Both the position numbers and the translations under genes were made by a program. DNA of 64,000 bases from Rubrivivax gelatinosus (GTDB lineage: Bacteria > Pseudomonadota > Gammaproteobacteria > Burkholderiales > Burkholderiaceae_C), in the NCBI RefSeq assembly GCF_016583785.1, contig NZ_NRRU01000003.1, forward strand, positions 1 through 64,000, given 5' to 3'. Shown one piece after another: positions 1-64,000 of this stretch (its first letter is position 1; each line of letters begins with the position of its first letter). The notes under the pieces were generated by a model. That model worked only from the letters and a program-made list of their open reading frames with translations, was not told the DNA's origin and ran no database searches.

Positions 1-63
1 CACCGGGGCCGCAAGCGCTCTTTCATCCCGCCCCGCCCCCACTCCCACCGTACAGGCCTGCCC

Positions 64-1041
64 ATGTCGACCGCGATCCATCCCATGCTCAACATCGCCG
101 TGAAGGCGGCCCGCGCGGCAGGCTCCATCATCAACCGGGCGGCGCTGGATCTGGACGTGCTCAAGGTCGGCAGCAAGGGCCCGAACGACTTCGTCTCCGA
201 GGTCGACCGCGCCGCCGAGCAGGCCATCATCGAGACCCTGCTCGACGCCTACCCCGGCCACGGCATCCTGGCCGAAGAGTCGGGGCGCGAACACGGCTCG
301 CGCGACAGCGAGTTCGTCTGGATCATCGACCCGCTGGACGGCACCACCAACTTCCTGCACGGCTTCCCGGTCTACGCGGTGTCGATCGCGCTGGCGCACC
401 GCGGCGTCGTGCAGCAGGCCGTGGTCTACGACCCGACGCGCAACGACCTGTTCTACGCCTCGCGCGGCCGCGGTGCCTACGTCAACGACCGCCGGCTGCG
501 CGTCTCCAAGCGCACGCGGCTGTCGGACTCGCTGGTCGGCACCGGCTTCCCGTTCCGCAAGGGCGACAACTTCAAGCGCTACGTGAAGATGTTCGAGGAG
601 GTGATGCAGAGCTGCGCCGGCCTGCGCCGCCCGGGTGCTGCCGCGCTCGACCTGTGCTACGTCGCCGCCGGCTACTACGACGGCTTCTTCGAGACGGGCC
701 TGAGCCCCTGGGACATCGCCGCAGGCTCGCTGATCATCACCGAGGCCGGTGGCCTGATCGGCAACTTCACCGGCGAGTCCGACTTCCTCTACCAGCGCGA
801 AGTCGTCGCCGGCAACCCGAAGGTCTACGGCCAGCTGGTGCAGATCCTGGCGCCCTACACCCGCATCATCAAGGACGCCGAAGCCGCCACGCCGGCCGCG
901 AACACCGGCGCGAAGCCGGACGCGACCGAGGCCTTCATCGCCGGCGCCGAACCGGCGGCACCGGCAGCGCCGGCCGAGAAGAAGCGCCCGCTGCGCATCC
1001 GCAAGGCTGACCTGGCCAAGCCGGGCGACGCGCCGGTCTGA
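64..1041 (+). CDS. suhB: Inositol-1-monophosphatase family protein (SuhB)
   Basis: This is a cytoplasmic Mg2+-dependent phosphatase of the inositol monophosphatase family; bacterial SuhB also takes part in rRNA transcription antitermination. The metal-binding signatures are visible: a GILAEESG stretch at about residues 67-74, DPLDGTTNF at 89-97, and a C-terminal SPWDIAAGS motif near 217-225. The protein has 325 residues, about 55-60 longer than the usual 265-270. The extra part is a low-complexity Ala/Pro-rich tail ending in a basic segment, as I believe is common in Burkholderiales homologues. The ATG at 64 is the first start before the conserved domain. It stands alone on the plus strand, with GC-rich hairpins after its stop. 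Confidence 0.93.
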
Positions 1042-1046
1042 TCCGC

Positions 1047-1087
1047 GGGCGCCGTCGGCGCCCCATTTCCGGCGGCCAAGCCGCCGG
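1047..1087 (+). terminator. Tandem GC-rich hairpins after suhB
   Basis: Two inverted repeats lie just after the suhB stop: GGGCGCC-gtc-GGCGCCC (1047-1063) and CCGGCGGC-caa-GCCGCCGG (1069-1087). Neither is followed by a T-tract, so intrinsic termination is plausible but unproven. They could instead protect the 3' end of the mRNA. The rest of the 211-base gap to the next gene shows nothing recognisable. Confidence 0.35.
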
Positions 1088-1252
1088 GCCCCCGCACCAG
1101 AACCGGACGCCAGTCCGCACCAAATCGCCCGCGCCGGTCCGGCCGCGGGCGCCTGCGCACGTCCTTGATGCGCAGGCCTTGCATACAAGCCAGGTCGACA
1201 GCTGGCACGTTCTTCGCTGGGTGGCGGGCGGCCGATCGACGGCCGCCTCCGC

Positions 1253-2011
1253 ATGAACTCCAGCGAGATCGCCGACCGCATCGTCCAGGCCATCCTGGCC
1301 CAGAAGCTCGCCCCGGGCAGCCGCCTGGGCGAGCAGGCCTTGTCGCTGCTCTTCGACTGCAGCCGCACGCTGGTACGCGAGGCGCTGATGCAGCTGGCCG
1401 CGCGCGGCATCGTCACCGTCAGCGCGCGCCGCGGCTGGTACGTGGTGCAGCCCTCGGAGAGCGAGGCCCGCGAGGCCTTCGAGGCCCGGCGCGTCATCGA
1501 GACCGGCCTGATCCGCAGCGCCGCGCCGATGACGCCGGCCAAGCTCGACAGGCTCAAGCGCCACATCCGCGACGAGCAGGCCTCGCTGGAATCGGACGAC
1601 GTCGGCCGGCGCAGCTACCTGCTCGGTGAGTTCCACGTCTGCCTGGCCGAGTGCCTGGGCAACCAGCTGCTGGCCGACACGCTGCGCGACTACACCGCGC
1701 GCACGACGCTGATCGCGATGCTCTACCAGTCCACGCACGACGCCGCGCACTCGTGCGGCGAGCACGTCGAGATCGTGCAGGCGCTGGAGGCCGGCGACAG
1801 CGCGCGCGCCGAGACGCTGATGGCCCGCCACATCGGCAACGTGCAGCAGGCGCTGCGCCTGGACAGCACACCCGAAGACCCGCTGGCCGAACTGCGCGCC
1901 GCGCTGGCGCCTGTGGCGCCGGCCCGGGTGCCGCGCCACGGCGCGCAGCGCCCGCCGGACGACGACGACGATTCCTCACCCCCCTCCACCTACCTGGGAG
2001 CCGTTCTATGA
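1253..2011 (+). CDS. GntR-family (FCD-type) transcriptional regulator
   Basis: This 252-residue protein has an N-terminal winged helix-turn-helix of the GntR type (about residues 5-70, including SRTLVREALMQLAARGIV) and a C-terminal all-helical FCD effector domain (about 80-215). Such regulators usually bind small organic or amino acids and act as repressors. The stop codon overlaps the ATG of the downstream ABC binding-protein gene (ATGA at 2008-2011), so regulator and transporter are very likely translationally coupled. The regulator probably senses the transported solute, but the ligand cannot be read from sequence. The last 30 residues are Pro/Asp-rich and probably disordered. Confidence 0.88.
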   Translation: MNSSEIADRIVQAILAQKLAPGSRLGEQALSLLFDCSRTLVREALMQLAARGIVTVSARRGWYVVQPSESEAREAFEARRVIETGLIRSAAPMTPAKLDRLKRHIRDEQASLESDDVGRRSYLLGEFHVCLAECLGNQLLADTLRDYTARTTLIAMLYQSTHDAAHSCGEHVEIVQALEAGDSARAETLMARHIGNVQQALRLDSTPEDPLAELRAALAPVAPARVPRHGAQRPPDDDDDSSPPSTYLGAVL

Positions 2012-2802
2012 AGACCACGAAACGCCACCTGCTCGGCCTGGCCGCGGGCCTCGCGATGGCCGCGATCGCCGGCACCGCTCAGGCCCAATCGGCGCTGGAC
2101 AACGTGATGAAGTCGCGCCAGATCCGGATCGCGATCCCGACGGACTTCCCGCCCTACGGCTTCGTCGGCGTGGACATGCAGCCCCAGGGCCTGGACGTCG
2201 ACATGGCCGGCTACATCGCCGCGAGGCTCGGCGTGAAGCTGGAGCTGGTGCCGGTGACCAGCGCCAACCGCATCGCCTACCTGCAAAGCCGCAAGGCCGA
2301 CCTCGTGATCTCGACGCTGGGCAAGAACCCCGAGCGCGAGAAGGTGATCGACTTCAGCGCCGCCTACTCGCCGTTCTTCCAGGGCGTCTTCGCGCCGCGT
2401 TCGATCGCCGTCGCCTCGCTGCAGGACCTGGCCGGCAAGAGCATCGCCGTCACGCGCGGCGCGATCGAGGACCAGGAGCTGACGCGTCTGGCGCCGGCCG
2501 GCACCGACATCCGCCGCTTCGAGGACAACAACGCCACCGTCTCGGCCTTCGTCTCGCGCCAGACCCAGCTCATCGCCACCGGCGTGTCGGTGGCCGAGAC
2601 GCTGATGCAGCGCAATCCGCAGCTCGGCGCCGAATACAAGCTGCTGCTCAAGGACAGCCCGAACTACATCGGCATCGCCAAGGGCGAAGACGCGCTGCGC
2701 GCCAAGGTCAACGAGGTCATCGCCCAGGCCAAGGCCGCCGGCGAGCTCGACAAGCTGGCGCAGAAGTGGCTGAAGCGCCCGGCGGGCAACCTGCCGCAAT
2801 AA
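2008..2802 (+). CDS. Amino-acid ABC transporter periplasmic binding protein
   Basis: This 264-residue solute-binding protein belongs to family 3 (HisJ/GlnH-like). The ATG at 2008 begins a classic Sec signal peptide (basic N-terminus, hydrophobic stretch, AQA cleavage region near residue 26). The mature part has the family features IAIPTDFPPYGF near the start of lobe 1 and DLVISTLGKNPERE, matching the ligand-contacting region of polar amino-acid binders. It overlaps the upstream regulator by four bases and is followed 22 bases later by the first permease, so regulator, binding protein, two permeases and ATPase form one operon. Substrate specificity is not predictable; a polar or charged amino acid is likely. 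Confidence 0.9.
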   Translation: MKTTKRHLLGLAAGLAMAAIAGTAQAQSALDNVMKSRQIRIAIPTDFPPYGFVGVDMQPQGLDVDMAGYIAARLGVKLELVPVTSANRIAYLQSRKADLVISTLGKNPEREKVIDFSAAYSPFFQGVFAPRSIAVASLQDLAGKSIAVTRGAIEDQELTRLAPAGTDIRRFEDNNATVSAFVSRQTQLIATGVSVAETLMQRNPQLGAEYKLLLKDSPNYIGIAKGEDALRAKVNEVIAQAKAAGELDKLAQKWLKRPAGNLPQ

Positions 2803-2824
2803 GGCCCGCGAGCGCGAGCGCACG

Positions 2825-3493
2825 ATGTCCGTCGAGTTCGACTTCCTGGCCGTCCTGGCCGACTGGCCGCTGCTGCTCGAGGGCGCGGCGTGGACGCTGG
2901 GCCTGACCGCGGTGTCGGCGGTGCTCGGCGTGGGGCTGGGCATCGCCTGCGCCTGGGCGCGCACCGAGGGCGCGGCGCCGCTGCGCTGGGCGGTGGGCGG
3001 CTACGTGGAGCTGATCCGCAACACGCCGTTCATCGTCCAGCTGTTCTTCGTCTTCTTCGGCCTGCCGGCGCTGGGCCTGCGGCTGACGCCGGAGTGGTCC
3101 AGCGTCATCGCGATGGTGCTCAACCTGGGCGCCTATGCCGCTGAGATCGTGCGCGCCGGCATCGCCGCCACGCCGCGCGGCCAGGTCGAGGCGGCGCTGA
3201 GCCTGGCGCTCACGCGCGCCCAGACCTTCGTGCACGTCGTGCTGCCGCCGGCGCTGCGCCGCGTCTGGCCGGCGATGGTCTCGCAGATCATCATCGTGAT
3301 GCTGGGTTCGGCGGTCTGCGGCCAGATCGCCACCGAGGAGCTCAGCTACACCGCCAACCTCATCCAGAGCCGCAACTTCCGCGCCTTCGAGGCCTTCATC
3401 GTCGCCACGCTGATGTACCTGGCGATGGCCGTCGCGGTGCGCCATCTGCTGGACCGCATCGGCCGGCGCCTGCTGTTCGGAGGCCGGCGCTGA
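2825..3493 (+). CDS. Amino-acid ABC transporter permease (HisM/HisQ type), first
   Basis: This is an inner-membrane permease of 222 residues, with about five hydrophobic segments and the His/Glu/Gln/Arg permease signature. The EAA-type loop that docks on the ATPase is visible as ATPRGQVEAALSLALTRAQT at about residues 116-135. The segment ELIRNTPFIVQLFFVFFGLP is typical of polar amino-acid uptake permeases. It is the first of two paralogous permeases in this operon and would form a heterodimer with the product of the gene at 3509. Confidence 0.9.
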   Translation: MSVEFDFLAVLADWPLLLEGAAWTLGLTAVSAVLGVGLGIACAWARTEGAAPLRWAVGGYVELIRNTPFIVQLFFVFFGLPALGLRLTPEWSSVIAMVLNLGAYAAEIVRAGIAATPRGQVEAALSLALTRAQTFVHVVLPPALRRVWPAMVSQIIIVMLGSAVCGQIATEELSYTANLIQSRNFRAFEAFIVATLMYLAMAVAVRHLLDRIGRRLLFGGRR

Positions 3494-3508
3494 GCGCCGG
3501 GGGCACGC

Positions 3509-4159
3509 ATGGTCGAGTTCACCCTCTGGGACATCCTGCGCAACCTGCTGCTGGCGGCACGCTGGACGGTGGCGCTGTCGCTGATCGCCTTCGTCGGCGG
3601 CGGCCTCGTCGGCCTGGCGCTGCTGCTGCTGCGCTCGCTGGACCGGCCCTGGCTGCAGCTGGCGGTGCGCGCCTACGTCCAACTGTTCCAGGGCACGCCG
3701 CTGCTGATGCAGCTCTTCCTGGCCTATTTCGGCCTGGCGCTGCTGGGGCTGGACACCTCGCCGTGGTTCGCCTCGGCGCTGGCGCTGACGCTCTACGCCA
3801 GCGCCTTCCTCACCGAGATCTGGCACGGCTGCGTGCGGGCCGTGCCGCGCGGCCAATGGGAAGCGGCGCAGAGCCTGGCGCTGAACTACCTGGAGCAGAT
3901 GCGCCACGTCGTGCTGCCGCAGGCCGGGCGGCTGGCGATCGCGCCGACGGTCGGTTTCCTGGTCCAGGTCATCAAGGGCACGGCGCTGGCGTCGGTCGTC
4001 GGCTTCGTCGAGCTGACCAAGGCCGGCACGATGATCACCAACGCCACCTTCCAGCCCTTTCTGGTCTACGGCTGCGTCGCGCTGCTGTACTTCGCGCTCT
4101 GTTTCCCGATCAGCCACTACTCCCGCGTCATCGAGGCCAAGCTGCATGTCAAGCATTGA
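3509..4159 (+). CDS. Amino-acid ABC transporter permease, second
   Basis: This 216-residue membrane protein is the partner of the permease at 2825. It contains QLFQGTPLLMQLFLAYFGLA in the first half and the EAA loop AVPRGQWEAAQSLALNYLEQ around residues 112-131. It starts 15 bases after the first permease and overlaps the ATPase gene by 14 bases, which supports co-translation. Together with genes 2008, 2825 and 4146 it makes a full importer. Confidence 0.9.
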   Translation: MVEFTLWDILRNLLLAARWTVALSLIAFVGGGLVGLALLLLRSLDRPWLQLAVRAYVQLFQGTPLLMQLFLAYFGLALLGLDTSPWFASALALTLYASAFLTEIWHGCVRAVPRGQWEAAQSLALNYLEQMRHVVLPQAGRLAIAPTVGFLVQVIKGTALASVVGFVELTKAGTMITNATFQPFLVYGCVALLYFALCFPISHYSRVIEAKLHVKH

Positions 4160-4901
4160 AACGGCGAGCGCGCCGGCGGTCAGCATCCGGGGGCTGCGCA
4201 AGTCCTATGGCCCGAACGAGGTGCTCAAGGGCATCGACCTCGAGGTCAGTCCCGGCGAGGTCATCGCCATCATCGGCAAGAGCGGCTCGGGCAAGAGCAC
4301 GCTGCTGCGCTGCATCAACGGGCTGGAGACCTTCCAGAACGGCGAACTGCAGGTTCAGGGCCAGCCGCTGCTGCATCACGACGCCCGGGCGATGCGCGAG
4401 CTGCGCCGCCAGGTCGGCATGATCTTCCAGCAGTTCAACCTGTTCCCGCACCTGAACGTCGGCCGCAACGTGATGCTGGCGCCGGGCCTGGTCAAGAAGG
4501 ACAGCGGCCCGGCGCTCGAGGCGCGCGCACGCCAGCTGCTGGAGCGCGTCGGGCTGGGCGACAAGTTCGCGGCCTTCCCGGACCAGCTCTCAGGCGGCCA
4601 GCAGCAGCGCGTGGCAATCGCGCGCGCGCTGGCGATGGAGCCCGGCGTGCTGCTGTGCGACGAGATCACCTCGGCGCTGGACCCGGAACTCGTCGGCGAG
4701 GTGCTCAACGTCGTCGAGCGCCTGGCGCAGGAGGGCATGACGCTGCTGATGGTCACGCACGAGATGGGCTTCGCGCGCAAGGTCAGCGACCGCGTGATCT
4801 TCATGCACCAGGGTCAGGTGCACGAAATGGGGCCGCCGGCCGAACTGTTCGCCGCGCCGCGCACGCCCGAACTGCAGCAGTTCCTGGCGTCCATCCACTG
4901 A
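4146..4901 (+). CDS. Amino-acid ABC transporter ATP-binding protein (GlnQ/HisP type)
   Basis: This 251-residue cytoplasmic ATPase drives the importer. All nucleotide-binding motifs are visible: Walker [10 protein letters not shown] (about residues 40-48), Q-loop IFQQFN, signature LSGGQQQR, and Walker [13 protein letters not shown]. The usual Pro of DEPT is Ile here, a variant I believe occurs naturally in this subfamily. A switch His lies in MVTHEMGF. The coding start overlaps the upstream permease by 14 bases. It is the last gene of the operon that begins at 1253, and the next gene is a convergent pseudogene. Confidence 0.92.
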
Positions 4902-4913
4902 CGCGGCGGGCGC

Positions 4914-5760
4914 TCAGCTGCCGCTTTCGAGCCTGAACACCGCCACCGACTCCACCAGTTGGGCCGACTGCTGACGCAGGCTGGCCGCTGCCGCGGCGCT
5001 CTGCTCGACGAGCGCGGCGACGATCTCGTGCATGCGCGTGCCGGCCTGGTCGACCAGTCCGGCGCCCGATTCGGTCTGCTCGACGCTGCTCGCGATCAAG
5101 CACTTGATCTCGCGTGCCGCAGCCGCCGCGCGCTGCGCCAGGCTGCGCACCTCCCCGGCGACGACGGCAAAGCCGCGGCCCTGCTCGCCGGCACGCGCCG
5201 CCTCGACGGCAGCGTCGAGCGCCAGGATGTTGGTCTGGAAGGCGATGCCGTCGATGACGCCGGTGATGTCAGCGATACGCTTGCTGCTGTCGCTGATGCC
5301 GCGCATCGTCTCGACGGCGCGGGCGACGACCTCGACGCCAGCGCGCGCCACGTTGCTCGCGTCCCGGGCCAGGCCGTTGGCGCGGGCGGCGCTCTCGGCG
5401 TTCTGGCGCACGGTGGACCCCAGTTCGTCCATCGTCGCCGCCGTCTGCTCCAGTGCGCTGGCCTGCATCTCGGTGCGCTGGCTGAGGTCAGCGTTGCCGG
5501 TGGCGATTTCGGCGGCGCCGGTGGCCATGCTGTCGACGTTGCGGCGCACGTTCTGCACGATCTCGGCGAGACGGTCGCGCATCACGCCGATGGCCGACAT
5601 CGCACTGGCCACGTCGCCTTCGGCCTTCGGCACCTGTACCGCCAGGTTGCCTTGCGCGATCTCGCCGGCCACGCGCACCACATCGGCTCGGCTCGCCGCC
5701 GAGCTGGCGCACCAGGCCGCGGGTGATCAGCAGCGCCATCGCGACGCCGAGCCGCGCCGG
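4914..5760 (-). pseudogene. Decayed methyl-accepting chemotaxis protein, 5'-truncated
   Basis: The frame from 5681 to 4914 encodes a HAMP remnant and the cytoplasmic signalling domain of a chemoreceptor ([20 protein letters not shown] is the hairpin tip). Three defects show it is not intact. First, the ligand-binding region and first membrane helix are absent; only the end of a second helix ([17 protein letters not shown], about 5690-5740) remains, in another frame. Second, removing one base between GGEP and [13 protein letters not shown] restores one frame, indicating a frameshift near 5690. Third, about 40 residues normally present between the MHEIV and [10 protein letters not shown] segments are missing. 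The tip Asn of [14 protein letters not shown] is also Asp. Intact family members are about 500-560 residues. The 5' break abuts mutS. Confidence 0.85.
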
Positions 5761-5835
5761 CGGCACGCCGAGATGGTCGACAATCCCGGGGTTTCGCGCC
5801 GCGCCCTGCAGAAGAACGATAAGTCCTTGATCCGC

Positions 5836-8400
5836 ATGAACAAACCCGACGCCCCCGAGCACACGCCGATGATGGCGCAGTACCTGCGCATCAAGGCCGA
5901 GTTCCCCGACACGCTCGTCTTCTACCGGATGGGCGACTTCTACGAGCTGTTCTACGACGACGCCCGGCTCGCCAACCGGCTGCTGGACATCACGCTGACG
6001 ACACGCGGCCAGAGCGCCGGCGAGCCGGTGGTGATGGCCGGCGTGCCGGTGCATTCGGTCGACAGCTACCTGGCGCGGCTGCTGAAGTGCGGCCAGGCGG
6101 TCGCGGTCGCCGAGCAGGTGGGCGAAGTCGGCGCGAGCAAGGGCCCGGTCGAGCGCAAGGTGGTGCGTGTCGTCACGCCGGGCACGGTCACCGACAACGA
6201 ACTGCTGGCCGAACGCTCCGACACGCTGCTGCTGGCGGTGCACCGCCAGCGCAACAGCTGGGGCCTGGCCTGGCTGGGGCTGGCCAGCGGCGAACTCGGC
6301 CTGACCGAATGCAGCGAGCGTGAACTGGCCGCCTGGCTGGCGCGGCTGCAACCGGCCGAACTGCTGCACGACGGCGAAGGGCTGCCCGCGGCACTGGCGC
6401 AGGCCAGCTGCGCCCGCACCGCGCGCCCGGCCTGGCAGTTCGACAGCACGCTGGGCGAACGCAAGCTGCGCGAGCAGTTGCAGGTGGCGACACTGGCCGG
6501 CTTCGGCGCCCAGGAGCTGAAGGTCGCGCACGCCGCCGCTGCGGCGCTGCTGAGCTTCGCGGAGCACACCCAGGGCCGCGCGCTGGCGCATCTGCGCACG
6601 GTGGCGGTGCCGCGCTCCAGCGAACTGCTCGAACTGCCGCCGGCGACGCACCGCAACCTCGAACTGGTGCAGACGCTGCGCGGCGAAGACAGCCCGACGC
6701 TGCTGTCGCTGCTGGACAGCTGCCGCAGCGGCATGGGCAGCCGCCGGCTGCGCCACTGGCTGACGCACCCGCGGCGCGAGCGCAGCGAAGCGCGTGCACG
6801 CCACGACGCGATCGCCTGCCTGATCGGCGAGGGTTTCGAGCCGCTGCGCGAAGCGCTGCGCGGCGTCAGCGACGTCGAACGCATCACTGCCCGCGTCGCG
6901 CTGCGCCAGGTGCGCCCGCGTGAACTGGCCGGGCTGCGCGCCACGCTCGCCGGCCTGCCGGCGCTGCGTGCCGCGGCCCCGGCCGGCAGCGCGCTGCTGG
7001 CCGAGTGGCAGGCGGCGCTGTCACCCGACGAGCAGCTCGCCAACATCCTGTCGGCGATAGCCGACGAGCCGGCGGTGATGCTGCGCGACGGCGGCGTCAT
7101 CGCGCCCGGGGTCGACGCCGAACTCGACGAGCTGCGCGCGATCAGCCAGAACTGCGACGCCTTCCTGCTCGACCTGGAAGCGCGCGAGCGCGCTCGCACC
7201 GGCATCACCAACCTGCGCGTGCAGTTCAACAAGGTGCACGGCTTCTACATCGAGGTCACGAGTTCCGGCCGCGACAAGGTGCCGGCCGACTACCAGCGCC
7301 GCCAGACGCTGAAGAACGCCGAACGTTTCATCACGCCCGAGCTGAAGGCCTTCGAGGACAAGGCGCTGTCGGCGCAGGAACGGGCGCTCGCGCGCGAGAA
7401 GTGGCTCTACGAGCAGGTGCTGGACGCGCTGCAGCCGCAGCTGCCGGTGCTGACGGCGCTGGCGCGCGCGCTGGCTTCGCTGGACGCGCTCGCGGCGCTG
7501 GCCGAACGTGCGACGACGCTGGGCTGGTGCCGGCCCGAGTTCGTGCCCTACCCCTGCATCGAGATCGAAGCCGGCCGCCATCCGGTGGTCGAGGCCCGGC
7601 TGCGCGAGACCGGCGCCGGCCCCTTCATCGCCAACCACTGCCGGCTCGACGCGAAGACCCGGCTGCTCGTCATCACCGGCCCGAACATGGGCGGCAAGAG
7701 CACTTTCATGCGCCAGGTGGCGCTGATCGTGCTGCTGGCGGCGATGGGCTCCTACGTGCCGGCCAGCGCCTGCCGGCTCGGGCCCATCGACGCGATCCAC
7801 ACCCGCATCGGCGCCGCCGACGACCTGGCCAACGCCCAGTCGACCTTCATGCTGGAGATGACCGAAGCCGCGGCCATCGTGCACACCGCGACCGAACACA
7901 GCCTGGTGCTGATGGACGAGATCGGCCGCGGCACCAGCACCTTCGACGGCCTGGCGCTGGCCGCGGCCATCGCGACCCAGCTGCACGACCGCAACCGCAG
8001 CTTCACGCTGTTCGCGACCCACTACTTCGAGCTGACCGAGTTCCCGGCCGGGCACGAACGGGCGCTGAACCTGCACGTCGGCGCGGTCGAGAGCGGCCAC
8101 GACATCGTCTTCCTGCACCAGATCGAGCCCGGCCCGGCCAGCCGCAGCTACGGCGTGCAGGTGGCGCGGCTGGCCGGCATGCCGGCGGCGCTGATCCGCC
8201 AGGCGCGCTCGACGCTGGAGGCGCTGGAAGCCAAGGCCCAGGCCGGCCAGGCGCAGGTCGACCTGTTCGCGGCGCCGCCGGCCGCGGCCCAGCCCGAGCC
8301 CTCGGCGGTGGAAGCGGCACTGGCGACGATAGACCCCGACCGGCTGGCGCCGCGCGAGGCGCTGGACGCGCTTTACAAGCTGAAGGCGCTGCTGGGCTGA
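5836..8400 (+). CDS. mutS: DNA mismatch repair ATPase MutS
   Basis: MutS recognises base mismatches and small loops and starts repair with MutL. The 854-residue length is standard. The N-terminal mismatch-binding motif is visible as [17 protein letters not shown] (the Phe-X-Glu contact lies in GDFYELF). The C-terminal ATPase has Walker [10 protein letters not shown] (about residues 615-623) and Walker B/signature [14 protein letters not shown] (about 692-705), then a helix-turn-helix dimer region. I chose the ATG at 5836 because conserved sequence begins right after it. The open frame extends far upstream through the chemoreceptor remnant but is not coding there. mutL lies about 36 kb downstream in the same orientation. 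Confidence 0.97.
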
Positions 8401-8450
8401 AACCCGGGCGCGGTGCGCCGCGTGCCGAAGTCACGGCGCCGCACGCCACC

Positions 8451-8472
8451 CCCCGCCGCCCCGGCGGCGGGG
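8451..8472 (+). terminator. GC-rich hairpin after mutS
   Basis: A perfect inverted repeat (CCCCGCCGCC, 2-base loop, GGCGGCGGGG) sits 50 bases after the mutS stop. There is no T-tract. It may be a terminator or an mRNA-stabilising stem. The rest of the 151-base gap shows no gene. Confidence 0.35.
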
Positions 8473-8551
8473 AAGCGCGCGCCGCACGACGGGCTGTTAC
8501 GCTTCGCGCCTCGTTCTTCCGCTGCCCGGGCAACCCCGCCCGCCCCCAGGC

Positions 8552-9376
8552 ATGACCTACTGCGTCGGCATCCGGCTCGAAGCCGGACTCGTCTTCCTCT
8601 CCGACTCGCGCACCAACGCGGGCCTCGACCAGATCAGCACCTATCGCAAGATGATGATCTACGAGCGCCCCGGCGACCGCTTCATGGTGATGCTGTCGGC
8701 CGGCAACCTGAGCATCAGCCAGAGCGTGCGCGAGATCCTGCAGGTCGAGAAGCTGGACAACGGCGACGAGGAGCCGCTGACGATCTGGAACGCCCGCAGC
8801 ATGTTCGACGCCACGCGTGTGCTGGGCAGCGCGGTGCGCCGCGTCTACCAGCAAGACGGCCCCTCGCTGAAGGCTGCCGGCGTCGACTTCAACGCCAGCA
8901 TGATCTTCGGCGGCCAGATCCGCGGCGAGGCGATGCGCATGTTCCTGGTCTATTCGGCCGGCAACTTCATCGAGGCCACGCGCGAGACCTGCTTCTTCCA
9001 GGTCGGCGAGAGCAAGTACGGCAAGCCCATCCTGGACCGCGTGCTGACACCGGAAACGCCGCTGGCCGAAGCCGCCAAGTGCGCGCTGGTGTCGATGGAC
9101 TCGACGCTGAAGTCCAACCTCTCGGTCGGCCTGCCGCTGGACCTTGTGGTCTACCGCGCCGGGGCACTCGCCGCGCCCGACCACGTGTGCATAGACGAGC
9201 ACAACCCGTACTTCCGCATGATCCGCAGCACCTGGGGCCAGCGGCTGCGCGAGGTTTTCGAGTCGATAGACGACCCGCGCTGGGACGGCGGCGACGCCGC
9301 GCACCCGCTGCTGAGCCGGCATGCGCGTTACGAGCCGATGCGCAAGATCAGCCACCCCGGTGAGCGGATAGTGTGA
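8552..9376 (+). CDS. Anbu-type proteasome homologue (20S proteasome beta-like peptidase)
   Basis: The 274-residue protein belongs to the Anbu branch of the Ntn-hydrolase/proteasome family (COG3484-like). It begins MTYCVGIRLEAG, so removal of Met exposes Thr as the N-terminal nucleophile. The pocket residues follow: Asp in SDSRTNAG (position 17 after Met removal) and Lys in TYRKM (position 32). Published Anbu structures show large spiral or ring oligomers, with peptidase activity weak or undetected and the substrate unknown. Anbu usually sits with an alpha-E protein, a transglutaminase-like protease and an ATP-grasp/peptide-ligase-like protein. None of these is in this window: mutS lies upstream and an alpha/beta hydrolase downstream. 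Confidence 0.9.
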   Translation: MTYCVGIRLEAGLVFLSDSRTNAGLDQISTYRKMMIYERPGDRFMVMLSAGNLSISQSVREILQVEKLDNGDEEPLTIWNARSMFDATRVLGSAVRRVYQQDGPSLKAAGVDFNASMIFGGQIRGEAMRMFLVYSAGNFIEATRETCFFQVGESKYGKPILDRVLTPETPLAEAAKCALVSMDSTLKSNLSVGLPLDLVVYRAGALAAPDHVCIDEHNPYFRMIRSTWGQRLREVFESIDDPRWDGGDAAHPLLSRHARYEPMRKISHPGERIV

Positions 9377-9384
9377 GCCCCGGC

Positions 9385-9420
9385 CGCCTGGCGGCCGCCC
9401 CCTGGGGGCTACCTGACCGG
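9385..9420. repeat. GC-rich intergenic repeat-like segment (copy 1)
   Basis: The stretch reading GGCCGCCTGGCGGCCGCCCC followed by CTGGGGGCTA resembles a segment near 31876-31930 (CCGCTGGCGGGCAGCCCCCT followed by CGGGGGGTAGCGAGC). Similar short palindromic intergenic elements are dispersed in many Burkholderiales genomes. Only two copies are seen here and they differ, so the assignment is tentative. Confidence 0.3.
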
Positions 9421-9445
9421 ACCGGGGGACCCGGATCCGGTCAGG
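9412..9445 (+). terminator. 10-bp perfect inverted repeat after the Anbu gene
   Basis: CCTGACCGGA (9412-9421) and TCCGGTCAGG (9436-9445) are perfectly complementary arms with a 14-base loop, 36 bases after the Anbu stop. No T-run follows. A second perfect repeat (GGTCGCC-tgt-GGCGACC) lies at 9470-9486. These stems separate the Anbu gene from the hydrolase and may end or attenuate transcription. Confidence 0.35.
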
Positions 9446-9592
9446 CGCGTTAACACCGCCGCTCCCCCTGGTCGCCTGTGGCGACCTGTCCCCGCGGGGG
9501 ATATCCGGGCTCGCTGTCGCTCAGCTGTCCCGCCGGAGACCTGGTCCGCGCCCCGCTTGTCGACGATCATTCGCCCGTCACGGAAACCGGAG

Positions 9593-10411
9593 ATGGCCAC
9601 GCAGCAGTTTCCCATCGTCTTCTCGCACGCCAACGGCTTTCCGGCCGGGACCTATCGCGTGCTGTTCGAGCACTGGCGTGCCGCCGGGCGCGAGGTGCTG
9701 GCCGTGCCGCGTTACGGCCACGACCCGCGCTACCCCGTCACCGGCAACTGGCCGCACATCCGCCAGCAGCTGCTCGACTTCGTCGAACAGGCGGCGCCCG
9801 GGCGGCGCGTGCACTTCGTCGGCCATTCGCTGGGCGGCTACCTGAGCCTGATGGCGGCCTGCAAACGCCCCGACAGCGCCGCCGGTGTCGTGATGCTCGA
9901 CTCGCCGGTGCTCGCCGGCTGGCGCGCACACAGCGTGCAGGTGGCCAAGGCGACGCGGCTGATCGGCCGCATCTCGCCCGGCAAGGTGTCCCAGGCACGG
10001 CGCCAGCACTGGCCCACGGCCGAGGCGACGCTGCAGCATTTCGCGCAGAAGTCGGTGTTCGCCCGCTGGGACCCGCGTGTGCTCGCCGACTACGTTGCCA
10101 GCGGCACCGAACCCGACCCGGCCGGTGGTGTGCGCCTGGCTTTCCACCGCGACGTCGAGACGCGCTTCTACAACACGCTGCCGCACCACCTGGGCGAACT
10201 CGTGCGCCGGCATCCGCCGCGCTGCCCGGTGGCCTTCGTCGGCGGCACGGTCTCGGCCGAGGTGCGCCAGGTCGGCATGGCGGCGACACGTGCCGTCTGC
10301 CGCGGCCAGGTCGAGTGGATCGCCGGCAGCCACCTGGTGCCGATGGAGCAGCCGATCGCCGTCGCCGACGCGGTGCTGGCGCGGCTGGCTGCGGCCGAGG
10401 CGGCGGCATGA
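9593..10411 (+). CDS. Alpha/beta-fold hydrolase
   Basis: This 272-residue serine hydrolase-like protein has an oxyanion-type segment FSHANGFPAGTYR near the N-terminus and the nucleophile elbow GHSLGGYL (about residues 79-86). A catalytic His lies in the C-terminal GSHLVPME. Acid residue candidates lie in between. The fold covers esterases, lipases and dehalogenases; the substrate is unknown. A TTG start exists at 9557, but I chose the ATG at 9593 because a CCGGAG ribosome-binding-like stretch precedes it and the domain begins directly after. Its stop overlaps the next ATG (ATGA), so it is coupled to the PPC-domain gene. Confidence 0.85.
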   Translation: MATQQFPIVFSHANGFPAGTYRVLFEHWRAAGREVLAVPRYGHDPRYPVTGNWPHIRQQLLDFVEQAAPGRRVHFVGHSLGGYLSLMAACKRPDSAAGVVMLDSPVLAGWRAHSVQVAKATRLIGRISPGKVSQARRQHWPTAEATLQHFAQKSVFARWDPRVLADYVASGTEPDPAGGVRLAFHRDVETRFYNTLPHHLGELVRRHPPRCPVAFVGGTVSAEVRQVGMAATRAVCRGQVEWIAGSHLVPMEQPIAVADAVLARLAAAEAAA

Positions 10412-10803
10412 AGACCTTGCCGCTGCGGCTGGTGCCCGGTGCCGACCTGCGGCGTGAACTGGAGGCGGCGCTCGCGGCCCACGGCGTCGAGGCGGGTTTC
10501 GTGCTGCAGGGCATCGGCAGCCTGCAGCCGGCGGTGCTGCGCCTGGCCGGGGCCGAGGCGACGGTGTCGCCCGCAGGCAGTGTCGAGCTGCTGACGCTGG
10601 CCGGCAGCGTGGGCCCCGGCGGTTCGCACCTGCATGCCAGTGTCTCGGATGCGGCGGGCCGCGTGCTCGGCGGCCACCTGGGCTACGGCTCTGTCGTGCA
10701 CACGACGGCCGAAGTGCTGCTGGCGCTGCTGCCCGACTGGGCTTTCAGCCGCGAACCCGACGCGACGACGGGCTACGCGGAACTGGTGGTCCGCCAGCGC
10801 TGA
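10408..10803 (+). CDS. PPC/DUF296-domain protein
   Basis: This 131-residue protein is essentially one PCC/DUF296 domain. It carries the family pattern GFVLQGIGSLQPAVLRLAG and the metal-site-like GGSHLHASVSDAAGRVLGGH, with three His in the second half. In plants this domain accompanies AT-hooks; bacterial stand-alone versions form trimers and may bind metal or nucleotide-like ligands. It overlaps the hydrolase gene by four bases, so both are probably made together. No AT-hook is present. The biological role is unknown. Confidence 0.85.
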   Translation: MKTLPLRLVPGADLRRELEAALAAHGVEAGFVLQGIGSLQPAVLRLAGAEATVSPAGSVELLTLAGSVGPGGSHLHASVSDAAGRVLGGHLGYGSVVHTTAEVLLALLPDWAFSREPDATTGYAELVVRQR

Positions 10804-10807
10804 ACGC

Positions 10808-10957
10808 TCAGGCGGCCGGCTGGCTGGCGGCGGCCATCACCGGCGCCGCGGCAGTGGCCTGGGGCGAGGCCAGGAAGTCCACGCTCTGCAGCACGCCCAG
10901 GGTCATCATGGCAGCCAGACCGAAGGCGGCGGCACGGGCGACGATGCTGTCTTTCAT
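10808..10957 (-). CDS. Small 49-residue hydrophobic peptide
   Basis: The ATG at 10957 is preceded by a good ribosome-binding site (GGAGAAG, about 4-5 bases upstream). The product starts MKDSIVARAAAFGLAAMMTL, with a basic N-terminus, one hydrophobic segment and an Ala/Pro-rich tail. It could be a single-pass membrane peptide or an exported peptide. No family is recognised. It converges on the PPC-domain gene, with four bases between the stops, and lies downstream of the cob genes on the same strand. The RBS and signal-like composition make it more credible than the surrounding shadow frames. Confidence 0.55.
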   Translation of the reverse strand: MKDSIVARAAAFGLAAMMTLGVLQSVDFLASPQATAAAPVMAAASQPAA

Positions 10958-11076
10958 TTCGCTTCTCCATCGGGTGACGTTGTCGATGGAGTGAACTCTA
11001 GGCAGCACCCCGGCGTGCCGCGAGCCGCTTGCGACGAAGCGCCGGGCGCCGGCGACGAACTGCAGCCGGCGCCGCT

Positions 11077-11622
11077 TCAGCCGCGCCAGACGACGCACTC
11101 GCCGTGGCGCGGCGGCGCCGGCCAGTCGCGTGCGGCGAAAGCGCTGCAGCCCGGCTGCACCGAACGCAGCGTATTGAGCCAGCCGGCGTGGCCGACGAGC
11201 AGGCGCACGCCGCGCTGCGCACCGGCCCAGGCGTGCACCCGCGCGGCCAGCGCCTGCAGCGGCTCGCCGCCGCCCGGGGCGTAGGTCCAGAGTTCGTCCT
11301 GCCAGCGTTCGACCTCCTCCCAGGCGATCTCGCTCCACAGCCGCCCGTCCCAGGTGCCGAAGTCGAGTTCGACCAGGCGTGCGTCGACCTCGACGCGCCA
11401 GCCCCAGCGCCGCAGCCAGCGGCCGACGTCGCGGCAGCGCGCCAGCGGCGACACCACGGCTTCGTGCGGCAGGCCGTGGCGCCGCGCCGCGGCGCGGATG
11501 CGGTGCGCCAGGCGTTTGGCGCGGCGCCGGTCCACCGGCAGGTCGGTACGGCCCAGGCAGCGCCCGGCGGCGCCGAGCACACGCGGATGGCGCCAGGCCC
11601 AGAGTTGTGCGCCTTCAGCCAT
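11077..11622 (-). CDS. cobC: Histidine phosphatase, probable alpha-ribazole phosphatase (CobC)
   Basis: This 181-residue protein belongs to the phosphoglycerate-mutase-like histidine phosphatase superfamily. The catalytic RH motif is WRHPRVLGAAGRCLGRTDLP (His about residue 12). A second catalytic His is in LLVGHAGWL and the Arg-bearing ARCRDVGRWL lies between. In the B12 pathway CobC removes the 5'-phosphate from alpha-ribazole-5'-P or adenosylcobalamin-5'-P. The assignment rests on position: it overlaps the end of cobS by 8 bases and ends the cobalamin operon. RHP replaces the usual RHG/RHT. Confidence 0.85.
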   Translation of the reverse strand: MAEGAQLWAWRHPRVLGAAGRCLGRTDLPVDRRRAKRLAHRIRAAARRHGLPHEAVVSPLARCRDVGRWLRRWGWRVEVDARLVELDFGTWDGRLWSEIAWEEVERWQDELWTYAPGGGEPLQALAARVHAWAGAQRGVRLLVGHAGWLNTLRSVQPGCSAFAARDWPAPPRHGECVVWRG

Positions 11623-12400
11623 GCTGCATGCCCGCCAGGAAACAGAGATAGACCGCGAGTTCGGCGACCTGCTGGGCCGCGCCCAGCGTGTCGCCGGTGT
11701 AACCGCCCAGGCGCTTGGACAGCCAGCGCGCCGCCAGCAGCGTCACCGCGCCGACGACCAGCGCCGCCACCGTCGTGTGCGCCAGGTCCAGCCGCCACAG
11801 CACCGCCGCGGCACCGGCGGCCGCGCACCAGAGCACGACGATGGCCAGCGTGCCCCAGCTCGCCTGCTGCGCCAGCGGTTTGGACTTGGCGTGTTCCAGG
11901 TCGCCGGCGTAGCTCAGCAGCCGCAGCAGCAGCACCGGCACCGCACGCGACCAGGCGTGCGCCAGCGGCAGGATGGCCAGGGTCGCGAGGAAGTCGCGTG
12001 TCGCCAGCCCGTGCAGCGCCGCGGCCTTCAAACCGAGCATCGCGACCAGGCCGCAGGCGCCGTAGCTGCCGATGCGCGAGTCCTTCATGATCGCCAGCGC
12101 CTTCTCGCGGCTGACGGCGCCGCCGAGCGCGTCGCAGGTGTCGGCCAGGCCGTCCTCGTGGAAGGCGCCGGTCATCCAGACGGTGGCCAGCATGGACAGC
12201 CCGACCGCCACCGGCGCCGGCCACAGCGGCGCGGCGAACCACAGCACCGCGGTGCCGAAGCCGCCGACCACCAGCCCGACCGCCGGGTAGTAGCGCGAGC
12301 TGGCGTGCATCAGCTCCGGCCGCCAGCCCACCCAGGCCGGCACCGGCACGCGCGTCAGGAACTGCAGCGCGACGAAGAACAGCCTCAGCTCATGCAGCAC
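11615..12400 (-). CDS. cobS: Adenosylcobinamide-GDP ribazoletransferase (cobalamin synthase)
   Basis: CobS is the inner-membrane enzyme that joins adenosylcobinamide-GDP to alpha-ribazole or its phosphate, the last step of nucleotide-loop assembly. The 261-residue product is hydrophobic, with several membrane segments. It shows the family motifs LQFLTRVPVP at residues 13-22, the acidic FHEDGLADTCDALGG (about 80-94, Mg2+/substrate region), and KDSRIGSYG at about 107. It overlaps cobT by 11 bases and cobC by 8, so these three are tightly coupled. Confidence 0.94.
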   Translation of the reverse strand: MLHELRLFFVALQFLTRVPVPAWVGWRPELMHASSRYYPAVGLVVGGFGTAVLWFAAPLWPAPVAVGLSMLATVWMTGAFHEDGLADTCDALGGAVSREKALAIMKDSRIGSYGACGLVAMLGLKAAALHGLATRDFLATLAILPLAHAWSRAVPVLLLRLLSYAGDLEHAKSKPLAQQASWGTLAIVVLWCAAAGAAAVLWRLDLAHTTVAALVVGAVTLLAARWLSKRLGGYTGDTLGAAQQVAELAVYLCFLAGMQHG

Positions 12401-13418
12401 TGCTGACCTGCGCCGATTCGAAGCTGGCCATCTGCTCGAGGATCAGCTCGCCCGACTTGATCAGCGGCCAAGCCAGTGCCGCACCCGAACCCTCGCCCAG
12501 GCGCAGGCCCAGGTCGACGAGCGGGCGCACGCCCAGCAGCGACAGCCAGCGGCCGTGGCCGTTCTCGGCCGAGCCGTGCGAGAACACGCAGGCGTCGAGC
12601 ACACGCGGCTCCAGCGCCGCCGCCACCGCCACCGCCGAGGTCGTGATGAAACCGTCGACGACGACCAGGCGGCGCAGCGCCGCAGCCTGCAGCACCGCGC
12701 CGACCATGGTCGCGATCTCGGGGCCGCCGAGCGCGGCCAGCGCCGCCAGCGGCGCCGTCGCGTCGGCGTGGCGCTCGAGCGCCCGCTGCAGCACCGCGAC
12801 CTTGTGCGCGACGCCGTCCGGGGCCAGCCCGGTGCCGCGGCCGGCGCACTGCTCGATCGACAGGCCGGTGAGACGCGCCATCAGCAGCGCCGCCGGCGAG
12901 GTGTTGGCGATGCCCATCTCGCCCAGCAGCAGCACGTTGCCCGGCAGGTCGCGCACGAAGGCGGCGCCGTTGGCGATCGCGGCTTCGCACTGCGACTCGG
13001 TGAGCGCGGGCGCCAGCGTGCTGTCGGCGCTGCCGTGGCAGCACTTGGCCGCGGCCAGGCCGGGCGCCGGCGCGAAGTCGGTCTTCACGCCGCAGTCCAG
13101 GATGGTCAGCGCCAGGCCGTGCTGGCGCGCCAGCACCGAGATCGCGGCGCCGCCGGCCAGCATGTTGTGCACCATCTGCACGGTGACTTCCTGCGGGAAG
13201 GCCGAGACGCCCTGCGCGGCGATGCCGTGGTCGCCGGCGAAGATCACCAGCTGCGGTGCTTCCAGCCGCGGGTTCTCGCGTCCCTGCACCAGCGCCATCT
13301 GCAGCGCCAGCGCCTCGATGCGGCCGAGCGAGCCCTGGGGTTTGGTCTTCTGGTCGAGCCGGTGCTGGACGCGCGCGGCGAGGACGGGGTCTTGGAGGTC
13401 GGGCAGGGAGAACTTCAT
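12390..13418 (-). CDS. cobT: Nicotinate-nucleotide--dimethylbenzimidazole phosphoribosyltransferase
   Basis: CobT activates the lower-ligand base (dimethylbenzimidazole) with nicotinate mononucleotide to give alpha-ribazole-5'-phosphate. The 342-residue length is typical. Visible motifs are DQKTKPQGSLGRIEALA near the N-terminus, FAGDHGIAAQGVSAFPQEVT, GEMGIANTSPAA, and the C-terminal LRLGEGSGAALAWPL carrying a conserved Glu. The ATG at 13418 lies directly at the conserved start. About 155 bases separate it from cobQ upstream, the largest gap between genes inside this locus, so a second promoter or processing site is possible. Confidence 0.95.
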   Translation of the reverse strand: MKFSLPDLQDPVLAARVQHRLDQKTKPQGSLGRIEALALQMALVQGRENPRLEAPQLVIFAGDHGIAAQGVSAFPQEVTVQMVHNMLAGGAAISVLARQHGLALTILDCGVKTDFAPAPGLAAAKCCHGSADSTLAPALTESQCEAAIANGAAFVRDLPGNVLLLGEMGIANTSPAALLMARLTGLSIEQCAGRGTGLAPDGVAHKVAVLQRALERHADATAPLAALAALGGPEIATMVGAVLQAAALRRLVVVDGFITTSAVAVAAALEPRVLDACVFSHGSAENGHGRWLSLLGVRPLVDLGLRLGEGSGAALAWPLIKSGELILEQMASFESAQVSSAA

Positions 13419-13546
13419 GACGGCAGGCCGCCGGTGGCGGCACGATCGGTGGAGCGGCTCCGGCACGGCGTTCGCACGCCGCGCCGGAGGGTGTGTCGCA
13501 GGACTCGGGTGATGCGACGCCGGCCGTCCCGCGATGCCGGCGCCTC

Positions 13547-13566
13547 GTCCCGGGTGCACCCGGGAC
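13547..13566. repeat. 20-bp perfect palindrome between cobQ and cobT
   Basis: GTCCCGGGTGCACCCGGGAC is perfectly self-complementary and lies 7 bases beyond the cobQ stop on the transcribed strand. A second imperfect stem (CTCCGGC...GCCGGAG type) occurs at about 13455-13490. There is no T-tract. Possible roles are partial termination, mRNA processing or a protein-binding site. Confidence 0.5.
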
Positions 13567-13573
13567 GGTGTTT

Positions 13574-15046
13574 TCAGGCGAGCAGCAGGCGTTCGAGCGC
13601 ACCCGGCACGAACGCGTCCTCGATGTGGTCGGCCAGGCCTTCGAACACGCTCTGCAGCGTCGGCACGGTGTCGCCGTAGAGCGCACGCAGCACGTTCGGC
13701 GACTCGAACAGCCCGTGCGCGTAGACGCCGAGCACGCTGCCGCGCTGCCAGCCGATGGCCAGGCCCTCGGGGTCGTGCAGCACCGCTCGCGCGGCCTCGG
13801 ACAGCGCGACGCTGCGGCCGCAGTGGATCTCGTAACCCGCGGCTTCGACACCGGCGAGCGCGCCCCAGGCGCCGTCGGCGGCACCGAAACGCACGCGCGC
13901 CGGCTGAACGTGTTTGTCGGCGACGAAGCCGGTGGCCAGCGGCAGCAGCCCCAGCCCGGCGGCCGAGAAGCCGGCTTCGCCGTCGTGGCCCTCGGGGTCG
14001 GCCAGCGTCTGGCCCAGCATCTGCAGCCCGCCGCAGACGCCCAGCACCGGGCCGCCGGCGGCGGCGTGGCGCTGGATCGCGCTGTCGAAACCGCGCGCGC
14101 GCATCCAGGCCAGGTCGCCGCTCACCTGCTTGGAACCGGGCAGGATGATGCAGTCGGCGCCTTCGAGCTGGGCGGCGTCGCGCACCCAGTGCAGGCGCAG
14201 GCCGTCGATGCGAGCCAACGGCTGGAACTCGTCGAGGTTGCTGATGTGCGGGTAGGCGACGATGGCCACGCGCCGGCGTGCCGGGCCGCGGCCCAGCGGC
14301 GCCTCGTCGAGCAGGCCGTCCTCCTCGGGCAGGCCGTGGTCGCGCCACATCGGCACCACCGCCAGCGTCGCCACGCCGGTGCGCTGCTGCAGCTGCTGCG
14401 GCGCCGGCGCCAGCAGCGAGGCGTCGCCGCGGAAGCGGTTCAGCACGAAGCCCGCGAGCTGCGGCCGCAGGTCCTCGGGCAGCAGCGCCCAGGTGCCGTA
14501 GAGGTGGGCGAAGGCGCCGCCGCGGTCGATGTCGGTGACGAGCAGCGCGCGTGCGTCGGCCCAGCGCGCGGTCTGCAGGTTGACGTAGTCGTGCGCGGCC
14601 AGGTTGGTCTCGGCCGGCGAGCCGGCGCCTTCGATGATCAGCAGCTCGTGGCGACGCTGCAGCCGCTCCAGGCTGTCGCGCGCGGCGGCGGCGAGCAGGG
14701 CGCTGCGTTCGCGCCAGCCGGCGCGCGACAGCCCCGGCTCGACACGCCCGTGCAGCAGCACCTGGCTGGCGGTGTCGCGCTCGGGTTTGAGCAGCACCGG
14801 GTTGTGTTCCACCGTCGGCGCCAGCCCGCAGGCCAGGGCCTGGAAATACTGCGCCGCGCCGATCTCGCCCCAGCCGCCGTCCAGCGCCGGCACGACGCGT
14901 GCGTTGTTGCTCATGTTCTGCGCCTTGAACGGCGCGACGTCGACGCCGCGGCGTGCAGCCCAGCGGCACAGCGCGGTCGCGAGCCAGCTCTTGCCGGCGC
15001 CGCTCGTCGTACCCCAGACGATCAGCGCCCTAGCCTTCTTGTCCAT
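13574..15046 (-). CDS. cobQ: Cobyric acid synthase (glutamine-hydrolysing)
   Basis: CobQ amidates four side chains of adenosylcobyrinic acid a,c-diamide to give cobyric acid. The 490-residue protein has an N-terminal dethiobiotin-synthetase-like ATPase domain (GTTSGAGKSW at 12-21; FKAQNMSNNARV near 40-51; IEGAGSPAE near 138). It also has a C-terminal class I amidotransferase-like domain with the nucleophile Cys338 in GVCGGLQML and a catalytic His in GVYAHGLFE. It lies 6 bases after the ABC ATPase gene. Because early and oxygen-dependent B12 genes are not in the window, its role here could also be in corrinoid remodelling together with genes elsewhere. Confidence 0.95.
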   Translation of the reverse strand: MDKKARALIVWGTTSGAGKSWLATALCRWAARRGVDVAPFKAQNMSNNARVVPALDGGWGEIGAAQYFQALACGLAPTVEHNPVLLKPERDTASQVLLHGRVEPGLSRAGWRERSALLAAAARDSLERLQRRHELLIIEGAGSPAETNLAAHDYVNLQTARWADARALLVTDIDRGGAFAHLYGTWALLPEDLRPQLAGFVLNRFRGDASLLAPAPQQLQQRTGVATLAVVPMWRDHGLPEEDGLLDEAPLGRGPARRRVAIVAYPHISNLDEFQPLARIDGLRLHWVRDAAQLEGADCIILPGSKQVSGDLAWMRARGFDSAIQRHAAAGGPVLGVCGGLQMLGQTLADPEGHDGEAGFSAAGLGLLPLATGFVADKHVQPARVRFGAADGAWGALAGVEAAGYEIHCGRSVALSEAARAVLHDPEGLAIGWQRGSVLGVYAHGLFESPNVLRALYGDTVPTLQSVFEGLADHIEDAFVPGALERLLLA

Positions 15047-15052
15047 CTCGAA

Positions 15053-15814
15053 TCAGGTTCCCAGGTCGGGCAGCGCCATCGGCCGGGCGCCGCTGCGGTC
15101 GATACGCACCGCGCCGCCGAAGGCGTGCACGAGCGCGGCGTGCACGACCGGGTCGTCATGGGCGCCGTGCGCGAGCACACGCCCGCCGCACAGCACCAGC
15201 AGCCGGTCGGCGTGCAGCGCCAACGGCAGATCATGCAGCACGCTGACCACCGTGTGCGTGCGCCCGAGGCGGCGGAACAGCCGGGCCAGCGCCACCTGGT
15301 GCGGCGCGTCCAGGTGCGTCGTCGGTTCGTCCAGCAGCAGCACCGGCGCTTCGGTCGCGAGCGCACGCGCCAGCAGCACACGCTGGCGTTCGCCGCCGGA
15401 GAGCTGCTGCAGCCGGCGGTACTGCCAGTCGCGGCATTCGGTGGCGTCCATCGCCGCGTCGACCGCGGCTTCGTCGCGCGCGCCGGCCGTGCCCAGCAAC
15501 CCCAGGTGCGGCATGCGGCCCAGCATCACGGTGTCGCGCACGTTCAGGTCGCCGCTGGCCTCGCCGCCCTGCGCCAGCCAGGCCAGGCGCATCGCACGCT
15601 CGCGCGGCACCCAGTCGGCCAGGCGGCGGCCGTCGAGTTCGACGGTGCCGCGCTGGTAAGGCAGCAGGCCGGCGAGCACCCGCAGCAGCGTCGACTTGCC
15701 GGCGCCATTGGGGCCGACGATGGTCGTCCAGCCGGTGTCGAGCACGCAGCTGACACCCGAGAGCACTTCGCGTGCGCCCAGACGGGCACCGACGTCGACC
15801 GCGATCAGGTTCAC
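15053..15814 (-). CDS. btuD: Cobalamin/corrinoid ABC transporter ATP-binding protein
   Basis: This 253-residue ATPase belongs to the FecE/BtuD family. It has Walker A GPNGAGKST (34-42), signature LSGGERQR (near 137), Walker B VLLLDEPTTHLD, and a switch His in SVLHDLPLAL. I chose the GTG at 15814: it overlaps the permease stop (GTGA) and starts VNLIAVDVG, immediately before the domain. In this frame no stop exists upstream all the way into btuF, because the permease is read in another frame. A fused long product is therefore formally open but not expected. Confidence 0.9.
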   Translation of the reverse strand: MNLIAVDVGARLGAREVLSGVSCVLDTGWTTIVGPNGAGKSTLLRVLAGLLPYQRGTVELDGRRLADWVPRERAMRLAWLAQGGEASGDLNVRDTVMLGRMPHLGLLGTAGARDEAAVDAAMDATECRDWQYRRLQQLSGGERQRVLLARALATEAPVLLLDEPTTHLDAPHQVALARLFRRLGRTHTVVSVLHDLPLALHADRLLVLCGGRVLAHGAHDDPVVHAALVHAFGGAVRIDRSGARPMALPDLGT

Positions 15815-16692
15815 CGCAGCCCCCGCTTGTGCAGCAGCCACAGCAGGTAGCCGCCGCCGAGCACGGCGGTCAGCACGCCGACCGGCAGCTCCTGGGGCGC
15901 GATCAGGCCGCGCGCCAGCACGTCGGCGCCCAGCATCAGCACACCGCCAGCGGCGGCGCTGGCCGGCAGCATGAACCGCTGCGGCGCCGGCGCGAAGCGC
16001 CGCACCAGGTGCGGCGAGACGAGGCCGACGAAACCGACGAGCCCGGCCTGCGACACCGCCAACGCCGTGCACAGCGCCAGCAGCACGACCAGCAGCAGCC
16101 GCAGCCGCGGCAGCGCCAGGCCGAGACTGGCGGCGCTTTCTTCGCCCAGGCCGAGTGCGTCCAGCGCACGCGCCAGGCGCCAGGCCGGCGGCAGCGCCAG
16201 CGCCAGGCCGGCGGCCAGCAGCGCCACGCTCTGCCAGCCCAGGAAACCGGTGGAGCCGAGCATGAAGCTCTGCTTGCCGCGCATCGCGTCGGGCGACCAG
16301 GTCGTGATCAGGTCGCTGGCGGCGCCGAGCACGACGCCGACGACGACACCCGACAGCAGCAGCCGCAGCGGCTCCTGCGCGCCGCGCGCCAGCACCAGGG
16401 TCAGCGAGACGCCGGCGAGCGCGCCGACGAAGGCGGCAACGACCAGACCGATGCGCGCCAGCCACTCGACGTTGGCCAGCGCCAGCGCGTGGCCGCCGGC
16501 GGCGCTGGCCGCCAGCACCAGCACCACGGCCAGCGACGCGCCCGAGCCGGTGCCCAGCAGATAGGGGTCGGCGAGCGGGTTGCGGAACAGCCCCTGTGCG
16601 ATCGCGCCGGCCAAACCCAGCAGCGCGCCGACCAGCAGCGCGCCGAGGGTGCGCGGGGCGCGGATCTGGCCGACGATCAGCTCCATCGGCAC
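15811..16692 (-). CDS. btuC: Cobalamin ABC transporter permease BtuC, N-terminally truncated
   Basis: This 293-residue FecCD/BtuC permease has the family signatures QIRAPRTLGALLVGALLGLAG, QGLFRNPLADPYLLG and GLVGFVGLVSPHLVRR. Complete members are about 325-350 residues and have a first membrane helix plus a periplasmic loop before the QIRLPRT motif. Here that motif is at residue 8, so about 40-45 residues including helix 1 are missing. The frame opens at a GTG (16692) only about 20 bases after the btuF domain ends. Upstream in-frame codons (WRRDTDAG) do not form a membrane helix. A deletion that joined btuF to btuC is the simplest reading; the product may be non-functional. A sequencing or assembly error is the alternative. 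Confidence 0.75.
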   Translation of the reverse strand: MPMELIVGQIRAPRTLGALLVGALLGLAGAIAQGLFRNPLADPYLLGTGSGASLAVVLVLAASAAGGHALALANVEWLARIGLVVAAFVGALAGVSLTLVLARGAQEPLRLLLSGVVVGVVLGAASDLITTWSPDAMRGKQSFMLGSTGFLGWQSVALLAAGLALALPPAWRLARALDALGLGEESAASLGLALPRLRLLLVVLLALCTALAVSQAGLVGFVGLVSPHLVRRFAPAPQRFMLPASAAAGGVLMLGADVLARGLIAPQELPVGVLTAVLGGGYLLWLLHKRGLR

Positions 16693-17563
16693 GCCGGCGT
16701 CGGTGTCGCGCCGCCAGGCAGTCGGCGAGCGCGAGTGCGGCTTCGCCCATGCGCGGGCCGGGGCGGATCAGCAGCAGGTAGCGCTCAGGGCTGAAGGCGC
16801 AGACCTGGCCGGTCTTCAGCGCGCGCATGCTCGTCCAGCCGGGACGTGCCGGCATCTGCGCCGCCTCGCGCTCGACGGCCATCACGACGTCGGGCGAGCG
16901 GCGCACCAGGTATTCGGGGTTCAGGCGCGGGAACGGCCCCAGTTCGGGCGGCACGACGTTGGCCATGCCCAGGCGCGTCAGCGTTTCGCCGATGAAGGAG
17001 GTGGCGCCGGCGGCATAGGGCGCCGACTCGACCTCGAAGTAGACCGTCTTGCCGCGCAGCCGCGCCGGCACACGCGCCACGGCCGCGGCTTCGTCGCGCT
17101 GGATCGCCGCCCAGACCTGGGCCGAGCGCTGCGGCTCGCCGATCAGGCGCGCGATCGCGTCGAGCGAACGGCGCACGTCGGCGTGGCTGTCGCTGTCGAA
17201 CACCAGCACCTTCAGCCCGAGCGCCTCGAAACGGTCGGCGACACGCGCCGAGCGCGCCGCCAGCACGACGTCCGGGCGCAGCGCGACGACACGTTCGATG
17301 CTGGCGTCGTCGAGCCCGCCCAGGCGCGGCAGCGCGTTCACCTGCACCGGCCAGTCGGAATAGCGGTCGACGCCGACCAGGCGCTCGCAGGCGCCGAGCG
17401 CGCAGACGGTTTCGGTCAGCGAAGGCAGCAGGCTGACGATGCGCTGCGGCGGCGCGCCGCGCCAGGCGACGCCGCGGTCGTCGTGCAGCGGCTCGGCGGC
17501 CAGCGCCACGCCGCCGCCCACGAACACGGCGGCCAGCAGCAGGCGGCGCAGCGCGGCGATCAA
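16693..17563 (-). CDS. btuF: Cobalamin-binding periplasmic protein BtuF, lacking its own stop
   Basis: The TTG at 17563 overlaps the cobU stop (TTGA) and starts a signal peptide (IAALRRLLLAAVFVGGGVALAAEP). The mature part is a helical-backbone metal/corrinoid receptor domain: RIVSLLPSLTETVCALG near residues 41-57, GVDRYSDWP near 64-72, and FPRLNPEYLVRRSPDVVMA near 211-229. The recognisable domain ends at ALADCLA, about residue 283 (near 16712). No stop follows there; the frame continues through the permease region as Arg-rich nonsense and enters the btuD frame, closing at 15053. The coordinates given cover only the receptor part. The 3' end has probably been lost with the 5' end of btuC. Confidence 0.75.
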
Positions 17564-18105
17564 CGCGCCCCCTTCAGCGGCAGTTCGAGCCCGGCGACCA
17601 TCAGCGTCACACGCGCGCAGGCGGCGCCGATGCGCTGGTGCAACCGGCCGAGTTCGTCGACGAAATGCCGCGCCTGGCGCGACATCGGCATCACGCCCAG
17701 GCCGATTTCGTTGGAGACGAAGATCACCGGGCCGCGCGCCGCGGCCAGTGCCGCGAGCAGCGCCTCGCTCTCGGCCGAGGCGTCTGCGGGCGCGCCGTGC
17801 ATCGGCATCAGCAGCCCGGTGAGCCACAGCGTCAGGCAGTCGACGACGACCAGCCGCCCCGGCGCCGATTCGGCCTGCAGCGCTGCGGCCAGCGCACGCG
17901 GCTCTTCGCGCGTGGCCAGGCCCGGCACGCGCACGGCCCGGTCGGCGCGGTGGCGCGCGATGCGCTCGTGCATCTCGTCGTCGCCGGCCTCGGCGGTGGC
18001 GATCAGCACCGCGCTGTGGCCGGGCAGCGCCAGCCAGTGCGCGGCACGCAGCTCCGCGCAGCGCGACTTGCCGCTGCGGGCGCCACCGAGGATCAGCTCG
18101 TGCAT
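17560..18105 (-). CDS. cobU: Adenosylcobinamide kinase / cobinamide-phosphate guanylyltransferase
   Basis: CobU phosphorylates adenosylcobinamide and then attaches GMP, preparing it for CobS. The 181-residue length is normal. The P-loop is at the N-terminus (LILGGARSGKSR, residues 4-15), with the family segment VLIATAEAGDDEMHERIARH containing the guanylylated His region. VVVDCLTLWLTGLL and FVSNEIGLGVMP are further signatures. It lies 25 bases after btuB and overlaps btuF by four bases (TTGA). Its place between receptor and binding protein suits uptake of incomplete corrinoids followed by loop assembly. Confidence 0.95.
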   Translation of the reverse strand: MHELILGGARSGKSRCAELRAAHWLALPGHSAVLIATAEAGDDEMHERIARHRADRAVRVPGLATREEPRALAAALQAESAPGRLVVVDCLTLWLTGLLMPMHGAPADASAESEALLAALAAARGPVIFVSNEIGLGVMPMSRQARHFVDELGRLHQRIGAACARVTLMVAGLELPLKGAR

Positions 18106-18130
18106 CGCGGGCCTCCTGCCGGTGGCGGCG

Positions 18131-19966
18131 TCAGACGCCGCCTTCGTAACGCAGGCCGAGCCAGAACTGCCGGCCCGGGCCGCGGTAGTAGGCGGCCGGC
18201 TCGATGTCCTCGTCGGTCGCGTTGAGCAGCCGGCTCTCCAGCATCCAGCCCTTGGCGAAACGCCAGCCGGCCTTCAGGTCCAGCGTGGTTTCGGCGTCGA
18301 GCGCGCGGCTGTCGGGGCGGGCCCCGACACGCAGCACGCTGGCGCCGGCGCTCCAGTCGGCGTGGTGCCAGTCGACACCCAGCGTCTCCTGGTGCGCCGC
18401 GCGCCGCGGCAGGCGCGCGCCGGTGTCGCTGTTCTTGGCGTCGAGGAAGTCGACCTGGGCGCGCAGCGCCCAGTCGCCCAGCGCCTTGGCGCCGGACAGC
18501 GTCGCGCCCTGGAGACGGGCACGCGAGGTGTTGCCGGCGCAGCCATAGTCGAAACCCGGGTCCGGCGGGCAGAAGCTGCGGTCCGGCTGGTAATTGATCA
18601 GGTTCTTCACGCGGTTGCGGAACACCGTCAGCCCGGCGCGGTCACCGCCGTCGGCCCATTCGAGACCGAACTCGAGGCTGCGGCCGCGCTCGGGCTTGAT
18701 GGTGTCGACGCCGTAGTACGGGTACAGCAGGTCGTTGAACGAGGGCGCGCGGAAGCTGTTGCCGGCGAGCGCACGCAGCCGCCACTGCGGCGTCAGCGCG
18801 AAGCTGCCGCCCAGGCGGCCGGTGGTCTCGCCGCCGTAGTCGGAGCTGTCGTCGCGGCGCAGGTCGGCCTGCCAGGAGAAGCGGCCGGCCGTGCCCGTCC
18901 AGGACAGCACGCCGATGTCGGTGTCGCGCTCGCCCCGGTAGTCGTTGGTCCTGGCGTCTTCATCCAGGCGCTCGACGGCGGCGACAAACTGGCCGGCGGC
19001 GGTCTGCCAGGCCAGCTGCGCCAGCGCATGGTCGCGCGTGGTCTTGAAGCGTTGCGGGCCGAAGGTCTTGCTGCGCATGTCGTCGACGCTGCGGTCCACG
19101 CGCACCGTGGCCACCAGCCCGGCGGCCAGCGTGCCGCGCCAGTCCAGCGCAGTGGCGTCGACGTCGAGCTTGTCGCGGAAGTCGGGCGCGACGCCGCTGG
19201 CGGCGCTGTCGACCTGGGTCTCCAGCCGCGAGCGCAGCAGCGCCAGGCCGATGCGATGGCCCGGCGCGGGCGCGTAGCCGATGCGCAGTTGGCCGCTGTC
19301 GCGCGTGTAGCCGTCGTCGTCGGGGTTGTAGTTGCTGAACGGGGCGCCCGGACGCAGCGAGCTGTCGCCGTCATCGTGTTCCTGGGCCAGCGAGGCGGCG
19401 ATGTCCCAGGCGCCCAGCGTGGTGCTGGCGCCGGCCGACAGCTCGCGCGCGCCGCGGCTGCCGAAGGCGGCGGCGGCGTCGAAACGCACGCCGGTGTCGG
19501 CACGGCGGGTGATGATGTTGACGACGCCGCCGACGGCGTCGGCGCCGTACAGGCTGGAGCCGGGGCCGCGCAGCACCTCGACGCGTTCGATCTGGGCCAG
19601 CGGCAGCGCCGCGACCGACGGGTCGGCGAGCGTCGCCGAGCCGATGCGCACGCCGTCGACGAGCACGACGGTCTGGCTGCCGGTGGCGCCGCGGATCATC
19701 ACCGAGGTCGCGGCGCCGGGGCCGCCGTTGCGCGAGATCTGCACGCCGGCCTGCTCGCGCAGCACGTCGGCGAGCGAGGTGGCGGCCGAGTTGCGCAGCG
19801 TGTCGGAGTCGATGACGACGACGTCGGCCGCCAGTCGCGAGACCGACATCGGCTCGCGCGAGCCGGTGATGACGATGGTTTCGGCGGATTGCGCCGCGGC
19901 GGACGCCGCGACGATGGCACAGGCGACCGCGACGACGGTGCGGCGGTCGATAGGGGGAACGAACAA
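18131..19966 (-). CDS. btuB: TonB-dependent vitamin B12 receptor (BtuB-like)
   Basis: This is an outer-membrane receptor for cobalamin and other corrinoids. I chose the TTG at 19966 because a strong GGAGG lies about 6 bases upstream and it begins a proper signal peptide (PPIDRRTVVAVACAIVAASA, then AAQSAE). That gives 611 residues, close to E. coli BtuB. A longer frame to 20032 has no such signal. The mature N-terminus carries a TonB-box-like ETIVITGSR. The plug (VIRGATGSQTVVLVDGVRI, then YGADAVGGVVNI) and a 22-strand barrel ending in an aromatic-rich region (RQFWLGLRYEGGV) follow. The riboswitch upstream supports the B12 assignment. Confidence 0.93.
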   Translation of the reverse strand: MFVPPIDRRTVVAVACAIVAASAAAQSAETIVITGSREPMSVSRLAADVVVIDSDTLRNSAATSLADVLREQAGVQISRNGGPGAATSVMIRGATGSQTVVLVDGVRIGSATLADPSVAALPLAQIERVEVLRGPGSSLYGADAVGGVVNIITRRADTGVRFDAAAAFGSRGARELSAGASTTLGAWDIAASLAQEHDDGDSSLRPGAPFSNYNPDDDGYTRDSGQLRIGYAPAPGHRIGLALLRSRLETQVDSAASGVAPDFRDKLDVDATALDWRGTLAAGLVATVRVDRSVDDMRSKTFGPQRFKTTRDHALAQLAWQTAAGQFVAAVERLDEDARTNDYRGERDTDIGVLSWTGTAGRFSWQADLRRDDSSDYGGETTGRLGGSFALTPQWRLRALAGNSFRAPSFNDLLYPYYGVDTIKPERGRSLEFGLEWADGGDRAGLTVFRNRVKNLINYQPDRSFCPPDPGFDYGCAGNTSRARLQGATLSGAKALGDWALRAQVDFLDAKNSDTGARLPRRAAHQETLGVDWHHADWSAGASVLRVGARPDSRALDAETTLDLKAGWRFAKGWMLESRLLNATDEDIEPAAYYRGPGRQFWLGLRYEGGV

Positions 19967-20118
19967 GATGGCCTCCAGCCGCACACCCCGTGCGGACGGT
20001 GATGAAGCAGCCATCGCCGTCGGCCGGACCACGCGCTGAGCGCACCTCGGCCCGGGTCGCGAACGGACTGGGGGCCTCGGGACTCGTGCGCGCCGCCCAC
20101 CGCGACGCTGGCATCCCT

Positions 20119-20328
20119 GGCATCGGGCCGGTATCCGGGCTCGCGAGTGCCGGTCTTCGCGTCGATGCGAAGACCGAAGCCGTCAGCGCCTTCCCAGTCC
20201 GTAGCAGGACCAGTGGCTGCAATGCTGACCGCACCTCGCCGACCGTTGCGGGGGCAGCGCCGGTTTTGCCGCGTGATCCTCTGGAGGACACGCCGCGCAC
20301 CGGCTTCCCGTTCAACCCTTCCGACACC
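20119..20328 (-). promoter_or_regulatory. Cobalamin (AdoCbl) riboswitch
   Basis: Read on the minus strand, this segment contains the canonical landmarks in order: a P1 5' arm GGTGTCGG, GGGAAGCCGGTGCG, GCTGCCCCGCAACGGT, GCAGCCACTGG, GGACTGGGAAGGCGCTGACGG, and the B12 box AGCCCGGATACCGGCC (20126-20141). It closes with CCGATGCC, which pairs with the P1 arm (wobbles included). It ends about 150 bases before the btuB TTG, leaving room for an expression platform. It should reduce expression of btuB and the downstream cob/btu genes when adenosylcobalamin is abundant. Confidence 0.95.
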
Positions 20329-20371
20329 TGCCGTGCGGAAGGGCACCTGATGCAAGCGGGGCGGAGTCTAG

Positions 20372-23013
<2,642 letters not shown>

Positions 23014-23021
23014 AGACCGCG

Positions 23022-23327
23022 ATGCCTGCCGCCTACCTGCTGGTCGAGATGAAGATCAGCGACCCCGAACGCTACAAGCAGTACATGGCCCAGGCGCCGG
23101 CCGCGGTGAAGGCCGCCGGCGGCGAATATCTGGTGCGCGGCGGCCGCCACGAGACGCTGGAGGGCGACTGGAGCCCGGCGCGCGTGGCGATGCTGCGCTT
23201 TCCCAGCTACGAACAGGCCAAGGCCTTCTACGATGGCGAGATGTATCGTGCCGCGCGGGAACACCGTCAGGGCGCCACGGACTACTTCAACATGGTGCTC
23301 GTAGAAGGCGCCTCCGCCCCCGTCTGA
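23022..23327 (+). CDS. DUF1330 family protein
   Basis: This 101-residue cytoplasmic protein has the dimeric ferredoxin-like alpha/beta-barrel fold typical of DUF1330. It starts PAAYLLVEMKISDPERYKQY and has GGEYLVRGGRHETLEGDW in the middle. Function is unknown; relatives resemble small monooxygenase-like folds without clear catalytic residues. It lies 8 bases after kdsA and 36 before eno, so it is carried in the same transcript as housekeeping genes. Confidence 0.88.
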   Translation: MPAAYLLVEMKISDPERYKQYMAQAPAAVKAAGGEYLVRGGRHETLEGDWSPARVAMLRFPSYEQAKAFYDGEMYRAAREHRQGATDYFNMVLVEGASAPV

Positions 23328-24647
<1,320 letters not shown>

Positions 24648-24653
24648 TCGGCG

Positions 24654-24929
24654 TTGCGCTGGGTCGCATTCGTGCTCGCGGGGCTGCTCGTCGCGGTGCA
24701 GGCCGACCTCTGGTTCGGCCGCTCGAGCATTCCCTACACGATGACCCTGCGCACCCAGCTGGCCGCCCAGCAGGCGGCCAACGACGAGGCGCGCGAACGC
24801 AACGCGCGCCTCGAGGCCGAGGTCAGCGACCTGAAGGAAGGGCTGGAGATGGTCGAGGAGAAGGCTCGCGCCGAACTCGGCATGGTCAAGCCCGACGAGG
24901 TCTTCGTGCAGCTCACGCCTCGACACTGA
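24654..24929 (+). CDS. ftsB: Cell division protein FtsB
   Basis: FtsB is a small bitopic divisome protein that works with FtsL and FtsQ. The 91-residue product has a short cytoplasmic start, one membrane helix (AFVLAGLLVAVQADLWF, about residues 5-21) and a periplasmic coiled coil (about 33-70). The conserved C-terminal EEKARAELGMVKPDEVFV follows. The start is TTG at 24654, right after eno, which agrees with the usual eno-ftsB linkage. Confidence 0.92.
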   Translation: MRWVAFVLAGLLVAVQADLWFGRSSIPYTMTLRTQLAAQQAANDEARERNARLEAEVSDLKEGLEMVEEKARAELGMVKPDEVFVQLTPRH

Positions 24930-24942
24930 GTCCCGAAACGAC

Positions 24943-25584
24943 GTGCTCGATGCGGTCCTAGAACCAGCGCAGCCGCTGCTGCGCGTGGCCTTCACGCTGC
25001 TTGGCAGCCCGGTGACCTGGCTGGAACTCGTCGCCTTCGCGCTCGGCGTCTGGATGGTGCTGTGCAACCTGCGCGTCAACCCGCTGGCCTGGCCGCTGGC
25101 GATCGCGAGTTCGCTGCTCTACGCGCTGCTGTTCGCCGACAGCCGGCTCTACGGCGAAGCGGCGCTGCAGATCTTCTTCATCGCCGTCGCCTTCTGGGGC
25201 TGGTGGCAGTGGCTGCGCGGCCGCGGCGAGGACGGCCGCGCGCTGGCCGTGCACCGGCTGGCGCCGGCGGCACGCTGGCGCGCCCTGGCCGCCACCGCGC
25301 TGGCGTGGCCGGCGCTGGCGCTGCTGCTGGACCACGCGACCGACAGCGACGTGCCCTGGATGGACGCGCTGCCCACCGTCGGCAGCATCGCCGGCCAGTT
25401 CCTGCTCGGCCGCAAGCTGGTCGAGAACTGGCCGGTGTGGGTGGCGGTCAACCTGGTCAGCATCGTGCTGTTCGGGCTCAAGGGCCTGTGGCTGACGGTG
25501 CTGCTGTACGCGGTGTTCGCGGTGATGGCCGCCTTCGGCTGGCGCGCCTGGCTGCGGCTGGTGGATGAAGGCCATGGCCGCTGA
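24943..25584 (+). CDS. pnuC: Nicotinamide riboside transporter PnuC
   Basis: This 213-residue integral membrane protein has about seven hydrophobic segments and PnuC hallmarks: SPVTWLELVAFALGVWMVLCNLRVNPLAWP, SSLLYALLFADSRLYGEAALQ, and FWGWWQWLRG. PnuC proteins take up nicotinamide riboside by facilitated diffusion, trapped by later phosphorylation. The start is taken at the GTG at 24943. The end overlaps the NadR-like kinase gene by 20 bases, which supplies that trapping step. Confidence 0.9.
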   Translation: MLDAVLEPAQPLLRVAFTLLGSPVTWLELVAFALGVWMVLCNLRVNPLAWPLAIASSLLYALLFADSRLYGEAALQIFFIAVAFWGWWQWLRGRGEDGRALAVHRLAPAARWRALAATALAWPALALLLDHATDSDVPWMDALPTVGSIAGQFLLGRKLVENWPVWVAVNLVSIVLFGLKGLWLTVLLYAVFAVMAAFGWRAWLRLVDEGHGR

Positions 25585-26245
25585 GGCGCTGGTCGTGGCC
25601 ATCGTCGGCGCCGAAAGCACCGGCAAGACCGTGCTCGCGCAGGCGCTGGCGCAGCGCATCGCTGCCGAGACCGGCCTGGCCTGCTGCTGGGTACCCGAAC
25701 AGCTGCGGCTGTGGTGCGAGCAGCACGGGCGCACGCCGCAGCCGCACGAGCAGCCGGCCATCGCCGCCGCGCAACAAGAGGCGATCGAAGCCGCCGCGCG
25801 CATGGCCGATGTCGTCGTCGCCGACACCACGGCGCTGATGACCGCGGTCTACAGCCGGCTGCTGTTCGACGACGGCTCGCTCGACACCCAGGCCGCTGAC
25901 TGGCAGCGCCGCTGCGCGCTGACGCTGCTGACGGCGCTGGACATCGAATGGGTCGCCGACGGCCTGCAGCGCGACGGCCCGCAGGTGCGCGCGCCGGTCG
26001 ACGCGCTGCTGCGCGAGCTGCTCGCCGCGCACGCCCTGCCCTGGGCGCTGGTCAGCGGCGGGGGCCAGGAGCGGGTCGAGAACGCACTCGACGCGATCGC
26101 CCCGCTGCTGCGCTGCCGCACCGCGCCCCGCAGCGGCCTGTTCACGCGCCTGGCCGGCCGCGACGCTGCCGACCGCCCCTGGCGCTGCGAACACTGCGAC
26201 GACCCGCAGTGCGAACACGCGGCGCAGGCGGCGCGCCGCGCCTGA
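25565..26245 (+). CDS. NadR-like ribosylnicotinamide kinase domain protein
   Basis: This 226-residue P-loop ATPase starts VVAIVGAESTGKTVLAQALA (Walker A GAESTGKT, about residues 14-21). It corresponds to the kinase (AAA_28-like) domain of NadR, which phosphorylates nicotinamide riboside to NMN. The NMN adenylyltransferase domain and the helix-turn-helix of enterobacterial NadR are absent. The C-terminus carries a Cys/His cluster (WRCEHCDDPQCEHA) that could bind metal. It overlaps pnuC, making an uptake-plus-trapping pair. An alternative ATG lies 9 bases inside. It converges on hslO without spacing. Confidence 0.82.
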   Translation: MKAMAAEALVVAIVGAESTGKTVLAQALAQRIAAETGLACCWVPEQLRLWCEQHGRTPQPHEQPAIAAAQQEAIEAAARMADVVVADTTALMTAVYSRLLFDDGSLDTQAADWQRRCALTLLTALDIEWVADGLQRDGPQVRAPVDALLRELLAAHALPWALVSGGGQERVENALDAIAPLLRCRTAPRSGLFTRLAGRDAADRPWRCEHCDDPQCEHAAQAARRA

Positions 26246-27202
26246 TCACTGCATCGCGCTGGACGACGGCGGCTGGTCGCGCTGCGGCGTGAACAGCTCG
26301 CCGACGTCGACGGCGTCGAAGCGGTACTCCTGGCCGCAGAACTGGCAGCCGACCTCGACGCTGCCGCGCTCGGCGATCAGCGAGTCGCTCTCCTCGCGGC
26401 CCAGCGTCTTGAGCATCGTGCGCACGCGCTCGGCCGAGCAGGTGCAGGCGAAACGCGGCTGCTGGGGCTCGAACACGCGCAGCGTCTCCTCCCAGAACAG
26501 GCGGTGCAGGATCTCCTCGCTGGACAGCGACAGCAGCTCGTCGCGCGTCAGCGTCGCGGCCAGCATCGAGATGCGCTCGAAGGCCTCGCTCTGGCCGATG
26601 TCGTCCTCGTTGCGCTTGCCCTGGAGGTTGAGCTCGCCCTCGACCGGCAGGCGCTGGATCAGCAGCCCGGCGGCGACGCTGTCGTCGGCCGCCAGCACGA
26701 GCCGGGTGTCGAGCTGCTCGGACTGCAGCATGTAGTGCTCCAGCACTTCGGAGACCTTCTGCAGCGGCTCGCGCTGGTCGCCGTGCAGCGGCACGATGCC
26801 CTGGTAGGGCTGCTGCCCGGGCAGCCGGTCCTTGGGGTCCAGCGTGATGACGCAGCGGCCCTGGCCTTGCACGTTGACCAGCGCCTCCAGGCGCGCGTCG
26901 TCGGGCACCTCGCCGACCAGCGTCGCGGTGGCGCGGAACGACAGGTCGGGCTGGACCTCGGCCACCGCCAGCTTCACCGGCCCGTCGCCCGAGATCTGCA
27001 GCACGAGCGCGCCGTTGAACTTGATGTTGGCCTGCATCAGCGCCGCCGCGGCGCTCATCTCGCCGAGCAGCTCGCGCACCGGGCGCGGGTAGCCGCCGGC
27101 GGCCTGGCGCCGGGCGAGCATCTCGCGCCAGCCGTCTCCCAGGCGCACGAGCATGCCGCGCACCGGTAATCCTTCGAACAGGAACTTGGTCAGTTCGGAC
27201 AT
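26246..27202 (-). CDS. hslO: Redox-regulated chaperone Hsp33
   Basis: Hsp33 is a cytoplasmic holdase activated by oxidation of four zinc-bound cysteines. In this 318-residue protein the pairs appear as CTC (FACTCSAERV) and CQFC (VGCQFCGQEY) in the C-terminal part, about residues 248-286, in CXC plus CXXC order. The N-terminal domain ([21 protein letters not shown]) and LLGEMSAAAALM match the family. Its ATG overlaps the stop of the upstream gamma-carbonic anhydrase gene by one base (TGATG), so they are coupled. Confidence 0.95.
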   Translation of the reverse strand: MSELTKFLFEGLPVRGMLVRLGDGWREMLARRQAAGGYPRPVRELLGEMSAAAALMQANIKFNGALVLQISGDGPVKLAVAEVQPDLSFRATATLVGEVPDDARLEALVNVQGQGRCVITLDPKDRLPGQQPYQGIVPLHGDQREPLQKVSEVLEHYMLQSEQLDTRLVLAADDSVAAGLLIQRLPVEGELNLQGKRNEDDIGQSEAFERISMLAATLTRDELLSLSSEEILHRLFWEETLRVFEPQQPRFACTCSAERVRTMLKTLGREESDSLIAERGSVEVGCQFCGQEYRFDAVDVGELFTPQRDQPPSSSAMQ

Positions 27203-27726
27203 CAGCCGATTCGCTCCAGGTGATCGCGGTGGCGAGCCGCGTTGACGACGTAATGCGCGGCACCGAGGCCCAGCCGCGCGGATTGTTCGGGTGTCAGCGT
27301 GCGCACCGCCTTGGCAGGCGCGCCGACGATCAGCGTGCCGTCTTCGAAGACCTTGCCTTCGGTGACGAGCGCGCCGGCACCGACGATGCAGCCCTTGCCG
27401 ATGCGCGCGCCGTTGAGGATCACGGCGCCCATGCCGATGAGCGAGCCGCAGCCGATGCTGCAGCCGTGCAGCACGACCTTGTGGCCGACGGTCACACGCT
27501 CGCCGATCTCGAGCGCGATGCCGGCGTCGGTGTGCAGCACGCTGCCGTCCTGCACATTGCTGTCGCGGCCGACGCTGATCCAGTCATTGTCGCCGCGCAG
27601 CACCGCTCCGTACCAGACGCTGGCCCCGGCGGCGAGTGCGACACGGCCGATGACGCTGGCGCTCTCGGCGACCCAGGCGAGCGGGTCGATGCGGGGCTCG
27701 GCGTCCCCGAGGCGGTAAACGGCCAC
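27202..27726 (-). CDS. Gamma-carbonic anhydrase family protein (left-handed beta-helix)
   Basis: This 174-residue hexapeptide-repeat protein is similar to YrdA/CaiE/PaaY. The repeat pattern runs from about residue 20 to 130 ([23 protein letters not shown], then [19 protein letters not shown], then [15 protein letters not shown]). The three histidines typical of the zinc site are in reach ([13 protein letters not shown]). Enzymatic carbonic anhydrase activity is not assured for this subfamily. It heads a two-gene transcript with hslO and is divergent from the DUF455 gene, 33 bases apart. Confidence 0.88.
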
Positions 27727-27746
27727 GGCGGCCTCCAGGCAAAGCG

Positions 27747-27752
27747 GATAAT
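27747..27752 (+). promoter_or_regulatory. Candidate -10 element of the DUF455 gene (possible leaderless start)
   Basis: GATAAT lies in a small AT-rich patch only 7 bases before the ATG at 27760. Transcription would therefore start at or next to the start codon. No Shine-Dalgarno sequence is seen between them. No clear -35 hexamer is present. Confidence 0.35.
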
Positions 27753-27759
27753 TTTACGG

Positions 27760-28545
27760 ATGGAGTTGCGAAGCGAAGCGCTCGGGGCCTTGGCCATCGA
27801 AGACCCCGGGGCCAAGGCCGCGGCGGCGCTGGCGCTGCACGCGGCCGCGCCGGTGCCCGACACCCAGGCCGTGTTCGTCGCCCCGGGCGCCCTGCCCGGC
27901 CGGCCGCCGCGGCCGACGCTGGTGCCGCCGGCCCGGCTGGCGCGCCGCACGCCGTTCACGGCCGAGGGCCGCGCCGCGCTGCTGCACGCCGTTGCGCACA
28001 TCGAGTTCAACGCCATCAACCTGGCGCTCGACGCCTGCTGGCGCTTTCCCGGCCTGCCCGAGGACTTCTACCGCGACTGGCTGCGCGTGGCCGCCGAGGA
28101 GGCGCGCCACTTCCGCCTGCTCGCCGCCCACCTGGCAACGCTGGGCCACGCCTACGGCGACTTCGACGCCCACGACGGCCTGTGGGCGATGGCCGAGAAG
28201 ACCGCCGCCGACCCGCTGGCGCGCATGGCGCTGGTGCCGCGCACGCTGGAGGCGCGCGGCCTCGACGCCACGCCGCCGATGCAGGCGCGTCTGGCCAAAG
28301 CCGGCGACGCGCGTGCGGTCGAGATCCTCGGGATCATCCTGGCCGAGGAGATCGGCCACGTCGCGATCGGCAACCACTGGTACCGCTGGCTCTGCGCCCG
28401 CGAGGGGCTGGAGCCGGTCGCGACCTATGCGCGGCTGGCGGCGCAATACGGTGCACCGCGGCTGAAAGGGCCGTTCAACACCGCCGCGCGCCGCGCCGCC
28501 GGCTTCGACGACGCCGAACTCGCGGCGCTGGAGGCGCTGGGCTGA
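27760..28545 (+). CDS. DUF455 family ferritin-like protein
   Basis: This 261-residue helical protein of the DUF455/ferritin-like superfamily is distantly similar to MiaE-type di-iron hydroxylases. Candidate iron ligands sit in the expected pairs: HIEFNAIN, EEARHFRLL and EEIGHVAIGNHWY, each an E/H-rich helix. A further segment VPRTLEARGLDATPPMQ is a family signature. The biochemical role is unknown. The stop overlaps the next start (TGATG), so it is coupled to the MlrC-like peptidase gene. Confidence 0.87.
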   Translation: MELRSEALGALAIEDPGAKAAAALALHAAAPVPDTQAVFVAPGALPGRPPRPTLVPPARLARRTPFTAEGRAALLHAVAHIEFNAINLALDACWRFPGLPEDFYRDWLRVAAEEARHFRLLAAHLATLGHAYGDFDAHDGLWAMAEKTAADPLARMALVPRTLEARGLDATPPMQARLAKAGDARAVEILGIILAEEIGHVAIGNHWYRWLCAREGLEPVATYARLAAQYGAPRLKGPFNTAARRAAGFDDAELAALEALG

Positions 28546-30041
28546 TGCGGGTTCTCGTCGCCGGTTTCCAGCACGAGACCAACACCTTCGCACCGACCAA
28601 GGCCGGCTGGCCGGCATTCGTTGCTGGCGACGCCTTCCCCGAGTTCACGCGCGGCGCGGCGATGCTCGAGCGCCTGGCGCCGACCTCGCTGCCGATGGCC
28701 GGCTTCATGCACGACGCGGCCGAACGCGGCTGGACGCTGGTGCCCTCGATCTGGGCCGGCGCCTCGCCATCGGCGCAGATCCGGCGCGAGGCCTTCGAAC
28801 ACATCGCCGCGATGCTGCTCGAGGACGCGCGCCGCGAGCACTACGACGCCGTCTACCTCGACCTCCACGGCGCCGCCGTCGCCGAACATGTGGACGACTG
28901 CGAAGGCGAGCTGCTCGCGCGCCTGCGCGCCGTCACCGGGCCGGCGCTGCCCATCGTCTGCAGCCTGGACCTGCACGCCAACGTCGGTGCCCGGCTGCTG
29001 CGCCACGCCGGCGCGCTGACGGTGTTCCGCAGCTATCCGCACGTCGACATGGCCGAGACCGGCGCGCGCGCCGCCGGGCTGCTGTCCGAGCTGGTCGGCC
29101 GCGGGACCTTCGTCACGCGCTCGCGGCGCCTGCCCTTCCTGCTGCCGATCCACACCCAGTGCACGCTGCTCGACCCGGCCGCCGGCGTCATGGCCGACCT
29201 CGCGACGCTCGAAGCGCAGAGCGGCGTGCACCTCGGCCTGGCCTTCGGTTTCCCGGCGGCCGACGTGCCCGAGTGCGGCCCGGTGGTCTTCGGCCACGGC
29301 CACGATGCCGAGGCGGTCGAGGCCAACGTGCTGGCGCTGGCCGAGAACCTGATCGCCGAGGCCGCGTCCTTCGCCGTCGAGCTGCCGGACGCAGGCCGGG
29401 CCGTCGCCCGGGCGCTGCGCGCGGCGGCCACCGCGACACGCCCGGTCATCGTCGCCGACACCCAGGACAACCCGGGCGCCGGCGCCGACGCCAACACCAC
29501 CGGGCTGCTGCACGCGCTGCTCGATGCCGGTGCCGGCAGGCGCTTTCCCGGTGCAGTGGCGCTCGGGCTGATGCACGACCCCGAGGCCGCGGCCGCGGCG
29601 CACGCGGCCGGCGTCGGCGAGCGGCTGCCGCTGCGGCTGGGCCGCAGCGTGCGCTGCCCGGGTGGCCGCGACAGCGAGCCGCCGGTTCAGGCGCTGGCCA
29701 CGGTGCTGGCGCTGCACGCCGGCGACGTCGCGCTGGCCGGCCCGATGACCGCGGGCAACACCGTGCACCTGGGGCCCAGCGCCTGCGTCGAGATCGACGG
29801 CGTACGCGTGCTCGTCACCAGCGGCAAAGGCCAGCTGATCGACGAGGCGCTGTGCCGTTTCCTCGGCGTCGAGCCGCGGGCACTGAAACTGCTTGTCGTG
29901 AAGAGCTCGGTGCATTTCCGCGCCGCGTTCGCGACGATCGCCTCCCGCATCATCGTCGCGCGCGCGCCCGGGCCCATGCCCGCCGACCCGGCCGAGCTGC
30001 CGTGGACCCGCCTGCCGCAGGACATCGCGCGGCGCCCTTGA
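28545..30041 (+). CDS. M81 family metallopeptidase (MlrC-like)
   Basis: This 498-residue protein is like microcystinase C (MlrC). It has the N-terminal DUF1485 domain (MRVLVAGFQHETNTFAPT, with His in the QHETN motif, and CSLDLHANVGARLLRHA) and a C-terminal MlrC domain (DTQDNPGAGADANTTGLL). MlrC cleaves linearised microcystin, but most homologues in proteobacteria have unknown substrates, so a toxin-degrading role should not be assumed. It is translationally coupled to the DUF455 gene. Confidence 0.9.
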   Translation: MRVLVAGFQHETNTFAPTKAGWPAFVAGDAFPEFTRGAAMLERLAPTSLPMAGFMHDAAERGWTLVPSIWAGASPSAQIRREAFEHIAAMLLEDARREHYDAVYLDLHGAAVAEHVDDCEGELLARLRAVTGPALPIVCSLDLHANVGARLLRHAGALTVFRSYPHVDMAETGARAAGLLSELVGRGTFVTRSRRLPFLLPIHTQCTLLDPAAGVMADLATLEAQSGVHLGLAFGFPAADVPECGPVVFGHGHDAEAVEANVLALAENLIAEAASFAVELPDAGRAVARALRAAATATRPVIVADTQDNPGAGADANTTGLLHALLDAGAGRRFPGAVALGLMHDPEAAAAAHAAGVGERLPLRLGRSVRCPGGRDSEPPVQALATVLALHAGDVALAGPMTAGNTVHLGPSACVEIDGVRVLVTSGKGQLIDEALCRFLGVEPRALKLLVVKSSVHFRAAFATIASRIIVARAPGPMPADPAELPWTRLPQDIARRP

Positions 30042-30121
30042 CCTGGAGCGCCGTTCGTGCTGCAAAAACAGGCGGACCCACGAGTACACTGCGCGGGCCT
30101 CAACCTTCCTGTCCCAACCCC

Positions 30122-30979
30122 ATGACCCAGATTACGACCCGTCGCTTCCTGCAGACGGCCGCGGTTCTCGCGGCCGGCATCGTGCTCGCCGCCTGCGGCA
30201 AGAAGGAGGAACCGGCTCCCGTCGAGCAGGCCGCCTCGGCCCCCGCTCCGGCCCCGGCACCGACTGTCTACACCGTCGGCACCGACGCCGCCTACGCTCC
30301 GTTCGAGAGCCAGGACGAGAAGGGCGAGATCGTCGGCTTCGACATCGAAGTGCTGTCTGCCGTCGCGAAGAAGGCCGGCTTCGAGGTCAAGTTCGTCAAC
30401 ACGCCGTGGGAAGGCATTTTCAACTCGCTCGGCCAGGGTGACCGCGACATCATCATCTCGGCGGTGACGATCACCGACGAGCGCAAGCAGACGCTGGACT
30501 TCAGCGACGCCTACTTCGACGCCGCCCAGCTGATCGCCGTGCGCGACAACAGCAAGGTCGCCAAGTTCGCGGACCTGAAGAAGCTCAAGGTCGGCGTGCA
30601 GACCGGCACCACCGGCGACGAGGCCACCACCAAGCTGATCGGCAAGGCGAGCACCAACATCAAGCGCTTCGAGTCGACGCCGCTGGCGCTGAAGGAACTC
30701 GAGTCGGGCGGCGTCGACGCGGTCGTCGCCGACAACGGCGTGATCATCCACCACGTCGCCAACAACCCCGGCGCCAAGTTCAAGACCATCAGCGACCCCG
30801 AGTTCGCGCCCGAGCATTACGGCATCGCCGTGAAGAAGGGCAACACCGCGGTCCTGGAGAAGATCAATCAGGGCCTGGCCGGCATCAAGGCCGACGGCAC
30901 CTACGACCAGATCTACGCGAAGTACTTCGGCGCCGCGCCGGCCAAGGCGCAAGCCCCGGCATCGGCCGCGTCGAACTAA
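30122..30979 (+). CDS. ABC transporter substrate-binding lipoprotein, polar amino acids
   Basis: This 285-residue family-3 solute-binding protein is anchored as a lipoprotein: the signal ends in VLAAC with the lipid-modified Cys at residue 25. Twin Arg residues at the start (TTRRFLQTAA) suggest possible Tat features. A Pro/Ala-rich linker (about 30-47) leads to the binding domain: TVGTDAAYAPFESQDEKGEI, DIIISAVTITDERK, and GVQTGTTGDEA. It is related to, but clearly distinct from, the binding protein at 2008. A permease follows 12 bases later, but no ATPase gene. Confidence 0.9.
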   Translation: MTQITTRRFLQTAAVLAAGIVLAACGKKEEPAPVEQAASAPAPAPAPTVYTVGTDAAYAPFESQDEKGEIVGFDIEVLSAVAKKAGFEVKFVNTPWEGIFNSLGQGDRDIIISAVTITDERKQTLDFSDAYFDAAQLIAVRDNSKVAKFADLKKLKVGVQTGTTGDEATTKLIGKASTNIKRFESTPLALKELESGGVDAVVADNGVIIHHVANNPGAKFKTISDPEFAPEHYGIAVKKGNTAVLEKINQGLAGIKADGTYDQIYAKYFGAAPAKAQAPASAASN

Positions 30980-30991
30980 GCCGGATCGGCG

Positions 30992-31744
30992 ATGGATCTT
31001 CGTTGGGAGATCCTCGCCGGCTACGGGCCGCTGTTCGCCAGCGGCCTGCTGATGACGATCCAGCTGACGCTGGTCGCCATCGGGGCCGGGCTGATCCTGG
31101 GCGTGGGCCTGGGACTCGTCAGCAGCTCGGTCGATGCGCCGCAACCCAAGTCGGTCCCGATGGCCATGCTGGTTCGGCTGGCCCGCGGGGTGACGATCGC
31201 CTATGTCACGTTTTTCCGTGGCACGCCGCTGTTCGTCCAGATCCTGCTCGTGCACTTCGCGCTGATGCCGGCGCTGGTGCACCAGGACCACGGGTTGCTG
31301 ATATCCGGTGAGACCGCACGCCTGTTCCGCCAGGAACACGGCGCATTCCTGTCCGGCTGCGTCGCGCTGAGCCTGAATTCGGGCGCCTACATCAGCGAGA
31401 TCTTCCGCGCCGGCATCCTCTCGATCCACCGCGGGCAGACGCAGGCCGCCTACAGCGTCGGGCTGAACCACGCGCAGGCGATGCGCTACGTGATCCTGCC
31501 GCAGGCCTTCCGGCGCATGGTGCCGGCACTGGTCAACGAGGGCGTCACGCTGATCAAGGACTCCTCGCTGGTGTCGGCGATCGGCCTGGCCGAGCTGGCT
31601 CTGGCCGCGCGCACCGTGGCCGGCGCCTATTCACGCTACTGGGAACCCTACCTCGCGATCTCCGCGCTGTACCTGGTGCTGACGCTGACGCTGTCGCTGC
31701 TGGCCAAGCGCCTGGAGGCGCCCGCGCACCTGCGCGGACGCTGA
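30992..31744 (+). CDS. Amino-acid ABC transporter permease
   Basis: This 250-residue inner-membrane permease is of the His/Glu/Gln/Arg type. Visible are YVTFFRGTPLFVQILLVHFA, the EAA loop SIHRGQTQAAYSVGLNHAQA (about residues 147-166) and VNEGVTLIKDSSLVSAIGLAEL. An extra segment of about 40 residues between the first helices (VHQDHGLLISGETARLFRQE) is longer than in the permeases at 2825 and 3509. It is followed by a strong terminator and not by an ATPase, so it must borrow a nucleotide-binding subunit. Confidence 0.9.
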   Translation: MDLRWEILAGYGPLFASGLLMTIQLTLVAIGAGLILGVGLGLVSSSVDAPQPKSVPMAMLVRLARGVTIAYVTFFRGTPLFVQILLVHFALMPALVHQDHGLLISGETARLFRQEHGAFLSGCVALSLNSGAYISEIFRAGILSIHRGQTQAAYSVGLNHAQAMRYVILPQAFRRMVPALVNEGVTLIKDSSLVSAIGLAELALAARTVAGAYSRYWEPYLAISALYLVLTLTLSLLAKRLEAPAHLRGR

Positions 31745-31772
31745 CACCGCCACGCGCTGCGCGCGTCACCAG

Positions 31773-31807
31773 AGGGCCGGCGCCGACAGGCTTCCGGCCC
31801 TTTGTTT
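31773..31807 (+). terminator. Rho-independent terminator after the ABC permease
   Basis: AGGGCCGG and CCGGCCCT form an 8-bp stem with a loop of about 13 bases, followed by TTGTTTT, 28 bases after the permease stop. This closes the two-gene ABC unit before any ATPase gene. Confidence 0.75.
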
Positions 31808-31875
31808 TGTCTCTTCCCGGCGAACCCAGCCAGGGACGGAACAGATCAAGCTCCGCCGCGGAGCCGGCTCTGCCG

Positions 31876-31932
31876 GGCCGCTGGCGGGCAGCCCCCTCGG
31901 GGGGTAGCGAGCGCGAGCGAGCTTGGGGGCCT
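31876..31932. repeat. GC-rich intergenic repeat-like segment (copy 2)
   Basis: The segment contains GCCGGGCCGCTGGCGGGCAG, CCCCCTCGGGGGG and the short tandem GCGAGCGCGAGCGAGC. It resembles the stretch at 9385-9420. It looks like one of the dispersed palindromic intergenic elements of Burkholderiales. The family was not confirmed. Confidence 0.35.
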
Positions 31933-32531
31933 CAGGTCTCGAAAAAGTAGCGTTTGAGGCCGGCCAGGATCATCTCGATCGCGACGGCGGTCAGCACCAG
32001 GCCCATCAGCTTCTCGATCGCGGCGACCATCGACGAGCCGAGCAGGTTGCGGATGCGGTCGGCCGCCAGCAGCACGATGCCCGAGACCAGCATCGCCGCG
32101 GTCAGTGCGCCGAACCACTGCAGCATGTTGTCGGGCTGGCGCGAGGCCAGCAGCAGCACCGTCGCCATCGCCGACGGGCCGGCCAGCAGCGGCACCGCCA
32201 ACGGGAAGATGAAGGGTTCGCGCCCGCGGCCATCGGCCGCGTAGACCTCGCCGCCGGTGGCGAAGATCATGCGGATCGCAATGATCAGCAGGATGACCCC
32301 GCCGGCCACCTCCAGCGAACGTTCGGACAGGCGCATCAGCGACAGGAAGGCCTGGCCGCCGACCATGAAGACGGCGAGGACGAAGAACGCGATCGTCGCC
32401 TCGCGCACGGCGACGCGCCGGCGCCGCACCGGGTCGACACCACGAAGGACGGAAATGAAGATCGGCAGGCTGCCGAAAGGGTCCAGCACCAGCAGCAGCA
32501 GGACGAAAGCCGAGAGAAAGTCGTGATCCAT
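31932..32531 (-). CDS. MarC family integral membrane protein
   Basis: This 199-residue protein has six hydrophobic segments and the UPF0056/MarC signatures VLLLLVLDPFGSLPIFISVL (residues 10-29) and FPLAVPLLAGPSAMATVLLL (about 109-128). MarC was once linked to multiple antibiotic resistance, but that was later disproved; the function of the family is unknown. It converges with the ABC permease and is divergent from the porin gene (197 bases). Confidence 0.9.
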   Translation of the reverse strand: MDHDFLSAFVLLLLVLDPFGSLPIFISVLRGVDPVRRRRVAVREATIAFFVLAVFMVGGQAFLSLMRLSERSLEVAGGVILLIIAIRMIFATGGEVYAADGRGREPFIFPLAVPLLAGPSAMATVLLLASRQPDNMLQWFGALTAAMLVSGIVLLAADRIRNLLGSSMVAAIEKLMGLVLTAVAIEMILAGLKRYFFET

Positions 32532-32728
32532 GCCGTCATTTTCGCCTCAGGCGTGACACGCCCCATTGCGGTGCACCTGTTGCGTGAAAGCCGCAGTCCG
32601 CCGTCATCAACAGGCCATATGACAGGCTCATACCGGGTTTGTCCGAGGCAGCGCCGTAGACTAGCCGCGAACCCCGGAGACAGACTTCACGAAGAGCTCC
32701 GCGGTCTAACGTAAAGGACGAAACGACT

Positions 32729-33673
32729 ATGAAGCGCACCCTGATCGCTCTCGCGTGCCTGGCCTCGACGGCCGCTTTCGCGCAGAGCAATGTCACGATC
32801 TACGGCCGCCTGAACACCTCGGTCGAGTACCAAAAGAACATCGACACGACCGATTCCAAGGCTGTTCTGCAGAACAACGCGTCGCGTCTGGGCTTCAAGG
32901 GCACGGAAGACCTCGGTGGTGGCCTGAAGGCGCTGTTCATGATCGAACACCGCTTCAACAGCGACACCGGCACCGCCGCCACGGAATTCTGGTCCGGTGA
33001 CGCCTTCGTCGGCCTGCAAACCCCGTACGGCACGGTCCGCGCCGGCCGTATCACGAGCCCGGCGTACTACGCCACGGCCGACTACGTCAGCCTGCACAAC
33101 CACGACACCGGCACGTCGGAAGACAAGCTCTACGTCGCCGCCAGCTCGCCGAAGAACACGGTCGCCTACCTGACCCCGTCGTTCGGTGGCCTGACCGCTG
33201 AATTCGCCGCTTCCGCCGGCGAAGGCACGGACGCCAACAAGTCGTGGCAAGCCGCCGTCAACTACGACGCCGGTGCTCTGCACCTGGGCGCCGGTTACGA
33301 CGAAAACGACCCGGGCGACAAGCAAGTCGCGCTGCGTGCCCTGTACGAACTGGGTGCCTTCACCTTCGGCGGCTACTACCAGCTGGCCGACAGCGTCGAC
33401 TTCGGCAAGCGCAACTCGGTCCGTGGTTCGCTGCAGTACACGCTGGGCGCGAGCGAGTTCCACGTCAACGTCGGCTGGGCCGACGACTGGGACGACGTGA
33501 GCAAGAGCGGCGCGATCCAGTACACGGTGGGCTACAACTACAACCTGTCCAAGCGCACCAAGGTCTACGCGTTCTACACGGCCGTGGAAAACGACAGCAA
33601 TGTCGCCTACGGCACCTCGTTCACCGGCAAGGACCCGAGCTCCTTCGCCGTCGGCGTGCGCCACAACTTCTGA
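32729..33673 (+). CDS. Gram-negative porin (Omp32-like, general porin)
   Basis: This 314-residue outer-membrane trimeric porin has a signal peptide (MKRTLIALACLASTAAFAQS, cleavage after AFA or AFAQ). The mature start is SNVTIYGRLNTSVEY, and NNASRLGFKGTEDLGGGLKA and a C-terminal Phe (VGVRHNF) match betaproteobacterial anion-selective porins. Codon choice differs from the neighbours (more GGT, GCT and GAA), in keeping with very high expression. AAAGGA 8 bases before the ATG is a good ribosome-binding site. A strong terminator follows. Confidence 0.95.
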   Translation: MKRTLIALACLASTAAFAQSNVTIYGRLNTSVEYQKNIDTTDSKAVLQNNASRLGFKGTEDLGGGLKALFMIEHRFNSDTGTAATEFWSGDAFVGLQTPYGTVRAGRITSPAYYATADYVSLHNHDTGTSEDKLYVAASSPKNTVAYLTPSFGGLTAEFAASAGEGTDANKSWQAAVNYDAGALHLGAGYDENDPGDKQVALRALYELGAFTFGGYYQLADSVDFGKRNSVRGSLQYTLGASEFHVNVGWADDWDDVSKSGAIQYTVGYNYNLSKRTKVYAFYTAVENDSNVAYGTSFTGKDPSSFAVGVRHNF

Positions 33674-33694
33674 TCGGTTTCCAACCGACAGCCG

Positions 33695-33721
33695 AAAGCC
33701 GGTCGCAAGACCGGCTTTTTT
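33695..33721 (+). terminator. Strong intrinsic terminator after the porin gene
   Basis: AAAGCCGGTC-gcaa-GACCGGCTTT forms a 10-bp stem with a 4-base loop and ends in a run of six or more T. It lies 22 bases after the porin stop, and because its arms are A/T-flanked it could also work for the convergent rocD transcript. Confidence 0.93.
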
Positions 33722-33755
33722 CATTTCCGCGGCACACACCGCGGCGGTGGCGGGC

Positions 33756-34988
33756 TCAGCCGCCGCAGGCGCGCAGCGCCGATGCGAAGGCGGCGACGGC
33801 GAAGTCGATCTGCGCCGGCGCTATGACCAGCGGCGGCGCCAGGCGCACCACCGTGCCGTGCGTGTCCTTGGTCAGCACGCCTTCGGCCATCAGCGCCTCG
33901 CAGACCACACGCGCCGAGGCGAAGTCGGGCGCCAGCTCGACACCGACCAGCAGCCCGCGGCCGCGCACCTCGCGCACGGCAGGGTGCGCCAGCGCCCGCA
34001 GGCCCGCCATCAGCCGCTCGCCCGACGCGGCGGCGCGTTCGGCCAGGCCTTCACGTTCCATCACGTCGAGCGCCGCCAGCCCGACGGCCGCCGCCAGCGG
34101 ATTGCCGCCGAAGGTGCTGCCGTGGTCACCCGGTGTGAACTGCGCCATCACGTCCGCACGCGCCAGGAAGGCGCTGACCGGCAGCAGCCCGCCGCCGAGC
34201 GCCTTGCCCAGCGTCAGGCCGTCCGGCACCACACCTTCGTGGTCGAGCGCCAGCCGGCGCCCGGTGCGGCCGAGCCCGGTCTGGATCTCGTCGCAGATCA
34301 GCAGCACGCCGCGGCGGGTGCAGATCTCGCGCGCAGCGCGCAGATAACCCGGCGGCGGCACGACGATGCCGGCTTCGCCCTGGATCGGCTCGAGCAGCAC
34401 GGCGCAGGTGTCGTCGCCGATCGCGGCCTCCAAAGCCGCCGCGTCGCCGAAGGGCACGGTGTCGAAGCCCGGCGCGAACGGCCCGAAGCCGTCGCGGTAC
34501 TGCGCCTCGCTGGAAAAGCCGACGATGGTCGTGGTGCGACCAGCGAAGTTGCCGGCAGCGACGACGATGCGTGCCCGGCCCGCGGCGATGCCCTTGACCT
34601 TGTAGCCCCACTTGCGCGCGGCCTTGAGCGCGGTCTCGACGGCCTCGGCGCCGCTGTTCATCGGCAGCGCCCGGTCCATGCCGGTGAGCATGCACAGGCG
34701 CTCGAGGAAAGGCCCGAGCCGGTCGCTGTGGAAGGCGCGCGAGGTGACGGCCAGCCGCCCGGCCTGCTCGACCAGCGCCGCCACCAGCGCGGGGTGGCCG
34801 TGGCCGAAGCTCACTGCCGAATACGCGCTCATCATGTCCAGGTAGCGCCGGCCGGCGCTGTCCCAGAGCCACACGCCCTCGCCGCGTGTCAGCACGACGG
34901 GCAACGGGTGGTAGTTGTCGGCGCCCCAGCGCCGTTCGAGTTCGATCGCGGGATGAGGCGCGGCGGTGGCGTGCAGACGGTCGTTCAT
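33756..34988 (-). CDS. rocD: Ornithine--oxo-acid aminotransferase
   Basis: This class III PLP-dependent aminotransferase moves the delta-amino group of ornithine to 2-oxoglutarate, giving glutamate semialdehyde. The 410-residue length fits. Visible are MNSGAEAVETALKAARKWGY (PLP phosphate region), LEPIQGEAGIVVPPPGYL, LLICDEIQTGLGRTG, and the PLP Lys in LTLGKALGGGLLPVSA. HGSTFGGNPLAAAVGLAALD is typical of RocD rather than ArgD. I chose the ATG at 34988. It is divergent from an Lrp-type regulator, which probably controls it in response to ornithine or a related amino acid. Confidence 0.9.
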   Translation of the reverse strand: MNDRLHATAAPHPAIELERRWGADNYHPLPVVLTRGEGVWLWDSAGRRYLDMMSAYSAVSFGHGHPALVAALVEQAGRLAVTSRAFHSDRLGPFLERLCMLTGMDRALPMNSGAEAVETALKAARKWGYKVKGIAAGRARIVVAAGNFAGRTTTIVGFSSEAQYRDGFGPFAPGFDTVPFGDAAALEAAIGDDTCAVLLEPIQGEAGIVVPPPGYLRAAREICTRRGVLLICDEIQTGLGRTGRRLALDHEGVVPDGLTLGKALGGGLLPVSAFLARADVMAQFTPGDHGSTFGGNPLAAAVGLAALDVMEREGLAERAAASGERLMAGLRALAHPAVREVRGRGLLVGVELAPDFASARVVCEALMAEGVLTKDTHGTVVRLAPPLVIAPAQIDFAVAAFASALRACGG

Positions 34989-35093
34989 GTCCACACTGTG
35001 CCCAAGCCGGCTAGAAATGTGCTTTCCATAAACTGCGCCGAATACCGGTTTAGGTGAAACAATATTGCACCGATACGACGATATTTGAGATCC
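34989..35093. promoter_or_regulatory. AT-rich divergent promoter region between rocD and the Lrp-type regulator
   Basis: The 105-base spacer is strikingly AT-rich against this GC-rich background (for example CCATAAACTG, GGTTTAGGTGAAACAATATT and CGACGATATTTG). Lrp-family proteins prefer bent AT-rich DNA, so operator and both promoters are likely here. No unambiguous -35/-10 pair could be fixed by eye. Confidence 0.55.
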
Positions 35094-35561
35094 ATGAACG
35101 ATTTGGACGCCATTGACCGCAAGATCATCGCCGCGATGCAGGCCGATGGCCGGATCTCCAACGTCGAGCTCGCCAGCCGCGTGCACCTGTCGGCGCCGCA
35201 ATGCCTGCGACGCACCCGTGCGCTCGAGGAACGCGGCGTGCTGCGCGGCTACGGCGCGCGCGTCGACGCCCAGGCACTGGGTTACGGCGTCACCGCCTTC
35301 GTCAGCCTGAACATCCACGGCGGTGCTTTCGACCGCGTGCGCGACATCGAGGCGAGCATCCGCGCTTTTCCGCAGATCCTCGAATGCCACACCGTCAGCG
35401 GCGACTGCGACTACCTGCTGAAGGTGGTCGCGCGCGACCTGAAGTCGCTGTCGCAGTTCCTGACCGACCGGCTGATGCAGATCCCGGGCGTCGACGACGT
35501 GCGTTCGATGATCTGCCTGGAGGAGATCAAGCCGCAGTCGCCGCTGCCGACGGATGGCTGA
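35094..35561 (+). CDS. Lrp/AsnC family transcriptional regulator
   Basis: This 155-residue protein has an N-terminal winged helix (LDAIDRKIIAAMQADGRISN, then LSAPQCLRRTRALEERGVLRGY, residues 3-55) and a C-terminal RAM ligand-binding domain (about 65-145, with HTVSGDCDYLLKVVARDLKS). It is close to regulators that respond to amino acids. Transcribed divergently from rocD, it most likely controls ornithine or arginine catabolism. It converges with xerD, two bases apart. Confidence 0.92.
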   Translation: MNDLDAIDRKIIAAMQADGRISNVELASRVHLSAPQCLRRTRALEERGVLRGYGARVDAQALGYGVTAFVSLNIHGGAFDRVRDIEASIRAFPQILECHTVSGDCDYLLKVVARDLKSLSQFLTDRLMQIPGVDDVRSMICLEEIKPQSPLPTDG

Positions 35562-35563
35562 AA

Positions 35564-36508
35564 TCAGGCTCTGGGGTGGTGGCGCGAATGCAGCAGGCGC
35601 AGCCGCTCGCGTGCGACGTGGGTGTAGATCGTCGTCGTGCCGATGTCGGCGTGGCCCAGCAGCAGCTGCACCGCACGCAGGTCGGCGCCGTGGTTCAGCA
35701 GATGGGTCGCGAAGGCGTGGCGCAGCGTGTGCGGCGACAGCGGCGCCAGGATGCCGGCTTCGCGCGCGTACTTCTTCACCAGCAGCCAGAAGGCCTGGCG
35801 CGTCATCGGCCCGCCGCGCGCGGTGACGAAGAGTGCGTCGCTCGCCTGGCCGCCCAGGATGACGGCCCTCGCCTCGGCGAGGTAGCGCCGCAGCCAGCCG
35901 TGCGCTTCTTCGCCGAACGGCACGATGCGCTCCTTCGAGCCCTTGCCGAGGACACGCAGCACGCCGTCGGGCAGGCTCAGGTGCACGCTCTTGGAGCCGA
36001 CGAGTTCGCTCACGCGCAGGCCGCTGGCGTACATCAGCTCGATCATCGCGCGGTCGCGCAAACCCAGCGGCGTGTCGACCGCGGGCGCTGCCAGCAAGGC
36101 CTCGACCTGGCGCTCGCTCAGGCTCTTGGGCACACGCAGCGGCTGGCGTGCCGACAGCAGCCGCAGCGTCGGGTCGCCCGCGACCAGGTGCTCGCGCAGC
36201 GCCCAGCGGAAATAACGCTTGAAGACGGTGAGCCGCCGGTTGGCCGTGGTCGCGCGGGTCGCGACATGGCGTTCGGCGATGTAGCCCAGCAGGTCGGTCT
36301 CGGTGCTGGCGTCCAGCGCCTTGGCGTGGCGGCGGGCCAGCCAGCCGGCATACAGCGTCAGGTCGCGACGGTAGGCCGCCAGCGTCAACGACGCCAGGCC
36401 GTCCTCGATCCAGAGCGCGTCGACGAAACGGTCGATCGAGGCGGCGCTCGCCGCCTCGACCGGGCCGGGCGCCGCCAAGGCGGCGACGTCGACGCCCGCC
36501 GTGTTCAC
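35564..36508 (-). CDS. xerD: Site-specific tyrosine recombinase XerD
   Basis: XerD with XerC resolves chromosome dimers at dif under FtsK control. The 314-residue protein has an N-terminal SAM-like core-binding domain (about 20-105). The catalytic domain contains [11 protein letters not shown] (Arg), [12 protein letters not shown] (Lys), [20 protein letters not shown] (His-x-x-Arg) and [14 protein letters not shown] (His and Tyr nucleophile). All catalytic residues are present. Length and the xerD-specific [12 protein letters not shown] support chromosomal Xer rather than a phage integrase. The end overlaps the next minus-strand gene by 4 bases. Confidence 0.94.
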
Positions 36509-37473
36509 TCCAGCGACAGCTTGGCCGTCTGCACGACCTTCTTGTAGACCTCGTACTCGGCCTTGATCTGGTCGCCGAACTCCTTGGGCGTGTTGGCGAC
36601 GATGAGCGAGCCGGTGTCCTCGATGCGCTTCTTCACGTCGGGCAGCGCAACGGTGGTGCGCACGGCGGCGTTGATCTTGTCGACGACTTCCTTGGGCAGG
36701 CCCTTGGGGCCGTAGATGCCGTAGAAGGCCATGCGGTTGACCGGCTCCAGGCCCACCTCCTTGAAGGTCGGCACGTTCGGCAGCACCGCCAGGCGCTGCG
36801 GCGCGGCGACGACGATCGCGACCAGCCGGCCGTCCTTGATGAAGGGCAGCGCCGACGGCAGGTTGTCGAACATGATCTGCACCTGCCCGGCGACGGTGTC
36901 GTTGAGCGCCGGGCCCGCACCGCGGTACGGGATGTGGGTGATGAAGACGCCGGCCAGGCTCTTGAAGAGCTCGGTCTGCATGTGGCCGATGCCGCCGGTG
37001 CCCGAGCTCGCGTAGCTGTACTTGCCCGGATTCTTCTTGACCTCGGCGAGGAAGCCCTTGTAGTCGCGCGCCGGGAAGCTGGGGTGCACGACGATGACGT
37101 TGGGCGTCGCGGCGATGTTGATGATCGGCGTGAAGTCGGTCAGCGGGTTGTAGGGCACCTTCGGGTTGATCGCCGGGTTCGATGCCACCGAGGACACGGT
37201 GGCGACGCCGAGCGCGTAGCCGTCGGGCGTGGCCTTGGCGGTCTCGTTGGCGCCGATGATGCTGCCGCCGCCGGCCTTGTTCTCGACGACCATCGTCTGG
37301 CCCAGCGCGGGCGAGATCTTGTCGGCGATGGTGCGCGCGATGATGTCGGTCGTGCCGCCGGGGGCGAAGGGCACGACCAGCCTCACGGTCTTCGTCGGGT
37401 AGCCCTGGGCCCAGGCAGCCAGCGGTGCGACCAGACAGGCCAGGAACAGCGCGGGCAGCGTTCTTCTCTTCAT
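36505..37473 (-). CDS. Bug/TctC-type tripartite tricarboxylate transporter binding protein
   Basis: This 322-residue periplasmic solute-binding protein has a signal peptide ([22 protein letters not shown], cleavage before QGYP). The family motif [20 protein letters not shown] follows, then [20 protein letters not shown] and [20 protein letters not shown]. Burkholderiales carry dozens of such Bug proteins, often without adjacent TctAB membrane subunits, as here. The ligand is probably a carboxylate but is not predictable. Its end overlaps the xerD ATG by four bases. Confidence 0.92.
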
Positions 37474-37532
37474 GCGGGCAGTCTCCATCTCGGTGGTGGG
37501 TGGGAAACGGGGTCTGCGCCGATTGTGTGTGA

Positions 37533-38123
37533 TCAGGCCGCCGGCTGTCCGAGCAATCCGGCCTTCAGCCGCGTGTCCACGGGGCGATCGCCGAGGAAGA
37601 TGCCGAGCACCGCGGCGTAGAGGTCCTCGCCCTGCAGGTCCGGGCCGGTCTGGCGATCGTTCAGCGTGAAGACCAGCCCGCGCCCGGGCACGAAGTCGAG
37701 GTTGACGACGTCGCCCTTCTTCACCTGGCGCATCGCCTGCACCTGGCGGTTCAGCGCCGCCTGGCGCTGCGCCAGCGCCGGCTGTTCGGCCGCCGGGGTG
37801 TTGCGCCGGAAGCCTTTGTCGATCGCCTTCACGAACTCCTTGGCCGGCGCCTCCTGCAGCATGCGCAGCTGGATGCGCTTGGCCCCGGGCGTGGCCAGCA
37901 CCTGTGCCGGGCTGGTGGCGCGGCGCGTCAGGTAGAGCCCGGCGGCATAACCGTGGATCCAGGCGACCGAACGCGTACCGACGCCGTTGAGCACCAGGTC
38001 GGCGTTGCCGACGCGCATCGTCGCCGGGAAGGTCTCGCCGACGATGGTGAGCTGGGCAGCAGCCGGACGGGCGAGCAGGCCGCCGGCGGCGGCGGCGAGC
38101 AGGAGACGGCGACGGTTGATCAT
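37533..38123 (-). CDS. Chalcone-isomerase-like secreted protein
   Basis: This 196-residue protein has an RR-containing signal peptide ([24 protein letters not shown]). The domain is similar to bacterial chalcone isomerase-like proteins ([23 protein letters not shown] near residues 43-63; GKRIQLRM-like segment; ending [19 protein letters not shown]). Bacterial members generally lack a demonstrated chalcone isomerase role; they may bind fatty acids or other hydrophobic molecules in the periplasm. It stands alone upstream of the Bug gene. Confidence 0.85.
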
Positions 38124-38209
38124 GGATCGGTCCCGGTTGGTGTTCGGCAGCTTCTACAACGCGAACGCTTGACCCGTCGCCGACCGGGGCGCTGGCACAC
38201 TGGCGCCCG

Positions 38210-39112
38210 ATGCCCGACCTCCTGCTGCTCGCCCCCGACTTCCTGCTGATCATCGCCGGCTTCCTGATCTGCCGTCACACACCGCTCGGGCGCGGTGTCT
38301 GGGACGGTGCCGAGCGCCTGGTCTATTACGTGCTGTTCCCGGCGCTGCTGTTCGGCTCGATCGTGCGCGAGCCGATCGCGTTCGGCAGCATGCTGCCGCT
38401 GGCCGGCAGCGGCCTGGCGATCGTCGGCGCCGGCGTCGCCCTGGCCTATGCGCTGGCACTCGTGCCCGGCGTCGATGCGCGGCTGCACGCCTCGGGCGCG
38501 CAGACCGCGTTCCGCTTCAACTCCTACGTCGGGCTGGCGGTCGCGGCGCGCATCGCCGGGGCCGACGGCGTCGCCTGGACCGCGCTGCTGATCTCGCTGT
38601 GCGTGCCGCTGTGCAACATCGCCGCCGTCTGGCCGCTGGCACGCCACGGCGGCCACGGCTATGCGCGCGAGCTGCTGCGCAACCCGCTGATCCTGGCGAC
38701 CGCCTCCGGGCTCGTCTTCAACCTGCTGGGGCTGCGCCTGCCCGAGCTGCTGGCCGGCGCGATGGGCCGCGTCGGTTCGGCCGCGGTGCCGCTCGGGCTG
38801 ATGGCCGTCGGTGCCGGCCTGCAGTTCGGCGCTTTGCGCGAAGGGCCCGGCCTGGCCGGGGCGCTGCTGGCGATCCGCCACCTGGCGCTGCCGGCGCTGG
38901 CGATCGCACTCGTGCTCGGGCTCGACCTGCCGCCGGCGCAGCAGGCGACCCTGGTCGCCTTCGCGGCGCTGCCCACCGCGTCCAGCGCCTACGTGCTGGC
39001 CACGCGCATGGGCGGCCACGGCGGCTACGTCGCCGGCCTGGTGACGCTGTCGACGCTGGTGGCGATGGCCGGGTTGCCGCTGGCGCTGCTGCTGCTGGGG
39101 CTGCTGCGCTGA
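38210..39112 (+). CDS. AEC family (auxin efflux carrier-like) transporter
   Basis: This 300-residue membrane protein has about ten hydrophobic segments, arranged as two repeats. The family signature is visible in [20 protein letters not shown] (residues 32-51) and [20 protein letters not shown], and the second repeat has [23 protein letters not shown]. Members export or import organic acids or amino acids such as malate; the substrate is unknown. Its 3' end overlaps the convergent queG gene by 88 bases. Confidence 0.88.
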
Positions 39113-40185
39113 GCCAGCGCCCAGGCCACGTGTTCGGCGGCGCGCTCGCCCGCGGCGTCGCGGCCGGCGGCCAGCGCCGCCGCCAGCAGCGGGTCGTCTT
39201 GCCGGCGCAGCGTATTGCCGGCGGCCACGGCGAGGTTGCGGCGCCAGCGCTGCCAGCCGATGCGGCGTATCGGGCTGCCTTCGGTGCGTTTCAGGAACGT
39301 GGCCTCGTCCCAGGCCCAGAGTGCGAGCAGCGTCGGTGCCGCGAGATCGGCGCGCAGGTCGAAGTCAGGCAGCGGCGCGCGGCGCGCGAACTTGTTCCAA
39401 GGGCAGGCGAGCTGGCAGTCGTCGCAGCCGTAGATGCGGCTGCCCAGCGCCGGGCGCAGTTCGAGCGGGATGGGCTCGTCGCTCTCGATCGTCAGATAGC
39501 TGATGCAGCGCCGCGCGTCGACGCGGTAGGGCGCGACGATGGCGCCGGTCGGGCAGGCGTCGAGGCAGGCCGTGCACTGGCCGCAGTGCGCCGTCTCCGG
39601 CGCCGTGACCGGCAGCGCCAGATCGACGTAGATCTCGCCCAGGAAAAACATCGAGCCGGCGTCGCGCGCCAGCGTCAGCGTGTGTTTGCCGCGCCAGCCC
39701 AGGCCGCAGCGCGAAGCGAGTTCGACTTCGAGCACCGGCGCCGAGTCGACGAAGACGCGGTGGCCGAAAGGCCCGATCTCGGCCGCCAGACGGTCGGCCA
39801 GGCCCTGCAGCCGGCTGCGCAAGACCTTGTGATAGTCGCGGCCGCGGGCATAGATCGAGATCACCGCCTCACCGGGTGCGTCGACGCGGCGGCGTTCGGT
39901 CTCGACCCAGTCGGCGGGTGTGTCGCGCGCCAGGTAGTCCATGCGCGCGCTGATCACACGCACCGTGCCCGGCACCAGTTCGGCCGGGCGTGCGCGCTTC
40001 ATGCCGTGTGCCGCCATATAGGCCATCGAGCCATGGAAACCGGCCTCCAGCCAGGCGCGCAAACCCGGCTCGGCGGCAGCCAGATCGATGTCGGCCACGC
40101 CGATCTGGGAGAATCCCGCCTCATGCGCCCAGATCCGGAGTCGCTCGAGCAACGAGGGCCCGTCGACGTGTCGTTCGGTTCGCAT
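39025..40185 (-). CDS. queG: Epoxyqueuosine reductase QueG
   Basis: QueG reduces epoxyqueuosine to queuosine in tRNA, the last step of queuosine synthesis, using cobalamin and two [4Fe-4S] clusters. The 386-residue protein has both ferredoxin motifs: CGQCTACLDACPTGAI (near 199-214) and CDDCQLACPW (near 252-261). The first catalytic region has DSAPVLEVELASRCGLGWRGKHT. The last 30-40 residues ([17 protein letters not shown]) are low-complexity and lie inside the overlap with the AEC gene, so they may be an accidental extension. Its start overlaps the divergent tsaE reading frame. Confidence 0.93.
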   Translation of the reverse strand: MRTERHVDGPSLLERLRIWAHEAGFSQIGVADIDLAAAEPGLRAWLEAGFHGSMAYMAAHGMKRARPAELVPGTVRVISARMDYLARDTPADWVETERRRVDAPGEAVISIYARGRDYHKVLRSRLQGLADRLAAEIGPFGHRVFVDSAPVLEVELASRCGLGWRGKHTLTLARDAGSMFFLGEIYVDLALPVTAPETAHCGQCTACLDACPTGAIVAPYRVDARRCISYLTIESDEPIPLELRPALGSRIYGCDDCQLACPWNKFARRAPLPDFDLRADLAAPTLLALWAWDEATFLKRTEGSPIRRIGWQRWRRNLAVAAGNTLRRQDDPLLAAALAAGRDAAGERAAEHVAWALAQRSSPSSSSASGNPAIATSVDSVTRPAT

Positions 40186-40650
40186 CCGTCGATTCTAGAA
40201 ACCCGCAGCGTCCCCTGGCCCGACGAGGCCGCCTGTGCCGCCTGGGCGGCGGCGCTCGCCTCGCGGCCGGCGATCCGCGACGCCTGCATCGAGCTCGACG
40301 GCCCGCTGGGCGCCGGCAAGACCACCTTCGTGCGCCACCTGCTGCGCGCGCTCGGTGTCACCGGCCGCATCAAGAGCCCCACCTACGCCGTCGTCGAACC
40401 TTATGCGCTGCCCGGGCTGGCGATCTCGCACTTCGACTTCTACCGCTTCGACGACCCGCGCGAGTGGGAGGACGCGGGCTTTCGCGAGCTGTTCGCGAAC
40501 CCGGGGCTGAAGCTGCTCGAATGGCCCGAGAAGGCGCGCGCGATGCTGCCGCCACCCGACCTGCGCCTGGAGATCACGCCGCAGGACGACGCCAGCCGCC
40601 GGGTGCTGGCCCAGGCCTTCAGTGCGCGCGGCGTCGCGCTGCTGCGATGA
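40123..40650 (+). CDS. tsaE: tRNA threonylcarbamoyladenosine biosynthesis ATPase TsaE
   Basis: TsaE is the P-loop ATPase that works with TsaB and TsaD to make t6A37 in tRNA. Visible are Walker A LDGPLGAGKTTFVRHLL, the switch region GRIKSPTYAVVEPY, ISHFDFYRFDDPREWEDAGF, and the Trp-bearing LLEWPEKA. With the ATG at 40123 (GGGAG 11 bases upstream) it has 175 residues. A GTG at 40168 would give 160 residues, closer to the family mean. Either start lies within the 5' end of the divergent queG. The amidase gene follows with a four-base overlap, the common tsaE-amiC order. Confidence 0.9.
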   Translation: MRPDPESLEQRGPVDVSFGSHPSILETRSVPWPDEAACAAWAAALASRPAIRDACIELDGPLGAGKTTFVRHLLRALGVTGRIKSPTYAVVEPYALPGLAISHFDFYRFDDPREWEDAGFRELFANPGLKLLEWPEKARAMLPPPDLRLEITPQDDASRRVLAQAFSARGVALLR

Positions 40651-41993
40651 AACGCCGCCGCCTCGTCACCGGTGCCGGCCAGCTCGTGCTGCTGCTGGCC
40701 GCGCCCCAGCTGGCCTGGGGTGCCGGCATCGTCGCGGTGCGTGTCTGGCCGGCGAGCGACTACACCCGGGTCACGATCGAGTCCGACGGCGCACTCGTCG
40801 CCCGGCACTTCGTCACCGAAGCGCCGGAGCGCCTGGTCATCGACCTCGAAGGGCTGGAACTGAGCCCGATGCTGCGCGACATCGTCGGCAAGATCCGCCC
40901 CGACGACCCCTACATCGCCGGCGTGCGCGTCGGCCAGTTCCAGGCCCGTGTCGTGCGGCTGGTGCTGGACCTGAAGCGCCCGGTCGCCCCGCAGCAGTTC
41001 ACGCTGGCGCCGGTGGCCGCCTACCAGCACCGGCTCGTCTTCGACCTCTACCCGACCGAGGTCCAGGACCCGCTGCTGGCGCTGATCCGCGACAAGGAAG
41101 CCGCCGAGCGCCAGGCCGCCAAGGCGGTGGAAGATGCGCTCGGCGAGCTGATCGCACGCGTCGACAAACCCGGCATCCCGCAGTCGACGGCGCCCAAGCC
41201 GCCGGTGCCGGTGCCGCCGCTGCAGACGCCAGCGCCAGCGCGCGAGACGCCGCCGACCGACGCCGAACGGCGCCGCGTCGACCGCCTGATCATCGTCGCG
41301 CTCGACCCCGGCCACGGCGGCGAGGACCCGGGCGCGATCGGCCCGACCGGGCTGCGCGAGAAAGACGTGGTGCTCGCCGTCGGCCTGGCACTGCGCGAGA
41401 AGCTCAACGCCGTGCCCGGCATGCGCGTGATGATGACGCGCGACGCCGACTTCTTCGTGCCGCTGCAGGACCGCGTGCGCAAGGCGCGGCGGGTGCAGGC
41501 CGACCTGTTCGTGTCGATCCACGCCGACGCCTTCCTGCGCCCCGAGGCGCGCGGCGCCAGCGTCTTCGCGCTCTCGACCAAGGGCGCCTCCAGCACCGCC
41601 GCACGCTGGATGGCGCAGCGCGAGAACGCCGCCGACCTGGTCGGCGGCGTCAACGTCGCCACCGTGCGCGACGCCCAGCTGCGCCAGGCGCTGCTGGACA
41701 TGAGCACGACGGCGCAGATCAAGGACAGCGTCAAGCTCGGGCGCGAAGTGCTGTCGCGGCTGGACCGCGTCGGCCGGCTGCACAAGAAGGACGTCGAGCA
41801 GGCCGGCTTCGCGGTGCTGAAGGCACCCGACATCCCGTCGATCCTGGTCGAGACCGCCTTCATCTCGAACCCGGAAGAAGAGACGCTGCTGCGCGATGCC
41901 GGCTACCGCACGCGCCTGGTCGACGCGCTCGCCACCGGCATCCGCCACTACTTCGCGAAGAACCCGCCGCTGGCGCGGCAGCGCTCGCTGTAG
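40647..41993 (+). CDS. amiC: N-acetylmuramoyl-L-alanine amidase (AmiC type)
   Basis: This periplasmic zinc amidase splits septal peptidoglycan during daughter-cell separation. The 448-residue precursor has a signal with RRR (MKRRRLVTGAGQLVLLLAAP, possible Tat substrate), an AMIN domain (about 28-135), a Pro-rich linker, and an Amidase_3 domain (about 215-440). Zinc and catalytic residues are visible in ALDPGHGGEDPGAIG, REKDVVLAVG, LFVSIHADAF and ILVETAFISNPEEE. It overlaps tsaE by four bases. Confidence 0.93.
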   Translation: MKRRRLVTGAGQLVLLLAAPQLAWGAGIVAVRVWPASDYTRVTIESDGALVARHFVTEAPERLVIDLEGLELSPMLRDIVGKIRPDDPYIAGVRVGQFQARVVRLVLDLKRPVAPQQFTLAPVAAYQHRLVFDLYPTEVQDPLLALIRDKEAAERQAAKAVEDALGELIARVDKPGIPQSTAPKPPVPVPPLQTPAPARETPPTDAERRRVDRLIIVALDPGHGGEDPGAIGPTGLREKDVVLAVGLALREKLNAVPGMRVMMTRDADFFVPLQDRVRKARRVQADLFVSIHADAFLRPEARGASVFALSTKGASSTAARWMAQRENAADLVGGVNVATVRDAQLRQALLDMSTTAQIKDSVKLGREVLSRLDRVGRLHKKDVEQAGFAVLKAPDIPSILVETAFISNPEEETLLRDAGYRTRLVDALATGIRHYFAKNPPLARQRSL

Positions 41994-42009
41994 CGGCGGG
42001 CCGCCGCCC

Positions 42010-42660
42010 TCAGGCGGCTTCGGGCCCGGCGCGGCGCGCCTTCCAGGCGCCGTAGAGCACGAACAGCCCGGGCACCAGGATCATCGCCCAGATGATCTTG
42101 CTGAGGTTGTCCTTCACCCACGGCAGGTTGCCGAACAGGTAGCCGGCGCTCGTCAGGCTGCCTATCCACAGCACCGCGCCGGTGACGTCGAACAGCGTGA
42201 AGCGGCTGCGCGTCATTTGCGCCACCCCGGCGACGAACGGCGCGAAGGTGCGGATGAACGGCATGAAGCGCCCGGCGATCAGAGTAAACCCGCCGTAACG
42301 TTCGTAAAAAGCGTGAGTGCGATTGAAAGCATTCCGATTGAAGAACCTCGACTGGTTCCAGCCGAATACACGCGGTCCGACCACCCGGCCGATCGTGTAG
42401 TTGCACTGGTTGCCCAGCACCGCCGCCGCGATCAGCAGCAGCATCGCCAGCGGCAGGTTCATCAGGCCGACACCACACATCGCCCCGACGACGAACAGCA
42501 GGGAGTCCCCGGGCAGAAAGGGCATCACGACGACGCCGGTCTCCACAAAGATGACGATGAAAAGCAGCGCATAGACCCAGGCGCCGTAAGCCTGGACGAA
42601 TGCCGCCAGATGCAGGTCCACATGAAGGACGAAGTCCATCAACCATTGCACATATTCCAT
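42010..42660 (-). CDS. DedA family membrane protein
   Basis: This 216-residue inner-membrane protein of the DedA/SNARE-associated superfamily is linked in other bacteria to undecaprenyl-phosphate or lipid flipping and envelope homeostasis. Visible are the DedA motif ETGVVVMPFLPGDSLLFVVG (acidic and Pro-Gly-Asp residues) and FYERYGGFTLIAGRFMPFIRTFAPFVAGV (Arg pair), with five or six hydrophobic segments. It converges with amiC and is divergent, 39 bases away, from the hybrid kinase gene. Confidence 0.92.
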   Translation of the reverse strand: MEYVQWLMDFVLHVDLHLAAFVQAYGAWVYALLFIVIFVETGVVVMPFLPGDSLLFVVGAMCGVGLMNLPLAMLLLIAAAVLGNQCNYTIGRVVGPRVFGWNQSRFFNRNAFNRTHAFYERYGGFTLIAGRFMPFIRTFAPFVAGVAQMTRSRFTLFDVTGAVLWIGSLTSAGYLFGNLPWVKDNLSKIIWAMILVPGLFVLYGAWKARRAGPEAA

Positions 42661-42684
42661 GACCCGGGATTATCGACCGCTGGT

Positions 42685-42690
42685 TATGCT
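42685..42690 (+). promoter_or_regulatory. Candidate -10 element of the hybrid kinase gene (possible leaderless start)
   Basis: TATGCT lies 9 bases before the kinase ATG, with no Shine-Dalgarno sequence between. Spacing from a -10 box to the start codon suits a leaderless or near-leaderless mRNA. The 39-base divergent spacer must also hold the DedA promoter. Confidence 0.3.
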
Positions 42691-42699
42691 CCCGGCGCA

Positions 42700-44496
42700 A
42701 TGACGACACTGGAACAGGCGTCGCCGGACATCGAGAGCCTGGTGCAACGCCGGCTGTTGTGCACGGCCTTGCGCAATGCGACCCGGGGCGTGTGGATGCT
42801 GCTGGTCGCGATGGGGCTGGTGGCCGCCCTCGGCTGGATGGCCGGGCGACCGCTGGCCGCCGCCGGCGCGGCGACCGTGGGCGGCATCGCGGCGCTGCTG
42901 CGGCGCTCGCTCGCACGCCGCCACGCCGACTCGCCGCCCGCCACCGATGCCGAGCTGGCGCGTGTCGCGCGCTGGCTGGACGCCACCGCGATCGCGGTCG
43001 GCACGATGTGGGCCGTCTGCACGGTCGCCGTCTATCCCGGCCTGGACGAGCAGGCGCGCACGCTGTACCTGGTGATGGTCTGCGGCTCGATCGCCTACTC
43101 GGCGCAGTTCATGGCGATGGCCGGCCGCTCCTTCGCCTGGCTGACGACGCTGCAGATCGGCGCCATCTGCGCCGTCAGCCTGCTCGTCGCGCCGGTGCGT
43201 TCGCTGCCGCTGGCGCTGCTGGCGCCGATCTACGGCCTGGCGATGCTCAGTGCCGCACGCGAGCTGCGGCTGACGATCGCCGAGTCGCTGCGCCGCGGGC
43301 TCGAGGCCGAGGCCGTCAACGTCTCGCTGCAGCGCGCCAAGCAGGCGGCCGACGCCGCCAGCATCTCCAAGTCGCAGTTCCTGGCGACGATGAGCCACGA
43401 GATGCGCACGCCGATGAACGGCATCCTCGGTGCGCTCGACCTGATGCGCGACACCCCGCTGGACAAGCGCCAGCGCAGCCTGGTGCGCACCGCGGTGGCA
43501 TCGGGCGAGTCGCTGCTGTGCATCATCGACGACGTGCTCGACCACTCGACGATCGAGTCAGGCAAGCTGAAGCTGGGCCCGGCGCCGATGTCGGTGCACG
43601 CGGTCGCCGCGTCGGCGGCGGCACTGCTGCGCTCCACCGCCGAGCAGCGCGGCCTCAAGGTCGAGCTGCAGATCGCGCCCGAGGTGCCCGACGCCGTGAT
43701 CGGCGACGCCTCGCGGCTCAAGCAGGTGCTGCTGAACCTGATCGGCAACGGCATCAAGTTCACCGAACGCGGCGGTGTCACGCTGCGCCTGAACCCGGCA
43801 TCGGCGCCCGAAGGCCGGCGCGGCGTGCGCTTCGAGGTCGCCGACAGCGGCATCGGCATCCCGGCCGACGCGATTCCGCGCCTGTTCCAGCCCTTCTCCC
43901 AGGTCGACGCCACGCGCAGCCGCAGCCACGGCGGCACCGGCCTGGGCCTGGCGATCAGCCAGCGCATCATCGAGGCGATGGGCGGGCACATCGTCGTCGA
44001 GAGCACCGAGGGCCGCGGCTCGCGCTTCGGCTTCACGCTCGCGCTGCCGCCGGCGCCCGAGCCGGTGCCGCTGCACTCGCCGATGCTCGACTCGGGGCTG
44101 ATGCCGCTGGCGCCGGCACCGGCGCTGCACGGGCGCGTGCTGCTGGTCGAGGACAACCCGGTGAACCGCCTCATCGCCGCCGAGATGCTGAAGACCTTCA
44201 GCCTCGACGTCGTCGAGGCCGAGGACGGCCAGCAGGCGCTGGAGCGCATCGACCGCGAGCACTTCGACATCGTGCTGATGGACATCCAGATGCCGGTGCT
44301 AGACGGCTACGCCGCCACCCAGCGCATCCGCGAGCGCGAGGCGCGGCTGCGGCTGGCGCGGGTGCCGATCGTCGCGCTGACGGCCAACGCCTTCGACGAG
44401 GACGCTGCCCAGTCGCTGGCCGTCGGCATGGACGCCCATCTATCCAAGCCCTACTCGCGCGAACAGCTGCGCACGCTGCTCAAGCAGTGGCTGTAG
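42700..44496 (+). CDS. Hybrid sensor histidine kinase with receiver domain
   Basis: This 598-residue inner-membrane protein has an N-terminal region of about six hydrophobic segments (residues 30-185) with no periplasmic sensor domain. A short coiled linker follows, then a HisKA domain with the phosphorylated His233 in MSHEMRTPMNGI and an ATPase domain (LLNLIGNGIKFTE, DSGIGIP, HGGTGLGLAIS). A C-terminal receiver has Asp in IVLMDIQMPVLDGY and Lys in LSKPYS. The layout resembles RpfC- or BarA-like hybrids without an HPt domain. No response regulator gene is adjacent. The ATG at 42700 begins MTTLEQASPDIE. Confidence 0.9.
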   Translation: MTTLEQASPDIESLVQRRLLCTALRNATRGVWMLLVAMGLVAALGWMAGRPLAAAGAATVGGIAALLRRSLARRHADSPPATDAELARVARWLDATAIAVGTMWAVCTVAVYPGLDEQARTLYLVMVCGSIAYSAQFMAMAGRSFAWLTTLQIGAICAVSLLVAPVRSLPLALLAPIYGLAMLSAARELRLTIAESLRRGLEAEAVNVSLQRAKQAADAASISKSQFLATMSHEMRTPMNGILGALDLMRDTPLDKRQRSLVRTAVASGESLLCIIDDVLDHSTIESGKLKLGPAPMSVHAVAASAAALLRSTAEQRGLKVELQIAPEVPDAVIGDASRLKQVLLNLIGNGIKFTERGGVTLRLNPASAPEGRRGVRFEVADSGIGIPADAIPRLFQPFSQVDATRSRSHGGTGLGLAISQRIIEAMGGHIVVESTEGRGSRFGFTLALPPAPEPVPLHSPMLDSGLMPLAPAPALHGRVLLVEDNPVNRLIAAEMLKTFSLDVVEAEDGQQALERIDREHFDIVLMDIQMPVLDGYAATQRIREREARLRLARVPIVALTANAFDEDAAQSLAVGMDAHLSKPYSREQLRTLLKQWL

Positions 44497-44543
44497 CCGG
44501 GGCCGGGCGGCGGCGCCGGACGCGGCGCGCGACACCCCCCTCC

Positions 44544-44549
44544 TACAAT
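44544..44549 (+). promoter_or_regulatory. Candidate -10 element of mutL (possible leaderless start)
   Basis: TACAAT lies 8 bases upstream of the mutL ATG (44558). No ribosome-binding site is present in the CCCGCCGG between them. If used, transcription starts at the ATG. No good -35 hexamer is seen. Confidence 0.4.
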
Positions 44550-44557
44550 CCCGCCGG

Positions 44558-46435
44558 ATGACAGAAGCGCCGCCGCCCCGCCGTCCGATCCGCGAACTGC
44601 CCGACGAACTGGTGAGCCAGATCGCCGCCGGCGAGGTCGTCGAACGGCCGGCTTCGGTGGTGCGCGAGCTGGTCGACAACGCGCTCGACGCCGGCGCCCG
44701 CGCCGTCGTCGTGCGCCTGGCCGCCGGCGGCGTGCGCAGCATCGTCGTCGAGGACGACGGTTGCGGCATCCCGGTCGAGGAACTGCCGCTGGCGCTCAAG
44801 CGCCACGCCACCAGCAAGATCGGCTCGCTGGGTGAGCTGGAAGCGGTGCGCACGATGGGTTTTCGCGGCGAAGCGCTGGCCGCGATCGCGTCGGTGTCGG
44901 AGATGGCGATCACCAGCCGCACGGCCGACGCCGGGCACGGCTGGCGCGTCGACGCGCGCAGCGGCGAGCTGCAGCCGGCGGCACGCGCCGCCGGCACCAC
45001 GATCGAGGTCCAGGAGCTGTTCTTCTCGACCCCGGCGCGGCGCAAGTTCCTGAAGAGCGAAGCGACCGAACTCGCGCACGCCGTCGAAGCGGTGCGCCGG
45101 CACGCGCTGGCCCGGCCCGACGTCGGCTTCGCCGTCTGGCACGAAGGCCGCGTCGTCGCCCAGTGGCGTGCCGCCGGCATCGAGCAGCGCCTGGCCGACG
45201 TGCTCGGGCGCGAGTTCATCGCCGCCAGCCGCACGCTGGAGGTCGCGGCCGGGCCGCTGATGCTGGCCGGCCGCGCCGGCCAGCCCGAGGCCGCGCGCAA
45301 CCGCACCGACCTGCAGTACCTGTTCGTCAACGGCCGCTACGTGCGCGACCGCCTGGTTTCGCACGCGGTGCGCGCCGCCTACGAAGACCAGCTGCACGGC
45401 AGCAAGCAGCCGGCCTATGCGCTGTTCCTGCAGATCGAGCCCGAACTCGTCGACGTCAACGTGCATCCGACCAAGATCGAGGTGCGTTTCCGCGACGGGC
45501 GCGCGGTGCACCAGGCGGTGCAGCGGGCGGTGGTGCAGACGCTGGCGGCGACACGCGCGGCGGTCGCCGCGCCGGTGGCCGAGGCCTCGCCGCCCGCACC
45601 GCCGGTCGCCGCCCTGCCGGTGGCCGACGAGACCCCGGTGCTCACGCGCCCCTCCTTTCAGCCCTCGCTGCCGCTGGTCGCGCGCGATACCCAGGCGCCG
45701 TGGCGCAGCGACGGCGCGCGCAGCACGCCGCAGGGCAGCGGCGGCCTGGCCGCATGGTCGGCGCTGCGGCCGACGCCGGCGGCGGTCGAGACCGTGCTCG
45801 AAGCGCCCGCCGCCGCGGCGCGTTCGCTGCCCGAGGCCGAACCCGCCGCGCATCCGCTGGGCGAGGCCATAGGCCAGGTCGGCGGCGTCTACGTGCTGGC
45901 GCGCAACGCCCACGGGCTGATCGTCGTCGACATGCACGCCGCGCACGAACGCATCGTCTACGAGCGCCTGAAGCAGGCGGCCGCCGCCAGCACCGCGCTG
46001 CCGGCGCAGCCGCTGCTGCTGCCGGTGAGTTTTGCCGCCACCGCGGCCGAGATCGCCACCGCCGAGGCCGAACGCGAAGCGCTGCTGGCGCTCGGGCTGG
46101 ACGTGGCGCCACTGGCGGCGACGACGCTGGTCGTGCGCAGCCGCCCGGCGGCGCTGCCCGACGCCGACGTCGCCGAGCTCGCACGTTCGGTGCTGGCCGA
46201 GTTCGAGCAGACCGGCGCCAGCCGCGCCGTCGAACGCTCGCGCGACGAGTTGCTGGCGACCATGGCCTGCCACGGCGCGGTGCGCGCCAACCGCCGGCTG
46301 ACGCTGCCCGAGATGGACGCGCTGCTGCGCCAGATGGAGGCCACCGAACGCGCCGACACCTGCAACCACGGCCGGCCGACCTGGCGCCAGCTGACGATGA
46401 AGGAACTGGATGCCCTCTTCCTGAGGGGGCGCTGA
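44558..46435 (+). CDS. mutL: DNA mismatch repair protein MutL (endonuclease type)
   Basis: MutL links mismatch recognition by MutS to strand removal. The 625-residue protein has the GHKL ATPase domain (SQIAAGEVVERPASVVRELV near 21-40; VVEDDGCGIP; TMGFRGEALAAI), a Pro/Ala-rich linker (about 335-430) and a C-terminal dimerisation domain. The C-terminal part carries endonuclease-like motifs: DMHAAHERIVYERLK in place of DQHA(X)2E(X)4E, MACHGAVRA, and TCNHGRPTW. This suggests MutL itself nicks DNA, as in species without MutH. Only the Gln of the first motif is changed, to Met. Confidence 0.95.
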   Translation: MTEAPPPRRPIRELPDELVSQIAAGEVVERPASVVRELVDNALDAGARAVVVRLAAGGVRSIVVEDDGCGIPVEELPLALKRHATSKIGSLGELEAVRTMGFRGEALAAIASVSEMAITSRTADAGHGWRVDARSGELQPAARAAGTTIEVQELFFSTPARRKFLKSEATELAHAVEAVRRHALARPDVGFAVWHEGRVVAQWRAAGIEQRLADVLGREFIAASRTLEVAAGPLMLAGRAGQPEAARNRTDLQYLFVNGRYVRDRLVSHAVRAAYEDQLHGSKQPAYALFLQIEPELVDVNVHPTKIEVRFRDGRAVHQAVQRAVVQTLAATRAAVAAPVAEASPPAPPVAALPVADETPVLTRPSFQPSLPLVARDTQAPWRSDGARSTPQGSGGLAAWSALRPTPAAVETVLEAPAAAARSLPEAEPAAHPLGEAIGQVGGVYVLARNAHGLIVVDMHAAHERIVYERLKQAAAASTALPAQPLLLPVSFAATAAEIATAEAEREALLALGLDVAPLAATTLVVRSRPAALPDADVAELARSVLAEFEQTGASRAVERSRDELLATMACHGAVRANRRLTLPEMDALLRQMEATERADTCNHGRPTWRQLTMKELDALFLRGR

Positions 46436-46438
46436 AGC

Positions 46439-46457
46439 CGCTGCCGTCACGGCAGCG
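46439..46457 (+). terminator. Hairpin after mutL
   Basis: CGCTGCCG-tca-CGGCAGCG is a perfect 8-bp stem with a 3-base loop, 3 bases after the mutL stop. No T-run follows, so termination strength is uncertain. Confidence 0.45.
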
Positions 46458-46528
46458 CCACGGGCCTGACCTAGCGTCGCGATCGCCGGACATGAGCCGG
46501 TGACGACCAACCCACAGGAGAGAGCCCG

Positions 46529-47776
46529 ATGAAGTCCCACCCGATTCGCGCGCTGGCCACGGCCGCCGCGCTGGTGCTGCCGGCGCTGGCCGCGCAGGCC
46601 GCCCCTTCGGCCGTCATCCCGCCGGCGGCCCAGCTCGGCCCGCGCCCCTTCTTCCTCGTCGACGACATGGCCGACAGCGCGCTGAAGACCGCGCTGCAGG
46701 CCTGCGCCGCCCAGCGCAGCGTGTACACCCGCAGCGACTTCGCGATCGGCCACCGCGGCGCGTCGCTGCAGTTCCCCGAGCACACGCGCGAGTCCTACAT
46801 CGCCGCCGCACGCATGGGCGCCGGCATCGTCGAGTGCGACGTCGTCTTCACCAAGGACAAGCAGCTCGTCTGCCGCCACGCGCAGAACGACCTGCACACG
46901 ACGACCAACATCCTCGCCACCGAGCTGGCGGCCAAGTGTGTCAAGCCCTTCACGCCGGCCGCCTTCGACGCCGCGGGCAACCTGGTCGCGCAGGCCAGCG
47001 CCGAATGCCGCACCAGCGAGCTGACGCTGGCCGAGTTCAAGAGCCTGCGCGGCAAGATGGACGGCTACAACCCGCGCGGCCGCACGGTGGCCGAATACAT
47101 GGCGGGCACGCCCGACTGGCGCACCAACCTGTATGCCGGCCCGACCAGCGGCACGCTGCTGACGCACAAGGAGAGCATCGAGCTCTTCAAGCAGCTGGGC
47201 GTGAAGATGACGCCGGAGCTGAAGTACCCCGCCGTGGCGATGCCTTTCGACGGCTTCACGCAGCAGGCCTACGCGCAGAAGCTGATCGACGAATACAAGG
47301 CCGCGCGCGTGCCGCCGGCGCGTGTGTTCCCGCAGTCGTTCTACCTGCCCGACGTGCAGTACTGGGTGCAAAACACCGCCTACGGCAAGCAGGCGGTCTA
47401 CCTGGACGACGCGGCGACGCCGGCCGACCTGCCCAATGCGGCGGAACTCGCCGACTACAAGGCCCAGGGCATCAACATCGTGGCGCCGCCGATCTTCGCG
47501 CTGCTCGCGACCGATGCCGCCGGCAACATCGTGCCCTCGCAGTACGCCAAGGACGCCAAGGCCGCGGGCCTGGACATCATCAGCTGGTCGCTGGAGCGCT
47601 CGGGCATCCTGGCCGACGGCAACAACGGCTCGTACTACCAGACCTTCGACAGCGCGATCAAACGCGAAGGCGACATGCTGGTGGTGCTGGACGTGCTCGC
47701 GCGCCAGGTCGGCATCCGCGGCATGTTCAGCGACTGGCCGGCGACGCCGGCCTTCTACGCCAACTGCATGAAGTGA
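46529..47776 (+). CDS. Secreted glycerophosphodiester phosphodiesterase
   Basis: This 415-residue periplasmic enzyme of the GDPD family hydrolyses glycerophosphodiesters. The signal peptide is [20 protein letters not shown], ending AAQA. Catalytic residues are visible: His-Arg in [16 protein letters not shown] (near 74-89), Glu-x-Asp in [12 protein letters not shown], and a second His in [11 protein letters not shown]. Inserted segments (residues 130-200) make it longer than E. coli GlpQ (358). LEIDE-type phosphate starvation elements are not seen upstream. A hairpin follows the stop. Confidence 0.9.
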
Positions 47777-47782
47777 GCGCGC

Positions 47783-47802
47783 CGGGCGCCGGCAGGCGCC
47801 CG
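47783..47802. terminator. Hairpin between convergent GDPD and otnI genes
   Basis: CGGGCGCC-ggca-GGCGCCCG is a perfect 8-bp stem with a 4-base loop, in the 31-base gap between two convergent genes. It could act in both directions, although no T-tract is present. Confidence 0.5.
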
Positions 47803-47807
47803 CGTGC

Positions 47808-48608
47808 TCAGCCGATCCAGGGCTTCAACCAGCCCAGGCCCTGGGAGGTGCCGCCCGCCACCGCGCCGCGGCGCGGGCGGTACTCGCAGCCGATCCAGCC
47901 CGGGTAGCCCAGTTCGTCCAGCAGCTCGAACAGGTAGGGGTAATAGATCTCGCCGACGTCGGGCTCGTGCCGCGTCGGCACGCCGGCGATCTGCAGGTGG
48001 CCGACCTGGCCGGTGGGCAGCCAGCGGCGGATGTTGGCCGCCAGGTCGCCTTCGACGATCTGGCAGTGGTACAGGTCCATCTGCACCTTCAGGTTGGGCG
48101 CGCCGACCTCGGCGACGATGGCGTGCGCCTGATCCTGGCGGTTCAGGAAGAAGCCCGGCATGTCGCGTTCGTTGATCGGCTCGATCTGCACGGCCAGGCC
48201 CAGCTTGGCCGCCTCGGTGGCAGCGTAGGCGAGGTTGGCGACGTAGGTGGCGCGCAACGCCTCGCGCGTCTGGCCGGCGGGCAGCAGGCCGGCCATCACG
48301 TGGATGCGCGGGCAGTCGAGCGCACGGGCGTAGGCCAGCGCCTGGGCGATGCCGTCGCGGAACTCGGCTTCGCGCCCGGGCAGGCAGGCGATGCCGCGCT
48401 CGCCGGCGTCCCAGTCGCCCGGCGGCGCGTTGAACAGCACCTGCTGCAGGCCGTTGGCCTTGAGCTGGGCGGCGAGCTGCTCGGTCGTGAAGGCGTAGGG
48501 GAAGAGGTACTCGACGGCCTTGAAGCCGTCGCGTGCGGCGGCGGCGAAACGGTCGAGGAAGTCGTGCTCGTTGTAGAGCATCGACAGGTTGGCGGCGAAA
48601 CGGGGCAT
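47808..48608 (-). CDS. otnI: 2-oxo-tetronate isomerase (hydroxypyruvate isomerase family)
   Basis: This 266-residue TIM-barrel sugar isomerase starts [20 protein letters not shown]. It has [20 protein letters not shown], the metal ligands in [26 protein letters not shown] and [15 protein letters not shown]. In four-carbon acid sugar catabolism OtnI converts 2-oxo-tetronate to 3-oxo-tetronate. Context (OtnC, OtnK, LtnD in the same operon) favours OtnI over a pure hydroxypyruvate isomerase (Hyi). It is the last gene of the operon. Confidence 0.88.
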
Positions 48609-48665
48609 GGTGGACTCGCGGTCGTGATGCGGGCTCGGCCCGCGGTGTTCAGGAATGGAAATGCC

Positions 48666-49364
48666 TCACCAGGAGGCACCGAAGCTGTCGCGCAGGGTCT
48701 GGATCCGGGCCTCGTCCAGCGGGCAGTGGCAGGCCTCGGGCACCAGCAGCGCCAGGCGTGCGGTCTCCTCGAGTTCTTCCAGCACCGCCATCGCCGCGGC
48801 CGGGCTGTCGTGCCAGACGTTGGGGCCCAGCCGCGCCAGCATCACGGCGCGGATGGGCCTGCCGGCGGCGGCGTAGCGCGTGATGGATTCGGCCACCGCG
48901 TCGGCGGCTTCGGGCGCGCCCGGGCGCTGGTAGGCGATGTGCGGCACGCGGCCCACCTTCATGACGAAGTACGGCGTGATCGGCGGCAGCAGTTCGCCCT
49001 CGGCCGGCACGCTGCCGGCCGCGGCCCGCAGCGAGCACGCGACCAGATGCGTGCTGTGGGTGTGGATGATGCAGCGCGCCGGCTGCGCCGTCGCCTCGCT
49101 GGCGGCGTAGATGCGCCGGTGCAGCACGATGGTCTTGCTGCCGCGGTCGCCGGCGAGTTGCCGGCCCTCGGCGTCCAGCCGCGCCAGGCGGGCCGGCTCC
49201 AGCGTGCCCAGGCAGGCGTCGGTCGGCGTGATCAGGTAGCCGTCGGCCAGGCGCACGCTGATGTTGCCGGCCGTGGCGTGCACGTAGCCACGCTCGAACA
49301 GACTGCGGCCGACGCGGCAGATCTCGGCGCGCGCGAGGTCTTCGTCGAGGAACGGCGTGTGCAT
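48666..49364 (-). CDS. otnC: 3-oxo-tetronate 4-phosphate decarboxylase (class II aldolase family)
   Basis: This 232-residue zinc-dependent aldolase/adducin-type enzyme carries the metal His motif CIIHTHSTHLVA (near residues 97-108) and a further His late in the sequence. HATAGNISVRLADGYLITPT is the substrate-binding N-terminal signature. In the pathway OtnC decarboxylates 3-oxo-tetronate 4-phosphate to dihydroxyacetone phosphate. The ATG at 49364 is used; a TTG at 49373 overlapping the otnK stop (TTGA) is an alternative. Confidence 0.88.
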   Translation of the reverse strand: MHTPFLDEDLARAEICRVGRSLFERGYVHATAGNISVRLADGYLITPTDACLGTLEPARLARLDAEGRQLAGDRGSKTIVLHRRIYAASEATAQPARCIIHTHSTHLVACSLRAAAGSVPAEGELLPPITPYFVMKVGRVPHIAYQRPGAPEAADAVAESITRYAAAGRPIRAVMLARLGPNVWHDSPAAAMAVLEELEETARLALLVPEACHCPLDEARIQTLRDSFGASW

Positions 49365-49369
49365 CGTGT

Positions 49370-50644
49370 TCAACCCTGCAGCAGGGTGAAGGCCTTGGTG
49401 AAGAAGTCGTCGGTGCCGAAGTTGCCCGACTTCAGCGCCAGGTGCAGCCCGCCCGGCGCTGCCGGGCTGGCCGCGTGGCACCAGGGCACGCCGGGGTCGA
49501 TCTGGCCACCGATGCGCAGCTGGGCGATGCCCAGCGCCTGCACGCAGGCGCCCGAGGTCTCGCCGCCGGCGACGACCAGCTGGCGCACGCCGGCCTCGAC
49601 CAGGCCTTGCGCGATGCGCGCAATGGTCTGCTCGACCAGGCCGCCGGCCTGCTCGACGCCCAGCTGGGCCTGGATGGCGCGCACCGCGGCCGGCTCGGCG
49701 GTCGAGTACACCAGCACCGGGCCGCTGGCCAGGTGTTGGCCGGCCCAGGCCAGCGCCTCGGCGGCGACGTCTTCGCCGGCGGCGATGCGCAGCGGGTCGA
49801 TCGCCAGCGCCGGCCGGCCCGAGCGGATGAAGTCCAGCACCTGGCGGTTGGTGGCCACCGAGCAGCTGCCCGAGACCACCGCCTGCAGCCCTTCGGCCGG
49901 CGGCAGCTCGGCGGCCTGCGACGAGGGCGCCAGGCCGTGGTTGCCCGGCAGGCCGATCGCCACGCCCGAACCCGCCGTCAGCAGCGGCAGCTCGGCCAGC
50001 GCCGGCGCCAGACGCAGCAGGTCGGCATTGGAGACGGCGTCGACGATCGCGATCGCCACGCCCTGGGCCTTCAGCTCGGCGATGCGTGCACGCACCGCGT
50101 CGGCGCCCTGCCCCACCACCTGGTAGTCGATCAGACCGACCTTGCGCTTGCACTGCGCCTGCAGCACGCGCACGAGGTTGGCGTCGGTCATCGGCGTCAG
50201 CGGGTGGTCCTTCATGCCGCTGTCGCTGAGCAGCAGGTCGCCGACGAAGAGGTGGCCCTTGAAGACCGTGCGCTGGTTCTCCGGGAAGGCCGGCGTCGCG
50301 ATCGTGAACGGAACATCCAGCGCGTCCATCAGCGCCTCGGTGACCGGGCCGATGTTGCCGCGCGCCGTGCTGTCGAAGGTCGAGCAGTACTTGAAATAGA
50401 ACTGCGTCGCACCCTGCGCCTGCAGCCAGCGCAGCGCGGCCACCGACTGCGCCACCGCGTCCTCGGCCGCGATGGTGCGCGACTTCAGCGCGACGACGAC
50501 GGCGTCGACGTCGGCGTCCAACGGACCGGGCGGCACGCCGATCGTCTGCACGACGCGCATGCCGGCACGCACCAGGTTGTTCGCCAGGTCGGTGGCGCCG
50601 GTCGAGTCGTCGGCGATGCAGCCGAGCTTGAGCCGCGAGCTCAC
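49370..50644 (-). CDS. otnK: 3-oxo-tetronate kinase
   Basis: This 424-residue member of the DUF1537 four-carbon acid sugar kinase family has the N-terminal GCIADDSTGATDLANNLVRAG and YFKYCSTFDSTARGNIGPV. The C-terminal nucleotide-binding part has VAGGETSGACVQALG and LALKSGNFGTDDFFTKAF. OtnK phosphorylates 3-oxo-tetronate at C4. The start is a GTG at 50644 overlapping the ltnD stop (GTGA), giving translational coupling. Confidence 0.92.
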   Translation of the reverse strand: MSSRLKLGCIADDSTGATDLANNLVRAGMRVVQTIGVPPGPLDADVDAVVVALKSRTIAAEDAVAQSVAALRWLQAQGATQFYFKYCSTFDSTARGNIGPVTEALMDALDVPFTIATPAFPENQRTVFKGHLFVGDLLLSDSGMKDHPLTPMTDANLVRVLQAQCKRKVGLIDYQVVGQGADAVRARIAELKAQGVAIAIVDAVSNADLLRLAPALAELPLLTAGSGVAIGLPGNHGLAPSSQAAELPPAEGLQAVVSGSCSVATNRQVLDFIRSGRPALAIDPLRIAAGEDVAAEALAWAGQHLASGPVLVYSTAEPAAVRAIQAQLGVEQAGGLVEQTIARIAQGLVEAGVRQLVVAGGETSGACVQALGIAQLRIGGQIDPGVPWCHAASPAAPGGLHLALKSGNFGTDDFFTKAFTLLQG

Positions 50645-51543
50645 GGCGCGTCCTTCTTCGCCGGCAGCGTGATGCCCGGGAAGATCTTGATCACGGCGCT
50701 GTCGTCTTCCTTGGCGAAGCCGGCGGTCGAGGCCTGCATGAACATCTGGTGCGCGGTGGCCGCCAGCGGCAGCGGGAACTTGCTCGCACGCGCCGTGTCG
50801 AGCACCAGGCCCAGGTCCTTGACGAAGATGTCGACGGCAGACAGCGGCGTGAAGTCGCCGGCCAGCACGTGCGCCATGCGGTTCTCGAACATCCAGCTGT
50901 TGCCGGCGCTGTGCGTGATGACCTCGTAGATCGCGGCCGCGTCGACGCCTTCGCGCAGGCCCAGCGCCATCGCCTCGGCGGCGGCGGCGATGTGCACGCC
51001 GGCCAGCAGCTGGTTGATGATCTTCACCTTGGAGCCGGCACCGGCCTTGTCGCCCAGGCGGTAGACCTTGCCGGCCATGCCGTCGAGCACCGCACCGGCG
51101 GCGGCGTAGGCCGCGGGCCTGGCCGAGGTCATCATCGTCATCTGGCCCGCGGCGGCCTTGGCGGCGCCGCCGGAGATCGGGGCGTCGATGTAATGGATGC
51201 CAGTGGCCTCGAGCTTGGCCTCGAGCGCGATCGACCAGTTCGGGTCGACCGTCGAGCACATGATGAAGGTCGAGCCCGGGCGCATCGCCGCGGCGGCACC
51301 GCCTTCGCCGAAGAGCACGGTCTCGGTCTGCGCGGCGTTGACGACCACCGACACCAGCGTGTCGCAGGCCGCGGCCAGCGCCGCCGGGTTGGCGCAGGCG
51401 ACACCGCCTTCACGCGCGAAGGCTTCGGCGACGCCGGGGCGCACGTCGCAGACGTGCACCTTGAAACCGTTGCGGCGAAGCGTCTGGGCGATGCCCACGC
51501 CCATGGCGCCGAGGCCGATCACGCCGACATTCTGGCTAGTCAT
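50641..51543 (-). CDS. ltnD: L-threonate dehydrogenase (beta-hydroxyacid dehydrogenase family)
   Basis: This 300-residue NAD-dependent enzyme has the Rossmann motif GVIGLGAMGVGIAQTLRRNG (residues 7-26), the substrate motif DAPISGGAAKAAAGQMT, and the catalytic Lys in AGAGSKVKIINQLL. LtnD oxidises L-threonate (or a similar tetronate) to 2-oxo-tetronate, feeding OtnI and OtnK. It is the first enzyme gene after the permease on this strand; 60 bases separate them. Confidence 0.9.
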   Translation of the reverse strand: MTSQNVGVIGLGAMGVGIAQTLRRNGFKVHVCDVRPGVAEAFAREGGVACANPAALAAACDTLVSVVVNAAQTETVLFGEGGAAAAMRPGSTFIMCSTVDPNWSIALEAKLEATGIHYIDAPISGGAAKAAAGQMTMMTSARPAAYAAAGAVLDGMAGKVYRLGDKAGAGSKVKIINQLLAGVHIAAAAEAMALGLREGVDAAAIYEVITHSAGNSWMFENRMAHVLAGDFTPLSAVDIFVKDLGLVLDTARASKFPLPLAATAHQMFMQASTAGFAKEDDSAVIKIFPGITLPAKKDAP

Positions 51544-51603
51544 GATGAGGTCGATTCGAGTGGAGGGTCCGTGAGGACGAAGTGCGGCGGATGGGGCGCC
51601 GGC

Positions 51604-52968
51604 TCAGGCCAGCACCGCCCACAGGCCGCAGGTGATCAGGAAGCCGGCCAGGCCGAGCACGGTGGTCAGCACCGTCCAGCTGCGCAGGCCGTCGGCAACG
51701 GAGAGGCCCAGGTAGCGGGTGACGATCCAGAAGCCCGAATCGTTCACGTGCGACAAGCCCAGGCCGCCGAAGCCGATGGCCACCGTCAGCAGCGCCACCT
51801 GCAGCGGGCTGTAGCCGCCGCCGGTGATGGCCTCGGCCAGCAGGCCGCAGGTGGTGAGGATGGCGACCGTGGCCGAACCCTGCGCGGCGCGCAGCACCAG
51901 CGAGATGACGAAGCCGGCGAGGATCAGCGGCAAGTGCGCCGCGGCGATGCTCGAGGACAGCGCGGCGCCGATGCCGCTGGCCGTCAGCACCTTGGCGAAC
52001 ACGCCGCCGGCGCCGGTGACCAGGATCACGGTGGCCGCCGGCGGCAGCGAGGACTCCATCACCTGGTTGGTGTGCGCCATGCTCCAGCCCAGGCGGCGCG
52101 CGATGAGCCAGAACGACAGGCCGATGGCGACCATCAGCGCGAAGATCGGCGAGCCGATGAAGGCCAGCACGTTGCGCAGCGCGTCGCCCTTGGGCAGCAG
52201 CGTGGCGCCGGTGGTGCCGATCATGATCAGCGCCAGCGGCACCAGGATCAGCGTCAGCACGACGCCGACGCCCGGGGCATGCAGCTTGGCGGCGCCGGGC
52301 TCGCCTTCGCCGCCGAAGTTCGCGAACTGCTCGGCGGTGGTCGGCAGCATCTCGTAGCGGCGGCGGTTGAGCCACTTGCTGACGTACTGCGACAGCACGC
52401 CCAACGGCAGGCAGACCAGCAGGCCGATGATCGTCACCCAGCCGACGTCGGCGCTCAGCACCGCGGAGCCGCCGACGATGCCCGGGTGCGGCGGCACGAC
52501 GACGTGCACCGCCAGCATGATGCCGGCCACCGGCAGGCCGAACTTCACCGGGTCCACCTTTGCGGCCTTGCAGAAGCCGTAGACGATGGGCACCAGGATG
52601 ATGAAGCCGACGTCGAAGAAGACGGGAATCGCCAGCACCAGCGCGGCGGCGGTCAGCGCCGCCGGCACGCGCGTCGGGCCGAGGATCTGCGTGAAGCGGC
52701 CGGCGAGGTTCGCAGCGCCGCCGGAGACCTCGATCATGCGGCCGAGCATCGCGCCCAGCGCCACCAGGATGGCAACGCTGCCCAGCGTGCCGCCCATGCC
52801 GGCGATCAGCGTGCCGATGATGTCGCCGATCGGCATGCCGACGGACAGGGCGACGAGCAGGCTGACCAGCATCATCGCGACGAAAGCGTGGACCTGCCAG
52901 CGGATGATCAACAGCAGCAGCAGGGCGATGCCGGCCGCGCCTATGCCGAGCAGGATGGGGGTGGACAT
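51604..52968 (-). CDS. GntP family sugar-acid permease
   Basis: This 454-residue membrane transporter of the gluconate permease family has about 12-14 hydrophobic segments. Signatures are MVSLLVALSVGMPIGDIIGT near residue 35, SGGAANLAGRF, PGIVGGSAVLSADVGWVTII, and VILVTGAGGVFAKVLTASGIG. It heads the tetronate operon and probably imports D-/L-threonate, D-erythronate or a related acid. AGGAGA before the ATG is a strong ribosome-binding site. A GntR-type operator candidate lies about 90-100 bases upstream. Confidence 0.92.
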   Translation of the reverse strand: MSTPILLGIGAAGIALLLLLIIRWQVHAFVAMMLVSLLVALSVGMPIGDIIGTLIAGMGGTLGSVAILVALGAMLGRMIEVSGGAANLAGRFTQILGPTRVPAALTAAALVLAIPVFFDVGFIILVPIVYGFCKAAKVDPVKFGLPVAGIMLAVHVVVPPHPGIVGGSAVLSADVGWVTIIGLLVCLPLGVLSQYVSKWLNRRRYEMLPTTAEQFANFGGEGEPGAAKLHAPGVGVVLTLILVPLALIMIGTTGATLLPKGDALRNVLAFIGSPIFALMVAIGLSFWLIARRLGWSMAHTNQVMESSLPPAATVILVTGAGGVFAKVLTASGIGAALSSSIAAAHLPLILAGFVISLVLRAAQGSATVAILTTCGLLAEAITGGGYSPLQVALLTVAIGFGGLGLSHVNDSGFWIVTRYLGLSVADGLRSWTVLTTVLGLAGFLITCGLWAVLA

Positions 52969-53286
52969 TCGATTTGTCTCCTCGGGCGCTTGGAGTGTGT
53001 GGAAGGTGCGGCCGCGTACGGGTGATGGCCGGCGCCATGAACCAATCAGTTCATATGGTCATCGTACAAATTTCAGACAGGTTACACCCTAGGGTTAACC
53101 CGTACGCACGTCGTTGAAGCCGGAACGGCGGTTTTGGCCCCCGTTGGGTGCAAAACACGGCGTACAGCGCCCGCCATCGTGGCTCGGCGCCCCGCGGCGA
53201 GGCGATCGGGAACCACACGGATACAGGGCGCCGGACGGCGTTGCAGGCAGAACCAGACAAAACGAGTGCGCGCCGCGGCGCGCGGC
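52969..53286. other. 318-base intergenic region upstream of the tetronate operon
   Basis: The region between the GntP gene start and the regulator gene stop contains no supported gene. It has a short AT-rich stretch (about 53035-53105) with the operator candidate at 53056-53069, a perfect palindrome GGGTTAACCC (53092-53101) and a nearby CGTACG repeated at about 53019 and 53101. The remainder (53110-53286) is GC-rich and shows nothing recognisable. Confidence 0.6.
53056..53069. promoter_or_regulatory. Candidate GntR (FadR-type) operator
   Basis: TGGTCATCGTACAA resembles the FadR-subfamily TNGT-N6-ACNA palindrome (on the other strand TTGTACGATGACCA). It lies about 90 bases upstream of the GntP start in the only AT-rich patch of the spacer. 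The regulator gene at 53287 is the obvious candidate to bind it. Confidence 0.45.
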
Positions 53287-54060
53287 TCAACCCGGCAGGG
53301 TCGGCGGCACCAGCACCGCGGCCAGCCGCGCGCCGTCCTGACGCCAGAAGCTGGCGTCGGCGTGCTGCAGGCGCAGCATCGCGTTGTTCATGTGCTGCGC
53401 CGCGGCGTGGCGCGCCGCTGGCGCGTCGCCGGCTTCGATGGCTTGAACGACCGCCTCGTGCTCGCGTTTGACCTGCTCGGCGAACTCGCGGTGGCGGGCT
53501 TCGTTGGCGCGCGTCACGCGCGTCACGCCCTGCAGGAACTGGGCGAGGTAGTCCAGCGTGCGGATCAGAAAGGGGTTGCCGGCGGCTTCGCCGATCGCGC
53601 GGTGGAAACGCACGTCCTCGACGGCGCCGTCGCCGCCGCTGGTCACCGCGTCGGCGATGGCCTGCAGCGCCTCGCGGATCGCCTGCGCCTGCGCCGGCGT
53701 GCGCCGCTGCGCGGCGAGTTCGGCGACCTCGGCCTCGAGCGCCCGGCGCAGTTCGATGATCTGCAGCACCGCCTCGCGCGAGGCAGCCGCCGTCGGCTCG
53801 AAGCTCAGCGGCTCGCAGCCGGCGGCGAGCACGTAGACGCCGCTGCCCTGGCGCGAATCGACGAGGCCGCGCGACTTCAGCTGCTGCACGGCTTCGCGCA
53901 CGACGGTGCGGCTGACGCCGAACTGCTGCACCAGCGCCTGCTCGGTCGGCAGCTTCTGCCCCGCGGCCAGGCCGCCGGAACGGATCTCGGCTTCGAGCGC
54001 ACTGGCCACCTGATCGGCCAGCTTCAGGCCCGGTCTGATCGTCGAGAAGGAAACCGACAT
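53287..54060 (-). CDS. FadR-subfamily GntR transcriptional regulator of the tetronate operon
   Basis: This 257-residue protein has an N-terminal winged helix (LADQVASALEAEIRSGGLAA, then LPTEQALVQQFGVSRTVVRE, then GLVDSRQGSGVYV; residues 14-75) and an FCD domain (about 95-225). The FCD metal-site-like residues are RFHRAIGEAAGNPF and HEAVVQAIEAGDAPAARHAA. It lies directly upstream of the GntP-ltnD-otnK-otnC-otnI genes on the same strand, so it most likely represses them until a tetronate binds. The ATG at 54060 is preferred over a TTG nine bases upstream. Confidence 0.88.
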   Translation of the reverse strand: MSVSFSTIRPGLKLADQVASALEAEIRSGGLAAGQKLPTEQALVQQFGVSRTVVREAVQQLKSRGLVDSRQGSGVYVLAAGCEPLSFEPTAAASREAVLQIIELRRALEAEVAELAAQRRTPAQAQAIREALQAIADAVTSGGDGAVEDVRFHRAIGEAAGNPFLIRTLDYLAQFLQGVTRVTRANEARHREFAEQVKREHEAVVQAIEAGDAPAARHAAAQHMNNAMLRLQHADASFWRQDGARLAAVLVPPTLPG

Positions 54061-54166
54061 GGACTTCAATGTCTCGTATGGCCGCGGCGGCCGGCAGCGG
54101 CCACCGCGGGCAGCCTCTCAGCTGAGCTTCACTGTAACGCGGCCGGCAGCCCGCGCTGCGCCGGGT

Positions 54167-54964
54167 TCAGGCACTCGCGACGCGGTTGCGCCCGGCCGCC
54201 TTGGCCGCGTAGAGCGCCTGATCGGCGCGGCTGATGGTGGCCGAGAAGCCTTCTTCGCCATGGTGTTCGGCCAGGCCGAAGCTCGCCGTCAGCGCCACCC
54301 TCTGCTCGCCGACACGGTCGATCGTGCTGACCGCGTGGCGGATGCGCTCGACGATGACCAGCGCCTGATCCAGCGGCGTCTCGGGCAGCAGCATCAGGAA
54401 CTCCTCGCCGCCCCAGCGTCCGCAGTGGTCGTACTTGCGCAGGCCGGTCTCGACGGCGCGTGCGATCGCCTGCAGCACCAGATCGCCGACCTCGTGCCCG
54501 TGTTCGTCGTTGACGAGCTTGAAGTGGTCGACGTCCATGATGGCGACGGCGAAACCGCGGCCCAGGCGCAGCGTGCGGTCGTTCTCCTCGCGCAGCCGCT
54601 CCATCAGGTAGCGGCGGTTGCCCAGGCCGGTCAGCGAGTCGTGCATCGCCGCGTCGCGCAGCGCCAGGCTCAGCTCGCGCAGACTGTTCTGGTAGCGGTC
54701 GGAGATGCGCACCAGCTTCTCCAGCCGGCGCACCTGCTTGTCGTACTGCTCCACCAGGCTCAGCCGCTGCTCGCGCGCGACGTGGTGGTAGCCGTCGGAG
54801 ATGCGCACCAGGCGCTCGAGGCGCTCGCGCTGGCCCTGGAAGTGGCCCAGCAGCTGCTCCAGCGGCTCACGCAGCGGGCTGTCGCGCTGCGCCGGGTCGG
54901 CCAGCAGCGCCTGGATCGTGGCGACGAGCTCGAGGTCGTCGCCGTAGGTCTTAGGCGGCGCCAT
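54167..54964 (-). CDS. siaD: SiaD-like diguanylate cyclase
   Basis: This 265-residue cytoplasmic GGDEF protein makes cyclic di-GMP. The active site is GGEEF (185-189), and an inhibitory site RKYD (176-179) stands exactly five residues before it. The N-terminal half is a coiled coil with a visible internal duplication: LERLVRISDGYHHVAREQ and LEKLVRISDRYQNSLREL. In Pseudomonas aeruginosa, unphosphorylated SiaC binds the SiaD stalk and switches on the cyclase. The start overlaps siaC by 14 bases. Context decides the name: it is the last gene of a siaABCD set. Confidence 0.9.
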   Translation of the reverse strand: MAPPKTYGDDLELVATIQALLADPAQRDSPLREPLEQLLGHFQGQRERLERLVRISDGYHHVAREQRLSLVEQYDKQVRRLEKLVRISDRYQNSLRELSLALRDAAMHDSLTGLGNRRYLMERLREENDRTLRLGRGFAVAIMDVDHFKLVNDEHGHEVGDLVLQAIARAVETGLRKYDHCGRWGGEEFLMLLPETPLDQALVIVERIRHAVSTIDRVGEQRVALTASFGLAEHHGEEGFSATISRADQALYAAKAAGRNRVASA

Positions 54965-55334
54965 CGGCCAGGATCTCGAACGGGAAGCTGCAGTCTTCCT
55001 TGAACTCGCTGGCGAGGTCGAAGACGCGGTCGTTGCGCGGGTCGTAGTACCACTGCACCTCGAGCGCACGGCCTTTGGCGAAGGCCTCTTCGCAGATGTC
55101 GAAGATGTCCATCATCGCCTTGACCGAGCTGGTGTTCATGTAGACCAGGCGCAGCTCCAGCCGCAGCGGCCGGGTCTCGGTGCCGAGGAAGTCCTCGAGC
55201 CAGCGGATGACATCGCCGAAGAACTCGAAGGAGTTCTCCGGATACGAGTCGCCGCGCATCGCCAGCACGCCCTGCTGCCAGCTCGCCTGGATCTCGGGCG
55301 TCGACTGCCCGCCTTGGATTTGCAGATCGTTCAT
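54951..55334 (-). CDS. siaC: SiaC-like phosphorylation-controlled activator (DUF1987)
   Basis: This 127-residue DUF1987 protein has an anti-sigma-factor-antagonist-like fold. The segment RLVYMNTSSVKAMMDIFDI places a Thr at residue 68, the same number as the phosphorylated Thr of P. aeruginosa SiaC. SiaB phosphorylates and SiaA dephosphorylates that Thr; the unphosphorylated form activates SiaD. SYPENSFEFFGDVIRWLEDFL is a family signature. It lies 17 bases after siaB. Confidence 0.9.
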   Translation of the reverse strand: MNDLQIQGGQSTPEIQASWQQGVLAMRGDSYPENSFEFFGDVIRWLEDFLGTETRPLRLELRLVYMNTSSVKAMMDIFDICEEAFAKGRALEVQWYYDPRNDRVFDLASEFKEDCSFPFEILADGAA

Positions 55335-55351
55335 CGTGCCACCACCGTCGT

Positions 55352-55894
55352 TCAGATCACCGCCCGCAGGCTGAAGAAGGCCCGGCCGTCGCCGGCCGGC
55401 CGCAGGTCGGCGAGCAAGGGCGCCGCCGACTTGCGCGCCACGTCGATCAGCCCCAGCCCGGCCCCCGAGGCCGCGTCGCCGCTGCGCGGCCGGCGCAGCT
55501 GTTCCTTGTAGGCGGCCTTCAGCTGCGCCTTGTCCAGCCCCGCCAGCTCGCGCACACGCTCGAGCAGTGCGCGGCCGTCGTCCTGCTCGACCAGGTTGCC
55601 GGCCTGGACGATGTAGCTGCCGCTGTCGTCGCGCGCGACCACCACCGTCGCCGCGCCGTCGAGCTCGCCGTAGTTGCGGCTGACGGCGTAGTGGCGGATG
55701 TTCTGCGTCAGCTCGATGTAGACGCCGAACACGTCCATCGCCGACGACGGATGCGCGTGGTCGGCCTGCAGGTAGTTCTTCAGCGCGTTGCCGATCTCCT
55801 CGATCAGGCTGCGCGAGATCGGCCCGTTGAAACACAGCAGGATGCGCCCGCGATTGAAGTGCTCTCTCAGACCGAACAAATCGATGGTGTCCAT
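55352..55894 (-). CDS. siaB: SiaB-like protein kinase (DUF6272)
   Basis: This 180-residue GHKL-related kinase is predicted to phosphorylate SiaC. Visible are an N-box-like ELTQNIRHYAVSRNYGE (about 62-78) and a G-box-like SGAGLGLIDVARKS (about 143-156). ISRSLIEEIGNALKNYL is typical of the N-terminal half. It lies 12 bases after siaA and 17 before siaC, in the same order as the P. aeruginosa operon. Confidence 0.88.
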   Translation of the reverse strand: MDTIDLFGLREHFNRGRILLCFNGPISRSLIEEIGNALKNYLQADHAHPSSAMDVFGVYIELTQNIRHYAVSRNYGELDGAATVVVARDDSGSYIVQAGNLVEQDDGRALLERVRELAGLDKAQLKAAYKEQLRRPRSGDAASGAGLGLIDVARKSAAPLLADLRPAGDGRAFFSLRAVI

Positions 55895-55906
55895 GGATGC
55901 TCCGAC

Positions 55907-57898
55907 TCAGTCAAAACGGAACGACAGGATCGTGATGTCGTCGCGCTGGGAACGTTCGCCCTGGTATGCGCGCAGGGCCTGGTCCAGTGCCTCGGCCTGC
56001 TCGCGCAGCGGCTTGCGGGCCACGGTGCGCAGCAGCTCGGCGAAGCGGCCGTTGCCGAAACCGTAACCCAGTTCGCCGCCGGCCTGGTCGAGAAAGCCGT
56101 CGGTGACGAGGTAGTAGGTCCGACCGGGCACGAGCTCGACGCCCTGGTCGGCGTACTCGCCCTGGCGCCGGTCGCCGATGGCGCGGCGGTCGCCCGGGGC
56201 GCTGCCGACGCTGTCGCCGTCGCTCCAGTACAGCGGGATCTTGGCGCCGGCGTAGACCATGCGCCGGTTCTCCAGGTCGACGTAGGCCAGGCCGGCGTCC
56301 ATGTTGGTGGCCAGGGCACGCGGCATCTCGCGGTCTTGCAGCATCGCGCGCACCGCGGCGTCGGTCTGGCGCAGCACCTCGGCCGGCGAGGCGATGCCGG
56401 CCCGGTTCATCGCGTGGTCCAGCGCCGAGCGCGCCAGCATCGTCATCAGCGCACCGGGCACGCCGTGGCCGGCGCAGTCGACGACGCCGATCAGGTAGCG
56501 CGTGCCCTCGGCGCGGAAGACGTAGAAGTCGCCGCCGACGACGTCGCGCGGGCGCCAGAGCACGAAGTGGTGCTCGCCGAGCTGCTGCGTCAGCTGCTGG
56601 CTGGGCAGGATGGCGCGCTGGATCAGGCTGGCGTAGTCGATCGAGTCGCTGATCTTCTGGTGCGCCAGGCGCATGTCGCGGTTGGCCGCTTCCAGCGCTT
56701 CGGTGCGCTGACGCACCTCGGCTTCCAGGTTGCCGGTGTAGGCGCGCACCTTCTCCGCCATCGTCGCGAAGGCGCGGCCAAGGTCGGCGATCTCGTCACG
56801 GCCGTCGACCGGCACGCTGACCTGGAAGTCGCCGTGCGAGATCGCGGTGGCCGACTTGTGCAGCCGGCGCAGCGGCCTGATGACGAGCCGGTTGACCGCC
56901 AGCACGAAGGCGGCGAGCAGCAGCGCCAGCGTGCCGGCAGCCACCGCCGCGGCGGTGTTCAGCCAGTCGCCGTCGACGACATGCGCGGCCTGCAGATCGA
57001 CCGCGGTGACGACGTGCCACTTCAGCTCGGGCACGTAGGACAGCGCGAGCAGCTGGCGGCGCCCGTCCAGCGTCGCCCAGAGCGTGGCCACCTGGCCCGG
57101 GCGCGCGACGGCGGCGTCCATCGCGCCGGCCAGCGCGGCACGTTCGGCCTCGGGCAGCTGGCCGGCAAGCGTCTGCTCGGCGCGCGCGCTGCTGCCGGCC
57201 TGGTTGGTCGAGATCAGGCTCGTGTCGCGGTGCGCCTGGATGGCGCCGTTGCGCGACAGGATGATCGGCGTGACGCCGGCCTCGGCGGTGTTGATGAACT
57301 CGGCCAGGAACTGCCGCAGGTCCAGCGCCGCGCCGGCCACGCCCAGGGTGCGGGCGCGGTCGCGGATCGCGACGTTGAACCAGACCATCGTGACCTGCAG
57401 CGGCACGTCGACGTTGACGTTGATGTTGTAGTCCTCGGGGCGGCGCAGCGTGGCGTAGAACCAGGAGTCGTCCGCCTTGGCCGCATCCAGCGTGTAGCGC
57501 GGCTCGGGGCTGAAGGGCTTGCTCTCGTCGTTGAAGTAGAAGTGGCCGCTGAAGGCGCTGGCGATGAAGTAGGCGTGGTCGCGCAGGTCCAGCCGAAAGG
57601 CCTCGGCCTCGCGCAGCGCCATCGCCTTCTTGGCCGGGTCGCCCTCGTCGAGCAGCCACTGGCGCGTGAGCTGCGAGCTGGCCAGGCGCCGCGCCAGCGC
57701 GAGTTCGCGGTTGAGCAGGCCCAGGACCTGCTCGCGCTTCAACTGCGTGTAGTTGCGCGCAAAAGCCTCGCCGAAGTGGTCGCGCACGCCCTCCACGAGC
57801 TGCCAGCCCAACAGCCCGGCCGGCAGCAGCGCCAGCAGGCAGGCTGCGATGAGGGCGAATATCGATTTGGCGCGCAGGCCGAAACCCCAGGTGGCCAT
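55907..57898 (-). CDS. siaA: SiaA-like membrane PP2C phosphatase with HAMP domain
   Basis: This is an inner-membrane sensor phosphatase. With the ATG at 57898 it has 663 residues, the same as I recall for P. aeruginosa SiaA. The layout is: first membrane helix (about 11-33), large periplasmic domain with dCache-like features, second helix (about 320-343), HAMP (about 344-396), short coiled coil, then a SpoIIE/PP2C catalytic domain. The metal ligands are visible: RPRDVVGGDFYVFR, VVDCAGHGVPGALMTM, LVTDGFLDQ, and QRDDITILSF at the end. It would dephosphorylate SiaC in response to an outside signal. It is the first gene of siaABCD. Confidence 0.92.
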   Translation of the reverse strand: MATWGFGLRAKSIFALIAACLLALLPAGLLGWQLVEGVRDHFGEAFARNYTQLKREQVLGLLNRELALARRLASSQLTRQWLLDEGDPAKKAMALREAEAFRLDLRDHAYFIASAFSGHFYFNDESKPFSPEPRYTLDAAKADDSWFYATLRRPEDYNINVNVDVPLQVTMVWFNVAIRDRARTLGVAGAALDLRQFLAEFINTAEAGVTPIILSRNGAIQAHRDTSLISTNQAGSSARAEQTLAGQLPEAERAALAGAMDAAVARPGQVATLWATLDGRRQLLALSYVPELKWHVVTAVDLQAAHVVDGDWLNTAAAVAAGTLALLLAAFVLAVNRLVIRPLRRLHKSATAISHGDFQVSVPVDGRDEIADLGRAFATMAEKVRAYTGNLEAEVRQRTEALEAANRDMRLAHQKISDSIDYASLIQRAILPSQQLTQQLGEHHFVLWRPRDVVGGDFYVFRAEGTRYLIGVVDCAGHGVPGALMTMLARSALDHAMNRAGIASPAEVLRQTDAAVRAMLQDREMPRALATNMDAGLAYVDLENRRMVYAGAKIPLYWSDGDSVGSAPGDRRAIGDRRQGEYADQGVELVPGRTYYLVTDGFLDQAGGELGYGFGNGRFAELLRTVARKPLREQAEALDQALRAYQGERSQRDDITILSFRFD

Positions 57899-58085
57899 CA
57901 GCGCGCTCGCTTTCCCGTCGTCTCTTCTTGATCTCTCACGTCTCACCCGGCGCCCGTGTCAGCGAGCCTGTCCGCGGCGCGGGGCTGCGCCTGCGGCGCC
58001 GATTGTCCAGGCAATCGAGGTCGGATCGGAACGTTGGGGCGTCTGGCGATGCGGGCGCGTGAGAGGAGCACGATGCGCGCGCATG

Positions 58086-58118
58086 AAAAAGCCCCGGGAA
58101 GCGGTGGCGTCCCGGGGG
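58086..58118 (-). terminator. Intrinsic terminator of the TonB receptor gene
   Basis: Read on the minus strand, CCCCGGGA and TCCCGGGG form an 8-bp stem with a loop of about 10 bases, followed by CTTTTTC. It lies about 50 bases after the receptor stop. The rest of 57899-58167 has no gene and must also carry the siaA promoter. Confidence 0.85.
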
Positions 58119-58167
58119 TAAAAGGGACGTCCGGACGCGGCGGCGACCGGGCGTCCCGTGCCTTCGG

Positions 58168-60594
58168 TCAGAAGCGCGTTTCCAGCGTCGCGAAGACGTT
58201 GCGGCCCTTGCCCACGCGGGTCGTCGTCTCGACGTCGCGCGCATTCAGGTAGGAGGCGTCGAACAGGTTGTCGACACCGACGCGCACGCTCAGGTCGCGG
58301 CCGAAGAAGCCGCTGCCCTGGGCGTTGGGACGCCAGCGGGCGTAAACGTTGGTGATGGTGTAGTCGTCGCGCACGTTCCAGTAGGTCTGGCCGCCGCTGA
58401 CGAAGGAGGCGGGGTTCGGCGAGGGCTTGAACCAGTGGGTGACGCTGCCGCCCAGGCGCAGGCCCGGCGTCGCGTTGAAGAAGGCGCCGATGTTCAGCTT
58501 GTCGGCGAAGGCCTGGGGCGTGTCCTGGTCGTTCGCCTCGTTCTTCTGGCTCAGCGTCGAGTAGGCCAGCGAGAGACCCCCGAGCGCATGCTCGTAGCTG
58601 GCCTGCCATTCGACGCCGTGGCGTTTCACGCGGTCGACGTTGCGGTACATGCCATAGGGCGAGCCCTCGGGCGAGGCCTCGTCCGGGCGCACGAGCGCCA
58701 GCGCGATCATGTCCTGGATGCGGCCGTCGAAGTACATCAGCTTGGTGTCGAAGCTGTCGGACGCGGCGAACACGCCCTTCTTCTCGTAGGAGAAGCCCAG
58801 CTCGTACTCGCGGATGGTCTCCGGCTTCAGGTTGGGATTGGGCAGGTACCAGTAATGCGGGTTCAGCGGGCCTTCGGACGAGGTCTCGTGCGGCGTCGGC
58901 GCGCGGAAGGCTTCGGACCAGTTGGCCAGCATGTGCAGGCCGGTCGCGACCTGCAGGCTCGCACCCAGGCGCGGCGAGAAATGGTCGCCGTCGTAGCTGC
59001 CTTCGTTGGCGTCGACGCGGCGGTCGAAGCGGTCGTAGCGGCCACTGAGCTGGGTCACCAGCCTGCCGTCCCAGAAGGTCGACTCCAGGTGGCCGTAGGC
59101 GCCGGAGTCCTTGTAGGTGTTGGGCAGCGAGCCGAAGTCGCTGTAGACGCCGTTGAACAGGTAGGTCGCGTCCTCCTTGCGCTTCTCGTAGTCCACGCCG
59201 GCGACGAAGCGGTGCAGCACCGAGCCGGTCTCGAAGTGGGCCTCGTTGCTCAGGCGCATGCCGTAGCGCTTGTCGGCGTTTTCGTAGTCCAGGTCGTTCG
59301 TGGCGCCGGTGTTGATGTCGACGTAGGCGTAGCCGCGGTCGTAGCTGGCACGCGAGTGATAGACGGTGCCGGTGACGTTCAGCCAGGCCCGCACGGGGTC
59401 GATGTAGCGGTATTTGGCGACGATGTCGCGCTGCTGCAGCTCACCGATCACCGGCCCCGTCGTCGTCGAGTAGTTGGTGTGGTAGAGCGTCTGCCAGGTC
59501 GTCTCGTTGTCGATCTTGTAGTCGTAGTACGACAGCGACAAGCGGTGACCGGGCGCGAGCTTGATGCCGCCTTGCAGGTACAGCACGCGCAGGTCCTCGT
59601 CGTTGTCGACGGTGTCGACGCCCTTGCCCTGGGAGTCGACGCTGAACTGCCTCGACAGTTCCAGGTCGCCGGCCTGGCCCTTCTTGGCGTAGGCCAGCAG
59701 CTCGTAAGGCTTGTCCTCGGGCGCGTAGGCCGCCGCCACGTAGCCCTCGCGGTAGTTGTTCGACTCGTAGCGCGTCTTGACGGCGAACCCGGCGTCCTGG
59801 CCGGTCGGCACGAAGTCCTTGGCGTCCTTGGTCGTCATCGAGACGACGCCGCCGATCGCGCCGCCGCCGTTCTGCACCGACGAAGCGCCCTTGACCACCT
59901 CGACCTGCTTGAGCAGGTCGTTGTCGGAGCGGAAGCTCGAGATGTGGTTGGAATACAGCGACGCCGAGCGCCGCACACCGTCCTGCAGCACGATGACCCG
60001 ATCCTCGGACTGATACCCGAAGCCGCGGATGTTGAACTGCTCGCCGGTCAGGCGGCCGCTGTCGCCGCCGGTGGTGACGCCGGGCAGCTCGCTCATCGCG
60101 GAAATGACGCTGCCGTGGTTCTCCAGCGCCTCGCGGCCGAGCAGGGAAACCGAGCCCGGGTAGACCCGGGAGTCGGTCTCCAGGCTCGTGCCGACGACGG
60201 TGATGGTGGGCAAGCTGCCGACCTGCCGCGGTGCGGCACCCGGCTGCAATGTCCAGCGGCCGTCGGCGCCGCGCGCGGCGGACAGGCCGGTGCCCTGCAG
60301 CAGGCCGGTCAGCGCCGCCTCGGCGCCGTATTCACCGCTCACGCCCGCGGACCGACGGCCCGCGAGCAGCGCAGGAGCTGCTTCGACCGTGATGCCGCTG
60401 ACCACCTTGAACTGCTCGAGCGCTGCGGCCAGCGGCCCCGCATCGATCCGGTACTGGCGGACGGCCTCGACCGCCGCGACGGCGCCTTCCTGGGCATTTG
60501 CCGCGGTGGCCAGCGTCATGGCCGACAGCGCGGCGAAGACCGCGCGCGCCACCACCCGCTGGGCCGGCTGACGGGCCTTCTGAAGTCTGCTCAT
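58168..60594 (-). CDS. TonB-dependent receptor with STN domain, probably for heme or iron
   Basis: This 808-residue outer-membrane receptor has a signal peptide (ends ATAANAQ). An N-terminal STN (secretin/TonB short) domain follows (about 48-98, YRIDAGPLAAALEQFKVVSG, then VSGEYGAEAALTGLLQGTGL). The plug (ITVVGTSLETD TonB-box region; FNIRGFGYQSEDRVIVLQDG; VEVVKGASSVQNGGGAIGGV) and a barrel ending GKGRNVFATLETRF complete it. The plug resembles hemoglobin/heme-type receptors. STN domains usually talk to a FecR-like anti-sigma factor, but no fecI or fecR gene is nearby. A Fur-box-like palindrome lies about 295 bases upstream. Confidence 0.9.
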   Translation of the reverse strand: MSRLQKARQPAQRVVARAVFAALSAMTLATAANAQEGAVAAVEAVRQYRIDAGPLAAALEQFKVVSGITVEAAPALLAGRRSAGVSGEYGAEAALTGLLQGTGLSAARGADGRWTLQPGAAPRQVGSLPTITVVGTSLETDSRVYPGSVSLLGREALENHGSVISAMSELPGVTTGGDSGRLTGEQFNIRGFGYQSEDRVIVLQDGVRRSASLYSNHISSFRSDNDLLKQVEVVKGASSVQNGGGAIGGVVSMTTKDAKDFVPTGQDAGFAVKTRYESNNYREGYVAAAYAPEDKPYELLAYAKKGQAGDLELSRQFSVDSQGKGVDTVDNDEDLRVLYLQGGIKLAPGHRLSLSYYDYKIDNETTWQTLYHTNYSTTTGPVIGELQQRDIVAKYRYIDPVRAWLNVTGTVYHSRASYDRGYAYVDINTGATNDLDYENADKRYGMRLSNEAHFETGSVLHRFVAGVDYEKRKEDATYLFNGVYSDFGSLPNTYKDSGAYGHLESTFWDGRLVTQLSGRYDRFDRRVDANEGSYDGDHFSPRLGASLQVATGLHMLANWSEAFRAPTPHETSSEGPLNPHYWYLPNPNLKPETIREYELGFSYEKKGVFAASDSFDTKLMYFDGRIQDMIALALVRPDEASPEGSPYGMYRNVDRVKRHGVEWQASYEHALGGLSLAYSTLSQKNEANDQDTPQAFADKLNIGAFFNATPGLRLGGSVTHWFKPSPNPASFVSGGQTYWNVRDDYTITNVYARWRPNAQGSGFFGRDLSVRVGVDNLFDASYLNARDVETTTRVGKGRNVFATLETRF

Positions 60595-60888
60595 CTCTTT
60601 TTCCTCAAGTTTGTTGGAGTTGTCTACGGGGACGTGCCGGTTCCGCCGGCACCGCGGTCATGCGAGGGCTGGCGCGAGCGCTCGAGGCATGCCGGTACGG
60701 CAGCGCTGGCGCAGAGACGTCCCGCAGCCCGACCGCCGCCCTGGAACACGAGGGCGAGGCACTGCGGGGCGCTGGCCCGGCGGACGGGATTCCGAGCCGC
60801 AGGGCGAAGGACCGGTGGTCCGGGAGTCGAGACAGGGCAAAGCGAGAGAAGCCGCGGACTTCGCAAAATCAGTGCGAACTCCGCATTT
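60595..60888. other. 294-base leader between the Fur-box candidate and the TonB receptor
   Basis: The gap holds no supported gene. An 80-residue minus-strand frame (60866-60624) starts in it, but it has Arg/Pro-rich shadow composition and no clear ribosome-binding site. The receptor itself has a good site (AGGAAAAAGAG before its ATG). Confidence 0.5.
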
Positions 60889-60909
60889 GAATACGAATGA
60901 TTCGCATTC
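60889..60909. promoter_or_regulatory. Fur-box-like operator
   Basis: GAATACGAATGATTCGCATTC is a 21-base palindrome with one mismatch, close to the Fur consensus (GATAATGATAATCATTATC-like), in the only AT-rich patch between 60600 and 61170. It should repress the TonB receptor when iron is plentiful. Confidence 0.8.
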
Positions 60910-61174
60910 TAGACACAGAAAAGGCGCATGGACGCCGCTTGCGCGTGGCACGTGGCCCCGCGAGCGCGGGTCATGTCGAGGATCAAGATCCCGCGGCGTG
61001 CAGCGCCGGGCCGGGTATTACGGAATCCGGCGCAAGAACTGCAGCTCGGAGGGGCGCGCGGGGCCTGGAGCCCGGTGTCGCGGGCAGCCGCCGACCTCCC
61101 GGCCGCGGCTGCCCGATGCCCTCGCAGCGGAGGGCGTGCGCCGCGTGCGCAGGCACGCGGCGCGTCGGATCACG
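60910..61174. other. 265-base intergenic stretch, no gene seen
   Basis: No supported gene lies between the Fur-box candidate and the peptidase stop. The segment is GC-rich and has one clear inverted repeat (61139-61162), listed separately. Confidence 0.5.
61139..61162 (-). terminator. Hairpin after the S9 peptidase gene
   Basis: CGCCGCGTGC-gcag-GCACGCGGCG is a perfect 10-bp stem with a 4-base loop, 12 bases beyond the peptidase stop on the minus strand. It lacks a T-run but its position suits a terminator. Confidence 0.5.
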
Positions 61175-63133
61175 TCACTTCAGGTGCTTGGCGAAGAACT
61201 TCTCCATCGCGCCGTAGAACTCGAACTTGTTCTCTTCGTTGGCAAAGCCGTGGCCTTCGTTGTCCTTGACGAGGTACTCGACCTCGACACCGCGCTTCTT
61301 CAGCGCCTCGACGATCTGGTCGCTCTCGGCCTTGTTGACGCGCGGGTCGCGTGCACCCTGAGCCACCAGCAGCGGCGTCTTGATGCGGTCGACGTGGAAC
61401 ACCGGCGAGGTCGCGGTCAGGCGTTCCTTGTCCTGGGCATCGTCCGGGTTGCCGACCATCACGTACATCTGCTGGCGCCACGGCTCCCAGTACGGCGGGA
61501 TCGTCTTCATGAAGGTGAAGAGGTTGCTCACCCCCACGTAGTCGACCGCCGCCGCATACAGGTCGGGCGTGAAGGCGACGCCCGCCAGCGTCGCGTAGCC
61601 GCCGTAGCTGCCGCCGTACAGGCCGATGCGTTTCGGGTCGGCGATGCCCTGCGCCACCAGCCACTTGGCGCCGTCGCTGATGTCGTCCTGCATCTTCAGG
61701 CCCCACTGGCCGAAGCTCGCTTCCCAGAACTGGCGGCCGAAACCGGTGGAGCCGCGGAAGTTCATCTGCAGCACGCAGTAGCCGCGGTTGGCCAGGAACT
61801 GGACCTCGGGGTTGAAGCCCCAGCTGTCGCGCGCCCACGGGCCGCCGTGCGGGTTGACGACGCAGGGCAGGTTCTTGGCCTCGCGGCCGGCCGGCAGCGT
61901 CAGGTAGGCCGGGATCTGCAGGCCGTCGCGCGCGGTGTAGCTCACCGGCTTCATCTCGGCCATCTGCTCGGACTTGATCCAGGGCGCGGCGTCGGCGAGC
62001 TTGGTCAGCTTGCCGCTGCGCACGTCGAACAGGTGGCGCGCACCCAGCGTGCGGTCGCTCCAGTTGACGGCAATGTAGCGCTGCTCGTCCAGCGTCCAGG
62101 CCGACAGGTCGACCTGTTCACCCGGGAAACGCTGCTGCAGCTTGTCGAAAGCGGCCTGCATCGCCGGGTCGAAGAAATGCTTGCCGTGTTTGTCGGTCTC
62201 GTAGCTGGCCCACAGCACTTTCTTCTGCACGCGCGACCAGTGCGCACCCTCGACGTCGACCGCCGGGTGGGCGTAGACCAGTTGCTCGGCGTCGGGTTTG
62301 GCCGGGTCGATCAGCACCAGCGCGCTCTTGTCGCGGCCGCGGTTGCTGACGGCGTAGAACAGGCGGTTGTCGCCGTCGAAGAACAGCGGCTGCACGCCGG
62401 TGCGGAAGTCGGTCGTGAACAGCGGCTTGAAGTCGTCGCTGTCGCCGTCGCGGTAGAGCACGGTGTTGTTGACGCCGTCGCTGGCGATGGCCACGCGGAT
62501 GCGGCCGCGGTGGTCGGTGACCCAGTTGACGATGTTGCCCGGGTTCGTCGCGACGACGGTCTCGGCACCGGTGCGCACGTTCAGGCGCACGACGTCGAAG
62601 GCCTTGCGGTCGCGGCGGTTGTGCATCACGAGCACGTGCTGCGGGTCTTCGGGCAGGTTCTCGATCAGTTCGGCACGCACGCCCTCCCAGGGCGTCAGGT
62701 CGCGCACCTTGCCGCTGGCGGCGTCGGCGGCGACGACGTGGAAGTTCTCGTCACCACCGAAGTCCTTCATGAAGAGCACGGTGTCGTCGCCCTTCCACGC
62801 GTACATGCGGATGTCGCGTGCGCTCTCGCGCGTCAGCTGGCGCGGCGCGCCGACGACACGGCCATCGACGAGCTTCTGCACGAAGACGTTGCGCCGCGGC
62901 GTCGCGCCGGCTTCAGCCGGCGCCGGCTGCAGGAAGGACACCCAGCGGCCCTTGTCGCTGATGTTGTAGCCCGAGCGCGCGGGGCTGCGGAAGAAGTCGC
63001 GCAGCGGCAGCTCGGGCGGCACGGCGGCACTGGCCGCGGGGGCCGACGCGGCGGTCTGGGCCGACGCGGGTGCGCCGATGAAAGGCAGCAGCAGCGCCGC
63101 CACGGCCACCGGAGCGAGAAGAGGCTTGGTCAT
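61175..63133 (-). CDS. Secreted S9 family (prolyl oligopeptidase-like) peptidase
   Basis: This 652-residue serine peptidase has a signal peptide ([20 protein letters not shown], then APASAQT). An N-terminal beta-propeller (about 60-390) covers a C-terminal alpha/beta-hydrolase domain. The catalytic triad is visible: Ser in [13 protein letters not shown], Asp in [11 protein letters not shown] and His in [11 protein letters not shown]. It is close to dipeptidyl-peptidase/acylaminoacyl-peptidase subfamily S9C. It probably trims peptides in the periplasm or outside the cell. Confidence 0.93.
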
Positions 63134-63244
63134 GCAGGCTTGTCCTCAGGGTTGAGATAGCAGCGAGCATGCCACCGGCCCCGGCACGCGACAGCGCCCC
63201 TGCGACGAAACGACGCCAGCGGCCGACGATCGCCCGCCGGCCGG

Positions 63245-63706
63245 TCACGAGCGGCAGGAGGCCACCGCCGGCACGTGCAGCACCTCGACCGCCAGACGTT
63301 CGAGGTTCTGCTGGTTGGCGGTCGCGACGAAGGCCGCCAGGCTTTCGTAGTGTTCGCGCGTGTCGAAGCTCTGCTGCCACTCGACCCAGGTGCCGTCGCC
63401 CTCGGGCACGAGTTCCAGCGTCAGCACGAAGTGGTGCCCCGAGACATGCTCGATGACGACGCGGCGGTCGGCCTCGATCTCCAGGAAGCGGCTTTCGTTC
63501 GGGTAGTCGCGGCCGTCGGGCCCGTGCATCGTCAGCCGCCAGTGGCCGCCGGCGACGAAGTCGAAGCAGTGGATGGTGTTGCTGAAGCCCACCGGCCCCC
63601 ACCAGCGCGCGACGCGCCCGGGGTCGCGGATCGCGGCGAAGACCTCGGCCGGGCTGGCGGCCAGCAGCAGGCAGCGCCGGTCGGAGCGGGATTCGAGACT
63701 CTGCAC
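63245..63706 (-). CDS. SRPBCC (AHSA1-like) family protein
   Basis: This 153-residue START/Bet v1-like domain protein shows the AHSA1 pattern: SPAEVFAAIRDPGRVARWWG (residues 18-37), PVGFSNTIHCFDFVAGGHWRLTMHGPDG, and TWVEWQQSFDT. Such proteins bind hydrophobic ligands or act as chaperone co-factors. It lies 11 bases before the CBS-domain gene stop on the same strand, so they may be co-transcribed. Confidence 0.88.
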   Translation of the reverse strand: MQSLESRSDRRCLLLAASPAEVFAAIRDPGRVARWWGPVGFSNTIHCFDFVAGGHWRLTMHGPDGRDYPNESRFLEIEADRRVVIEHVSGHHFVLTLELVPEGDGTWVEWQQSFDTREHYESLAAFVATANQQNLERLAVEVLHVPAVASCRS

Positions 63707-63716
63707 GCGCGCCGCC

Positions 63717-64000
63717 TCAGGAATGGATGTAGCTCTCGAGCTGCGCGATGGTCTGCTGCTGGTCGGCGATGACTTCGTCGAGGATGTCGCGGATCGAGAT
63801 CATGCCCAGCACCGTGCCGCCGTCGACCACCGGCAGGTGGCGGATGCGGCGTGCGCTCATCAGCGCCATGCAGGTCAGCATCGAGGCGTCGGGGCCGATC
63901 GAGACGACCTCGCGCGTCATGATCTCGGCGACCGGGGTCTCGCGCGAGTTGCGGCCCTGCAGCGCCACCTTGCGCGTGTAGTCGCGCTCCGAGACGATGC
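63717..64000 (-). CDS. CBS-domain protein, 5' end beyond the window
   Basis: The reading frame enters from the right edge (VSERDYTRKVALQGRNS) and continues to a stop at 63717. Visible is one CBS repeat (VAEIMTREVVSIGPDASMLT, then RIRHLPVVDGGTVLGMISIRD), and the edge sequence SERDYTRKV is the end of a preceding CBS repeat. So it is a stand-alone CBS-pair protein, likely binding adenosyl nucleotides. An internal ATG at 63968 is not the real start. Confidence 0.88.
   Translation of the reverse strand, partial: IVSERDYTRKVALQGRNSRETPVAEIMTREVVSIGPDASMLTCMALMSARRIRHLPVVDGGTVLGMISIRDILDEVIADQQQTIAQLESYIHS

Follow-up and report, generated by a model that had tools for sequence, protein, structure and literature searches.

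The window analysed here, a 64,000-nucleotide stretch of DNA from Rubrivivax gelatinosus, almost certainly (probability about 0.93, judged from sequence) harbors a complete and intact siaABCD operon of the Pseudomonas aeruginosa type, in a betaproteobacterium of the Rubrivivax clade, that would work as orthology predicts. The operon is a further member of a well-conserved, known system. The repeat in the stalk of its diguanylate cyclase, SiaD, matters more than the operon itself. The motif of this repeat probably marks a portable SiaC-docking stalk, and SiaABC may serve across Pseudomonadota as an exchangeable Thr/Ser-phosphorylation input cassette, with SiaC clamping unrelated output enzymes. 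A recognisable docking stalk may allow enzymes controlled by SiaC, including those of other second messengers, to be predicted from sequence, and each such prediction can be checked with two purified proteins.

The siaABCD operon and its neighborhood

The operon consists of four genes.

55907..57898, minus strand: siaA, membrane PP2C-type phosphatase with a weak dCache sensor, HAMP and SpoIIE/PP2C domains; 663 aa
55352..55894, minus strand: siaB, SiaC kinase (DUF6272); 180 aa
54951..55334, minus strand: siaC, STAS-like phospho-switch protein (PF09345, DUF1987); 127 aa
54167..54964, minus strand: siaD, diguanylate cyclase with an N-terminal helical stalk; 265 aa

The genes lie in the order siaA-siaB-siaC-siaD on one strand and are tightly packed, with gaps of 12 nt (siaA/siaB) and 17 nt (siaB/siaC) and a 14-nt overlap between the 3' end of siaC and the start of siaD. 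Each protein passes the cut-off of its NCBIfam equivalog: SiaA scores 1037 bits against NF038263 (cut-off 700), SiaB 293 bits against NF038264 (225), SiaC 203 bits against NF038265 (150) and SiaD 358 bits against NF038266 (290). The match is therefore not due to chance. All four proteins also match solved structures, which supports orthology to the P. aeruginosa Sia system. Residues 386-663 of SiaA match the phosphatase domain in 6k4e (phmmer E 2e-114), full-length SiaB matches chain A of 6kko (E 1e-76), SiaC matches the 6kko/6kkp/7e6g sequence (E 3e-49), and almost all of SiaD aligns with 7e6g_A, from the crystal of P. aeruginosa SiaC with SiaD (E 1e-78). The preliminary description had placed a complete siaABCD here, with a 663-residue SiaA, Thr68 in SiaC and an RxxD inhibitory site in SiaD, and it was correct on each point. 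In SiaA, PF07228 and PF00672 score above cut-off; the dCache_1 sensor match reaches 27.6 of the 45 bits required. The sensor part is thus weakly recognised, and its signal may differ.

Gene order, the matches in sequence and predicted fold, and conservation of the interface are direct observations; the biochemistry of every step and the effect on biofilm in R. gelatinosus are inferred from orthology. SiaB would phosphorylate SiaC at Thr68, and the membrane phosphatase SiaA, on receiving a signal through its sensor part, would strip the phosphate from SiaC. Free SiaC would clamp two pairs of sites on the SiaD stalk dimer, formed by both copies of an LVRISD repeat, and bring the two GGEEF domains together, so that c-di-GMP synthesis starts. 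Feedback on SiaD would act through the RKYD inhibitory site.

Downstream of the operon are genes for an FCD/GntR-type regulator, a GntP-family transporter, L-threonate dehydrogenase and 3-oxo-tetronate kinase, recovered above family cut-offs. Upstream is a TonB-dependent protein of the haem/haemoglobin-receptor family, barely above its cut-off (322.6 bits; cut-off 316.85). The placement of the operon between tetronate genes and an iron receptor, as first described, is thus upheld. The GntR-type regulator and the GntP transporter also adjoin the operon in two named genomes, R. benzoatilyticus JA2 and R. gelatinosus DSM 1709 (L056 and L057), where SiaC is 80% identical to that of the window. R. 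benzoatilyticus also has the haem-receptor gene; in the fetched flank of DSM 1709 the haem-receptor protein had no match, and an S9-peptidase-like gene is present instead. In a sample of 24 further genomes from the genus, only two carry a SiaC-family gene; the genus thus has the system patchily and does not depend on it. In one of the two (G019), SiaC is divergent and DKAS replaces NTSS.

The occurrence of the operon outside Pseudomonas had been presented as noteworthy. This view was rejected: siaABCD is widespread in Beta- and Gammaproteobacteria and common in such genera as Rubrivivax, Halomonas, Zobellella and Thauera, and none of the 80 named loci (the nearest 80 of 315 confirmed matches) is titled Pseudomonas, two of them being Halopseudomonas and Stutzerimonas. 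A plasmid gene of Azospirillum, too, already carries the annotation siaC. Given this distribution, and a docking structure available since 2021, the novelty implied earlier is unsupported.

The SiaC-docking motifs of SiaD

The following features bear on the contact between SiaC and SiaD.

55131..55133, minus strand: Thr68 codon of SiaC, phosphosite of the P. aeruginosa protein; context YMNTSSVK
54644..54871, minus strand: SiaD stalk, residues 32-107, a single helix in the AlphaFold2 model
54794..54811, minus strand: putative distal SiaC-docking motif, LVRISD copy 1, residues 52-57
54698..54715, minus strand: putative proximal SiaC-docking motif, LVRISD copy 2, residues 84-89
54428..54439, minus strand: RKYD, RxxD inhibitory (I-) site of SiaD, residues 176-179
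54398..54412, minus strand: GGEEF active-site motif of SiaD, residues 185-189

The AlphaFold2 model of SiaD has a mean pLDDT of 93.3. Its top-ranked PDB match is 7e6g_B (Z 27.8, 259 residues aligned, rmsd 5.4, 52% identity); the next matches are tied in Z and cover a smaller part of SiaD. RKYD lies five residues N-terminal of GGEEF and aligns with R170 and D173 of P. aeruginosa SiaD. The two LVRISD copies, which start 32 residues apart (52 and 84), align with both SiaC-binding motifs of 7E6G, given in PMC8457831 as S50/D51/G52/Q54 and S82/D83/R84/Q86. The earlier suggestion that the repeat is a SiaC docking element agrees with these contacts. As a new finding it was rejected, since docking on the stalk was settled in 2021 by the 7E6G crystal structure together with mutants (PMC8457831).

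The interface is largely retained. Among the contacts named in PMC8457831, 10 of 13 proximal SiaD residues are identical in the window, the replacements being Met88 to Ser94, Asp91 to Glu97 and Val78 to Leu84, as are 13 of 14 SiaC residues, the other being Ile71 to Val71. Arg90 and Gln92 of the window SiaD correspond to Arg84 and Gln86 of the proximal motif; in the distal motif, His60 occupies the position of Gln54. Every one of the 78 SiaD sequences taken from named genomes has an [IVLM][SA]D pair spaced by exactly 32 residues and Gln at the position of Gln86, whereas the Gln54 equivalent varies (Q 44, H 24, Y 9, G 1). The window thus shares with P. aeruginosa SiaABCD (7E6G, 6KKO/6KKP, 6K4E/6K4F; PMC8457831 and PMC7647112) Thr68, two docking motifs 32 residues apart, the I-site, GGEEF and gene order, the P. 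aeruginosa order being that given in these papers; host and gene neighbors differ. By the description in PMC8457831, HsbA-HsbD of P. aeruginosa and BgrV-BgrR of S. meliloti resemble Sia in that a STAS-like partner regulates a GGDEF enzyme, although the proteins differ.

NTSS occurs in SiaC of all 80 nearest named loci. Residue 68 is Thr in 87 of 87 SiaC proteins of named and SiaD-type loci and Ser in 88 of 89 from the remaining loci, and Thr68 was therefore rejected as a universal phosphosite. Azospirillum sp. B510 is the exception to this split, having a Thr68 SiaC with one-motif partners.

The stalk on other enzymes beside siaC

A one-copy version of the SiaD stalk heads other enzymes encoded beside siaC, an arrangement for which no description was found in the literature searched. 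At 59 of the 79 SiaC loci in the phylum sample, a stalk enzyme is encoded no more than 3 kb away, on either strand: HD-GYP proteins (23), one-motif GGDEF proteins (16), nucleotidyl cyclases (9), two-motif SiaD (7) and histidine kinases (4). No stalk protein was found within 3 kb at the other 20. The 79 loci derive from 83 SiaC matches after removal of three fragments (G390, G460 and G496) and the window. The stalk stands on different catalytic domains, as read from Pfam for a subset of the proteins, and GGDEF, cyclase and HD-GYP stalks align with one another in hhalign at E 3.4e-23 to 4.2e-17 (pairwise, no database). By family label, the HD-GYP versions span nine families, the nucleotidyl cyclases four plus that of locus L046, and the kinases four plus Azospirillum; the stalk counts refer to genomes or loci and do not represent independent events. 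Plasmids searched with the HD-GYP stalk gave no match. Chemoreceptor genes lie beside siaB or siaC at two loci, and a third has an HD-GYP gene without a recognisable stalk.

A stalk profile (A2) was built from SiaC neighbors of 33 genomes, with SiaD left out. In the phylum sample it matched 58 of 67 SiaC genomes versus one of 331 SiaC-less genomes, counts that lean towards SiaC genomes because of how A2 was built; among SiaC genomes that gave A2 no sequence, it matched 30 of 39. In the order sample it matched 23 of 41 non-contributing SiaC genomes and one of 251 SiaC-less genomes. Conversely, SiaC is present in 58 of 59 (phylum) and 31 of 32 (order) stalk-bearing genomes. At most 14 (phylum) or 18 (order) candidates per genome were scored (14 and 18 of 55 in the window genome), so weak stalk matches may be missed in either group; within this scope no match was found in 9 of 67 (phylum) and 18 of 49 (order) SiaC genomes. 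Of 84 stalk matches, 27 lie farther than 1 kb from any SiaC match. On the window SiaD, A2 matched at 54794-54946 (distal) and 54647-54781 (proximal). Fetched loci of the window genome, covering 30 of 41 GGDEF matches, contain 33 ORFs with GGDEF, and only SiaD matches the stalk profiles.

Most non-SiaD stalk proteins retain the SD core of the contact motif, and the Gln86 position is often Glu. Thr68 of SiaC faces Gln in 87 of 87 cases, whereas Ser68 faces Gln in 18 and another residue in 44 of 62. Strict co-variation between SiaC residue 68 and stalk residue 86 was rejected, as the association is partial and confounded by descent.

Alternative explanations and the reach of the stalk

It is very improbable that the operon has decayed or been repurposed, with frames intact and contacts changed so that SiaC no longer controls SiaD. 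Such a history would fit the scattered occurrence within the genus, the His60 of the distal motif and the divergent SiaC of G019, but the four intact frames exceed equivalog cut-offs, interface residues are retained, His is found at the distal position in 24 of 78 relatives, and two named Rubrivivax genomes keep the same operon, regulator and transporter. Even less probable is that the LVRISD repeat reflects mere coiled-coil periodicity and not a specific docking site. The repeat does lie within one long helix, and coiled coils repeat; against this, it maps onto two contact motifs defined by a crystal and mutants, its spacing never departs from 32 residues in the 78 SiaD proteins, and a profile made from other enzymes separates SiaC genomes from SiaC-less ones, non-contributing genomes included.

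A third explanation carries more weight, yet is still unlikely: outside SiaD, the shared stalk may be an ancient dimerisation helix that SiaC does not bind and that accompanies siaC through shared history. The SiaC loci and genomes in which no stalk was found and the frequent Glu at position 86 are compatible with this explanation, and the literature searched yielded neither a structure nor a binding assay that pairs SiaC with an HD-GYP protein, a nucleotidyl cyclase or a histidine kinase. Evidence to the contrary is that the stalk is nearly absent from SiaC-less genomes, occurs on four kinds of enzyme and mostly keeps the SD core; the association between residue 68 and the facing stalk residue points the same way, though it is confounded by shared descent.

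It seems more likely that SiaC docks on the stalk wherever it occurs. In the literature consulted, binding to the stalk with a change in activity is established only for P. aeruginosa SiaD (PMC8457831). The 2021 structural study put forward the idea that DUF1987 proteins generally modulate adjacent proteins; the accessible part of that report names no mechanism of target recognition elsewhere. Predicted outputs are diguanylate cyclases with one or two motifs, histidine kinases, class III nucleotidyl cyclases making cAMP or cGMP, and GAF-HD-GYP proteins of the type that breaks down c-di-GMP. If SiaC clamps the same module on such varied enzymes, a single switch would control the synthesis or removal of c-di-GMP, the production of a cyclic mononucleotide or the input to a two-component relay. 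One siaC of Azospirillum sp. B510 is followed by genes for both a kinase and a cyclase, whose stalks are closely similar; together with the stalk proteins that some genomes encode apart from any siaC, this suggests that one SiaC may have several targets.

The siaABCD operon and its relatives

The duplicated LVRISD motif of SiaD is of interest for the wider reading it opens rather than for the operon in which it was found, which is a normal siaABCD and a further member of a known system:

54167-57898, minus strand (read from 57898 down to 54167): siaABCD, four genes encoding SiaA (663 residues), SiaB (180), SiaC (127) and SiaD (265)

The genes are separated by gaps of 12 and 17 nt, followed by a 14-nt overlap of siaC and siaD, spacing which suggests that siaABCD forms a single transcript. 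All four proteins exceed the NCBIfam equivalog cut-offs for Sia proteins, and their best sequence matches are the solved P. aeruginosa structures. Pfam matches are HAMP and SpoIIE/PP2C for SiaA (dCache_1 fell below the cut-off), DUF6272 for SiaB, PF09345 for SiaC and GGDEF for SiaD. The protein sequences bear out the duplicated LVRISD, the RxxD I-site and Thr68, the phosphosite of P. aeruginosa SiaC, of the preliminary description.

In P. aeruginosa, SiaC docks on the N-terminal helix, or stalk, of SiaD. Based on the contacts listed in PMC8457831, SiaC has the same residue as P. aeruginosa at 13 of 14 contact positions and Val in place of Ile at the remaining one. Ten of 13 proximal SiaD contacts are identical (V78 is L, M88 is S and D91 is E in the window); the distal motif retains S56, D57 and G58, but His60 replaces P. 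aeruginosa Gln54. An AlphaFold2 model of SiaD, with 24 relatives in the input (mean pLDDT 93.3, pTM 0.66), places residues 32-107 in a single helix. The top-ranked PDB match was 7e6g_B, from the P. aeruginosa SiaC-SiaD crystal (Z 27.8, 259 residues, rmsd 5.4, 52% identity), tied under the rule of the search tool with GGDEF proteins at Z of about 27, which span the cyclase portion or merely part of the stalk.

Named genomes scanned with a SiaC alignment gave 315 confirmed loci, of which the nearest 80 were retained. These include loci from Rubrivivax, Propionivibrio, Halomonas, Billgrantia, Zobellella, Oceanimonas, Thauera and Giesbergeria, among others. siaB is present in all 80 and siaA in 77; in 78, siaC is followed by a GGDEF gene. 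Among the five incomplete loci, siaC adjoins a contig end in three (L078, L094 and L123), and in L126 a GGDEF frame exists beyond the distance rule used. All 78 SiaD proteins contain two [IVLM][SA]D motifs spaced exactly 32 residues apart. The proximal equivalent of Gln86 is invariant in the 78 proteins, and the distal equivalent varies (Q in 44, H in 24, Y in 9 and G in 1). This agrees with the stronger effect of the proximal-motif mutant of P. aeruginosa SiaD, relative to the distal one, described in PMC8457831.

PF09345 is encoded by 4 of 41 relatives (including the window's own genome), and by 49 of 300 genomes at order level and 67 of 398 at phylum level. R. benzoatilyticus JA2 retains the haem receptor, siaABCD, the regulator and the transporter. 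R. gelatinosus DSM 1709 retains siaABCD, the regulator and the transporter; no relative of the haem receptor was matched within the fetched flank of its operon, where a relative of the S9-peptidase-family protein at 61175-63133 of the window occupies the receptor's place. The receptor upstream of siaA (58168-60594) appears to have been gained or lost beside the operon. Judged by these matches, the window probably comes from the Rubrivivax clade.

Output enzymes beside siaC

At some SiaC loci of the order the GGDEF protein is shorter and has one xSDR motif only, or there is no GGDEF gene. At one of them (L046:7462-8517, genome G269) the order is siaB-siaC-cyclase-siaA. The cyclase is a nucleotidyl cyclase (PF00211) of class III, with NRIIRISDRNE in an N-terminal helix resembling the SiaC-docking stalk. 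This locus was the first hint that SiaC may act on another second messenger.

Every SiaC match of the phylum sample was fetched, apart from three fragments and that of the window itself, giving 79 loci. A stalk protein lies within 3 kb of siaC, on either strand, at 59 loci and at none of the other 20. Enzyme classes were verified with Pfam for a subset and otherwise assigned from similarity to that subset; by this assignment the 59 loci comprise 23 GAF-HD-GYP proteins, 16 one-motif GGDEF proteins, 9 nucleotidyl cyclases, 7 two-motif SiaD and 4 histidine kinases. Judged from sequence and gene context, a candidate docking stalk is common to at least four kinds of enzyme, so that SiaC may act as a general switch. 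Among the open-licence papers listed on the Sia proteins and DUF1987, titles and abstract openings contain no report of SiaC with an output enzyme other than SiaD. In Campylobacterota, partner-switch ties to cyclic-nucleotide enzymes and chemoreceptors are mentioned in passages of PMC9239204 that do not include the stalk.

The HD-GYP proteins match PF13487, with the HD and GYP residues visible in L246. At L204, L210, L246 and other loci, GAF-HD-GYP proteins of about 670-715 residues with the same N-terminal stalk adjoin siaC, placing an enzyme kind that removes c-di-GMP beside a switch that in P. aeruginosa makes it.

SiaC matches were also present in 19 plasmid records. Six were inspected. 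A stalk enzyme follows siaC on all five from Pseudomonadota (Azospirillum, Methylobacterium, Variovorax, Paraburkholderia and Tistrella), none of which had contributed to the stalk profile A2 (see below); no stalk enzyme was found on the sixth, from Bacteroidota (Bernardetia). On Azospirillum sp. B510 plasmid pAB510c (NC_013857.1, L318), the genes downstream of siaA-siaB-siaC encode a histidine kinase and a GGDEF protein, whose closely similar stalks look like a copy passed from one enzyme to the other.

Other neighbours were also observed. Chemoreceptor (MCP) genes without a recognisable docking stalk adjoin siaB or siaC at L036:4333-6366 and L045:4846-6996 and are a possible additional kind of partner. 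A 379-residue HD-domain (PF13487) protein unmatched by the stalk profile is encoded beside siaA-siaC-siaB in genome G045 (L040:4898-6037). At L049 (G118:C14), siaC is followed by tandem partial SiaC matches and siaB is split, possibly through duplication or an assembly fault.

The stalk as one module

Stalk profiles of the different enzyme kinds matched one another in hhalign (pairwise E-values, no database), giving 2.5e-18 for GGDEF with cyclase, 4.2e-17 for GGDEF with HD-GYP and 3.4e-23 for cyclase with HD-GYP. On the same scale, matches of these stalks to the SiaD stalk were weaker (7.9e-9, 1.1e-7 and 4e-7), with 8.3e-5 for two kinases.

A2, a profile built from 36 one-motif stalks and no two-motif SiaD, was run against both genome samples. 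In the phylum sample 59 of 398 genomes were positive, 58 of them with SiaC, leaving one positive among 331 SiaC-less genomes (G399). The order sample gave 32 positives in 300, 31 with SiaC and one among 251 without (G221); the G221 match starts at contig base 61, and any gene preceding it would be cut off. When genomes that supplied A2 sequences are excluded, 30 of 39 (phylum) and 23 of 41 (order) SiaC genomes are positive. A2 matches were absent from 9 of 67 and 18 of 49 SiaC-bearing genomes, respectively. The window's genome has 41 GGDEF matches; with 14 of its 55 candidates scored, the sole A2 matches (54647-54781 and 54794-54946) are the two LVRISD copies, and scoring 18 gave the same two.

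In the phylum sample, some stalk proteins are encoded on contigs without a SiaC match (for example G436 C257, C53 and C170; G387 C66 and C4). Stalk matches outnumber SiaC matches in these two genomes, as if one SiaC had several targets.

Residue 68 of SiaC and its stalk counterpart

SiaC residue 68 is Thr in all 87 proteins from named and SiaD-type loci; of the 89 other proteins, 88 have Ser. The stalk residue facing it (86 in P. aeruginosa) was compared in 149 pairs: Thr68 is paired with Gln in 87 of 87, and Ser68 with Glu in 39, Gln in 18, Ala in 3 and Asp in 2. The association is suggestive only, being partly due to shared descent. In Azospirillum sp. B510 a Thr68 SiaC is paired with a one-motif kinase and cyclase. 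The lone exception among the 89 is divergent and carries DKAS, as does the protein of G019, a genome of the window's genus. There (L051/L004), DKAS replaces NTSS in a divergent SiaC-family protein, the phosphosite of which appears to have been lost, and siaB- and siaA-like genes adjoin.
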